This document shows positions 1 through 42,630 of a stretch of 42,630 nucleotides of DNA, in pieces. Source of the stretch: Planctomycetaceae bacterium (lineage in GTDB: Bacteria; Planctomycetota; Planctomycetia; Pirellulales; Pirellulaceae); contig SYJV01000121.1 in NCBI GenBank assembly GCA_005798335.1, positions 1-42,630 on the forward strand, read 5' to 3'. Under the pieces are notes generated by a model. That model was not told the DNA's origin. It worked only from the letters and a program-made list of their open reading frames with translations, and did no database searches. Position 1 is the stretch's first letter, and each line of letters begins with the position of its first letter. A program made the translations under genes and the position numbers.

Positions 1-57
1 AAACAATAAAATCAATGCAACGCCGGTGGCGAAGTTCTGCGAGTACTTTAACAGCAT
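1..57 (-). CDS. possible start of a gene leaving the window (partial)
   Basis: An ATG at 57 on the minus strand opens a frame that runs off the window edge. Its 19 codons have a polar and basic beginning followed by a hydrophobic run (ALILLF), as at the start of a signal peptide or membrane anchor. It lies downstream of the DUF1549/DUF1553 gene on the same strand, where planctomycetes often carry a partner gene. No clear Shine-Dalgarno sequence precedes it and too little is visible to name a family. Confidence 0.3.
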   Translation of the reverse strand, partial: MLLKYSQNFATGVALILLF

Positions 58-116
58 GATTACAACCCGATAGCGCCCGATTCCATTGGAGCCAAATGAG
101 AACGAAGAGCTTCATT

Positions 117-1733
117 TTAAGGAGTCATCGCGAACTCGGTCGAATTTATTAGCGCCCACAATAGATCAGCTTGCCACGCTTGACCAGAAGCAACTTGTTT
201 GCTGAGCTCATTGCCGGTGGGCTCTGGTGCTGAGTCAGAATTCTGCTGCTTGTCGATTGCTACTGTACGTTCGCCTGACGTGGATGGTTTCACAAGTTCC
301 TCCAACTGGTCACGCTCGGCCTGGGTCGGCAGGCGATTGACGGTGGATAGGAAAATCCATTCCAGTTGCTGCTGTGGAGTCAAATGGGGCGCGGACAGTG
401 CGGCCAGCAAACGACTGTGCATCTCGGACCAGACTTGTGACATTGTTTCACTGTGCAAGGTGACTAATGCTTGAACCATTCCCAACGTGGCTTGGCTGCC
501 TTCTCCTCGCAATCGACCAAGCTCGGAGGATATTCTCGCGACCACCATGTTACCTTGCTCGGTCGTGTTTTGGCGAGCAACTTGACTGAGGCAGGTTGCC
601 AGTTGTGTCCCCGTCAGCGGCTTGACTATCATCAATGCGTAGCTGCCTTCAGGCGGAATTCCCCGCGGATGCACCGTCGCCCTATGATAAGCCTTCGTCG
701 CAGCCAGTGTGGCAAAGAGCCGTCTCAGGTCAAAACCGGTCGCAGCGAAATACTCCGACAGCTCGCTCAATACATCGGCGTGCGAAGCCAGCTCAAGATT
801 GCGCATGTCATCAATCGGTTCGATCAGTCCTCGCCCAAACAAGAGCGCCCAAGCTCGATTGACCGCCGCACGAGCAAGGTAGGGATTTTCTCGCGCCGTC
901 AGCCACAGTGTTAGTTGCTGGCGCCGCGTTCCGCTCGCCAAGCCGCTGAAGCCTGTTTTCACAAGTGCGGCAGGAGCGATGATCTCGTTCGTATTGGGCA
1001 GATGAACTTCCCCTTGAACAGTATCCGAAATAGACGTGTTGCCAGGTACCATGGGCGATTGATATGTGGAGATCTGGGCAAAGTACGCTGCAAATCCCCA
1101 AAATTCGCGCTGTTTCCAATGGTCGAACGGATGATCGTGGCACTCGGCGCAATCGAGTTGCAGACCAAGGAAAACTCGCGAAGTTTTGGCAGCGATCTTT
1201 TCTGGCTTGCCTTCCAAGGAAACAAAGAACGCTGCCGGACCGTTGCTGGCCGTTCCGCTGGCAACCAACAGATCGGCGACCAGACGATCGTAACGCAAGT
1301 TTTCGGCGAAGCGATCGCGCAACCAAGTCCGCAGGCTGCCGCGCCCCAACGCTGTCGCTGGTGAATCCAACTCAGGGAGCAACCACTCCGACCACACGTT
1401 GGCGAAATGCGACGCGCTGATGGGGGAATTCAACAGCTTTTCAATCAAGCGAGCTCGTTTGTCGGACGACAGATCCTGAAGAAATTGATGAACCTCGTTT
1501 GCGGAAGGTGCGTGACCGGAAAGATCGAGACTCAAGCGGCGCAAGAAACTGGCATCATCACACGGACCTGCTGGTTGCCAGCCAAGTTCCATTAAGCGAG
1601 ACTCCAGCAGTTGGTCAACTCGCTGCGCCATTTCCAAAGGTGTTCTGGGTTCGACCGCTTGAGTCCCGCAATTCCACAGATGCAAAAACACGATCGCAGT
1701 CATCACGATCGACGTTCCTCGCGTTACTTGCAT
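117..1733 (-). CDS. DUF1549/DUF1553 domain secreted protein
   Basis: A 538-residue protein of the planctomycete DUF1549/DUF1553 type, of unknown biochemical role. Residues 1-26 form a probable Sec signal peptide. Residues 60-215 match DUF1549: a conserved LSLDLSGHAPS segment, then CAECHDHPFDHW at 195-206, where CxECH resembles a c-type haem site. Residues ~280-400 match DUF1553 (NPYLARAAVNRAWALLFGRG). The start is supported by AGGAG about six bases upstream. It is shorter than many relatives, which carry extra c-type cytochrome or concanavalin-like domains. Such genes usually sit beside a DUF1501 gene; whether that partner exists lies outside the window. The family is clear, the function is not. 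Confidence 0.85.
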   Translation of the reverse strand: MQVTRGTSIVMTAIVFLHLWNCGTQAVEPRTPLEMAQRVDQLLESRLMELGWQPAGPCDDASFLRRLSLDLSGHAPSANEVHQFLQDLSSDKRARLIEKLLNSPISASHFANVWSEWLLPELDSPATALGRGSLRTWLRDRFAENLRYDRLVADLLVASGTASNGPAAFFVSLEGKPEKIAAKTSRVFLGLQLDCAECHDHPFDHWKQREFWGFAAYFAQISTYQSPMVPGNTSISDTVQGEVHLPNTNEIIAPAALVKTGFSGLASGTRRQQLTLWLTARENPYLARAAVNRAWALLFGRGLIEPIDDMRNLELASHADVLSELSEYFAATGFDLRRLFATLAATKAYHRATVHPRGIPPEGSYALMIVKPLTGTQLATCLSQVARQNTTEQGNMVVARISSELGRLRGEGSQATLGMVQALVTLHSETMSQVWSEMHSRLLAALSAPHLTPQQQLEWIFLSTVNRLPTQAERDQLEELVKPSTSGERTVAIDKQQNSDSAPEPTGNELSKQVASGQAWQADLLWALINSTEFAMTP

Positions 1734-1976
1734 GGTCGTCTCCTAAGTCGCTATCAATCTTGTTTTCTTCCGCCCTCTGCCCAATCCTATTGTGACGGAT
1801 CTCGTGCTGCCAGCATAGCTTTTTTCAATAGCCGCGATTAATTTCTTGCGATTGTCGCTGGTCCGAAACTACTTGCCTAGTTCTAAAACGCAGTGTCCAA
1901 TCGGTTCCGCATGGATCAAGTGGCTGACAAACTTCCTTTACCTCAATCGCCAACCATCCCGCTTGAAGAGACTTGC

Positions 1977-3053
1977 ATGAGTTTTACGGCCCAGCAGCTT
2001 GCCGAGATTGACTATCGTCCGAAGTTGCCCAGGTCATTTCGACCCAACATCGGATTGATCGGTTGCGGCGGTATTACCAAATACCATTTGCAGGCTTATC
2101 GCGATGCAAATTTGAACGTCACGGCCTTATGCGATATCAATGTCGAACGAGCCAACTCACGTCGCCTGGAGTTCTTTCCTGCCGCCAGGGTCTACGACGA
2201 CTATCGCGAGCTGCTACGCGACCAGTCTATAGAAATCGTCGATATAACCACGCATCCTCCTGAGCGGCCACCGATTATCGAAGCCGCTCTACGAGCCGGC
2301 AAGCATGTGTTGAGCCAAAAACCGTTTGTGCTGGACCTGGATGTCGGCCAACGCTTGGTCGAGTTGGCAGATAAATGCGGCAAACAATTGGCGGTAAATC
2401 AGAACGCTCGCTGGGCACCGCATTTCAGCTTTGCTCGACAAGTAGTCGCGCAAGGAATAATCGGAGATGTATTTGGTGCGCACCTATCCTGTCATTGGGA
2501 CCATACCTGGGTCAAGGGAACGGAATTCGAGTTTGTCAAGCACCTGGTACTGTATGATTACGCGATCCATTGGTTCGACATGTTACGAGCGGTCATACCT
2601 GGCCAGTCGGCCAAGCGAGTATTCGCTTCCACAGCTCGGACTCGGACCCAAGACTTGATGCCCAGTCTATTGGGACAAGTGCTTATTGAATTCGAGAACG
2701 CACAAGGCACCTTGGCGTTTGATGCCGCACTTCCAGCCGGCCCGCAGGAACGGACTTTTCTTTCGGGCACGCAGGGAAGCCTCTACAGCGTTGGTTCGGG
2801 CAATCAAGAACAGACTCTCTCGGTACGCCTGGCGTCCGGAACTTGGACTCCCAATCTTCAAGGAAAATGGTTTCCTGATGGGTTTCGCGGCACGATGGGA
2901 GAATTGTTGTGCGCAATCGAGGAACGTCGTATCAGTTCCATCAACGCCGCCGAAAATCTTGACAGTCTCGCTTTATGTTTTGCCGCTGTGGCAAGTAGTG
3001 AGCTTGGCAAACCAATCGTCCCAGGTACGATTCGGCAGTTGCCAGCGACTTGA
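1977..3053 (+). CDS. Gfo/Idh/MocA family NAD(P)-dependent oxidoreductase
   Basis: Predicted 358-residue sugar or cyclitol dehydrogenase-like protein. An N-terminal Rossmann fold begins near residue 20 with GLIGCGGITKYH, the family's GxGGxxxxH dinucleotide loop, followed by an acidic CDIN strand. Near residue 125 the usual EKP signature appears as SQKPF, followed by the NQNARW segment that borders the active site. The C-terminal half is the alpha/beta substrate domain. The frame is open from 1893, but ATG 1977 is preferred because GAAGAG lies six bases upstream and the upstream codons look noncoding. The substrate cannot be told. It seems monocistronic, divergent from the DUF1549 gene. Confidence 0.85.
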   Translation: MSFTAQQLAEIDYRPKLPRSFRPNIGLIGCGGITKYHLQAYRDANLNVTALCDINVERANSRRLEFFPAARVYDDYRELLRDQSIEIVDITTHPPERPPIIEAALRAGKHVLSQKPFVLDLDVGQRLVELADKCGKQLAVNQNARWAPHFSFARQVVAQGIIGDVFGAHLSCHWDHTWVKGTEFEFVKHLVLYDYAIHWFDMLRAVIPGQSAKRVFASTARTRTQDLMPSLLGQVLIEFENAQGTLAFDAALPAGPQERTFLSGTQGSLYSVGSGNQEQTLSVRLASGTWTPNLQGKWFPDGFRGTMGELLCAIEERRISSINAAENLDSLALCFAAVASSELGKPIVPGTIRQLPAT

Positions 3054-3213
3054 GCTAACTTTGAACTCACACAGTTGATGCTGCTGCCAATCGAGCAACG
3101 AAGAGCGACCTTCATCGCCGTTTGCTGTGTCTCGTCGGCAACTCAACCTTTTCAACCGTTTGGCTCATGCAGTCACTGTTATTTCAGCGATCCGTTTTCA
3201 TTGTGGAACATTG

Positions 3214-4143
3214 ATGAATTCACATTTTGGCGATTTATTGGCTCAAGCGGTTCAAGCGAAAAGGTCAGCAATCTGTGTCGGGCTTGATCCGCGTTGGAGC
3301 AGTCTTCCAAAGAAGTTAACGGAAGGAATTGAACAGCGCGATCGCGGTTCAATTGCAAGGATTACGGCGCAGTTCTGTTGCGAAGTGATCGATGCAGTAG
3401 CGTCGTTGGCTCCCGTGGTTAAACCGCAAGCGGCATTCTTCGAACAATTGGGATGCGAGGGAATGGTTGCCTTGGACACCGTTGTTCGCTTTGCTCGCAA
3501 CGCTGGGATGCTGGTCTTGCTGGATGGTAAACGCGGCGATATCGGAACCACTGCACAAGCATACGCGCAAGCATATCTCGGCCAAGATTCGGGATGGGGA
3601 TGTGATGCGCTGACAGTGAATCCCTATCTCGGAGATGATACCCTTGAGCCCTTTGTTGACTGTGCTCGCGAGCGCGGGGCAGGCATCTTCGTCTTGGTAA
3701 AGACCTCGAATCCGGGCAGTGGATTTCTTCAAGACTGCCGAATACGCAGGGACGATACGGATGAAACAGATCGAGTATATGAAAAAATGGCCGATCTTGT
3801 CCAATCACGAGCGTTGGCAACGGTCGGGACATCGGGCTATGGTATCGTTGGCGCAGTTGTGGGCGCAACCTATCCGAACCAATTGTCCGAACTCCGACAT
3901 CGAATTCCCAACGCCTGGATTCTGATTCCCGGTTACGGCGCGCAAGGAGGTACCGCCAGCGATGTCTCGCGAGGTTTTGACCAACGCGGATTGGGCGCGA
4001 TCGTAAACAGTTCGCGCGGAATAATTTTCGCGTACGAGCTGGCGCAATATTCCGGGCTTTCGCTAAACTGGCAAGATGCCGTCGCTAGCGCAACGCGAGA
4101 CATGGCTGAGCAGTTGCGGTTTGCACGATCATCTGTGATCTAA
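3214..4143 (+). CDS. pyrF: orotidine 5'-phosphate decarboxylase
   Basis: Predicted 309-residue OMP decarboxylase, which converts OMP to UMP in the last step of de novo pyrimidine synthesis in the cytoplasm. The catalytic DxKRxDI signature is present as LLDGKRGDIGTTA. Other conserved segments are CVGLDPRW near the N terminus, LTVNPYLGDD, VLVKTSNPGSG and the phosphate-binding IPGYGAQGG near the C terminus. The length and these blocks fit the longer type 2 PyrF rather than the ~235-residue type 1. An in-frame GTG at 3127 would add 29 residues without homology, so ATG 3214 is chosen, though its ribosome site is weak. No other pyrimidine gene is adjacent. Confidence 0.93.
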   Translation: MNSHFGDLLAQAVQAKRSAICVGLDPRWSSLPKKLTEGIEQRDRGSIARITAQFCCEVIDAVASLAPVVKPQAAFFEQLGCEGMVALDTVVRFARNAGMLVLLDGKRGDIGTTAQAYAQAYLGQDSGWGCDALTVNPYLGDDTLEPFVDCARERGAGIFVLVKTSNPGSGFLQDCRIRRDDTDETDRVYEKMADLVQSRALATVGTSGYGIVGAVVGATYPNQLSELRHRIPNAWILIPGYGAQGGTASDVSRGFDQRGLGAIVNSSRGIIFAYELAQYSGLSLNWQDAVASATRDMAEQLRFARSSVI

Positions 4144-4218
4144 CGATTGAATTGCGCAATGGACAGGCATATAAAGAACAATCCAATGCCTGATCAATCA
4201 ACCTGACAAGGAATCGCA

Positions 4219-4809
4219 ATGCCCAGTCTCCTCGAAGCAGTCTCTGAACAAATTGGTTCCGATCAAATCAATGCGATTGCGAATCGGCTCGGTGCATCTC
4301 CAGAACAAACAGAACAAGCAATTCAGATGGCCTTGCCAACCTTGTTGGCAGCTTTGGCTAAGAACGCCGAAAACGAAGACGGTGCCGCACAATTGCATGC
4401 CGCCGTATCTCGCGACCATGATGGCAGCATTCTCGAAAGACTCGGAGGGATGTTCGAGGGTTCCGCAAACCAGAGTTCATCTGCGGGATCGTTGCTGGCT
4501 AGAATCTTGGGCAGTCGGCAATCACGGGTCGAACAGGGTATCGGCAAGGCTGCGGGACTGGATGTAATGAAGGCCGGTTCGCTGCTAGCGATGCTGGCGC
4601 CGATTGTAATGGGAATCATTGGACGACAAACTCGTGGTGGCAAAATGGATTCAGGTGCGCTGGCTGGGATGTTGAGGAAGGAACGCCAGACCATGGAAAA
4701 GCAAGCAACCGGCGGTTTACTGGGCGGATTGCTAGACCAAGACGGCGACGGTGACTTCGATTTCCAAGATATTTTGAAAATGGGTTTCAAGAAGTTGATG
4801 GGAAGGTAA
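4219..4809 (+). CDS. DUF937 domain protein with a C-terminal EF-hand-like loop
   Basis: A 196-residue protein. Residues 1-65 resemble the start of DUF937 proteins, with a helical, alanine- and glutamine-rich segment (LLEAVSEQIGSDQI, ALPTLLAALAKNA), and the middle contains glycine-rich amphipathic helices around MLAPIVMGIIG. Residues 173-184 read DQDGDGDFDFQD, a DxDGDGxxD calcium-loop pattern like an EF-hand or dockerin half-site. AAGGAA lies six bases before the ATG. The role is unknown; there is no signal peptide, so it is probably cytoplasmic. It lies 75 bases after pyrF. Confidence 0.75.
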   Translation: MPSLLEAVSEQIGSDQINAIANRLGASPEQTEQAIQMALPTLLAALAKNAENEDGAAQLHAAVSRDHDGSILERLGGMFEGSANQSSSAGSLLARILGSRQSRVEQGIGKAAGLDVMKAGSLLAMLAPIVMGIIGRQTRGGKMDSGALAGMLRKERQTMEKQATGGLLGGLLDQDGDGDFDFQDILKMGFKKLMGR

Positions 4810-4941
4810 CCTACTGAAATCGCTGGACTGCGATATGGCGTTTTAGCATATTCCCAATCGAAAACGGCCATTGCCTGAATTTTGTTAGGGATTTATACTA
4901 CCTGCCCTGACTGAGAGAAATCTATGACTGGAGAATTGTAA

Positions 4942-5169
4942 ATGACGCTCGACAAGAGCCTCAAGGTACGAGCTGGTTCGATCAAATCGCGCAATGTACT
5001 TACTCGCGCCGAGCGGCTAAAACGGCTAAGGGAACTTGGACGCTGGGAAGAAGGCGATGCCGTGCTGGGAATTCCCAAAACGCGCGTCGTCAAAGTTTCG
5101 TTGAAGAAGAAGAAGAAGGTCAAGAAGGAAGACGAAGCCGACGACAAGAAGAAAAAAGGCAAGAAATAG
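4942..5169 (+). CDS. small basic protein of the Planctomycetes/Verrucomicrobia/Chlamydiae type
   Basis: A 75-residue, strongly basic protein. The first 55 residues (SLKVRAGSIKSRNVLTRAERL, then WEEGDAVLGIPKTRVVK) match my recollection of the small basic protein family (TIGR04137) shared by the PVC bacteria, often found beside rRNA genes. The tail from residue ~53 is a lysine and glutamate run (KKKKKVKKEDEADDKKKKGKK) that is probably disordered and may bind nucleic acid. It is monocistronic: a strong terminator begins 32 bases after the stop. No rRNA operon is visible here. The function is unknown; a ribosome- or RNA-related role is only a guess. Confidence 0.8.
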   Translation: MTLDKSLKVRAGSIKSRNVLTRAERLKRLRELGRWEEGDAVLGIPKTRVVKVSLKKKKKVKKEDEADDKKKKGKK

Positions 5170-5200
5170 CCAACCTGACTTGTCTCAAGAGATTTCACGC

Positions 5201-5229
5201 AACCGCTGCTTTCAAGCAGCGGTTTTTTT
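5201..5229 (+). terminator. intrinsic terminator after the small basic protein gene
   Basis: An 11-bp perfect stem, AACCGCTGCTT (5201-5211) with AAGCAGCGGTT (5214-5224), runs directly into a run of seven T. It is a textbook rho-independent terminator on the plus strand. Confidence 0.92.
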
Positions 5230-5294
5230 ATTGATCTGTATTTGTCGGATTGCAGCGTTAAATTGGGTTAGTTGTTGAGAATTTGCGAAACAAA

Positions 5295-5331
5295 AACAAA
5301 AAAAGGCGCCCTCTCGAAGTGAGAAGACGCC
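5295..5331 (-). terminator. intrinsic terminator of the secreted-protein gene
   Basis: On the minus strand GGCGTCTTCTC (5331-5321 region) pairs with GAGAGGGCGCC (5315-5305), with G-T wobbles and a five-base loop, and is followed by a T-rich tract (5304-5295). It lies about 30 bases after the stop of the minus-strand gene ending at 5362. With the plus-strand terminator at 5201 it insulates the two convergent genes. Confidence 0.8.
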
Positions 5332-5361
5332 CGTGGTGGGGAGCTTCGTTGAATTTCGTGC

Positions 5362-6093
5362 TTAGCTCGCGGTTGCGGGAGCTACTGGCGCTGTAGGCTT
5401 CATAGGCTGCGGTGCCGGTTGCCTCCCCAAAGCTGGCAATTCCGCCTCGTAGTCCAGGGACAACAGGAACCATTTCGCACCTGCATACTGCTGCGGCGTA
5501 ACGTCGTCGATGTTCTCCTTCAACAATCGCTTTAGACCATCGATCAACTGAGAGAGCTCTTTGTGGGATGGGCTACCATCGCCGCTATTTTCGGGAGTTC
5601 GCGAAGCCATCAACTCATGCACGCGATTGCGCAATGCTGCATATTCTTCGGTTCGTAGAACATGCGGCCATACTAATTGACCAGTCACTGGGTCGTATTG
5701 CTCCTTGGTCAGGCGATCCGGCAATGCAGCTTCGGTAACTCGTGCCCACTGTTCCTTGGTTGGAGGCGCGTTGTTGTATTTCTCGTGGTACTGCCGAACA
5801 AGCTCGCGCCGTTCGAAATAGGTTTGCACGTATAGCCGACTGTTCTCTAACTGACGCCGATAAGCTTCTTGAAAGTTGACAGCAGCCAATGAATTCGCAT
5901 AGTTTGTTTGGCCCAGCGCGGACAGCACACTCGCTTGACCTCGCAAATAGCCTTCAGTCGCCGTACTTGAATGGCGGAAATAACTCCAGTTGTTGATCGG
6001 AGCAATCGCTAGCGCGTTACTTTGCGCACCAGCAGTTCCACTAACCACTGTTAATGCCAGACCAAATAGAAGCGTGTAAGTTGTTTTCATCAT
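5362..6093 (-). CDS. secreted protein of unknown function
   Basis: A 243-residue protein with a clear Sec signal peptide (hydrophobic TLLFGLALTVVSG, predicted cleavage after AGA near residue 23). The mature part starts with an INNWSYFRHSSTATEGYLRG segment, then is highly helical and charged (residues 60-120, many Arg, Glu, Tyr), and ends in a Pro/Ala-rich tail from ~220. I recognise no enzyme motif; it looks like a planctomycete-type conserved secreted or periplasmic protein. GGAGGTGA directly precedes the first of two ATGs; the second ATG (6090) has the better spacing of six bases and may be the true start. Confidence 0.7.
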   Translation of the reverse strand: MMKTTYTLLFGLALTVVSGTAGAQSNALAIAPINNWSYFRHSSTATEGYLRGQASVLSALGQTNYANSLAAVNFQEAYRRQLENSRLYVQTYFERRELVRQYHEKYNNAPPTKEQWARVTEAALPDRLTKEQYDPVTGQLVWPHVLRTEEYAALRNRVHELMASRTPENSGDGSPSHKELSQLIDGLKRLLKENIDDVTPQQYAGAKWFLLSLDYEAELPALGRQPAPQPMKPTAPVAPATAS

Positions 6094-6366
6094 TCACCTC
6101 CCCAGGTTATTCAAAAAACTTGTTTAATGGTCGAATCAATGAAGCACTTAGTGTGCCAATGCCAGCGATTTATCGCCGATTTATCTTATCGGCTGATTTC
6201 CTAGGCTTTTGGCGAAGTTGCGTCAATAAAGATGACAAGTAGTTACCAATCAGGTTCAATCTATGTCCCAAGAGTGAGATTGAAGTCTCGTTTTGAGATT
6301 CTTTCGGTATTTCGAACTAACCTTGCGAGACAAATTTGAGAGGGTTCGCGGCCCGATCAGATTGGA

Positions 6367-8481
6367 TTATTTAGTTATGGTTTTCGTTCCGCGGCGAATT
6401 TCGCGCCGCGCGTTTACGATCGCTTTTAGTCGGTTCGGGTTTTCCGCTTGTCCCGTCATTTCATAGAGAAATCGGCTTGGGAAGGTTGGGCGAGGCTTGC
6501 CCCATTTCATACGCTCCAGAGGAAGCGACAAAGTTAACTCGTCTTCTGCGCGGGTGACTCCGACGTAGCATAGTCGTCGTTCTTCTTCCACATCGTCCGG
6601 GTTGTCGATGATCGAGCGACTGTGGGGAATCACACCTTCTTCCATTCCGACCATGTATACAATCGGAAACTCAAGCCCCTTGGCGCTGTGGTAAGTCATC
6701 AAGGAAACCGCGTTGCTCTGCAGAGCCTTCTCTTTGGGGCTGCCAAACTCCTTGCCTGCAAGCATGGTGTCGGCAAGGAAATCGGCCAGCGAAGGCTTGG
6801 CGGCATCCGCTTCGTATTCCGCGACCGCGTTAATAACTTCTTCAATGGACGCTTCTCGACCGGACCGCTGCTCAGGATCTGGGTATTGTCTTACCAAGTC
6901 ATCCAGAAAACGAATCTCAGAAACTAGATCGCGTACCAGTGAGGCCAGCGAGTCGCCTGCATGGGCGCGTTGACTGAATTTTGCAATCACGGATTGCAAG
7001 GTCTGAATGCCTCGCTTGGCGGGTCCGGGCGTTGGTTTACTAGCAGTATCGTTTTCCATAACTTCCCATACCGATTTGCCTTGCGAGACTGCACTGTCGA
7101 GCAGTTGTGCCGTAGTTGAAGTACCGATGCCGCGCGGCGGCAAGTTGATGATGCGAAGCAAAGCAACTTCATCGCGAGGGTTGTCGATCACTTTGAGATA
7201 ACTCAGCAAATCACGCACTTCCTTGCGATCGAAAAACGACTGGCTGCCCAGTAAAACGTAAGGGATTTTGGCCTTTCTCAGTTCCGTTTCGAAAACGCGA
7301 GGCTGTTCATTCGTACGAAACAAAATTGCAAAATCTCCGGGTTGCCGTTCCCTGCGATTGAGGATCTTTTGAATCTCCTGGGCAATTCCTTTCGCCTCTT
7401 CGACTTCATTCTTGAACTGCAAGACCCTGGGCTCGGTTCCCCCAATTCGCGCTGCTCGCAGAATTTTCTGGTGCCGAGTGTTGTTAAAAGCGATCAAGCA
7501 ATTTGCCACCGCGAGAATTGCCGCGGTGCTGCGGTAATTGGCCTCCAATCGAATGACTTTGGCCTCGGGCCAGTCACGTTTGAAATTGAGAATGTGTTTT
7601 ACTTCGGCGCCTCGCCAACCATATATAGACTGATCGTCGTCGCCGACCACGCAGAGATTGCGATGGATGGCTGCCAGGTGTTTGATAATTTGGTATTGCG
7701 ATTGATTGGTATCTTGGTACTCATCGACCAGTATGTGTTCAAACCGATTTTGCTCGTCGGCCAAGACATCTGGAAACTGCTCGAACAAATCGACGGTCAA
7801 TAGCAGCAAATCGTCAAAGTCCATCGCGCCGCCGAGCTTGAGCGCCTGTTGATACCGTCGATATCCGCTCGCAGCCACGTGTTCGCTATCCGAGCGGGCC
7901 AAGTCCGATGCCCCGTCGGGTCGAACTCCCAGATTCTTCCAGCGACTGATGTAGGCCAGAAAATCGCCCGGTTTGAGCATACCGCTGTCGACTCGCAACT
8001 GCCGCAATACGTCTCGAGCAACTGATTCCTGATCACTTCGGTCGTAGATCGCGAACTTACCTGGATACCCCAATCGCTTGCAATGTCGTCGTAAAATCTG
8101 CACGCAGTTAGAATGGAAAGTCCCCACCACCGGCGACGGTTGTTGAGCGTTTTTGGATTTCCTTTTTAACCCCAAACGATCGAGCACACGCTGACGCATT
8201 TCCTGCGCAGCTTTATTGGTGAAAGTTACAGCGAGAATACGGTCTGCCGCGACTCTATGTTTGACTAAGTTGGCAATTCGAAAAGTAACGACGCGCGTCT
8301 TGCCCGAACCAGCTCCCGCCAGCACTAATAATGGCCCGCTGGTGGTTTGCACGGCTTCGATTTGTTCCTGATTGAGGTTGTCTCCCATGTTCGGCATCGT
8401 AACAACGCGATCGGGCTTCGTCCAAGGGTCCAAATTGGTGTTGCCAGAATCCCTTTTTCGACTAGAATCCCCCTTTTCCAT
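6367..8481 (-). CDS. UvrD/PcrA-type superfamily 1 DNA helicase
   Basis: Predicted 704-residue 3'-5' DNA helicase for repair and replication. All SF1A motifs are visible: Q motif LNQEQIEAV, Walker A GAGSGKT at ~56-62, VTFTNKAA (Ia), Walker B DEYQDT at ~253, GDDDQSIYGWRGA (III), LEANYRST (IV), LMTYHSAKGLEF (V) and YVGVTRAEDEL (VI). Length and motif spacing fit UvrD/PcrA/Rep rather than RecB or AddA. The frame is open to 8541, but the first 20 codons lack homology; ATG 8481 or the ATGs just before the Q motif are more likely. Upstream it is divergent from the L36 gene. No partner such as uvrB is present to separate UvrD from PcrA. Confidence 0.92.
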   Translation of the reverse strand: MEKGDSSRKRDSGNTNLDPWTKPDRVVTMPNMGDNLNQEQIEAVQTTSGPLLVLAGAGSGKTRVVTFRIANLVKHRVAADRILAVTFTNKAAQEMRQRVLDRLGLKRKSKNAQQPSPVVGTFHSNCVQILRRHCKRLGYPGKFAIYDRSDQESVARDVLRQLRVDSGMLKPGDFLAYISRWKNLGVRPDGASDLARSDSEHVAASGYRRYQQALKLGGAMDFDDLLLLTVDLFEQFPDVLADEQNRFEHILVDEYQDTNQSQYQIIKHLAAIHRNLCVVGDDDQSIYGWRGAEVKHILNFKRDWPEAKVIRLEANYRSTAAILAVANCLIAFNNTRHQKILRAARIGGTEPRVLQFKNEVEEAKGIAQEIQKILNRRERQPGDFAILFRTNEQPRVFETELRKAKIPYVLLGSQSFFDRKEVRDLLSYLKVIDNPRDEVALLRIINLPPRGIGTSTTAQLLDSAVSQGKSVWEVMENDTASKPTPGPAKRGIQTLQSVIAKFSQRAHAGDSLASLVRDLVSEIRFLDDLVRQYPDPEQRSGREASIEEVINAVAEYEADAAKPSLADFLADTMLAGKEFGSPKEKALQSNAVSLMTYHSAKGLEFPIVYMVGMEEGVIPHSRSIIDNPDDVEEERRLCYVGVTRAEDELTLSLPLERMKWGKPRPTFPSRFLYEMTGQAENPNRLKAIVNARREIRRGTKTITK

Positions 8482-8575
8482 AGATATGAGGTGCGTTGCG
8501 TAAGCTGATCCGAGTGCGTTACGCGCATAAAGAAAACGCACCCCCCATAAGGCAGTTTAGTTTGGATAGCTCACG

Positions 8576-8728
8576 ATGAAAGTAGTCTCTTCGATAGGTG
8601 CTTTGAAGTTCCGGCATCCTGATTGTCAGGTTGTGCGCCGTCGTGGTCGAATCTATGTGATTTGCAAAAGCAATCCACGCTACAAGATCCGACAGGGAGG
8701 CGCCAAGAGTCGGCGCACCAAGCGTTAG
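8576..8728 (+). CDS. rpmJ: ribosomal protein bL36, zinc-free type
   Basis: A 50-codon gene for large-subunit protein L36. Diagnostic residues are [37 protein letters not shown] and a basic tail [12 protein letters not shown]. The zinc-binding form has Cys-x2-Cys, Cys and His; here the first Cys is His, the second Cys is kept, and the final His is Tyr, so this is the C-minus (YkgO-like) type that does not need zinc. It stands alone between the divergent helicase gene and a strong terminator rather than in a ribosomal operon. Confidence 0.93.
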
Positions 8729-8761
8729 TTTTCATTCAACCGTTTGCATCTTTGATCTGTG

Positions 8762-8789
8762 AAACCCAAGCTCCATGGCTTGGGTTTTT
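8762..8789 (+). terminator. intrinsic terminator after rpmJ
   Basis: AAACCCAAGC (8762-8771) pairs perfectly with GCTTGGGTTT (8778-8787) across a six-base loop and continues into a T run. It follows the L36 stop by 33 bases and separates rpmJ from glmS. Confidence 0.9.
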
Positions 8790-8970
8790 GCGTTGGAATA
8801 CACCGTATCGATTCCTTTACGGACTCAAAAAACCAACCAGAATCTCAGCGTTTGCGCTTCGTCGCGCGATTCCTCAAGCTACGTTCTCGTAGTGCGCCTT
8901 TATCGAGAAACTCGGCCCATGTTGCTGAGGCCGTTTGTGTAGTTTGAGCTGGTTGTAAGGAACAGAGCGG

Positions 8971-10842
8971 ATGTGCGGAATAGTAGGTTATGTTGGCAAC
9001 AACGACGCGTGTCCATTCTTGGTGAGTGGACTTCGCCGACTGGAGTACCGCGGATACGACAGCGCGGGTATCGCCACGTTAACTGCAGCCGATGGATTTC
9101 GACTGACTCGAGTTGCCGGACGCATCGATTTGCTCGAAAAGTCTATCGCGCGCAAGCCCATGTTTGGGACGATCGGGATCGGCCACACTCGCTGGGCAAC
9201 CCATGGCCCCGCCACTGAAGAGAATGCGCATCCTCATATGGGAGGCAACGGGCTAGTTTCTCTGGTACACAATGGCGTGATCGAGAACTATGAGTCGCTG
9301 AAGCAGTCTTTGATCTCTCGTGGATACCTTTTCAAATCCGCCACCGACAGCGAAGTAGTAGCCCATCTCATTGCCGATACGCTCAAACATCTGCCTGCTT
9401 CATCGATTGCCAATAACAGCGAATCCATCGATCGGTATGTGGAAGCCGTGCGCCAATCACTCGATCAACTGCGAGGGACCTATGGACTGGCAATCCTCTT
9501 TCGCGACCAACCGGACCTGCTGATCGTTGCCAGATGTGGTAGTCCGTTGGTCATCGGTGTGGGCAAGTCCGAACAATTCGTGGCTAGCGATACCTCGCCG
9601 CTGGTGGGCTACACCGACCGCATCGTTTACTTGGCCGATCACCAAATCGCCGTGTTGAGGCCCGACAGCATTCAAGTGCAACATCGCGATCACGGCAAGA
9701 TTCGTCCGGATGTACAAACGTTGGCCGCCCAGGAAACCGAGGCCAGTCTCGAAGGCTTTGAACATTTTATGCTCAAAGAAATCTACGAACAGCCGCAATC
9801 GATACGCAACGCACTGCGCGGGCGATTGGATCGCGATAACGCGACAGCGAAATTTGGTGGCCTGAACCTGACTCCACAGCAACTGCGCAGCGTCAAACGC
9901 ATCATCCTCACGGGTTGCGGTACAAGCTGGCATGCGGGTTTGGTGGGTGAGTATTTGATCGAAGAACTGGCGCGACTGCCCGTCGAAGTCGAGTATGCTA
10001 GCGAATTGCGCTATCGAAATCCGCCGGTCGATACCGATACGTTGATATTTGGTATCACACAGAGCGGCGAAACAGCCGACACGCTGGCCGCGCTACGAGA
10101 AATGAAACGCAAAGGGCATCACACACTGGCGATCTGTAACGTCGTCGGCAGCAGCATCGCCCAAGTCGCCGACGGCGGTATTTATCTCCACGCGGGACCG
10201 GAAATCGGCGTCGCCTCGACTAAAGCGTTTACCTCACAACTGGTCGTGTTGAGCATGTTGGCGTTGTATTTTGGACGACTGCGATTCCTCAGTTACGAAG
10301 CTGGCCAGCGCATCATTCGACAATTGGAGCAATTGCCCGAGACTATCGAAAAAACGCTCGAGTGCCACGGGCAAGTACGCGAGGTCGCGGCCAAATACGC
10401 CTCAGCCAGCAATTTCCTGTATCTCGGCCGATATTACAATTTTCCGGCCGCACTCGAAGGCGCGCTCAAGTTAAAGGAGATCAGCTACATTCACGCCGAA
10501 GGATATCCCGCTGCCGAAATGAAACATGGTCCTATCGCGCTGGTCGACGAGAACACGCCCTCATTGTTCATGGTTCCGCAAGGAGCGGTGTACGACAAAG
10601 TTCTCAGCAATCTCCAAGAAGTCAAAGCCCGAGGCGGACCGGTGATTGCCATCGTGGACCAGCAAGATTCGCACGTCATGTCCCTGGCCGACGATGTAAT
10701 CACCGTTCCACAAGCAGAAGATTTCCTGCAACCGATCGTCAATGCGATTCCCTTGCAGTTGCTGGCTTACGAGATCGCATGCATCCGAGGCTGCGATGTC
10801 GACAAGCCTCGCAACTTGGCGAAAAGCGTCACCGTTGAATAA
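8971..10842 (+). CDS. glmS: glutamine-fructose-6-phosphate aminotransferase (isomerizing)
   Basis: A 623-residue GlmS, which makes glucosamine-6-phosphate from fructose-6-phosphate and glutamine for amino-sugar synthesis in the cytoplasm. The N-terminal glutaminase domain starts with MCGIVGYVG, with Cys2 as the nucleophile after Met removal, followed by RRLEYRGYDSAG and GHTRWATHG. Two SIS sugar-isomerase domains follow: ILTGCGTSWHAG near residue 310, QSGETADT near 367, and SEYASNF-like and EGALKLKEISYIHAEGY segments further on. The C terminus PRNLAKSVTVE is the conserved family end. AAGGAA precedes the ATG by about eight bases. I saw no glmS ribozyme upstream. Confidence 0.97.
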   Translation: MCGIVGYVGNNDACPFLVSGLRRLEYRGYDSAGIATLTAADGFRLTRVAGRIDLLEKSIARKPMFGTIGIGHTRWATHGPATEENAHPHMGGNGLVSLVHNGVIENYESLKQSLISRGYLFKSATDSEVVAHLIADTLKHLPASSIANNSESIDRYVEAVRQSLDQLRGTYGLAILFRDQPDLLIVARCGSPLVIGVGKSEQFVASDTSPLVGYTDRIVYLADHQIAVLRPDSIQVQHRDHGKIRPDVQTLAAQETEASLEGFEHFMLKEIYEQPQSIRNALRGRLDRDNATAKFGGLNLTPQQLRSVKRIILTGCGTSWHAGLVGEYLIEELARLPVEVEYASELRYRNPPVDTDTLIFGITQSGETADTLAALREMKRKGHHTLAICNVVGSSIAQVADGGIYLHAGPEIGVASTKAFTSQLVVLSMLALYFGRLRFLSYEAGQRIIRQLEQLPETIEKTLECHGQVREVAAKYASASNFLYLGRYYNFPAALEGALKLKEISYIHAEGYPAAEMKHGPIALVDENTPSLFMVPQGAVYDKVLSNLQEVKARGGPVIAIVDQQDSHVMSLADDVITVPQAEDFLQPIVNAIPLQLLAYEIACIRGCDVDKPRNLAKSVTVE

Positions 10843-10872
10843 CTATCACCTGCTGCTGAGAAAAGTAACATC

Positions 10873-11082
10873 ATGAGCAATCATGGCCTGAGCTACCAAA
10901 CACGCAAAGCGTTAACCGTACAACTCGGCGAAAACGCAGGCACCGAGATTGCCAATCTCTTACAACGGTTAGCCGCGCAGATCGAAGAACTCAAACGCTC
11001 GAAAGTCAACATCACACCCGTGGTCCCAACAATTCGCCGCGACTTCGATCCGCTCGAAGCTATAGAGAGCGAAAAGTTCTGA
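10873..11082 (+). CDS. small protein of unknown function downstream of glmS
   Basis: A 69-residue protein beginning 30 bases after glmS, probably cotranscribed. It is amphipathic, with a helical middle (TEIANLLQRLAAQIEELKRS, residues ~24-43) that could form a coiled coil, and an acidic C terminus (FDPLEAIESEKF). No signal peptide, Cys pair or enzyme motif is visible. The coding call rests on composition, position and an unbroken frame; no family is recognised. Confidence 0.6.
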   Translation: MSNHGLSYQTRKALTVQLGENAGTEIANLLQRLAAQIEELKRSKVNITPVVPTIRRDFDPLEAIESEKF

Positions 11083-11161
11083 AGTTCGCAGATGGCTTAC
11101 CAATCGGCGTTGGCAAAATTTACAATGCAATTTATATCTTCTCAATGCTAGCAAACAGTAA

Positions 11162-11435
11162 TCAGCCAATGACGGCTTGGGCTTGAATTAGGTTGGCTAT
11201 TGATGGGGCGTTTGGGTCGTGACGGAAGTGGAGGCGGAAGTACTCATAGGGCGAGTAAAAGACCTTCTTGCAGGTTTCGACCAAGGTGGTGAATACTTCC
11301 ATCGCACGGGCTCCACGCTCCGCCGTGTTGTTGTGATTGGGAGTTGATGGATGGTCAAGCACCGTCAGCAATTCGGATCGCTTGGCCACTGTCGTCGCGA
11401 TGCGGTCGTTCAATGCGCCGTAGCCGTTGCGCGTT
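11162..11435 (-). pseudogene. C-terminal remnant of an IS66-like transposase
   Basis: Translation on the minus strand gives LDERIA-like and LLTVLDHPSTPNHNNTAERGAR, which resembles the C-terminal block of IS66-like transposases (LDHPxxPxxNNxAE). About 20 residues usually found after AERGAR appear to be missing: the frame jumps straight to AMEVFTTLVETCKKV and SPYEYFRL. The catalytic region and N terminus are absent. It abuts a second transposase remnant on the same strand. This is inactive debris. Confidence 0.65.
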
Positions 11436-11669
11436 GATTTGGCCCGCGGCTGGATCGTTCTCCAGGCCATCCTACTTTGAAATACCACGCTCGATCGTAC
11501 AACGTGAACAACCAACTACCTTCGCCACGTAAGTAGCTCATCCATGCCCCCGCTGCTTTGCTTCGAATGCCGCGAACCGACGACGATCTTTTTCATTGAG
11601 CGATGCCGCAAAATCTCGCATTCGCTTCTCATCACCAAAATCAAGCCGGTTTTCAATCGCCGTAGCCAT
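11436..11669 (-). pseudogene. N-terminal remnant of an ISAzo13-like transposase
   Basis: From ATG 11669 on the minus strand, 43 codons are open (DFAASLNEKDRRRFAAFEAK), then a TGA at 11540-11538 interrupts a frame that continues as YVAKVVGCSRCTIERGISK, a second stop, and LENDPAAG. This order (SLNEKDRRRFAA, GCSxxTIxRGI, DPAAGxxR) resembles the N-terminal helix-turn-helix region of ISAzo13-type transposases as I recall them. Two nonsense codons and loss of the rest make it a pseudogene. The adjoining IS66-like C-terminal block suggests deletion between two elements, or one element inserting near another. Confidence 0.55.
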
Positions 11670-11804
11670 CCGTAGCACCAATCGAGTTAGTAGAATGAAG
11701 CAACATGCAACGATTGCAAGTTACTCACATTTCACAACCATACACAATTTGCTATGGTTGACGCGACACTAGCCAATTTCTTGGCCAATGCTAAGGAAGG
11801 AAAT

Positions 11805-12737
11805 ATGAAGAATCGAAAACTGATGCTGGCACTGGTGCTGTTTGCGGGCGTAACAAGCATTACGCTGGCGGTGGGATGTAGCCCCTCAACGACCGCAACC
11901 TCCACCGCGTCACCTTCGCAATCAATCCATTCGGCGACTAGCGTCCAAGACGAGTCGTTAACGGAGACCACCGCCGCTGTACCCCAAGGCACTTCCGGCT
12001 CAACCACTGAAGCGGCCGATTCGGAGCACGGCCACAAACCCGGTTCGCATGGCGGCGTTATGGTGTCGCTTGGCCGCGATAGCTACCACGTTGAAGCCGT
12101 CGTCGATTCCGAAGGCTCAATCCGGCTTTACACCCTCGGCCCTGACGAGACTCGAGTCATCGACATCGAACTTCAAACGCTGAAGGGCTTCGTCAAGGCG
12201 GAAGGAGATATTGGCTCGCAAAGTATCGCATTCGAGCCGAGCCCACAGGACGGCGATAGCGAGAACAAGACTTCGTTGTTCGTTGGCAAGTTGCCGAAAG
12301 AGCTCGTCGGTCTCAAGCTCGATGTGACGATACCTAACATTCGAATTAGCGGCGAGCGGTTCCGACTCGGCTTTCAGTTGGGACAGGAGGCTCATGGCGA
12401 TTCACCTGAAATTCCGGAAAAAAAACTAGTCGACGAAACAGAAAAAGCCCTGTACCTCACTCCAGGAGGACGATATACGTCCGCCGATATAGACGTGAAC
12501 GGCAACGTAACGGCTTTGCATAAGTTCAAAGGGATCAAGTCCGCTCACGACATGAACCCAAAAGCGGGCGACCGAATTTGTCCGATTACCAAGACGAAAG
12601 CGAATCCAAAGTTCACTTGGGTGATTGACGGCAAGCCTTATCAATTTTGTTGCCCGCCCTGTGTTGACGAGTTCTTGAAGACTGCGAAATCGTCGACGGA
12701 TCCTTTGGCCGACCCCGATTCCCATGTCAAGAAGTAA
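11805..12737 (+). CDS. lipoprotein with C-terminal Cys-rich (YHS/TRASH-like) metal module
   Basis: A 310-residue predicted lipoprotein that opens the metal-efflux operon. The signal sequence ends in a lipobox (TLAVGC, Cys25), followed by a Ser/Thr-rich linker and a His-rich stretch (HGHKPGSHGG, ~75-85) that could bind metal. The middle is a beta-rich domain like those of efflux-associated lipoproteins. Residues 259-290 read CPITKTKANP, a WVIDGKPYQFCC turn, then PPCVDEF: cysteines 259, 282, 283 and 286 in a YHS/TRASH-like arrangement. ATG 11805 is chosen because AAGGAAGG precedes it by four bases; the upstream frame has no signal sequence. A metal chaperone or sensor role for the adjacent RND system is inferred from context. 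Confidence 0.75.
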   Translation: MKNRKLMLALVLFAGVTSITLAVGCSPSTTATSTASPSQSIHSATSVQDESLTETTAAVPQGTSGSTTEAADSEHGHKPGSHGGVMVSLGRDSYHVEAVVDSEGSIRLYTLGPDETRVIDIELQTLKGFVKAEGDIGSQSIAFEPSPQDGDSENKTSLFVGKLPKELVGLKLDVTIPNIRISGERFRLGFQLGQEAHGDSPEIPEKKLVDETEKALYLTPGGRYTSADIDVNGNVTALHKFKGIKSAHDMNPKAGDRICPITKTKANPKFTWVIDGKPYQFCCPPCVDEFLKTAKSSTDPLADPDSHVKK

Positions 12738-12760
12738 GTTGTGAGTCAAGCGTTAGAAAT

Positions 12761-12873
12761 ATACCAGGACGGTCAAGAGTGACCGTCTTACATTTGGCCG
12801 CTGGTAGGAATGTGATCTGGCCCTTGCGCGAGCTGTTATTTTTACGACGGCCACTCTTGGCCGTCCTTGGTAT
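12761..12873 (+). repeat. paired REP-like palindromes in inverted orientation
   Basis: The left unit (12761-12787) and right unit (12846-12873) are near-perfect inverted copies of ATACCA(A)GGACGG(T/C)CAAGAGTG(A/G)CCGTC. Each is itself a hairpin: GACGGTCA with TGACCGTC and GACGGCCA with TGGCCGTC, with four-base loops. The doublet sits between the lipoprotein gene and the adaptor gene, spaced like a bacterial interspersed mosaic element or small MITE. Confidence 0.8.
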
Positions 12874-12898
12874 TGCAGTTCGTGGAAGAATATCGCAT

Positions 12899-15100
12899 AT
12901 GGTGCTAGTTGCTTGGGCGATCTGCCAAGCGACCGTCGCACATGTATTTTCCCACGAAGGCCACCAACCGCTGCCTTCCAAAGGCGTGCACGTCGATAGT
13001 AACCGTGGTTACATCACGCTCTCCGGCCAAGCTCGCAGCGCAATCGGACTTGTCGCGGAAGAAGTAGCCGTAGGGGAAGTCGCTTCGACGCTGACCGTAT
13101 ACGCCGAAACGGATTCGCCATGGCAAGCAAAGGCTTTCGGTTCTGCACAAGTATCCGGTCGAATCGTAAGGCTACTAGCTCGACCTGGCGATATGGTGGT
13201 CAAGAACCAAGTCGTCGCGACGTTGAGTAGTCGTGAGTTAGAGCTACTGCGGCTCGAGTATGTACAGGCTAAGAAAGATATCGCGCTCAACAAGGAGCTG
13301 ATCTCGCTCTCACGACCATCCGCCGACGCGGGTGCAATCCCAATGCAGCGCATCTTGGAACTGGAAAATGCGTTGCAGCAAAGCGAGAATCAACTTGCAA
13401 TTGCTCTCATCCGCGCGAAGACGCTCGGCATCGAAGCCAAGCAACTAGATCAGCATGAGTCCGAGAAAATTTTTCACGAAATTCGCTCGCCGATTGCTGG
13501 AAAGATTGTTCACTCGGACCTCTCCGAGGGAAAGTTTGTCGAAGCCTTTGAACATCTCTTTGAAATTGTCAATAACGATAGCGTTTGGGTCCGATTGCAA
13601 CTAATTGAGAAGGACATTTACAAAGTCGCGACAGGTCAACAGGTCGAACTGAGTCTCCCTGATTCGGGCATTGTCGCGCATGGCGTGATCGATCGCATCG
13701 ACGTTGCACTGGACCCAAAGAGCCAAACTAGCTGGGCGTGGATGACGGTCTCGCATTCTTCGATCATTCCCGGAATGGTTGGCAGCGCGAGAATTCGAAC
13801 ATCACATCAAACCGAACGGCTTGCGGTGCCAATGCAATCTGTCTTTAGCGACGGATTGCAAGCGTACGTGTTTGTTGAAGAAGCATCCACCAAAGCATCT
13901 GCTGAGTATCGCAAGCGTAACGTAATCCTTGGCAATCGAAAGCTCACTGGGTTGCAGTCGCATTTAACTTTCATCGAGGTGCTCCAAGGCGGCGTCTACC
14001 CTGGCGATCATGTGGTCACGAAAGGTGGCCATGAGCTGTCCAGTTTGTTCTTTCTCGGCGTACTCAAGCTAAACGAATTCGATCGCCAACGACTGGGTGT
14101 TCGCACAGCCACAGCCTCGCATCGAATGATCAATAATACTGTGAACCTAGCGGCAGTTGTTAGGCTGCCACCGGAAAGTCGTTCGGTCGCTTCTTCTCAG
14201 CTAGCGGGGACGATCCGTTCGCATCAACTCAATCCAGGACAACAGATTCACAAGGGCGACCTACTGATGGAACTGATTTCGCCCGAGTTCCATTCCCTAC
14301 AACTCGACTTACTTCGAACCAACCTCGATGCAACCTTGACTCGCAAGCGTGCCAAGCGACTCGAAGGTGTGCGAGACGATGCGTTTTCTCGACGTGTCTT
14401 GCTCGAGACGATTGCCAAGACCGAGCAACTTGAGTTGCGAATTGAAAGCCTCAAGCGGCAACTCGATTCACTGGGCCTGTCTGCCGCAGAAGTCGGATCA
14501 ATCACCGACGACAAGCAGATTCTCAGCTATCTACCAATTCGAGCCAGTATGGATGGCCAACTCGTAAGTTGGGCAGGTGCTCTCGGGCAAGCGGTTTCTG
14601 CCAATCAAACCTTGGTAGAAATCCAGAATTTACAATCGATTTGGATTGAAGCCCATGTCCCAATTCAACATACGCAACTCATTGATCCAGCGAACACCGG
14701 GTATGCAACAGTACTCTCTGTTCCAGAGATTCGATTCCCCGTATCGATTGCTCGTATCGGCCCGATTGCGAGTGAGTCGACGCGAACACGCAGTATCTGG
14801 CTTACGCCTTCGTCAATTCCAGAAAACGTTCAGCTTCGCGATCGAATGCAACTGTCGATTACGCTGGAAACAAGCGTTGGCTCAAGTGTTCTGTCCGTCC
14901 CTTCGACGGCAGTGCTACAAGATGGTATCCACAAGTTTGTCTTCATTCAAAAAGCCGAGGGCTACATCGAACGCAGGCGAGTGTCCACAGGCCGCGGCGA
15001 TGGTCAGTGGGTGGAGATAACCAGTGGCATCGCGGCTGGCGAAGAAGCAATCATCGCAGGCGGCCGTGAACTGCAGACGGCATATGCATCTTTGAGGTAA
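12899..15100 (+). CDS. double-length RND periplasmic adaptor (CusB/CzcB-like, two modules)
   Basis: A 733-residue periplasmic adaptor, roughly twice the usual ~400 residues. A signal sequence (MVLVAWAICQATVAHV) leads to module one (~30-410): barrel-sandwich half GRIVRLLARPGDMV, a helical hairpin, second half IRSPIAGKIVHSDLSEGKFV, and beta-barrel and membrane-proximal parts. Module two (~430-730) repeats the plan: GTIRSHQLNPGQQIHKGDLL, hairpin, IRASMDGQLVSWAGALGQAV, then IWIEAHVPIQ and a VPSTAVLQDG segment. The frame is open from GTG 12779, but that codon lies in a REP hairpin; ATG 12899 has GGAAG ten bases upstream and gives a proper signal peptide. It is followed after four bases by the pump gene. 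No outer-membrane channel gene is adjacent. Confidence 0.85.
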   Translation: MVLVAWAICQATVAHVFSHEGHQPLPSKGVHVDSNRGYITLSGQARSAIGLVAEEVAVGEVASTLTVYAETDSPWQAKAFGSAQVSGRIVRLLARPGDMVVKNQVVATLSSRELELLRLEYVQAKKDIALNKELISLSRPSADAGAIPMQRILELENALQQSENQLAIALIRAKTLGIEAKQLDQHESEKIFHEIRSPIAGKIVHSDLSEGKFVEAFEHLFEIVNNDSVWVRLQLIEKDIYKVATGQQVELSLPDSGIVAHGVIDRIDVALDPKSQTSWAWMTVSHSSIIPGMVGSARIRTSHQTERLAVPMQSVFSDGLQAYVFVEEASTKASAEYRKRNVILGNRKLTGLQSHLTFIEVLQGGVYPGDHVVTKGGHELSSLFFLGVLKLNEFDRQRLGVRTATASHRMINNTVNLAAVVRLPPESRSVASSQLAGTIRSHQLNPGQQIHKGDLLMELISPEFHSLQLDLLRTNLDATLTRKRAKRLEGVRDDAFSRRVLLETIAKTEQLELRIESLKRQLDSLGLSAAEVGSITDDKQILSYLPIRASMDGQLVSWAGALGQAVSANQTLVEIQNLQSIWIEAHVPIQHTQLIDPANTGYATVLSVPEIRFPVSIARIGPIASESTRTRSIWLTPSSIPENVQLRDRMQLSITLETSVGSSVLSVPSTAVLQDGIHKFVFIQKAEGYIERRRVSTGRGDGQWVEITSGIAAGEEAIIAGGRELQTAYASLR

Positions 15101-15104
15101 CCCT

Positions 15105-18100
15105 TTGCTCGACGGCGTCATTCAATTCTCACTGCGGAACCGCTCTCTCGTCGCCGTCGCTTCGCTTCTCGCGATGGTGGTTGGGATTACATTGCTGCGG
15201 TCGATGCCAGTGGATGTCTTTCCCGACCTAAATCGACCGACGGTCACCATTATGACCGAAGCTCCAGGCCTAGCACCTGAAGAGGTCGAAGTCTTAGTCA
15301 CCCGGCCAATTGAACTGCTACTCAATGGCGCTACCGGCGTAAAACGTGTTCGATCTTCGTCCGCGATTGGTTTGTCAATCATCTGGGTTGAGTTTGATTG
15401 GGGCACCGATATCTTTATCGATCGGCAAATCGTCACTGAAAAGCTGCAACTCGCGCAGTCGAAGCTTCCACCCCTCACCAATCCAGTCCTAACTCCCATC
15501 TCGTCGATCATGGGCGAGATAATGCTGTTGGCCTTGCGAAGTGACCGTCAACCCAAGTCACCAGAAGAAGCCGATGCGAAAGCGATGGAGCTGCGAACGT
15601 TGGGTGAGTTCACCGTCCGCAATCGATTGTTGGCTGTCGAAGGCGTTTCGCAAGTTTCCGTCATGGGCGGAATCCTCAGGCAATACCAGGTCGTCACTTC
15701 TCCCTCGCGATTGGCCGCTCGCAACATCACACTCGGCCAACTAACTGACGCGACAGCCAAAGCCAACGTTCTTGCTGGTGGTGGAGTGATGGAACGCGGT
15801 GACAGAGAATCGTTGCTGCGCATTCAAGGCCAATCGCTAACGCTCGAAGAGATTGCCGCTACACCCGTCGTTTGGCGCGAGCTAGTCCCGATTCGAATTC
15901 GCGACGTAGCCGACGTACGATTCGGAGGTCCGATCAAACGTGGCGATGCGTCTGCATTGGTAAAGATCGAGCCAGATGTGGACTTTGCTGTGACTCATCC
16001 TGCCGAATATGAAAAATTGAAAGAGGATACATCTGAAATGGATCGGCTATCGACGGCTGATCCTGACGATTCTCTAAAAAAAACCTATCGTGAGCTGCGC
16101 GGTGGTACCGCAGTCATGCTGACGATTCAAAAGCAACCGGACGCTGATACGCTCAAGCTTGATGGTCTTATCTCGACCGTTCTCCAATCGTTGCAACGGG
16201 AGCTTCCTGAAGATGTCAAAATTGAATCCGAAATCTTCCGTCAAAGCCACTTTATCGATGCCGCGGTGACGAACGTCAGTGAAGCCGTTCGCGACGGTGC
16301 CATTTGGGTCGTAGTCGTACTATTTCTCTTGATGGGGAACTTTCGCACAAGCATCAGTTCGCTCACCTCGATGCCGCTGTCGATCTTTCTAACCGTTATC
16401 GTCTTTTATATGCTAGGGATTTCGATTAACACGATGACATTAGGTGGTATTGCCGTCGCCATCGGAGACTTGGTCGATGATTCGATAGTGGATATCGAGA
16501 ACATCTCTCGACGACTCCGAGAGAACAAGCAGCTACCAATTGCATCGCAGAAGTCAGCAATCGACGTCATCTTCTCGGCATCGAGCGAGATCCGTAATTC
16601 GATAGTGTATGCGACGCTGATTGTGGTACTTGTGGTCGTACCTCTGTTCATGATGTCAGGTCTCGAAGGACGAATGTTTGCACCGCTAGGCATCGCTTAC
16701 ATTGTCGCCCTCTTATGTTCGTTAGCCGTGTCGTTGACCTTCACTCCGGTACTGGCAAGTTTCTTGCTTCCCAGCGCTCCCTTTCTGGCAGACAGGCGTG
16801 AACCAAGGCTCATGCGATGGCTCAAAGCAATCGCCGAAGTCGTTCTGCGCTGGACGTTGGATCGACCGAAACTCGTTCTTGCCTGTGTCGCGGTTTTGGT
16901 CTTGCTTAGCTGTGCAACGCTTCCATGGATGGGAGGTGAATTTTTGCCGCCATTCAACGAAGGGACCGCTACAATAAACCTGCGGCTTGAGCCTGGCACG
17001 TCGCTCGCCGAAAGCCAACGGCTTGCCAGTCGAGTGGAAAGCATCATCGTCGAAGTCCCCGAAGTTCTTTCGGTTGCGCGTCGAACGGGCCGCGCCGAGT
17101 TGGACGAACACGCGGAAGGAGTCAACAATACCGAATTCGAAGTCCGCTTCGCCGAACATAAAGTCGATAAGCCCGGTTGGTTCTATAGCGTTGTTCGCGC
17201 GATCCCCATCGCGCACCTGTGGGGTTTCGATTATCGTGGGCGTCCCCAAGCAGCTATTTTTGCCGACTTGCGAGATCGCATCTCCAACATTCCCGGGGCA
17301 GCCGTCAACATCGGCCAGCCTATCTCTCATCGCCTTGATCACATGATGTCCGGCATTCGAGCGCAGATCGCTGTGAAAGTGTTTGGGCCCGATCTGCGAG
17401 AACTTCGAACAGCGGCCTATGACGTACAGGCGCGGATGCAATCGATTAAGGGTGTCGTCGACCTTCAGATCGAACCTCAGATTGAGATTTCGCAGTTGCA
17501 AATGCGGGTGAAACGTGAGCAGGCGGCGCGATATGGTTTAGCACCAGGCGATGTGGCGGAACTGCTTGAAACTGCATTCAAGGGTCGCATCGTTTCGCAA
17601 GTGATCGAAGAAGACAAGTACTTTGGCTTGGTAGTTTGGTTCGACGAAGCTTCAAGACGTGCCCCCAGTGTCGTTGAAGAGACCATTCTCGATACGCCTT
17701 CGGGTTCCAAGGTGGCCTTGTCTCAAGTCGCCGAGGTTCTCGACACGACCGGGCCTAATATACTCAATCGAGAAAATGTTCAGCGACGCGTGGCTGTGTT
17801 CTGCAATGTACAAGGTCGCGACCTGACAAGTGTTGTCGCTGATATCAAAACGGCGCTTTGGCCAATCGAAGAGTCACTTCGGTCACTGTCGGGCGAATAC
17901 TATCTCGACTATAGCGGCCAATTCGAGGCTCAACGCGAAGCCACGAATCGGCTGTGGGGACTAGCTTGCTTGAGCATGATTGGCGTCTACTGGTTGCTTG
18001 TTAAAGCACTCGACTCGCAGAGATCAGCGATCCAGGTCATTGCCAACGTACCGCTCGCGGCGTTTGGTGCGATTATCGCCCTATTGATTGTAAACCGACC

Positions 18101-18518
18101 CAACTTGGCAGAACTCGCAGATCATGCATGGTACATTTGGCCGATCGTTTGGATACAATCCACGCATCTATCGCTTGCCCACTGGGTCGGTTTCATCACA
18201 CTGATCGGCATTGTCAGCCGCAACGGCATCATGATGATCTCTCACTACCATCACTTGATGGAACAGGAAGGGACGCCCTTCGGCAAAGAGATGATCATTC
18301 GTGGCAGCCTCGAACGACTAGCTCCCGTGATGATGACCGCCATGACGAGCTTTATCGGCTTGGTCCCATTGCTCTTCGGCTACGGCGAGCCTGGAAAAGA
18401 GATTCTCTATCCACTATCCGTCGTCCTCTTCGGTGGTATGCTTGCATCAACGCTTTTGGACCAGGTTGTAACCCCAGCCTTGTTCTATCTTGCTTATAAC
18501 GAAAAGACGTCGCAATAA
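15105..18518 (+). CDS. heavy-metal efflux RND pump (CzcA/CusA family)
   Basis: A 1137-residue inner-membrane proton-driven exporter for divalent or monovalent metal ions. The N terminus ([48 protein letters not shown]) is diagnostic of the HME-RND branch. Membrane segments occur around residues 10-30, 390-550, 600 and 950-1130; the TM4 relay region reads [17 protein letters not shown], with the acidic residues used for proton transfer. Near the C terminus, [20 protein letters not shown] matches the family. The start is TTG with GAGGT six bases upstream, four bases after the adaptor stop, so the two are translationally coupled. The metal cannot be fixed from sequence; a Cu/Ag versus Zn/Co/Cd choice remains open. 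Confidence 0.93.
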   Translation: [1137 protein letters not shown]

Positions 18519-18545
18519 GTTTGGCGCGTCGCGATAAGTTTGGCG
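18508..18545 (+). repeat. 19-bp tandem duplication at the pump gene stop codon
   Basis: CGTCGCAATAAGTTTGGCG (18508-18526) is followed directly by CGTCGCGATAAGTTTGGCG (18527-18545), one mismatch apart. The first copy carries the TAA stop of the RND pump gene. Confidence 0.85.
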
Positions 18546-18690
18546 TAGTGTGTCCTGCGATCATGACTTCAAATGGCACATTGTCCATTGCATCATTGCT
18601 GGCCGATCCCAGAATCCACTCGCTGCTAGATTTCTAAATGGAACGCTACGTGGATGAGTGCGGCTCTGTGCTCATTTGAAAAATGTGGAA

Positions 18691-21600
18691 TCACGAAGCT
18701 CGGGAGGACTCCATTTCCGCTAACAGTCGGTCGATTTCCTCTTCTGGCAAGTCGTCGATGCGCTCCAATAGTTCAGCCGACTCGGCGACAACAGTTGGTT
18801 CGGCGGGTTTGATTTCATCGAGTACCGGTTCGACGCTGGAAGCGCTTCGATCGATGTGTTTAAGAACTACGGCGGAAAGCTGATTCAACGAGGGGCCATT
18901 GAGAATCTCGTTCATTGGCAAAGCAATCCCGGCCTCTTTTTCGACGCGGTTTTTCAATTCCAAGGCCATTAACGAATCCAAGCCCATTTGCGTAAGTGGC
19001 GTATCGCGTTCAACCTGGCTTTCCGAAATACCAAACACCCCGGCGATCTGGGATGCAATGAAGCTTTGCATCAACCCAGAACGCTGATCTGCGGGTGCCG
19101 CCCGCAGCCGAACGGCCAACGAACCGCCGTTTTCGTTACTTCGAGACGAATGCATAATTCCAGTGAACGTAGACGATTCATTGATCACCGGAGCGATGGA
19201 AGGCAGCTTGGTCCAATCGATGCGCGCGGCGCTAATCTGAGCACAGTCGAGGAATCTGGCTCGACGAAAACTCTCGGTTGCCTCTTGCATGTTGAACGAG
19301 TCTAATCCGATCTTGTCGAGGTAATCCGCTGTCTTCTGATTGCGCTCGACAAAACCTGCGCCACGCAGTGCTCCCCAATCAATCGTAAGCGCAGGCAGGC
19401 CCAATGATCGTCGATGATGTGACAGTCCGTCCAGAAAATAATTTCCTGCGTTGTAATTGGCTTGCTTGGGAGCCCCAAACACCGAGGAGTAGGATGAAAA
19501 ACAGACGAAATCTTCCAGTGGCATCCTGCGCGTTGCTAGGTGCAGATTCCAACCACCTAGAATTTTGACGTCCAATGCCGACCTAAATCGCTCCGGTGTC
19601 AGCTCGGAAATAAAATCGTCGTCCAGTACCATGGCTCCATGCACGACTCCTACCAGCGGCGGCATCGACTGCGAGATTGTTTGAACAATCTGATCTACTT
19701 CATCCGCCACGGTGACATCTCCGCGCGCGTCGACGATGTTGATCCCTGCGGCTCGCAGTTGTTCGATTTCTTGACGCTCCGTGTCGCGCGGACCACTGCG
19801 GCTCATCAAGACCAAATGCCGTGCACCATGCTCCGCCATCTGTTTCGCCAATTCCCATCCAAATCCTCCAGCGCCGCCGGTAATAAGGTAGGTTCCGTTT
19901 GACCGAAATTCGCTGTGCGGATCGGAGTTAGGTCCGATCATCAAATTTGGATCGTCGAAGATGAGCACATTCTTGCCGATGTGCTTGCCCTGCGCCATGC
20001 GGCGGAAGGCTTCAACACATTGGCTGATTGGGAAACTGGTATATGGCAGCGGACGATAATGGCCCATTCGAATTTGCTCGGCAATTTCGGCAAACAGCTT
20101 ACCGGCATGCGTTTGCCGGCAAGCCAGATGTTGACCGAGGTCGATCACGAAATAGGAGATGTTGTCCTTGAACTGTCGCAGGCCAATTTTGGAATTGTTG
20201 TAGATGTCCATCTTGCCGATTTCGAGAAAGCGCCCATAGGGCGCCAGCAACTCGAAGCTCTTGGGAATGAAATCGCCAGCGAGCGAGTTTAATACCGCAT
20301 CCACTCCATAACCCTTGGTGACGTCTTTGATTTGATCAGCAAACTCAAGGGTCCTGGAGTTGAATACATGCTCTACGCCCTGCTCTCGCAGAAGCTGCCG
20401 TTTCTCGTCGCTGCCCGCCGTCGCAAAAATTTTCAACCCTAGTTGCTGGGCAATCTGAATCGCAGCTTGGCCAACGCCGCCGGTACCTCCGTGTATCAGG
20501 ATGCTCTCGCCTGCAACCATTCTCGCCAGATGATGAATCGCGTAATGTGCGGTGAGGAAAACAGTCGGCAACGTCGCCGCCTGTTCAAATGTCATCGAAT
20601 CGGGCAGACGGAAAACCAATCGAGCATCGACGACTGCATAAGACTGGAAAGCGTACGGAGCCATACCCGCCACGCGATCGCCTATCTTCGCTTGGGTTAC
20701 GTTGGAACCCACGGCGACCACCGTGCCTGCAAAGTCGTCTCCGTACCAACGCACATCGATTGGATTGCCTGGATAGGTCCCCAGAGCTTTCATTACGTCG
20801 CGGAAGTTGATTCCTCCAGCGTGAACTTGAACCTCAATTTCATCAGGCCCAAGTTGTCGCCGAGCAGTCTCTCTCCACTGTAAATTGGTGAGAATTCCCT
20901 CGCCTCGGCTCTCTAATCGGAAAGCGGGATACGAACTGATGGATTTGCGAACAGGAGTCCGGCGCCCAGGGAGTTCGTCAAGTCGTACATACCCAAGTTG
21001 ATTAGTAAATCTTTGGCCACCGCGATAGGCAACTTCCAGATCTTGGTGATCTGTCGTCAGCTCAGAAAGCAATGCGTCGGCATTGTCACTTGTCCGGCCT
21101 GTCCCTACATCGATTAAGTAGGCTCGACGCGGATAAAATTCGTTGTTAGCGACCCTGAGGAAACCTACCAGTGGCGAAGCGGCCACTCCACTGCATTGAT
21201 CTTCGGCGGAAATGGCAAATACGCTATCCACCAGCACCCATACGTTTGATGGTCGTTGCTCACACTTGACCAGCGCCAGGACGCTCAGCACTCCCTGCGC
21301 CTGCGAGCGGCTCAACTGATCGGTGGTCAATTCTTCCGCGCCAGGCGTGTCCAAGCTCCAGGCATGAATCGCTCCCGACACGGATTGCACTTGACTGTGG
21401 ATTGCTGCGAATAAATCGACATAATGCTGGGGGTCTGCAGGATTGATAATAAATTGATTTCGCGAACTCGCGACGAAAGATGAACCGGGAAATACGCGAA
21501 TGATATTTGAACCCCGTGCTTGTAACTGATTACAAAGCCGCTCGGCCAATCCGCTCTGATCGACGAAGACGACGTACGTCGAGCTATCTTGTCGGGGCGA

Positions 21601-24600
21601 TTCCACCATGTTTTCGACCAGCGGTCCGCGCGCCAAGAAAGTGACTTGCGTAGCTTCAGATACGGTGATCGACGGGGACAGTGATACAGCCTGTGAGAAT
21701 CCGCAATCGGTCAATAACTTCAACCACTGCGTGCGATCTAGCAGCGGAGATTTTTCCCGCAACTCAGCATCTGAGAATTTCCACCAGCCATCAAGTAAGC
21801 CAAACACCAAGTTCTCGACATAGGTCATGCGCGCCATCGTTTCGACAAACAGGAGCATTCCATCGCTGGCCATGCAACGTCGCAAGTTGGTCAACGATTT
21901 CGCCACATCACTGGTTGCGTGCAGGACATTCGTAGCGACGATCAAATCGAAGGCATGGGCCGCAATGCCTTGGGGCTGAACGTCCTTTTCGATGTCCAGC
22001 ACGTGATAATCTACGAAGGGAAATTCGCTAAGCACCGACTTTGCGGATGATAGGAAACCCGCACCCACATCGGTAAATGTGTATTCTGTCCTTTCGGCGG
22101 GAAACGCCGACAGAATTGTTCGCGTAAGTGAGGCCGTGCCGCCACCGACTTCCAATACTCGGATGGCCCGTGACTGCGGCAAACTGCCGATCGCGGATTG
22201 CAGCAGTTTGCGAATCTGCTCGTGAATTCGCACAAGATCGTTGGCGCGCGTGTAGAAGTTGCTCATCAATTCCGAGGAACCGCCTGGGAACAGCAGTTGG
22301 ACCGGATCGACATCGCCACAGAGCACCGACGCCAAATTAGATGCTGCGCGACGAATGAGTTGTAGCTCAGCGTCGTAGCCGTATTGTTCACCAAGATCAT
22401 CGAGGCTGGATAATATGTTACTTTTGGTCGGCGCGGCAATGACTTCCCATTTCGTATCGTCGACTTGCCGCAACCAACCTGCATGTACCAGTTGCCTGAG
22501 CTGGGAATCAAGCAGCCGTTCAAACTTGGGGACAATGTGTAACTCGGCAAGCAACTCACGGGTCGAAAAGTGGTTTCCGAGGCTGGGCTTCCAACCGAGA
22601 TCCAGATAGGCGTTTGCCAAAATGTGAGGCACAACTGCATTGATCTGGGGAACAAACCCTTGATAGTATTCGAGACCTCCTGTGTCGTCGTTCAACGTCG
22701 CCACGGACTGCTGAAGTTCGGCCACTAACGATGGATTATCGGGAAAGTTACAGGTCCCCGTAGTCTGAGTTCCCTTGAGTCGCTTTGGGTTCCACGACGT
22801 TTGATAAAAACATTCTTCCAGGGACGTCGACGATTGAGTTTGGGGTGCCCATTCCGAACGAAATCCTCGAATGTCAGCAATTGGACTGCCGGTCTCGGTC
22901 AACAAACGCAGATCGATTTCGACCATGTTCGGTTCGTTCACGATCATATGCCCAGCGGCGATCAATCGGGTGCCGGGCTGGATATTGCGAGTTCCGTTGG
23001 GCTCCCACAATTGCACCCGGCGAATGCTCTTGGGCAAGAAAAAATTCTCGGACGCAATGGGGCTGGCAGTGCGTGTCAAGGCGGACAATTGAAAACATGC
23101 ATCGAGTATCGAAGGATGCAGGTGGAACTCTCCGGCGCTGTTGTAGATCGCTGCGGTGGCTTGAATCCAACCGATTACTTCGCCGTTTTTCTTGCGAGCG
23201 GATTCCAGCAATTGAAAATTCGGTCCAAACTGAAATCCAGCTCGACGGAACTCCTCGCTGATTTCCTCCCGCGATAGCTCTTCCGGTAGACGCGAAACGA
23301 CGCCATCAAGATCCAGTTTTTCAGATCTCTCAGTCGTCATTGGCAGTAGTTGGCCGGTCGCGTGCAATTCCCAGTCGAGTTTGCTTCTGGTGCGGCCGTA
23401 AATAGAAAAAGTCTTGCTCTCATGCGACCAAGTTGTTTGCAACAAGGGCGGATCCTTGGATGCAACAAAGAGAGCTTTGTGAAACGCCAAGTTTTCGACG
23501 ACCAATTTTTCGTTGGGGAACAATGTTCGCGCGACAGCTAGCCCAATCTCGGCGTAGCCTGCGCCGGGGAATACCACGAGGTCCCACAACTGATGATCGG
23601 CCAAGAATGGATGTCGATGCAAGTCCAGCTCGATGGTCCACGTTGGTAACGCTTCTGCCGAGCGAATCCCCAACAACGGATGGTCTGGCGCCGCCAGTCG
23701 CGCGCGGCGGGACTGTTCGGTTTCTAACCAAAACGATTCGTGATTCCAGGCGTATTTGGGAAGTCGTTCCGGTGCATTTGAGCTTCGGTTGACGGCTGGC
23801 CAGTCGATGGTGAAACCATCCAAATGTAAGTAAGCCAGGTTACTCAGAACTTCGTCCGACTCATCACTCTCGCGGCGTAATGAGTGCAGAACCAATCCAT
23901 TGCGTTGGGTCGCCGAATTGCATTCGCGCAGCGACGTCGCCAGCGCCGGATGGGGGCCAATCTCAAGAAAGTTACAGGCCTGATTCTTCAACATCTCGAT
24001 AATAGTCGGCCCAAACATGACCGGCTCGCGCACATTGCGCCACCAGTATTCTCCGTTCAATTCCGGTCCATCAAGCGCACCCGAGGTAACCGTCGAGTAA
24101 AAAGGAACGGCAGCGATTCGAGGTTGAATATTCTTGAGAACATCGATCAACTCTTCGCGAATGGGTTCCATTTGATGCGTGTGAAACGCATAATCGATCG
24201 GTAGCCAGCGAAGAAAGCGATTCTCGGCTTGGAATCGTTCGGCAATTTTTTCCAAGGGGCATCTATCGCCCGACAATGTTACCAAGTTGGGATTGTTGAT
24301 GACGGCGACCTGAACAAAATCGCGGTCGAGCCCAATCGCGGCCTCGGCTTCGGAGGCTGAGATGCCCACTACCAGCATGCGACCTTTGCCGCCGGTCGTA
24401 TGCTGTAACCGACTGCGGTGATAAATGATCTCAACCGCATCTTCCAACGAGTAAATGCCAGCACAGAACGCGGCCGCTACTTCACCCACGCTGTGTCCGA
24501 TCACTTGGTTGGGTCGAATGCCCCAGCTTGCCCACAGCTCAGTCAACGCAACTTGCAACGCGAATATCGCCGGTTGCGCAATGTCGGTACGATCAATTTC

Positions 24601-26400
24601 GGAGTGCTCGCAATCCGAACAAATCTTGTCGAGCAAAGACCAACCGCTCAGTGGGCTAAGCAAACGATCGATTGATTCTAGCCGATCGCGGAAAATCGGC
24701 TCACGTTCCAGCAGTTGTTGGCCCATTGCCCACCACTGCGCGCCCTGCCCCGTGTAAACGAAAGTCAAATTCTTGATCGACTTGCTGGGGCGCCCCGCAA
24801 CAACCCCTTTCACTTGATCGGCTCCTGCCAACCAAGCCGCGATTCGTCGCTGAAGTTGCGTGCGATCTTTGCCGAATACTACCAACCGCCGTTCATGATG
24901 CTCTTTGCGATTGCCCGCCGAAGTACAGAACTCAGCGAGTCTTACCGATGGATCACTCAAACGTTGAAGAAAAGACTCGGCGCAACTGCGCAAGGCGGTA
25001 TCATCCTTGGCGGAAATGGGCAGTACAAAATTGTGCTCGTCAGAATCGCCGTTCTCATCCGACACGCAAGCCGGAGCACAGGGAGTGGACTCTAGGACCA
25101 CATGCGCGTTTGTGCCGCCGAATCCAAAGGAGTTGACACCTACGACTGGCCCTTCGCCTACAGGCTGCGGCAGAGGTTGGGTACTTGCGGCGACTCGTAA
25201 CGACAGCGTATCGAAGGGGATATTCGGATTCGGTTGCTCGTAGTTCAAACTCTTGGGGACTGTTTTATGATGGAGCACCAACGCCGCTTTGATCAACCCT
25301 GCGATGCCCGACCCGGACTCCAGATGCCCGATATTGGTTTTGACGGACCCGATCAGAATGCGATCCTCGGCCTTGCGTCCCGCTCCAAGTACACGACCCA
25401 AGGCAGTCAGTTCAATAGGATCTCCGACCGGTGTGCCGGTACCGTGCGCTTCGATGTAAGCGATTCTACGGATATCGATGTTGGCCATCTGATAGGCTTT
25501 CCGCAGCATCGCCGATTGGCCTTCGACTCCGGGAACCGTCATCGATGAAGTATGGCCATCCTGATTCGCCGCAGCTGCTCGAATAACCGCGTAGATTTGA
25601 TCGCGGTCGGCGAGCGCCTGAGGCAAGGGTTTGAGGTAGATCACGCCGACGCCTTCGCCACGAACGTAACCATTGGCGCGGGCATCGAAGGCGTAACACT
25701 GGCCGCTCCGCGAAAGCATCGATGCTCGACTAAAGCCGACCGATGCATGGGGCGTAATCAGTGCGTTCACTCCGCCGACCAAGCTAGCCGAACATCGACC
25801 GGACCACATGCTTTCGCAGGCGAGCCACACGGCAACCAACGACGACGAGCATGCCGTATCGACAGATAAACTTGGGCCCTTCAGATCTAACATGTATGAA
25901 ATGCGGTTGGACGCGATACTAGCTGTATTGCCACTGTTGGTATACGCATCAACTATTTCATGATAGGGGACTTGGAGACAACCATAATCATTAGCCGAAA
26001 TGCCAACGAAGACTCCGACATCTTGGCCGCGCAATTTGCTCGGTGGCGTGCCGCCGTCCTCGAGAGCTTCCCAAGCAACCTCCAGCAACAATCGTTGCTG
26101 CGGGTCCATGCGCATCGCTTCGCGTGGCGAGACGCCCCAAAATCGAGCATCAAATTTATCCAAGTCCTGAATAAATCCGCCCCACTTCGTAATGATCGAA
26201 TCAAGGCACTCGGGGTCCGGATGAAAAAAACGTTGGTTGCTCCATCGATCCTCCGGAACCTCACGTACCCCAGATCGACCGGAGCACAGCAACTGCCAAA
26301 ACGACTCAGGATCGACAACATTACCCGGCAGACGGCAACCAATTCCAACGATAGCAATTGGAAACGGCGTCGCCACGGGTACGCTCAATTCGCTTTTCAA
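18691..26400 (-). CDS. highly reducing iterative-type type I polyketide synthase
   Basis: A 2569-residue single-module megasynthase. Domains in order: KS ~13-440 (Cys184 in DTACSSS, His319 in EAHGTGT, Lys354/His359 in KTNIGH); AT ~545-850 (Ser637 in GHSVGE, YAFH 737-740); DH ~905-1190 (His936, Asp1100); C-methyltransferase ~1260-1580 (SAM loop LEVGGGTASLT 1416-1426); noncatalytic KR-like spacer ~1600-1800; ER ~1820-2150 (HGGTGGVGQAA 1970-1980); KR ~2165-2400 (GGAGGFG 2175-2181, Tyr2316, Asn2320); ACP ~2440-2515 (Ser2476 in GLDSL). This order matches fungal-style reducing iterative synthases. There is no thioesterase or reductase end. The start is a TTG without a good ribosome site; no ATG lies upstream in frame before the KS. 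The product is unknown, probably a reduced, methyl-branched chain. Confidence 0.93.
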   Translation of the reverse strand: MKSELSVPVATPFPIAIVGIGCRLPGNVVDPESFWQLLCSGRSGVREVPEDRWSNQRFFHPDPECLDSIITKWGGFIQDLDKFDARFWGVSPREAMRMDPQQRLLLEVAWEALEDGGTPPSKLRGQDVGVFVGISANDYGCLQVPYHEIVDAYTNSGNTASIASNRISYMLDLKGPSLSVDTACSSSLVAVWLACESMWSGRCSASLVGGVNALITPHASVGFSRASMLSRSGQCYAFDARANGYVRGEGVGVIYLKPLPQALADRDQIYAVIRAAAANQDGHTSSMTVPGVEGQSAMLRKAYQMANIDIRRIAYIEAHGTGTPVGDPIELTALGRVLGAGRKAEDRILIGSVKTNIGHLESGSGIAGLIKAALVLHHKTVPKSLNYEQPNPNIPFDTLSLRVAASTQPLPQPVGEGPVVGVNSFGFGGTNAHVVLESTPCAPACVSDENGDSDEHNFVLPISAKDDTALRSCAESFLQRLSDPSVRLAEFCTSAGNRKEHHERRLVVFGKDRTQLQRRIAAWLAGADQVKGVVAGRPSKSIKNLTFVYTGQGAQWWAMGQQLLEREPIFRDRLESIDRLLSPLSGWSLLDKICSDCEHSEIDRTDIAQPAIFALQVALTELWASWGIRPNQVIGHSVGEVAAAFCAGIYSLEDAVEIIYHRSRLQHTTGGKGRMLVVGISASEAEAAIGLDRDFVQVAVINNPNLVTLSGDRCPLEKIAERFQAENRFLRWLPIDYAFHTHQMEPIREELIDVLKNIQPRIAAVPFYSTVTSGALDGPELNGEYWWRNVREPVMFGPTIIEMLKNQACNFLEIGPHPALATSLRECNSATQRNGLVLHSLRRESDESDEVLSNLAYLHLDGFTIDWPAVNRSSNAPERLPKYAWNHESFWLETEQSRRARLAAPDHPLLGIRSAEALPTWTIELDLHRHPFLADHQLWDLVVFPGAGYAEIGLAVARTLFPNEKLVVENLAFHKALFVASKDPPLLQTTWSHESKTFSIYGRTRSKLDWELHATGQLLPMTTERSEKLDLDGVVSRLPEELSREEISEEFRRAGFQFGPNFQLLESARKKNGEVIGWIQATAAIYNSAGEFHLHPSILDACFQLSALTRTASPIASENFFLPKSIRRVQLWEPNGTRNIQPGTRLIAAGHMIVNEPNMVEIDLRLLTETGSPIADIRGFRSEWAPQTQSSTSLEECFYQTSWNPKRLKGTQTTGTCNFPDNPSLVAELQQSVATLNDDTGGLEYYQGFVPQINAVVPHILANAYLDLGWKPSLGNHFSTRELLAELHIVPKFERLLDSQLRQLVHAGWLRQVDDTKWEVIAAPTKSNILSSLDDLGEQYGYDAELQLIRRAASNLASVLCGDVDPVQLLFPGGSSELMSNFYTRANDLVRIHEQIRKLLQSAIGSLPQSRAIRVLEVGGGTASLTRTILSAFPAERTEYTFTDVGAGFLSSAKSVLSEFPFVDYHVLDIEKDVQPQGIAAHAFDLIVATNVLHATSDVAKSLTNLRRCMASDGMLLFVETMARMTYVENLVFGLLDGWWKFSDAELREKSPLLDRTQWLKLLTDCGFSQAVSLSPSITVSEATQVTFLARGPLVENMVESPRQDSSTYVVFVDQSGLAERLCNQLQARGSNIIRVFPGSSFVASSRNQFIINPADPQHYVDLFAAIHSQVQSVSGAIHAWSLDTPGAEELTTDQLSRSQAQGVLSVLALVKCEQRPSNVWVLVDSVFAISAEDQCSGVAASPLVGFLRVANNEFYPRRAYLIDVGTGRTSDNADALLSELTTDHQDLEVAYRGGQRFTNQLGYVRLDELPGRRTPVRKSISSYPAFRLESRGEGILTNLQWRETARRQLGPDEIEVQVHAGGINFRDVMKALGTYPGNPIDVRWYGDDFAGTVVAVGSNVTQAKIGDRVAGMAPYAFQSYAVVDARLVFRLPDSMTFEQAATLPTVFLTAHYAIHHLARMVAGESILIHGGTGGVGQAAIQIAQQLGLKIFATAGSDEKRQLLREQGVEHVFNSRTLEFADQIKDVTKGYGVDAVLNSLAGDFIPKSFELLAPYGRFLEIGKMDIYNNSKIGLRQFKDNISYFVIDLGQHLACRQTHAGKLFAEIAEQIRMGHYRPLPYTSFPISQCVEAFRRMAQGKHIGKNVLIFDDPNLMIGPNSDPHSEFRSNGTYLITGGAGGFGWELAKQMAEHGARHLVLMSRSGPRDTERQEIEQLRAAGINIVDARGDVTVADEVDQIVQTISQSMPPLVGVVHGAMVLDDDFISELTPERFRSALDVKILGGWNLHLATRRMPLEDFVCFSSYSSVFGAPKQANYNAGNYFLDGLSHHRRSLGLPALTIDWGALRGAGFVERNQKTADYLDKIGLDSFNMQEATESFRRARFLDCAQISAARIDWTKLPSIAPVINESSTFTGIMHSSRSNENGGSLAVRLRAAPADQRSGLMQSFIASQIAGVFGISESQVERDTPLTQMGLDSLMALELKNRVEKEAGIALPMNEILNGPSLNQLSAVVLKHIDRSASSVEPVLDEIKPAEPTVVAESAELLERIDDLPEEEIDRLLAEMESSRAS

Positions 26401-26785
26401 GGTTGAATTATCCAGTTTGGAAATAGTTTGGAGCCAATTGACCGCTATTACTGACGTGTTGAACGGCGAATTTCCAACAAATTATTCCGTTCATAGTAGT
26501 TACCATAATGCCGTGCTCAACTTCGAATTACGGGTATTTGCGTAGCTTGGTATACTTAGGCATTTTATGGCGATTGTTAAGCTTGTGTGCGTCTAGGAAA
26601 CTTAGCTGAAAAGCAGTGTGCGCACATGCCGATGCGCAAAGTAGTTCCGGAGATGGAGATGAAGGGCCTGAACCTCTGCCATGCAGATCCTTGCGATCGA
26701 GTGGTTGGGGACTAGCCTTGCGGAACGGCCATTTTGTGTGCGTTTGCTCCGCATACTCACCCTAAACCAGTACTGGCGAAGCAGG
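26401..26785. other. 385-bp intergenic region between divergent PKS and SppA-like genes
   Basis: This gap should carry the promoters of both divergent genes. It is AT-richer than the flanking coding sequence near 26400-26580. I see no palindrome, repeat or RNA motif in it that I can support. A plus-strand frame from 26681 continues into the SppA-like gene, but its first 35 codons lack homology. Confidence 0.5.
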
Positions 26786-27835
26786 ATGCGCGCTTGTCGG
26801 GGATTGACTAGTTTACAAATCGTGGCGCTTGCGGTAGCAGCGATTGGCTGCCGCTCACCGATGGAAGTCTGCACGAACGGCTTGATGCGTGTGCGAGTCT
26901 CTCCGGTCAATGACAACAGCGTTTCTCCGGTATCTGCCAGGATTTTGCCGGGCACTCGCAATTCTTGCAACTTTCGAGTAGCACTCATCGACATCGACGG
27001 AGTGTTGTTGAATAAGAATGTACAAGTATTGATGACGAACGGCGAAAACGCGGTCTCCATTTTTCGCGAGAAACTTGACGCTGCTGCAAAGGATCCTCGC
27101 GTTGTTGCGGTGCTGTTGCGTATCAATAGCCCCGGCGGTGGAGTGGCAGCGTCCGATATGATGCGACGCGACTTGCTAGATTTCAAACATCGCAAGAACA
27201 TCCCAATCGTAGCTTGCTTGATGGACGTTTCCGCTGGCGGGGCCTACTACATCGCCACGGCAGCCGACCGAATTGTCGCACACCCAACGACAATCACCGG
27301 AGGTTTGGGAGTGATCTTGAACCTCTACAATTTGCAAGACACTCTGGCGCAATTCAATGTGCAATCGCAACCCATCAAAGCCGGAGAGCGAATTGACTTG
27401 GGAACTCCCGTAAAACCGTTGCCCCCCGAATCCAAAGCAATTCTACAGAAAATCGCCGATGAATTTGGGGCTCGTCTGCAACAGACGATCACACAAACTC
27501 GTCAACCACACAACATCAAGGACGCGGACCTCTTCGACGGTAGAATTTTTTCTGCCAGCCAAGCTCTAGAAATTGGATTAGTCGATGATATCGGGTATTT
27601 GGACGATTCGATTGCAGTGGCTGAACAACTGGCAGGCGTAGAAGGTCGTACATCCGTGGTGATGTACCGGCGCGACACCGATCGAGCCTTGACTCCGTAT
27701 GATATTACTCCCAATTTGCCGGTACTCAATTCCATAATGCCATTGAGCATCCCTGGAATGGATCGTAGCCAGTTGCCGACCTATCTTTATATGTGGCAAC
27801 CTGAGCCTCTGTTGGAAAAGAACGGCGGTACTTGA
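26786..27835 (+). CDS. S49 SppA-like lipoprotein, probable pseudoprotease
   Basis: A 349-residue protein of the signal peptide peptidase A (S49, ClpP-fold) family. ATG 26786 gives a lipoprotein signal ending at Cys22 (AVAAIGC). Family blocks are VVAVLLRINSPGGGVAAS (~107-123), MDVSAGGAYYIATAADRIVAH (~146-166) and TGGLGVILNLYNL. In SppA the nucleophile is Ser of AASGGYY and the base is Lys of SGxYKD; here the aligned positions are Gly151 (SAGGAYY) and Ile203 (AGERID). Both catalytic residues therefore seem absent, although a Ser (149) lies two residues earlier. It precedes a permease gene by 134 bases. A scaffold or regulatory role is inferred. Confidence 0.8.
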   Translation: MRACRGLTSLQIVALAVAAIGCRSPMEVCTNGLMRVRVSPVNDNSVSPVSARILPGTRNSCNFRVALIDIDGVLLNKNVQVLMTNGENAVSIFREKLDAAAKDPRVVAVLLRINSPGGGVAASDMMRRDLLDFKHRKNIPIVACLMDVSAGGAYYIATAADRIVAHPTTITGGLGVILNLYNLQDTLAQFNVQSQPIKAGERIDLGTPVKPLPPESKAILQKIADEFGARLQQTITQTRQPHNIKDADLFDGRIFSASQALEIGLVDDIGYLDDSIAVAEQLAGVEGRTSVVMYRRDTDRALTPYDITPNLPVLNSIMPLSIPGMDRSQLPTYLYMWQPEPLLEKNGGT

Positions 27836-27969
27836 TTGTCGCTCGCGTCCATCGAGCCGGCTCTGGCAATCGCCAAGAGTCGCTCGACTGGTGTTTGGCT
27901 AGGTTGGAACTATCATAGACCACTCGCCTGGGAGTGCTGATCGTTGAGAGTTATTGGAATTGCCAAACC

Positions 27970-29100
27970 ATGAATTTTGGAACTTTAGTTTGGAAGAACT
28001 TGATTCGTCGGCCAGTCCGTTCTGGGCTGACAATTTTTGCGGTCGCGATTTCGATCGGTTGTGTTGTCGCCTTGGTCGGAGTAGCCAGCGGATTCAAACG
28101 TGCTTTTCAGAGTTTGTATGAAACCAAAAATCTTGATTTGATCGTAGTTCGAGCTGGGCAAGGCCAGCGATTGGCCAGTACCTTGGATATTTCATTGGCA
28201 GAAAAGATCCGAGCAATTCAAGGTGTGCGACATGTTTTTCCAGCACTGGTAGATGTGATTTCCTTTGAGGAACAGGGAATCTACGGTGTCGTGACCCAGG
28301 GATTGATAATGGAACCGATGGTCGCGGCCTCGTTTAATGTTGTCGAAGGCCGAGCGCTGAGCCTACGCGATACTAAATCACTGATGCTGGGCGCCATTCT
28401 GGCTAAGAACCTGGGCAAGAAATTGCATGACAAAGTCGAGATATATGAGAATGAGTTTTTTGAAGTGGTCGGGATCTTCGACAATCCCAACGTATTCGAA
28501 AACGGTTCGATGGTGATTCTCTTAGAGGAGATGCAGCGACTGCTCGATCGGCCCAAACACGTCACGGGCTTCAGTGTGGAACTCGAGCCCGGCGATAAAG
28601 AAAAGTCCATTGAACGTGTACGGCATGAAATTGAAGCGGCTGCGCCCGGACTTTCTGCCATGCCGATTCGTGAGCATGCCGATTCGCTGACGGAGCTGCG
28701 TGCTGCGGCCGCAATGGCGTGGCTCACGTCGGTCCTGGCGCTGTTGATCGGAACCGCTGGCGTGCTAAATACGATGTTAATGTCAGTATTGGAACGGACC
28801 AAAGAAATCGGTATTTTCCGAGCGATCGGTTGGACCGCTACGCAAGTGGTACAAATGATCCTTGCCGAAGCAATGATGTTAAGTATGCTGGGCGCGATGT
28901 TGGGTACCATCGGTGCACTCGTGTTGGTCAAACTGTTGACCAAACTGCCGACGGCCAGCGGATTTGTCGACGGATATATTCCACCAATGGTGATCGGGCA
29001 AGGATTTTTGATAGCCTTGCTGATCGGTTTCATCGGCGGTTCGTTCGCCGCACTCAGCGCCGCTCGATTGTTGCCCACCGCAGCGTTACGGCACGAATGA
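27970..29100 (+). CDS. ABC transporter permease, MacB/FtsX type
   Basis: A 376-residue inner-membrane permease. The N terminus (LVWKNLIRRPVRSGLTIFAVAISIGCVVALVGVASG) holds one membrane helix, followed by a periplasmic MacB-PCD-like domain (~45-240) and a C-terminal FtsX domain with three helices (~265-376; MAWLTSVLALLIGTAGVLNTMLMSV, EIGIFRAIGWT). The length and 1+3 topology fit the MacB/LolCE-type mechanotransmission group. The matching ATPase is probably the minus-strand gene ending at 30147, which is an odd convergent arrangement since the pair is usually one operon. ATG 27970 is preferred over 27934, which adds 12 unconserved residues. Confidence 0.88.
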   Translation: MNFGTLVWKNLIRRPVRSGLTIFAVAISIGCVVALVGVASGFKRAFQSLYETKNLDLIVVRAGQGQRLASTLDISLAEKIRAIQGVRHVFPALVDVISFEEQGIYGVVTQGLIMEPMVAASFNVVEGRALSLRDTKSLMLGAILAKNLGKKLHDKVEIYENEFFEVVGIFDNPNVFENGSMVILLEEMQRLLDRPKHVTGFSVELEPGDKEKSIERVRHEIEAAAPGLSAMPIREHADSLTELRAAAAMAWLTSVLALLIGTAGVLNTMLMSVLERTKEIGIFRAIGWTATQVVQMILAEAMMLSMLGAMLGTIGALVLVKLLTKLPTASGFVDGYIPPMVIGQGFLIALLIGFIGGSFAALSAARLLPTAALRHE

Positions 29101-29253
29101 AGCCAGCGCCACGCCGAGCGGCAAAATGAACTCTACCGGCGAGTTGTTCTGGCGTAGATATAGACTCGAGCGTGGCTACAGTGGAGCGAGAGCACCATTG
29201 GCTGTCCGGTAGATCGTTACGCTTCAAACTACCGGTCCCAAATATACGGATAA

Positions 29254-30150
29254 TCATTGTTTTTCCGCAGCCGCCAGTTTTCTGCGGAAAGTGCGAATTT
29301 GTTCTTGAATTGCTATGGGTAGTTTGGATCGCAACAAGTTTGCGCCGCGAAACCAACCTTCGGGTTCATGAAAAACAACGTGCGCTTCGATCAACAAAGC
29401 GCCGGCAGGTTCGCTTAACTGCGTTGCGGCAAGATATCCACCGAATCCAATATAAGGTTGATGAGGACCAAGACTTGGCTTTTCCGTACCATTGTCGGCG
29501 ATCGACTGCCAGCGATTTGCTAGAGCGCTGATGCTGGCGAAACGATCATCGAGCAGTGAGCTGACCATCATTTGATCCTGTGTGACAGTTTGCCAGGTAT
29601 GTACGACACCGCTTACTAAAACTCGATCTAGAAGAGGTGACGAAAAACTCGCAAAGCCCTCGCGCTCGGTTTCGGATTCCAACAGTTTGACTCCCAGCTT
29701 CTCCAACATATCCGGTGTCACCTCACCGCCTTCGGCACGATAAGCTGACTTTGTTTCGGCATCGGCAGTTGCGGCCAATTCGTCCAGCAGTTTCTTGTCG
29801 CGCAAAGTTGCTAACTTGCCGTAGGCGACGAACCACACATCAACTTTCTGCGCATATCGCTTTTCATCCGAAGTCGTTAGGCTTTCCATTTTCAGATTAA
29901 AGGGAGCGACCGGCGATGGTCGAAGGAATTCCTCCAGCAATCGATCACCAGCAGCACTGGTGAGAATTCGCTGGATTTCGTTTTTGTCGGATACGGCGCG
30001 CGGAGTCGGCGCGATTAATGGCACTCGCTTGCCTTCAACAACTTGCACGCCAGGCGAAACTAAGTCGCGCAGAATCGGATCATCGCCCCACAGCACTGCC
30101 GGTCGTAATACGATCACTAACGTGATCAGCGCTACGAAAACTCGCATCAT
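29254..30150 (-). CDS. secreted protein of unknown function linked to an ABC ATPase
   Basis: A 298-residue protein with a Sec signal peptide (VFVALITLVIVLRPAVLWG). The mature region is mixed alpha/beta; recognisable but unnamed blocks are KVDVWFVAYGKLATL near residue 100, a helical stretch of ~40 residues, and a PYIGFGGYLAATQL-EPAGALLIEAHVVFHEPEGWF segment near 235-275. No catalytic motif is apparent. The start overlaps the ABC ATPase stop in an ATGA arrangement, so the two are translationally coupled and probably act together. It may be a periplasmic partner of that transporter; this is inference from position. Confidence 0.7.
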   Translation of the reverse strand: MMRVFVALITLVIVLRPAVLWGDDPILRDLVSPGVQVVEGKRVPLIAPTPRAVSDKNEIQRILTSAAGDRLLEEFLRPSPVAPFNLKMESLTTSDEKRYAQKVDVWFVAYGKLATLRDKKLLDELAATADAETKSAYRAEGGEVTPDMLEKLGVKLLESETEREGFASFSSPLLDRVLVSGVVHTWQTVTQDQMMVSSLLDDRFASISALANRWQSIADNGTEKPSLGPHQPYIGFGGYLAATQLSEPAGALLIEAHVVFHEPEGWFRGANLLRSKLPIAIQEQIRTFRRKLAAAEKQ

Positions 30151-30857
30151 GAAGTCCTTTCGTTGCCCGTTCGCATTTCATCCGAGATAATTCTGCCATC
30201 CCGAAACATAATAACGCGATCAGCGCGGCTGGCGACTTCTTGAGTATGCGTCACCACCACCAAAGTCATGCCACGTTCGCGCCGCAAACGATCGAACAAA
30301 TCCAAAATATCCGCGCCCGTTTTCGTGTCGAGATTTCCAGTCGGTTCGTCGGCCAACATGATTGGCGGGTCGTTCGCAAGTGCTCGGGCAATCGATACTC
30401 GCTGGCGTTCTCCGACCGAGAGCCTGCTGGGCAAATGCGTTTTGCGATGACTCATACCGACAACATCCAATAATTCGCTGGCGACGCGAGCTCTTTCAGC
30501 GGGCGAACGATGCCCGTGAAACATGGGAATTTGTACGTTTTCAATCGCAGTAAATGTTGGCAACAGATGAAAAGATTGAAACACAAAGCCAATTTGCTCG
30601 TGGCGATATCGATCCAACGATGGCCACTGTGCTAACGGTTGGCCTCGAAAATAGACAACCCCAGAAGTAGGTTCGTCTAAACCACCGAGTACGTTCAGCA
30701 ACGTAGATTTCCCGCTGCCGCTCGGTCCCATGATCGCCAAAAATTGTTCGGCAGGTACCTGCAAGTTTACGTTGACCAGCGCACTGACGCTGCCGTCCGG
30801 GTAGACCTTATTCAAATCTTCCGTGCACAGAATATTAGATGGGGTTGCTGCAGACAA
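30147..30857 (-). CDS. ABC transporter ATP-binding protein, MacB/LolD type
   Basis: Predicted 236-residue ATPase subunit. It shows the A-loop region LNKVYPDG, Walker A GPSGSGKS (~44-51), Q-loop FQSFHLLP, signature LSVGERQRVSIARAL, Walker B IMLADEPTGNLD and H-loop VTHTQEVA, all typical of MacB/LolD/FtsE-type ATPases pairing with MacB/FtsX permeases. The frame is open far upstream to 31310, but everything before ~30857 is palindromic repeat and non-homologous sequence. TTG 30857 gives the usual family length; a CTG at 30830 or an upstream start are alternatives. Its likely permease partner lies convergently at 27970-29100. The stop overlaps the next gene by four bases. Confidence 0.85.
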   Translation of the reverse strand: MSAATPSNILCTEDLNKVYPDGSVSALVNVNLQVPAEQFLAIMGPSGSGKSTLLNVLGGLDEPTSGVVYFRGQPLAQWPSLDRYRHEQIGFVFQSFHLLPTFTAIENVQIPMFHGHRSPAERARVASELLDVVGMSHRKTHLPSRLSVGERQRVSIARALANDPPIMLADEPTGNLDTKTGADILDLFDRLRRERGMTLVVVTHTQEVASRADRVIMFRDGRIISDEMRTGNERTS

Positions 30858-30893
30858 TGGATTGCTCGGCTGGAGAATTGAACGACTAGTGCT

Positions 30894-31025
30894 ATGTCGC
30901 AACCAAATTTCGGGGCAGCGGAAGCCGTCAAGGCTTTCGTACTTTCGTTCAATACTGATGGGGGTTCGAAGGACTGATTCGAAAGCCTTGACGGCTTCCG
31001 CTGCCCCAAAATTTGGTTGCGACAT
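30894..31025 (+). repeat. MITE-like inverted repeat with 46-bp arms
   Basis: The arms 30894-30939 and 30980-31025 are inverted copies with one mismatch (ATGTCGCAACCAAATTT... outwards, GGAAGCCGTCAAGGCTTTCG inwards), separated by 40 bases. TGCT occurs directly outside both ends (30890-30893 and 31026-31029), a possible 4-bp target duplication. It has no gene of its own. It lies just upstream of the ABC ATPase start. Confidence 0.88.
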
Positions 31026-31147
31026 TGCTAGAGCCAAAACAACAATAGCCCAGAGGTGCAGAAAATCAAGTCCCAGCGCTCCGACCACCCCAACAGAGCC
31101 GGCAACCACACAGAAAGGACTGCGTATCCTGCACGGCGCTACCATGT

Positions 31148-32341
31148 TTAGAATTCCACGCGACAGCCACCGATATAAGTTTGAGCAACATAAAGTTTGG
31201 TGTCCAGAATAACCAGGTCGGCGCGTTTTTGAGCGGTCAGACTTCCCAATTGATGGTCGTATCCAGCGATTCGCGCGGGAGTTAGCGTGGCCATACGAAT
31301 AACTTCCCAAAGTGGTCGATCGGTTAGTTTCGCGAAGGTTCTGATCATGTAATCCATGCCCACGCAGCTCGATGCCAACGCCGTACCATCAGGCATCAAG
31401 CCCACATTATCGCGCTTGATTAACGGCTCGCCTCCTTGCAACGGACCAATGACGTAGTTTCCGTCCGGCATATCCAGTGCGCGGCTAGTATCAGTGACTA
31501 GCGCCAGTCGATCGGCCCCTTTGATTTTGAGCGCCAGCAGCAGCAAGCTACTGTCCAGATGCTTGCCATCGGCGATGACTTCAGTCGTTAATTCATCGAA
31601 GTACAAAGTTGCCTCGAGAACACCGCCTTGCATCGGGTAGAGCTGAAATTGACGCAGCCGCCCTTTGTCGGACATCGCACAGAATAGGTGATCTACATGC
31701 CTCACGCCCCAGCCGATAGCTTCTTGCATTTGGGCGAACGTGGCCCACGAATGACCGACGTTGGTGCGCACGCCCTTGGCGCGACAAGCTAACGCGAACT
31801 CGCGAGCCCCTTCGATTTCTGGCGCCACGGTGGCGGTGACCAAGTCAGCCGCAAAGTTCAGATACTCTGAGAATTCTCGCTCGATCGCCGGCCGAATCGG
31901 CCCGCCTGGATGAGCTCCGCGAGCTTCGTAGCGAAAGTAAGGACCATAAAAATGCGCGCCCAGCACGCGCGCGGCATTGGGTTCGGAATTCATGCGAAAC
32001 GCGCGAGTTTGTTCCAATGTCGCGAGAATCTGTGCGTGCGTCGCCACGGTCGTGGTAACCGCCATGCTCGTCGTGCCATGCCGTGCATGGCAGCGCAGTG
32101 CGGTGCGGAATGCATCTGCGGTTCCATCCATGAAATCCGCTCCAGCGCCACCATGCACATGCAGGTCGACAAAGCCAGGAGTTATGAATCCTTCCGGAAC
32201 GTCGACCAAAGTTTCCGCCTGAGGAATCAATTTATTGTAAGGCCAGATCTCTTGGATGATTTCATCGCGAATCACCAAAATTCCTGGCGCAATGCGATCT
32301 GGATAAACTAGCTGTCCTCGAAAAAAAGTCGTAGCAGACAT
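31148..32341 (-). CDS. nagA: N-acetylglucosamine-6-phosphate deacetylase-like amidohydrolase
   Basis: A 397-residue NagA-family metal hydrolase, expected to remove acetate from GlcNAc-6-phosphate in amino-sugar breakdown. An amidohydrolase barrel starts with ITPGFVDLHVHGGAG (His61, His63), followed by TLE-type helices, VRTNVGHSWA (His197), VDHLFCAM (His218) and the catalytic Asp284 in LVTDTS. The C terminus has the TPARIAG and KRADLVILD blocks of the family. Unusually, the metal-binding Glu of the HLEGP motif is replaced: residues 130-134 read HFYGP. ATG 32341 is preferred over 32383, since the first 14 residues look noncoding. It sits downstream of a GH-like gene and a GntR regulator on the same strand. 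Confidence 0.82.
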   Translation of the reverse strand: MSATTFFRGQLVYPDRIAPGILVIRDEIIQEIWPYNKLIPQAETLVDVPEGFITPGFVDLHVHGGAGADFMDGTADAFRTALRCHARHGTTSMAVTTTVATHAQILATLEQTRAFRMNSEPNAARVLGAHFYGPYFRYEARGAHPGGPIRPAIEREFSEYLNFAADLVTATVAPEIEGAREFALACRAKGVRTNVGHSWATFAQMQEAIGWGVRHVDHLFCAMSDKGRLRQFQLYPMQGGVLEATLYFDELTTEVIADGKHLDSSLLLLALKIKGADRLALVTDTSRALDMPDGNYVIGPLQGGEPLIKRDNVGLMPDGTALASSCVGMDYMIRTFAKLTDRPLWEVIRMATLTPARIAGYDHQLGSLTAQKRADLVILDTKLYVAQTYIGGCRVEF

Positions 32342-32396
32342 CGGAAAAACTCTTACTCGCCAGTCAAAGTCTGAACCATGCAAAATCTAGTTGTTG

Positions 32397-32519
32397 GGCG
32401 AACGGCAGAATGATTCTCACCAATACAAGCCCGATGCGCAAGCGAGTGCGTACGCGCCAGGATTGACCCACTCGCTGCGCATCGGGATTGTATTGGTGAG
32501 AATCATTCTGCCGTTCGCC
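32397..32519 (+). repeat. MITE-like inverted repeat with ~51-bp arms
   Basis: Arms 32397-32448 and 32469-32519 are inverted copies differing by one substitution and one indel (outer GGCGAACGGCAGAATGATTC, inner CCCGATGCGCAAGCGAGTG). The centre is about 20 bases. TTG flanks both ends, a weak candidate duplication. It lies 56 bases upstream of the NagA-like start and could form a large cruciform or RNA hairpin there. Confidence 0.88.
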
Positions 32520-32818
32520 TTGGAACACAAACAGTGGAGAAGAGAATATATGCAGGAGATAGAACTGAATCCACTACATCGAGCACTGTATTACAGTTTT
32601 GCCATCATTACTGCACTTTAGGGGAACAGCAATAAGCTCTGTGGATTGATATTGCAACGAAAAACAAGACATTTCTGGCCACCACTCACATCGTTGGCGG
32701 CGCTGTGCGAGTGGTGCTGATGGAGCATGCCAAAGGCAATTGGGCTGTGTACATGAGCACGGACGTTATCATAAAAAGACGCTAGCTAATACTACAGCGC
32801 GCCGTGGCTCTATTGTCG

Positions 32819-32858
32819 CCTTTCGCTCCGCGAAAGGACGCTTTTGCGGAGCAAAAGC
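32819..32858 (+). repeat. tandem hairpin REP-like unit
   Basis: Two adjacent perfect 8-bp hairpins with three-base loops: CCTTTCGC/GCGAAAGG (32819-32837) and GCTTTTGC/GCAAAAGC (32840-32858). GCTCCGC and GCGGAGC across both hairpins could also pair, giving an alternative fold. It lies 50 bases beyond the stop of the GH-like gene and could end transcription or protect its mRNA, though no T run follows. Confidence 0.75.
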
Positions 32859-32907
32859 AGACACTGTAACGCTGTCGTACTAATTTCGATGCAGATTGAA
32901 TCGGCTG

Positions 32908-34368
32908 TCACTCACCGAACTGCAAGCCGTAAAGATCGGATTTGCGTAGCAAGAATTGAAGTTGAACTTTCTTCCCAAACAATTTACTGACGTTGCCTCT
33001 TCCTTTCCATGTGACTGCTTGATGAATTTCGTCGCCACGCAATTCATCGCAGTCTGTCGGTGCAAAGCCCAACATTGATTCACCGGTTTGGGCGTCGATG
33101 ATCCCAACGCGCACTCCGCCACCTGACTGACTGATATAGTTCAATCGCAACTGGCTTCCGGTAAACTCCAGCGGTTTGGTCAATAGTCTTCCTTCGTCAT
33201 CAGTATGGACCGAAACGAATCCATCAGTGCGAATCGTAAATCGACGGACTCGCGATCCCGGTCCTGCGTAATAGGCTTCCGTAGCGTACAGAGATAGCTC
33301 GCGATTTTGTCCAGGAAGTTGAAGCAATCCTCGAGCCATGTAGTTGCTGCGATTGCCATCGCGATCCTTGGGCGCAGTTATCGGAATCAAAGGTTCGGGC
33401 CATCGGCGAAAGTTCAAACCATCGCGACTGGTCATGAGAATCGGTTCCACTTGCTCGTGCTTGGGTTGAAATCGAGTTGGAAATCCCAAGTAAATGTGTG
33501 GCGCGCGAAAATACAGTTGCACTGCATTGGTATAGAGATGTTCGCTGGGTGCATCACCGTAATTGAGGAATTGCGGCTGGGTCCAGTTGAGAAAATCGGC
33601 CGACGAACAAGTCATAATATCGCGCACACCACTGCGTCCCTTGCGATGGTAATCGAGGTAGACTTTCCTTTCTGGATGCCAAAACGCTAGATTCTGCGAG
33701 TCGAACGCTCCGTCGGTGATAACCGCTGGTTCGCGCATCAACGACCAATGGATTCCATCCGGTGATTTGTAAGCTTGCAAGGATGCCTTGCGTTTTCCAT
33801 CAACTAACGTGCTGGCACCTGCCAGAGCTTTGTAACGAGCATCCGCGGTGCACAATGGGTTTTCGTCCTTGAACGGAGTGAAGTTGTGCGAGCCTGGCCC
33901 AGTTCGCAGTATGTTGTTCTCCTTCGACCCTTTGAACTCCACTAATCCCAGCTTGGGTTTCTCCCAGTGAATTCCGTCGCGGCTCTGGGCGTAACACACA
34001 TACTCGGGGTGAGCGTTCTCGCGCGAGGTCAAGTCCGAATGGGCGCCGCGATAGTACATGCGATACAATTCGCCGTCCTGAAACAAGGTGTAATATGCGG
34101 ATGTATTACCTTCCCAGGGAGCATCGCAGACAATCACAACTTCCCGAGGTTGTGGTTGGTGCATCATCAATTTGGCACCGGTGATTTGTTCGATCAACAA
34201 ATCGTCGACGAATATTTCTAACCGACTGCCGATGTTAATTGCCGAGTCCGCAGCGCAAGAACTGGTGCATGATGTCGCTGTGAAGATTGTGATGCAGGTG
34301 AACGCCACGCGTGCAACTAAACTGCCGAGCACGCGTTTTCCCAATTCTCGATTCGTTGCTGCAGCCAT
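32908..34368 (-). CDS. secreted glycoside-hydrolase-like beta-propeller protein
   Basis: A 486-residue exported protein. The signal region ends around residue 40 (TATSCTSSCAA). The mature part starts with IGSRLEIFVDDLLIEQITGAKL and continues with repeated beta-propeller-like blocks: YRMYYRG, YVCYAQSRDGIHWEKP, AYKSPDGIHWS, FWHPERKVYLDYHRKG, MTSRDGLNFRRW. Repeated S-x-DGxxW motifs are typical of GH32/GH43/GH130-like five-bladed propellers and of planctomycete paralogues acting on polysaccharides. Catalytic acids cannot be assigned from one sequence. GGGAGGA precedes the ATG by eight bases. The GntR gene ends 33 bases upstream on the same strand, so the two likely form an operon. Confidence 0.75.
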   Translation of the reverse strand: MAAATNRELGKRVLGSLVARVAFTCITIFTATSCTSSCAADSAINIGSRLEIFVDDLLIEQITGAKLMMHQPQPREVVIVCDAPWEGNTSAYYTLFQDGELYRMYYRGAHSDLTSRENAHPEYVCYAQSRDGIHWEKPKLGLVEFKGSKENNILRTGPGSHNFTPFKDENPLCTADARYKALAGASTLVDGKRKASLQAYKSPDGIHWSLMREPAVITDGAFDSQNLAFWHPERKVYLDYHRKGRSGVRDIMTCSSADFLNWTQPQFLNYGDAPSEHLYTNAVQLYFRAPHIYLGFPTRFQPKHEQVEPILMTSRDGLNFRRWPEPLIPITAPKDRDGNRSNYMARGLLQLPGQNRELSLYATEAYYAGPGSRVRRFTIRTDGFVSVHTDDEGRLLTKPLEFTGSQLRLNYISQSGGGVRVGIIDAQTGESMLGFAPTDCDELRGDEIHQAVTWKGRGNVSKLFGKKVQLQFLLRKSDLYGLQFGE

Positions 34369-34401
34369 TGGTGCATTCCTCCCAAATACTTGTGGTTGAA
34401 A

Positions 34402-35130
34402 TTAGTTTCGCTCGCTCGCCAGGTCTGTGGACGAGACTTCGGTGGACTGGCAATTGTCATTGAGATATTGACCGATTTGTTCGCGGATCACTGTTCGCGC
34501 TGCTTCCACATCGCGTCTACGAATTGCGCTTACCAAATCCTTGTGCTCGCGGATCGTGCGCCGGTAGTTCTCGTCACCGGCTGGATCGTCCTGCAAATTG
34601 TGGAAGAAGTCCACCAACAAACTTTGCATCCCTGCGATCATGCGCGAGCCGGTCATTTCCAGCAGCATTTGGTGGAACGCTACTTCCAGCTCCTTTTGTT
34701 TTTTCATACTGACTTTGCGTTCGAGCGCGGCTGAAAACTGTTCGGACAGTTCTGTCAATTTATCGATTTGCGAATCGGATGCATTTCTGATGACTAGCTC
34801 GATCGCGCCGACTTCTAAGGCATAGCGCAAACAAGCAAGTTCGTGAATATCTGTTTGCGACAGTGCGAGACTGGGAAGCACGGCTGAAAATAAACGCACC
34901 GGGTCAGGCCGACGCACGATTAGTCCAACTCGTTGACGGCCTTCGATGATCCCGAAAGCTCGCAATCGACCGACGGCTTCTCGAGCTACAGTGCGAGAAA
35001 CGTGAAACTCTTCCGCGACTTTTTCCTCGGTCATAAAAACCTCGCCGTCGGGAAGCTGTTCAGTCATGATCCGATTCAGAATGCGATCTGCCAGTTGATG
35101 TGAAAGAGTTTTCCGCAGTTCCTTGGACAT
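34402..35130 (-). CDS. GntR-family transcriptional regulator (FadR type)
   Basis: Predicted 242-residue regulator. The N-terminal winged helix-turn-helix (~1-75) contains LADRILNRIM, FMTEEKVAEEFHVSRTVAREAVGRLRAFGIIEGRQRVG, the classic GntR arrangement. Residues ~90-225 are a helical FCD (FadR) effector domain, with the acidic and histidine pattern FHQMLLEMTGSRM and EHKDLVSAIRRRD that binds a metal and a carboxylated ligand in relatives. ATG 35130 is preferred over 35208, which adds 26 unconserved residues. It leads a minus-strand run with the GH-like gene, so it probably controls carbohydrate or uronate use; the ligand is unknown. Confidence 0.9.
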   Translation of the reverse strand: MSKELRKTLSHQLADRILNRIMTEQLPDGEVFMTEEKVAEEFHVSRTVAREAVGRLRAFGIIEGRQRVGLIVRRPDPVRLFSAVLPSLALSQTDIHELACLRYALEVGAIELVIRNASDSQIDKLTELSEQFSAALERKVSMKKQKELEVAFHQMLLEMTGSRMIAGMQSLLVDFFHNLQDDPAGDENYRRTIREHKDLVSAIRRRDVEAARTVIREQIGQYLNDNCQSTEVSSTDLASERN

Positions 35131-35513
35131 AAGAAAAGCCGCCTTTTGCGAGAACAAGATGAGTTTGGGATTCGAGAAGCTAACTCGAGAGAGAAAAGAT
35201 ACCGACAATTATTCGAAATTGCCTGTGTCGAAAACACGTGTAATCGCGATCTGAATTTCACAACTCTGTCGAAACACAACGATGCTCTCGCCCAGCGATT
35301 CGAAACGGATGTCGCGAAAACGATAGAACGCTAACCCTACCGCATCCCATGCCAACTTCACACCGACCGAAATAGGTGAGGATGATTTGTTGCAGATCTT
35401 TGAACACATTTCGTTTGAATACATGGATCAACAATATACCATTACACCTCGTCCATTGGTAGCAGGTTGTAGCGGATCGGTCGAACGCACAACTTACTTT
35501 CTCAATGTAATCA
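35131..35513. other. 383-bp region with regulator promoter side and repeat copy A
   Basis: This gap between the GntR regulator and the WD40 pseudogene contains copy A of the duplicated ~120-bp element (35361-35481). Short frames exist on both strands, but none has a ribosome site plus recognisable protein. It should also carry the promoter of the minus-strand GntR gene. Confidence 0.5.
35361..35481 (+). repeat. direct repeat copy A upstream of the WD40 pseudogene
   Basis: This copy matches 37687-37811 at roughly 80 percent by eye over ~120 bases. Long exact stretches include AGATCTTTGAACACATTTCG and ATATACCATTACACCTC. It is in the same orientation as copy B, and the two bracket the broken WD40 gene. 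Confidence 0.8.
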
Positions 35514-37654
35514 ATGCAGGTCGCGCACACTCGTGCTCTCGCGATCTTGGGCCAGCCAGTTAATGGCGATGCGCGAGAGTGCCCCGCTGTGGCTCGCCCA
35601 GCGAAGCGTGGGATTCTCCACGATTTCGGTCCCGGGCAGATATCGTCACCAAAGCGAACTACTCAAACACCGTTGACGCGGGCGATCTTCAGCCCGGATG
35701 GAAAACTGGTGATGACCTGCGGTGGCAAACGGCTCAAACTGTGGGACAGTGACACGCAGAATCAAGTTGGCCAGATAGAGGATTCGAGCAATATTCTCTG
35801 GGCAGATATCAACCCGGCAGGCTCGCATCTCGTCACCGCTTCGAGCAGTGGCCAAGTTTCGGTTTGGAACGTGGAGAGTAAAGGACCTCCTCTCAAGAAT
35901 CTATCATGTAATTCTGAGGCGAGGTTTGCACGCTTCACTCCCGACGGGATCGCTATTATTGCGGTCGATGCGTCGGACAAACTAACTGCGTGGCGATTCT
36001 CAGACGGAGAAACGCTTGCCAAAGACATCCCACACGACTTGTCCGTCAAAGAGATGTTTCCGTCGCTTCCACAATTCACTCGTCAGGGAAGTCGGTTGGT
36101 GGCGTACCACAATCTACAACTCGAGGTTTGGGATACAATCGCTTGGAAGCGACTGTCGACGCGAGAACTTGGTGATCGTGCTCTGAATGTGGCTTTTAGC
36201 GAGCGTGGTGATCGGGCAGTCCTTTCAAATGGATCGGCCGAGGCTCGGATCTTTAACATACCCGAACCATTTCCTGAAAATATTTGATCGATGGATCCGA
36301 TTGAGGCAATCTCTCCACGCCAGACCGAGCACTGCGCGATTACGGCGGACGGCCAACTGGCGGCGATATCCAGCTCCGGCGGCTTCATCGAGATATGGGA
36401 TGTTGCCGAATGCAAAGTCGTTCGTTCGATGCGGACGTTGGAAAGGCAAAACCAATTGCAGTTTTTCAGTTCGGCGGAGGGCAATCATTGCCTAATGTCC
36501 GTGGGGGACGATTGTTTGGTCAGGATTTGGAAAATGCCGTCGGACGAAACCCAATGGAAGCCCTACGACTTCACAAGCGGTCAATCGCACAAAGCGGGCT
36601 GGATTGAGCGCGTAGGTTATCGATTGATCTACAGCCCCGATGGAAAACTCGAATTTCGCGCGGCTGGTTCCCTAGGAACACTCCATATGCGCGAAACCGG
36701 CCAGCCCAAGAAACTCGAAATCCAACATCGAAACTCGATCAAGCATGCGGCATTCTCCGACGATGGACGACGGCTAATAACTGCCGATGCATTTGAGTGT
36801 AAGTTCCATGCGCTGAGACGGGAAAACCAGTTGGTCATCCCTTGGAGGGTACTGCCGGACTGAATCGAATCAGCGTATCGACAGATGGAAGTCGCGTTCT
36901 TGCATGGCGAAGTGGCAACTCGGCTCAAGTCTGGGACGTGGACACTGGACGAGTGCTACTGGCAACTTCCCAAGCTAGCGAGAATCGAAAGGACGCTCTG
37001 TCGAACGACTTTGCGAAGTCCAGTGACAAGAAGAAGATCGAGAGACTCGCCATTTCTCCCAACGGAAAATTCGTAGGCCAACGAATCAATTTGGAAGAAC
37101 GCATGGCGGCCTTTCGCGTCAGCGATGGCGGACAAATACTGCGCACCGATTACCAGAAAGGTGTACCCGCTGCGATAGCGTTTTCGGCTGATGGTCGCCG
37201 GTTCTTGGTTGCCAACTCGGACACACGTGCCCGAGTTTGGGATCTTGAACATGCACAGCCCGCAGGACCGCTTTTGAATCATCCGACGTTTGTGCGCCAA
37301 GGTTGCCTAAGCAGCGATGGAAACCTCGCGGCGACTTACACCGCCGACCAAATCCTCCGCATTTGGAACGCTGGAAACGGAGACTTGGTAGCATCGATCA
37401 ACGTCGGTTTTGCGGGGATAACGTGTTGGTTCAGCAGCGACTCGCGGCGAGTGATCATTCGCAAGCAGGCCGGCGAGATCATCGAACCGCAGCTCCCCAG
37501 ACTATCCTTGTCAGAAGAACATCTCGTACCCTACATCGAACTGCTCTGCGGCGAACATATCGATCAGACCGACGGAATCGCCATATTAGACGTTAATCAC
37601 TTTCGAGATAACCCCAGCCGATTTCTCAATGCGTGGCGAGCCACGCGCAAATGA
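35514..37654 (+). pseudogene. broken WD40-repeat protein gene
   Basis: Three successive frames encode one WD40 protein. The first (to 36287) and second (from 36291) are in the same frame, split by a TGA at 36285-36287. The second runs into the third by a frameshift near 36840, where LVIP should continue as LEGTAGLNRISVSTDG; one base seems lost in a CCC run. WD40 blades are clear: IFSPDGKLVMT...LKLWD, ISVSTDG...AQVWD, IAFSADGRRF...RVWD, CLSSDGNLAA...LRIWN. The C terminus (PYIELLCGEHID, FLNAWRATR) resembles the tail of planctomycete Ser/Thr kinases with WD40 repeats, so the kinase half is probably missing. Homology starts only near 35660. Confidence 0.75.
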
Positions 37655-37686
37655 TGCCAAAGGGCTGCGGCGACGGCTGTTTTATG

Positions 37687-37811
37687 CACACCGACCAGAA
37701 ATAGGTAAGGAACGATTTGTTGAAGATCTTTGAACACATTTCGCTTGCATACAGCGGCGAATAATATACCATTACACCTCATCTACTGGTAGCAGGTCGT
37801 AGTGAATCGGC
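37687..37811 (+). repeat. direct repeat copy B upstream of the LRR protein gene
   Basis: Second copy of the element at 35361-35481, same orientation, with small indels. It ends about 87 bases before the LRR gene start, whereas copy A ends about 33 bases before the WD40 frame. The conserved AATATACCATTACACCTC stretch could hold a promoter, but no coding frame is shared intact by both copies. Confidence 0.8.
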
Positions 37812-37897
37812 CAGTTCTGGCCCAGTCGTTGCCAGCGATACTTGTTTTTCGGCGCTTCTCAAACCGAAGAGATTGGACCTACTAAGGAGTAAGCGGA

Positions 37898-38674
37898 TTG
37901 AACTCGCGACAAAACCAGTCCGGCCAGATCAAATCAGGGCGCTTGGTTCCACTGATCGTTAGAGTCGTGGGATATTTCGCAATCGCTGTCAGCGTTCTCG
38001 CCATTTTTTACGGGCCTCGCCAAATTACTCAGCGCCGCGCGATTGCTGAGTTGAAGAAAATTAATGCTCAGGCGAGGACCCAGCCAATTGCACTTCCGTT
38101 TGTCGCTAATGTTTTCGGCCCCGAATATAGTGAAGAGGTCATCGAAGCCTACCTTGTCTCGCCTGAACACACGGATGCACAACTTGAAACCGTGATTGGA
38201 TTGACCAGTTTACAGAAACTTGAGTTGTCCGGGTCGAAGATTACTTCCGACGGATTGTCCAAGCTCAGTGGATTGCGAAATCTGTACACCCTTCATTTGA
38301 CAAATACGCTGGTCGATGACTCTGGACTAACAAGCGTTTCTAGTTTGAAAAACTTGGGAATTCTCTCCCTAACGAACACTAAAGTAACCGATGCTGGAAT
38401 TGCAAAATTGGCTTCAATGGACAAATTGGAACGGCTTAGTTTGGATGGCACCGCAATAACTGACGTTGGGTTAGGAACGATATCGCAAATGACGAGCTTA
38501 AAGGAGTTGACTTTGACTCGTACCAAAGTTACTGACGTCGGAGCGGAACTTCTCAAGTCACTAAAGAAGCTTGAAATATTGAAAATTCATGAAACGGAAG
38601 TCAGTATCGACAAGATGAAGGAACTGAGTGAAGCCCTGCCGGATTGTGCGGTTTTGCTGTCGAACGCGACGTAG
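37898..38674 (+). CDS. membrane-anchored leucine-rich-repeat protein
   Basis: A 258-residue protein. The N terminus is basic and followed by one membrane helix (LIVRVVGYFAIAVSVLAIFYG, ~20-40), so the rest is probably outside the cytoplasmic membrane. Residues ~100-245 hold five or six LRR units of 24 residues with the pattern LxxLxLxxTxVTDxGLxxL (for example LHLTNTLVDDSGL, LSLTNTKVTDAGI, LSLDGTAITDVGL, LTLTRTKVTDVGA), the T-x-V-TDAG type common in planctomycetes. The start is TTG with a perfect AAGGAG eight bases upstream. The function is probably protein binding; no partner is visible. Confidence 0.82.
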   Translation: MNSRQNQSGQIKSGRLVPLIVRVVGYFAIAVSVLAIFYGPRQITQRRAIAELKKINAQARTQPIALPFVANVFGPEYSEEVIEAYLVSPEHTDAQLETVIGLTSLQKLELSGSKITSDGLSKLSGLRNLYTLHLTNTLVDDSGLTSVSSLKNLGILSLTNTKVTDAGIAKLASMDKLERLSLDGTAITDVGLGTISQMTSLKELTLTRTKVTDVGAELLKSLKKLEILKIHETEVSIDKMKELSEALPDCAVLLSNAT

Positions 38675-38731
38675 CGTGCGGCAGAAGTAATAGTGTCAGT
38701 TTGTTCCTATATTAGATGTCTGGAGAATGCG

Positions 38732-39682
38732 ATGTGGAAGAGGTCGGATATTAAATTAGGTTTTACGCTCGTCGAATTGCTCGTGGTTATTGCGATCATT
38801 GGCGTGTTGGTTGGACTGCTGCTTCCCGCCGTTCAATCTGCGCGCGAGGCGGCAAGAAGAATGCAGTGCAGCAATAATCTAAAACAGCTCGGATTGGCAA
38901 TTCACAATTATGCGGACACGCACAAAGTCTTCCCAGCCAACGCCAATGCAGCAGATGCGACTAACGCTGCGCAAAACAGGTTCACCAATGGATTTAGCTT
39001 TTTGGCAAAAATGCTTCCATTTTTTGAGCAAGGCAATTTGTACAACCAACTGAATTTCGCGGCAAAAATCACCGACGGCTATCCAACTGCGACCAACTTG
39101 ACTCGCAACTACGGTGTGATCCAAACGATTATTCCCGTTTTCCTTTGCCCGACAGATCCAACTCAGGGAGTTCGTTCCGACCTAGCAGCTTGGTGGGCTT
39201 GGCCAGCGGAGCAAAGCGGTACGTTTCAACCTGTCAGCCGCGGTGGACCCGCAGCAGTAACTTGCTACAAGGGTTACCAAGGCTTGGCCTTTGACTCCAA
39301 TCCACCCAATGGTCCTTTTGAACGAAGTTCCGTCGGAGGCGCGATTAGCTTCCGCAGCTATGTTGACGGTACTACCAACGTCTTGACCCTTGGCGAACGT
39401 TCTCCAAGCTACTCGCCGTGGGCTTCTTGGGCGGCAGGAAATGGTGTTTGGGTAATGACAGACTATCCAATCAATCAAATCCGCAAAACCAGTCCTACTC
39501 CTAATCCGACTGAAGTAGGTGGTATCAAGTACGGTGCGATCAGCATGCACGTCGGCGGTGTACAAGTGGGCATGGGTGACGGAAGCGTCCATTTCTTAGG
39601 CGAAACTATTGACTTCGTCACTTACCAACAGCTTGGCAATTTGGCAGATGGTTTACCAGCGGGTGGATTTAGCCCGAATTAG
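38732..39682 (+). CDS. DUF1559 prepilin-like protein
   Basis: A 316-residue protein of the planctomycete DUF1559 type. A type IV prepilin leader is cut before FTLVELLVVIAIIGVLVGLLLPAV (residue ~10 onward), followed by the family signature QSAREAARRMQCSNNLKQLGLAIHNY. The C terminus carries the HVGGVQVGMGDGSVHFL-type block. The fold is pseudopilin-like and the role unknown; genomes carry many copies. TGGAGA lies about six bases before ATG 38732; an upstream frame start at 38693 lacks homology. It is followed by a lipoprotein gene, a common pairing. Confidence 0.93.
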   Translation: MWKRSDIKLGFTLVELLVVIAIIGVLVGLLLPAVQSAREAARRMQCSNNLKQLGLAIHNYADTHKVFPANANAADATNAAQNRFTNGFSFLAKMLPFFEQGNLYNQLNFAAKITDGYPTATNLTRNYGVIQTIIPVFLCPTDPTQGVRSDLAAWWAWPAEQSGTFQPVSRGGPAAVTCYKGYQGLAFDSNPPNGPFERSSVGGAISFRSYVDGTTNVLTLGERSPSYSPWASWAAGNGVWVMTDYPINQIRKTSPTPNPTEVGGIKYGAISMHVGGVQVGMGDGSVHFLGETIDFVTYQQLGNLADGLPAGGFSPN

Positions 39683-39699
39683 TGAACAACGTTGCAAAG

Positions 39700-39736
39700 T
39701 CTCGCGGCGCCGAGGAAATATCGTGGCGCTGCGAGA
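39700..39736 (+). promoter_or_regulatory. strong hairpin between DUF1559 and lipoprotein genes
   Basis: TCTCGCGGCGCC (39700-39711) pairs with GGCGCTGCGAGA (39725-39736), 12 bp with one mismatch and a 13-base loop. No T run follows, so it is more likely an mRNA stabiliser or partial terminator than a full terminator. It begins 18 bases after the DUF1559 stop. Confidence 0.6.
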
Positions 39737-39814
39737 TTGCTTTAGTCAATTTGAACCCCAACACGATTCTTTCACTGAAGGCTCGGCAACTGCCGGGGAT
39801 CGAAGGTACAACTT

Positions 39815-40261
39815 GTGGATGTGAGATCGAATTCCTCCTTGCTCAATTGGTTCAAGTCCAGCGCGCTGTTATGTTTGCTCTTTTCCTTTGTTGGCTGCGG
39901 TTCTTCGAATCCCGCAACCTACAAAATTACGGGCAAAGTTTCCTACAACGGCAAGGCTGTCAAGAACGGAACGATTATGTTTGTTCCTGAAGGCGAAGGA
40001 AGTCCTGCAACAGGAGAACTAAACGGCGAAGGCTCGTATGAGTTGACAACCTTTGAAGCCAATGACGGTGCACGGGCCGGAAAGTACAAAGTTTCGGTTC
40101 AGGTGTTCCCAGGCGCCGATGAAGGTGGCGGTTTGCCCGGACAAGAATTCGGTAATAAAAAAGCTCCGATTCCAGCGAAGTATGGCCAAGCTGCGAGCAG
40201 TGGCTTGACTGCGGAAGTAAAAGATGGCGAAAACGCACCGATCGACTTCCAACTCAAATAA
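39815..40261 (+). CDS. small lipoprotein with a carboxypeptidase-regulatory-like fold
   Basis: A 148-residue lipoprotein. The signal (LLNWFKSSALLCLLFSFVGC) ends at lipobox Cys28. The mature domain is a beta-sandwich like those of transthyretin- or carboxypeptidase-regulatory-like proteins: YKITGKVSYNGKAVKNGTIMFVPEGEG, GSYELTTFE, GARAGKYKVSVQV. Planctomycetes carry many such genes next to DUF1559 genes, and the two are presumably used together at the cell surface; the exact role is unknown. The start is GTG (39815) with GAAGG about eight bases upstream; GTG 39821 is an alternative. A terminator-like hairpin follows the stop by 30 bases. Confidence 0.85.
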   Translation: MDVRSNSSLLNWFKSSALLCLLFSFVGCGSSNPATYKITGKVSYNGKAVKNGTIMFVPEGEGSPATGELNGEGSYELTTFEANDGARAGKYKVSVQVFPGADEGGGLPGQEFGNKKAPIPAKYGQAASSGLTAEVKDGENAPIDFQLK

Positions 40262-40283
40262 GAAGAATCCAAAATCTCAATCA

Positions 40284-42287
40284 ATGTCAGCCTCCACGAA
40301 GGTATCGGCTTTCGTGGGGGTTTTGTTTTTTCTTGCCGCCAGCGGATTGATGCTTAACGCTTTTAGAAAGCCACTGGCGATCAAGCAAGATGATAAAGCG
40401 CTGATCGAACAAACACCCTCCAGCGTTCGACCTACAATCGTGGCGAGCACGTTTACCAGCGCCGACACTTGCGCCGAATGCCATTCCGAGATTGTGGATC
40501 AGTACAAACGGAGTGGCATGTCGCATACTTGGCAATCGGTCGAGAAAGGCTTGATTGCAGATTTTGAACCACAGACCGTCGATGATACTCAATCAAATTT
40601 CCAGTACGAAGTTGTATATGGTGTTGGCGGTGTCGTTCAAGTTGAATCGCGGCGAGATATGCCTGGCCATCGACTTGAACGGACTGCGGAATATGTGGTC
40701 GGCTCCGGCAAGCATGCTCAAGCAATGGTGAGCAACGAAAACGGCTATCTCACACAATTACCTGTGGCCTGGTATACGGGCCGTGATTGTTGGGGAATGA
40801 ACCCTGGTTTCGAGCTTTTTAACCAGCGCTTTAGTCGACCCATAACACCGGGGTGTGTCGCGTGCCACGCGACTACCGCCCAACATGATGCGCCATCGAA
40901 GAACCGTTATCACAATGAAATCGTGTCCGGAATTCAATGCGTACGCTGCCATGGAGATCCCCAAGCACATGTTAGTTTCTGGAAATCGAACCCAGGTGCT
41001 GAAAATCCTACCGCCGGGACGATCGTCAATCCGGCAGAATTTTCGGCTGCACAATCAAACGACCTGTGTTTGCAATGCCATCTCCAAGGCGATGTGAGTG
41101 TCCCTATAGGCCCGGGGAGTCCCCTCGCACTAAAGCCAGGAGATCGACTGCTCGATCAGCGGCACGACTTTCTCATCCGATCGCAAGATAGCTCGTCCCT
41201 GGGCGTCGCTTCGCATGGCGCTAGGATGTTGCAAAGCAAGTGCTACGTCGCCAGCAATGGAAAATTGACCTGCGTTACTTGCCATGATCCGCACAAGTCT
41301 GCCGCAGACATTCCTCGATCGGATTACGATTCTCGCTGCAACACTTGTCATTCCGCGAATGCGTGCTTACGAACAAAGAACTCATCCAGTGGTTCAACCG
41401 CAATTGCAAATTCAAAAAATCTAGATAGTTCTCAACCGGCAGATGCTTCGAGTTGTACAGAATGCCACATGCCGCAGCGATCGTCTCGTGAAGGAATTCA
41501 TCTTGTCTTTACCGATCATGCTATACCGCGCACCAGGCACGCGGATATTGGTAAACCCGTCGTCCTTGCGCCAAACTCTCAGGTGCAACTAGTAAGTTGT
41601 TGGCCAGCCGCGTTGGTGCCTCCGAGAATCGAAGGAGCGGCCCATCAATTGCTTCACGAATCGATGGGACCTCAAACACAGTCGCTTGAGAAATCCCTGG
41701 AAATACTGCGAGACGTCTTGAGCAAGAATTCCAGCGACACGGAAAGCCGTTTTTGGTTCGGCTCAGCACTGTTGTCAAAGAAGCTGGGAATGGAGGCCAG
41801 TAAGCAATTCCAAGAAGTGCTCAAGTCGGATTCCAGACATTTCCTTGCGCGATTTCGTTTGGCGCTGGCTCAGGAACAAGCTAATCAAATTGACAGCGCG
41901 ATTACGAATTACGAACGCTTGATATCCGAAGTAGCAAGCTGGAAAGAACCCTATTCACGTCTCGCCCAGTTGTATTTAGCCAGGCAGCAGTATCCGGTTG
42001 CAAATCTCGTATTGCAGCAATCGTTGCAGCGCTCGGAAAGTTCCTTTGAACTCGCTTTAATGGGGTTGAGTTACCGATTGGCAGGCGGTGCACAAGCCGA
42101 GGCGATGAAGCTGCTTGAACGCTCGATCCAGCTCGATCCACTCAGTCCCACCGCGCGACTGCATCGAGGATCGCTGCTGTTGATGGATGGACAAAACGAA
42201 TCGGCCAAAAAGGAATTCGAGTTTGTCCTACGGCTCGATCCTGGAAATTCCCAAGCCAAGCAAGCGATCCAACAACTGTCACGATAA
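40284..42287 (+). CDS. multihaem cytochrome c with C-terminal TPR repeats
   Basis: Predicted 667-residue exported electron-transfer protein. An N-terminal helix (VSAFVGVLFFLAASGLM) serves as signal anchor. Seven CxxCH haem sites follow in the first ~410 residues: CAECH, CVACH, CVRCH, CLQCH, CVTCH, CNTCH, CTECH. The first resembles cytochrome c554/NrfA-related multihaem proteins (SADTCAECHSEIVDQYKRSGM). From ~460 to the end are TPR-like helical pairs (SRFWFGSALLSKKLGMEASKQFQEVL, RLALAQEQANQIDSAITNYERLI). The substrate is unknown; a partner with iron-oxidising or nitrogen metabolism cannot be argued. ATG 40284 is chosen; 40224 would overlap the lipoprotein gene by 38 bases. Confidence 0.87.
   Translation: MSASTKVSAFVGVLFFLAASGLMLNAFRKPLAIKQDDKALIEQTPSSVRPTIVASTFTSADTCAECHSEIVDQYKRSGMSHTWQSVEKGLIADFEPQTVDDTQSNFQYEVVYGVGGVVQVESRRDMPGHRLERTAEYVVGSGKHAQAMVSNENGYLTQLPVAWYTGRDCWGMNPGFELFNQRFSRPITPGCVACHATTAQHDAPSKNRYHNEIVSGIQCVRCHGDPQAHVSFWKSNPGAENPTAGTIVNPAEFSAAQSNDLCLQCHLQGDVSVPIGPGSPLALKPGDRLLDQRHDFLIRSQDSSSLGVASHGARMLQSKCYVASNGKLTCVTCHDPHKSAADIPRSDYDSRCNTCHSANACLRTKNSSSGSTAIANSKNLDSSQPADASSCTECHMPQRSSREGIHLVFTDHAIPRTRHADIGKPVVLAPNSQVQLVSCWPAALVPPRIEGAAHQLLHESMGPQTQSLEKSLEILRDVLSKNSSDTESRFWFGSALLSKKLGMEASKQFQEVLKSDSRHFLARFRLALAQEQANQIDSAITNYERLISEVASWKEPYSRLAQLYLARQQYPVANLVLQQSLQRSESSFELALMGLSYRLAGGAQAEAMKLLERSIQLDPLSPTARLHRGSLLLMDGQNESAKKEFEFVLRLDPGNSQAKQAIQQLSR
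40291..40331 (+). terminator. terminator-like hairpin inside the cytochrome gene start
   Basis: CCTCCACGAA (40291-40300) pairs with TTCGTGGGGG (40311-40320), with one T-G wobble, and is followed by TTTTGTTTTTTC. It has the form of a rho-independent terminator for the lipoprotein gene but lies just after the proposed ATG of the cytochrome gene and codes for part of its signal anchor. Confidence 0.75.
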
Positions 42288-42528
42288 ATTACATTCTTCA
42301 TCCACCGGACGAACCATTCGACAATCATGACCGAGTTCGGGTGTTTTCCTTTTCCGTTCCAACCGTTGAAGCGAACGGACGTAACGTTGGCAAATAATCG
42401 ATGGTCATTCTTAGCCCTTCCTTTGGTATACAATGGAATCGTATTCGTACGGCTGGCTACGGAACGGGCTAAAGTGATATCGCCTGAACGGCTGGAGCAG
42501 AATTCCGCTGGAAATTTGGAGCTTCGAG

Positions 42529-42630
42529 ATGGCGTCGGTAATTCCCTTCACACAAGTCAATTACCCGGAATCGGACGGCAAGCCCATGGGAGAAACAGAC
42601 GAACACCGCGATGAGATGATTCGGCATATC
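42529..42630 (+). CDS. Uma2-family (DUF820) protein, N-terminal fragment
   Basis: The final 34 codons of the window start at ATG 42529. The sequence VIPFTQVNYPESDGKPMGETDEHRDEM matches the N terminus of planctomycete Uma2-family proteins, a PD-(D/E)XK endonuclease-like family of unknown role that is greatly expanded in planctomycetes and cyanobacteria. The gene runs off the window, so catalytic residues are not visible. Confidence 0.7.
   Translation, partial: MASVIPFTQVNYPESDGKPMGETDEHRDEMIRHI

Follow-up and report, generated by a model that had tools for sequence, protein, structure and literature searches.

The gene described here encodes a real, intact, bacterial single-module PKS, which falls within a planctomycete-Verrucomicrobia clade of single-module enzymes. 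What is new is the loss of in-cis release, together with a docking-like tail, in a member of this clade. The best-supported reading, whose chances we regard as about even, is that this iterative, fully reducing synthase has lost the release part that its relatives carry in the same chain, and docks to an NRPS that releases the product in trans.

Domain Architecture and Active Sites

The window, by which we mean the whole stretch of DNA analyzed, is the complete contig C47 (42,630 bp) of an 8.46-Mb genome in 558 contigs. Its type I PKS gene (18691..26400, minus strand) has a TTG start and encodes 2569 aa, within an open frame that spans 2596 aa and contains no internal stops. Pfam places the domains, from N- to C-terminus, in the order KS-AT-DH-cMT-psiKR-ER-KR-ACP, in agreement with the earlier note, which had described a one-gene synthase of this organization. 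Scores above cut-off were obtained for ketoacyl-synt (312.8 bits), Acyl_transf_1 (243.5), and KR (212.2), and likewise for PKS_DH_N and PS-DH, Methyltransf_12, Beta-ketacyl_N, ADH_N and ADH_zinc_N (the ER), and PP-binding.

The KS domain with its C-terminal extension (aa 14-491; 24928..26361, on the minus strand like all the domains that follow) contains Cys184, His319, and His359, and the AT domain (aa 546-862; 23815..24765) contains Ser637 and the motifs GHSVGE and YAFH, which by the motif rule we take to be of the malonyl type. The DH domain (aa 907-1184; 22849..23682) has His936 and Asp1100, the KR domain (aa 2169-2346; 19363..19896) has an LDD motif and the expected Ser and Tyr, and the ACP (aa 2448-2511; 18868..19059) has GLDSL with Ser2476. 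These KS, AT, DH, KR (Ser/Tyr), and ACP residues are identical in all 53 clade rows compared, one gene being present twice among them (L105 and L178). The ER domain (aa 1824-2147; 19960..20931), recognized by Pfam and used as the probe for relatives, is judged by its glycine-rich cofactor motif, which is intact. KS, AT, DH, ER, KR, and ACP thus occur in one chain with key residues present (the cofactor motif in the case of ER), as in a highly reducing single-module cis-AT PKS.

The C-methyltransferase region (aa 1240-1600; 21601..22683), whose top PDB match is CurJ, is followed by a psi-KR-like region (aa 1610-1820; 20941..21573), in which a Beta-ketacyl_N match (aa 1617-1712) is read as psiKR. 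The claim that active-site residues are visible extends in part to the cMT: its catalytic pair His1494 and Glu1520 is kept (among relatives, His in 45 and Glu in 44 of the 53 rows, six rows being gapped there). The SAM loop of the window and of its nearest relative, L063, however, is GGGTA, vs. GAGTG in most relatives. As this loop is atypical, methylation is unsure.

Bacterial Rather Than Fungal Kinship

Fungal highly reducing PKSs have the order KS-AT-DH-cMT-(ER)-KR-ACP, and the window PKS matches it in its form with ER. The description "fungal-style" therefore stands for domain order, but not for kinship. Against PDB, the KS scores highest with 7zma (669 bits, over two KS stretches), followed by CurL (455), PikA1 (452), several further bacterial entries, Pks13 (389), MAS (380), psoA (335), and LovB (321), and the cMT region scores 224 bits with CurJ, 118 with citrinin PKS, and 86 with LovB. 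We take CurL, CurJ, and PikA1 to be bacterial, and psoA, LovB, and citrinin PKS to be fungal. Because both KS and cMT score higher against the bacterial enzymes, the window PKS is non-fungal by closest sequence kinship, and a fungal origin was rejected on these scores, the KS tree described below containing no fungal row. Nor does it classify as a PUFA synthase, as it reaches 355 bits with the PfaA model vs. a curated cut-off of 1010; in the NCBIfam search, none of the best 25 of 153 matching models reached its cut-off.

Single-Module Relatives in Planctomycetes and Verrucomicrobia

Named genomes were scanned for relatives with an ER alignment, and the best 80 matches represent 79 loci. Among these, 59 loci have ~60-76% ER identity, while 20 actinobacterial loci have 38-42%. 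All but two of the 59 (57) are titled planctomycete or Verrucomicrobia, the remainder being Anaerolineales and Gammaproteobacteria. Of the 241 Pirellulaceae genomes, 29 have matches that pass E 1e-90, and in 16, counting that of the window, ER identity reaches 56% or more.

A KS tree was built by a quick method from 86 of 142 sequences, with SH-aLRT as its only support measure and with no hglE or MIBiG row taken in. In this tree the window pairs with L063 (SH-aLRT 100), nested in a 30-row clade (SH-aLRT 100) that includes one MAG titled Anaerolineales (L109). The genome's other long type I PKS, on contig C155, has the organization KS-AT-DH-ER-KR-ACP, bears a tail, and adjoins a C-A-PCP-TE NRPS; PKSs of this C155 type form a separate nine-row group (SH-aLRT 100) inside the same larger, weakly resolved group. 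The actinobacterial modular KSs are far from the window. A place in a modular assembly line, which according to the earlier note would overturn its reading, is thus not what the KS phylogeny gives, and the PKS is a single module, with neither adjoining modules nor a KS in the actinobacterial modular group. The flanking sequence retrieved for the clade loci likewise showed no second PKS module, many of these loci being on short contigs.

The nearest relative, L063 (uncultured Pirellula sp., CAIOHR010000235.1), is 60% identical (1527 of 2558 aligned positions) and has the same domains up to the ACP and the same cMT loop change. Unlike the window PKS, it has a C-terminal TE and a co-directional gene set encoding GH3, an epimerase, and MR/MLE.

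Some features of other clade loci are recorded here in their own right. The MR/MLE enolase-family gene recurs near clade PKSs in two phyla (L063:15737-16915, and upstream in L068, L071, L073, L085, and L107). The clade PKS at L047:4841-19720 is flanked by an MMPL gene and by FemAB-like, LPG-synthase-like, and methyltransferase genes. Clade PKS-TR genes (L172, L175, L178, and L181) repeatedly have genes for stand-alone condensation-type proteins and glycosyltransferase-like genes as neighbors, which hints at glycolipid or ester products (Pfam for L172 only). The clade genes L068:4553-16573 and L082:5577-14266 are each in two ORFs, through frameshift or assembly error.

Release Regions Are Fused in Relatives and Absent from the Window PKS

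Of 54 named clade members with an ACP, nine are cut after the ACP by contig ends and 45 are complete. Every one of the 45 continues for at least 309 residues after the ACP, vs. ~49 in the window PKS. Release domains were assigned by BLAST, with pieces of proteins from the window, G013, G020, and G022 and of the genome's own NRPSs as references: C-A-PCP plus a terminal domain in 34, C(like)-TR in five, TR in three, and C-A-PCP-TE, TE, and C only in one each. Fused members include L113 and L105, from the cultured bacteria Rhodopirellula rubra and Aporhodopirellula aestuarii, respectively. Nine further Pirellulaceae clade members are also fused (TR, C-TR, or C-A-PCP-TE), and the window PKS is the sole complete clade member found without a fused release region (45 named and nine Pirellulaceae).

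The claim that in-cis release is missing is upheld: when TE, TR, C, and A sequences were used as tblastn probes, neither a remnant nor a release domain was found after the ACP, and a frameshifted or decayed release domain past the stop was rejected on the best E-values, which were 0.046 (17901-18760) and 0.21 (whole window). From the PKS to the end of the convergent AcrB gene is a distance of 172 bp. A linked release gene, which would also have spoken against the earlier note, is absent from the 42,630-bp contig as judged by an ORF Pfam scan and the tblastn probes. The window PKS has probably lost in-cis release, although, taken jointly with iterative, fully reducing use and NRPS docking in trans, this is a reading that we hold at about even strength.

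In the 34-member class, the terminal domain (~400 aa, in Verrucomicrobia relatives) has a Pfam match limited to a piece of a carrier domain. Aligned in 27 members (L095:15194-16543 and 26 relatives), this PKS-NRPS domain matches the solved carmabin-pathway domain 9e4s, which it resembles structurally, and more weakly an acyl-ACP reductase. It is therefore of a known kind, and the idea that it is new was dropped.

A Docking-Like C-Terminal Tail

The earlier note had the protein end at the ACP, which is not the case: it continues for ~49 residues and ends in a helical-looking tail, LLERIDDLPEEEIDRLLAEM, resembling the tails of C155-type PKSs of its genus. The tail as delimited here (aa 2541-2569, SAELLERIDDLPEEEIDRLLAEMESSRAS; 18694..18780, minus strand) is docking-like, with two short helices modeled at low confidence. 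AlphaFold, given 10 aligned carrier-tail stretches, predicted a confident ACP fold, a loose or disordered linker, and two tail helices with pLDDT of ~50 (first) and 65-68 (second).

A regular expression drawn from the C155-type and window tails after seeing them has 10 matches in a list of 248, corresponding to eight distinct PKS C-termini, as window and C155 are counted twice. It matches 16 of 20,000 shuffles and no post-ACP linker among the 54 from the clade, tails that face non-NRPS partner types having been sampled narrowly. It misses G014 and G011, whose tails are near variants, and the first PKS of G021, which is followed by a further PKS gene. An NRPS gene comes next in six C155-type loci (the genome's own C155, G014, G011, G001, G007, and G005) and after the second PKS of G021. 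In two genomes PKS and NRPS are unlinked (C3 and C1 in G006, C48 and C142 in G013), these NRPSs being 52 and 51% identical to that of C155, respectively. The window PKS has the tail pattern of such split PKSs, by an expression drawn post hoc, but its next gene is the convergent AcrB rather than a cognate NRPS. Taken together, the tail's sequence and modeled helices suggest that it is of the docking type.

Candidate Partners and Neighboring Genes

The label "orphan" does not hold genome-wide. The genome searches that the earlier note had proposed, for a PPTase and for release-type enzymes, found two PPTase-family genes (C418 and C118, the latter of Sfp-like length) and, beside the second PKS and NRPS-TE on C155, an NRPS-TR on C153 and a stand-alone condensation-type enzyme of 470 aa (G000:C205). 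The window PKS has no physical or genetic link to either the C155 or the C153 NRPS. Contig C153 (L061; 8 kb) encodes an NRPS of the order C-PCP-C-A-PCP-TR and no PKS; between the contig edge and the NRPS are 288 bp that contain no long frame. As an observation in its own right, this NRPS begins with a C-PCP module that lacks an A domain, and it ends in a thioester reductase. In a C-domain tree, where its placement is weak, its first C domain stands apart from the PKS-fed C domains of the clade and of the C155 type, and its listed family matches are 31-40% identical; on these grounds C153 was rejected as a clear partner. The C155 NRPS, for its part, already has its own adjoining PKS, which counts against docking in trans. 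Two other candidates were set aside: a GH3 enzyme like that beside L063, for which the genome search gave no match, and C205 as a specific partner, its family (128 of 241 Pirellulaceae genomes) being too common.

Divergent from the PKS is an S49-family peptidase gene (26681..27835, plus strand), followed by a MacB/FtsX-type ABC permease gene recognized by Pfam (27934..29100, plus strand) and an ABC transporter ATPase gene (30147..31310, minus strand) that may encode a partner of the permease. The convergent AcrB, an RND pump, also passes the MMPL model (21.7 vs. 20.5 bits). HlyD and AcrB neighbors, known from Pfam alone, were set aside as product exporters. The S49 peptidase has one own-genome match at E 1e-60 and matches in eight of 14 further genomes from the same genus. 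Five sister genomes (G007:C748, G014:C5, G011:C665, G006:C3, and G013:C48) have S49 homologs (49-52%), a MacB-type permease, and a C155-type PKS directly next to one another; there the MacB homolog lies between S49 and PKS, while the window order is instead PKS, S49, MacB. In G002, S49 and MacB reach the start of the contig, the G005 locus is truncated where its contig ends, and G004 has no MacB in the adjacent 1 kb. The C155 PKS-NRPS is on its own contig without S49 or MacB. This synteny ties the window locus to the C155-type system, short of proving a shared pathway. As the earlier note had stated, no recognized release or tailoring gene adjoins the PKS, with the correction that homologs of S49 flank another PKS in sisters. 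S49 and MacB homologs with C155-type PKSs may form an export or maturation cassette.

Other Explanations for the Missing Release Region

One alternative, which we consider unlikely, is that C205 moves the chain to an alcohol, in the manner of MAS and PapA5, so that the product would be a lipid ester and not a lipopeptide. Like the window PKS, MAS is fully reducing and is not known to have a release domain; unlike the window PKS, it is not known to have a cMT. MAS (9d2z) is also the best PDB match of the whole window protein, and C205 matches Pfam Condensation above cut-off (32.2 vs. 30.6 bits), the WS/DGAT and PapA5 models staying under theirs. MAS is reported to be offloaded by PapA5 and to take methylmalonyl-CoA (PMC5064953), whereas the window PKS is read as malonyl-type. 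C205-related enzymes adjoin clade PKSs in G161, G164, G168, and G186, but these copies are 28-30% identical, C205 itself is unlinked to the PKS, and its family occurs in 128 of 241 Pirellulaceae genomes vs. 16 of 241 for the clade PKS (at least 56% ER identity). Release by C205 would moreover leave the tail unexplained.

We regard as quite unlikely a fatty-acid synthase for capsule or envelope, comparable to RkpA/WcbR or Swf, whose chain would serve an envelope lipid or polysaccharide and be released by an unrecognized hydrolase or reductase. Paraburkholderia has a single PKS gene of similar size in a capsule-type cluster, Sulfitobacter has one that adjoins an MMPL gene, and the convergent neighbor of the window PKS is AcrB with its MMPL match. 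Swf is described as mono-modular and compared with RkpA/WcbR (PMC3908369). The window KS, however, is in a different clade from the Paraburkholderia and Sulfitobacter rows, and no capsule genes were seen by Pfam among the 21 window ORFs.

It is very unlikely that the gene is decaying, its release part lost and its enzyme non-productive. This would fit a sole complete clade member without a release region and a changed cMT SAM loop, but the 2569-aa frame and the active-site residues are intact, GC3 is 0.58 vs. 0.51-0.61 in four neighbors, a split-PKS-type tail occupies the place of the lost part, and the loop change is common to the TE-bearing L063.

That the gene is one module of a dispersed assembly line is scarcely credible: the tail might also dock to a KS, but the C155 PKS, with its own NRPS, is the sole other long frame among KS matches in the genome (the other six are in frames of 415-452 aa), and the KS tree places the window apart from the modular group.

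Proposed Mechanism and Comparison with Known Systems

In release by an NRPS in trans, the reading preferred here, the single module would probably be used iteratively to build a chain, presumably saturated fatty-acyl, from malonyl-CoA on its own ACP; given an active cMT, the chain would bear methyl branches derived from SAM. The C-terminal tail may then dock to an NRPS partner, and the finished chain would pass in trans to a condensation domain, either that of the C155 C-A-PCP-TE or that of the C153 C-PCP-C-A-PCP-TR. The product would be an N-acylated amino acid or a short lipopeptide, possibly exported by the neighboring MacB-type system. More speculatively, the clade may swap off-loading parts freely (C-A-PCP-reductase, C-A-PCP-TE, C-TR, TR, TE, or bare C), in parallel with fungal PKS-NRPSs, the window PKS having changed from a fused to a split form through acquisition of a docking tail; the window and C155 PKSs might share one NRPS and give two acyl variants of the same lipopeptide, a tentative idea that we would sooner doubt than adopt.

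The question raised is whether a PKS that has lost its release domain reuses an NRPS encoded at a different locus. Within the clade, release-domain exchange can be followed in natural examples of the states before and after, which are useful for enzyme engineering, and gene-cluster tools based on neighborhood would overlook unlinked PKS/NRPS pairs.

Among the matches listed in our literature search, no recognizable study of the window PKS gene was found. With the fungal enzymes LovB (7cpx) and psoA (9x29) the window PKS has its domain order in common, but they match its KS and cMT more weakly than bacterial enzymes do, and fungal PKS-NRPSs have the order PKS-C-A-PCP-reductase in common with the fused clade relatives. 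A 2023 survey reports that Verrucomicrobia, Planctomycetes, and other phyla share a clade of monomodular KSs in which no member has been characterized (PMC10308959). This "PTM-like" clade (a set of 379 sequences, to which the window clade is likened by description alone) resembles the window PKS in consisting of single-module cis-AT/iterative PKSs from the same phyla with no MIBiG member (PMC10308959). PTM synthases themselves are KS-AT-DH-KR-ACP-C-A-PCP-TE, to which the window PKS adds cMT and ER and from which it lacks C-A-PCP-TE (PMC10308959). Docking via C-terminal tails and crosstalk between non-cognate PKSs and NRPSs have both been described (PMC9113145; PMC13324335). The tail is comparable to PAX-type docking domains, which have a two-helix C-terminal part on the carrier protein, and whose L72/L76/L84/L88 spacing (4-8-4), picked post hoc, can be mapped onto the window tail as L, I, I, and L (PMC9113145).
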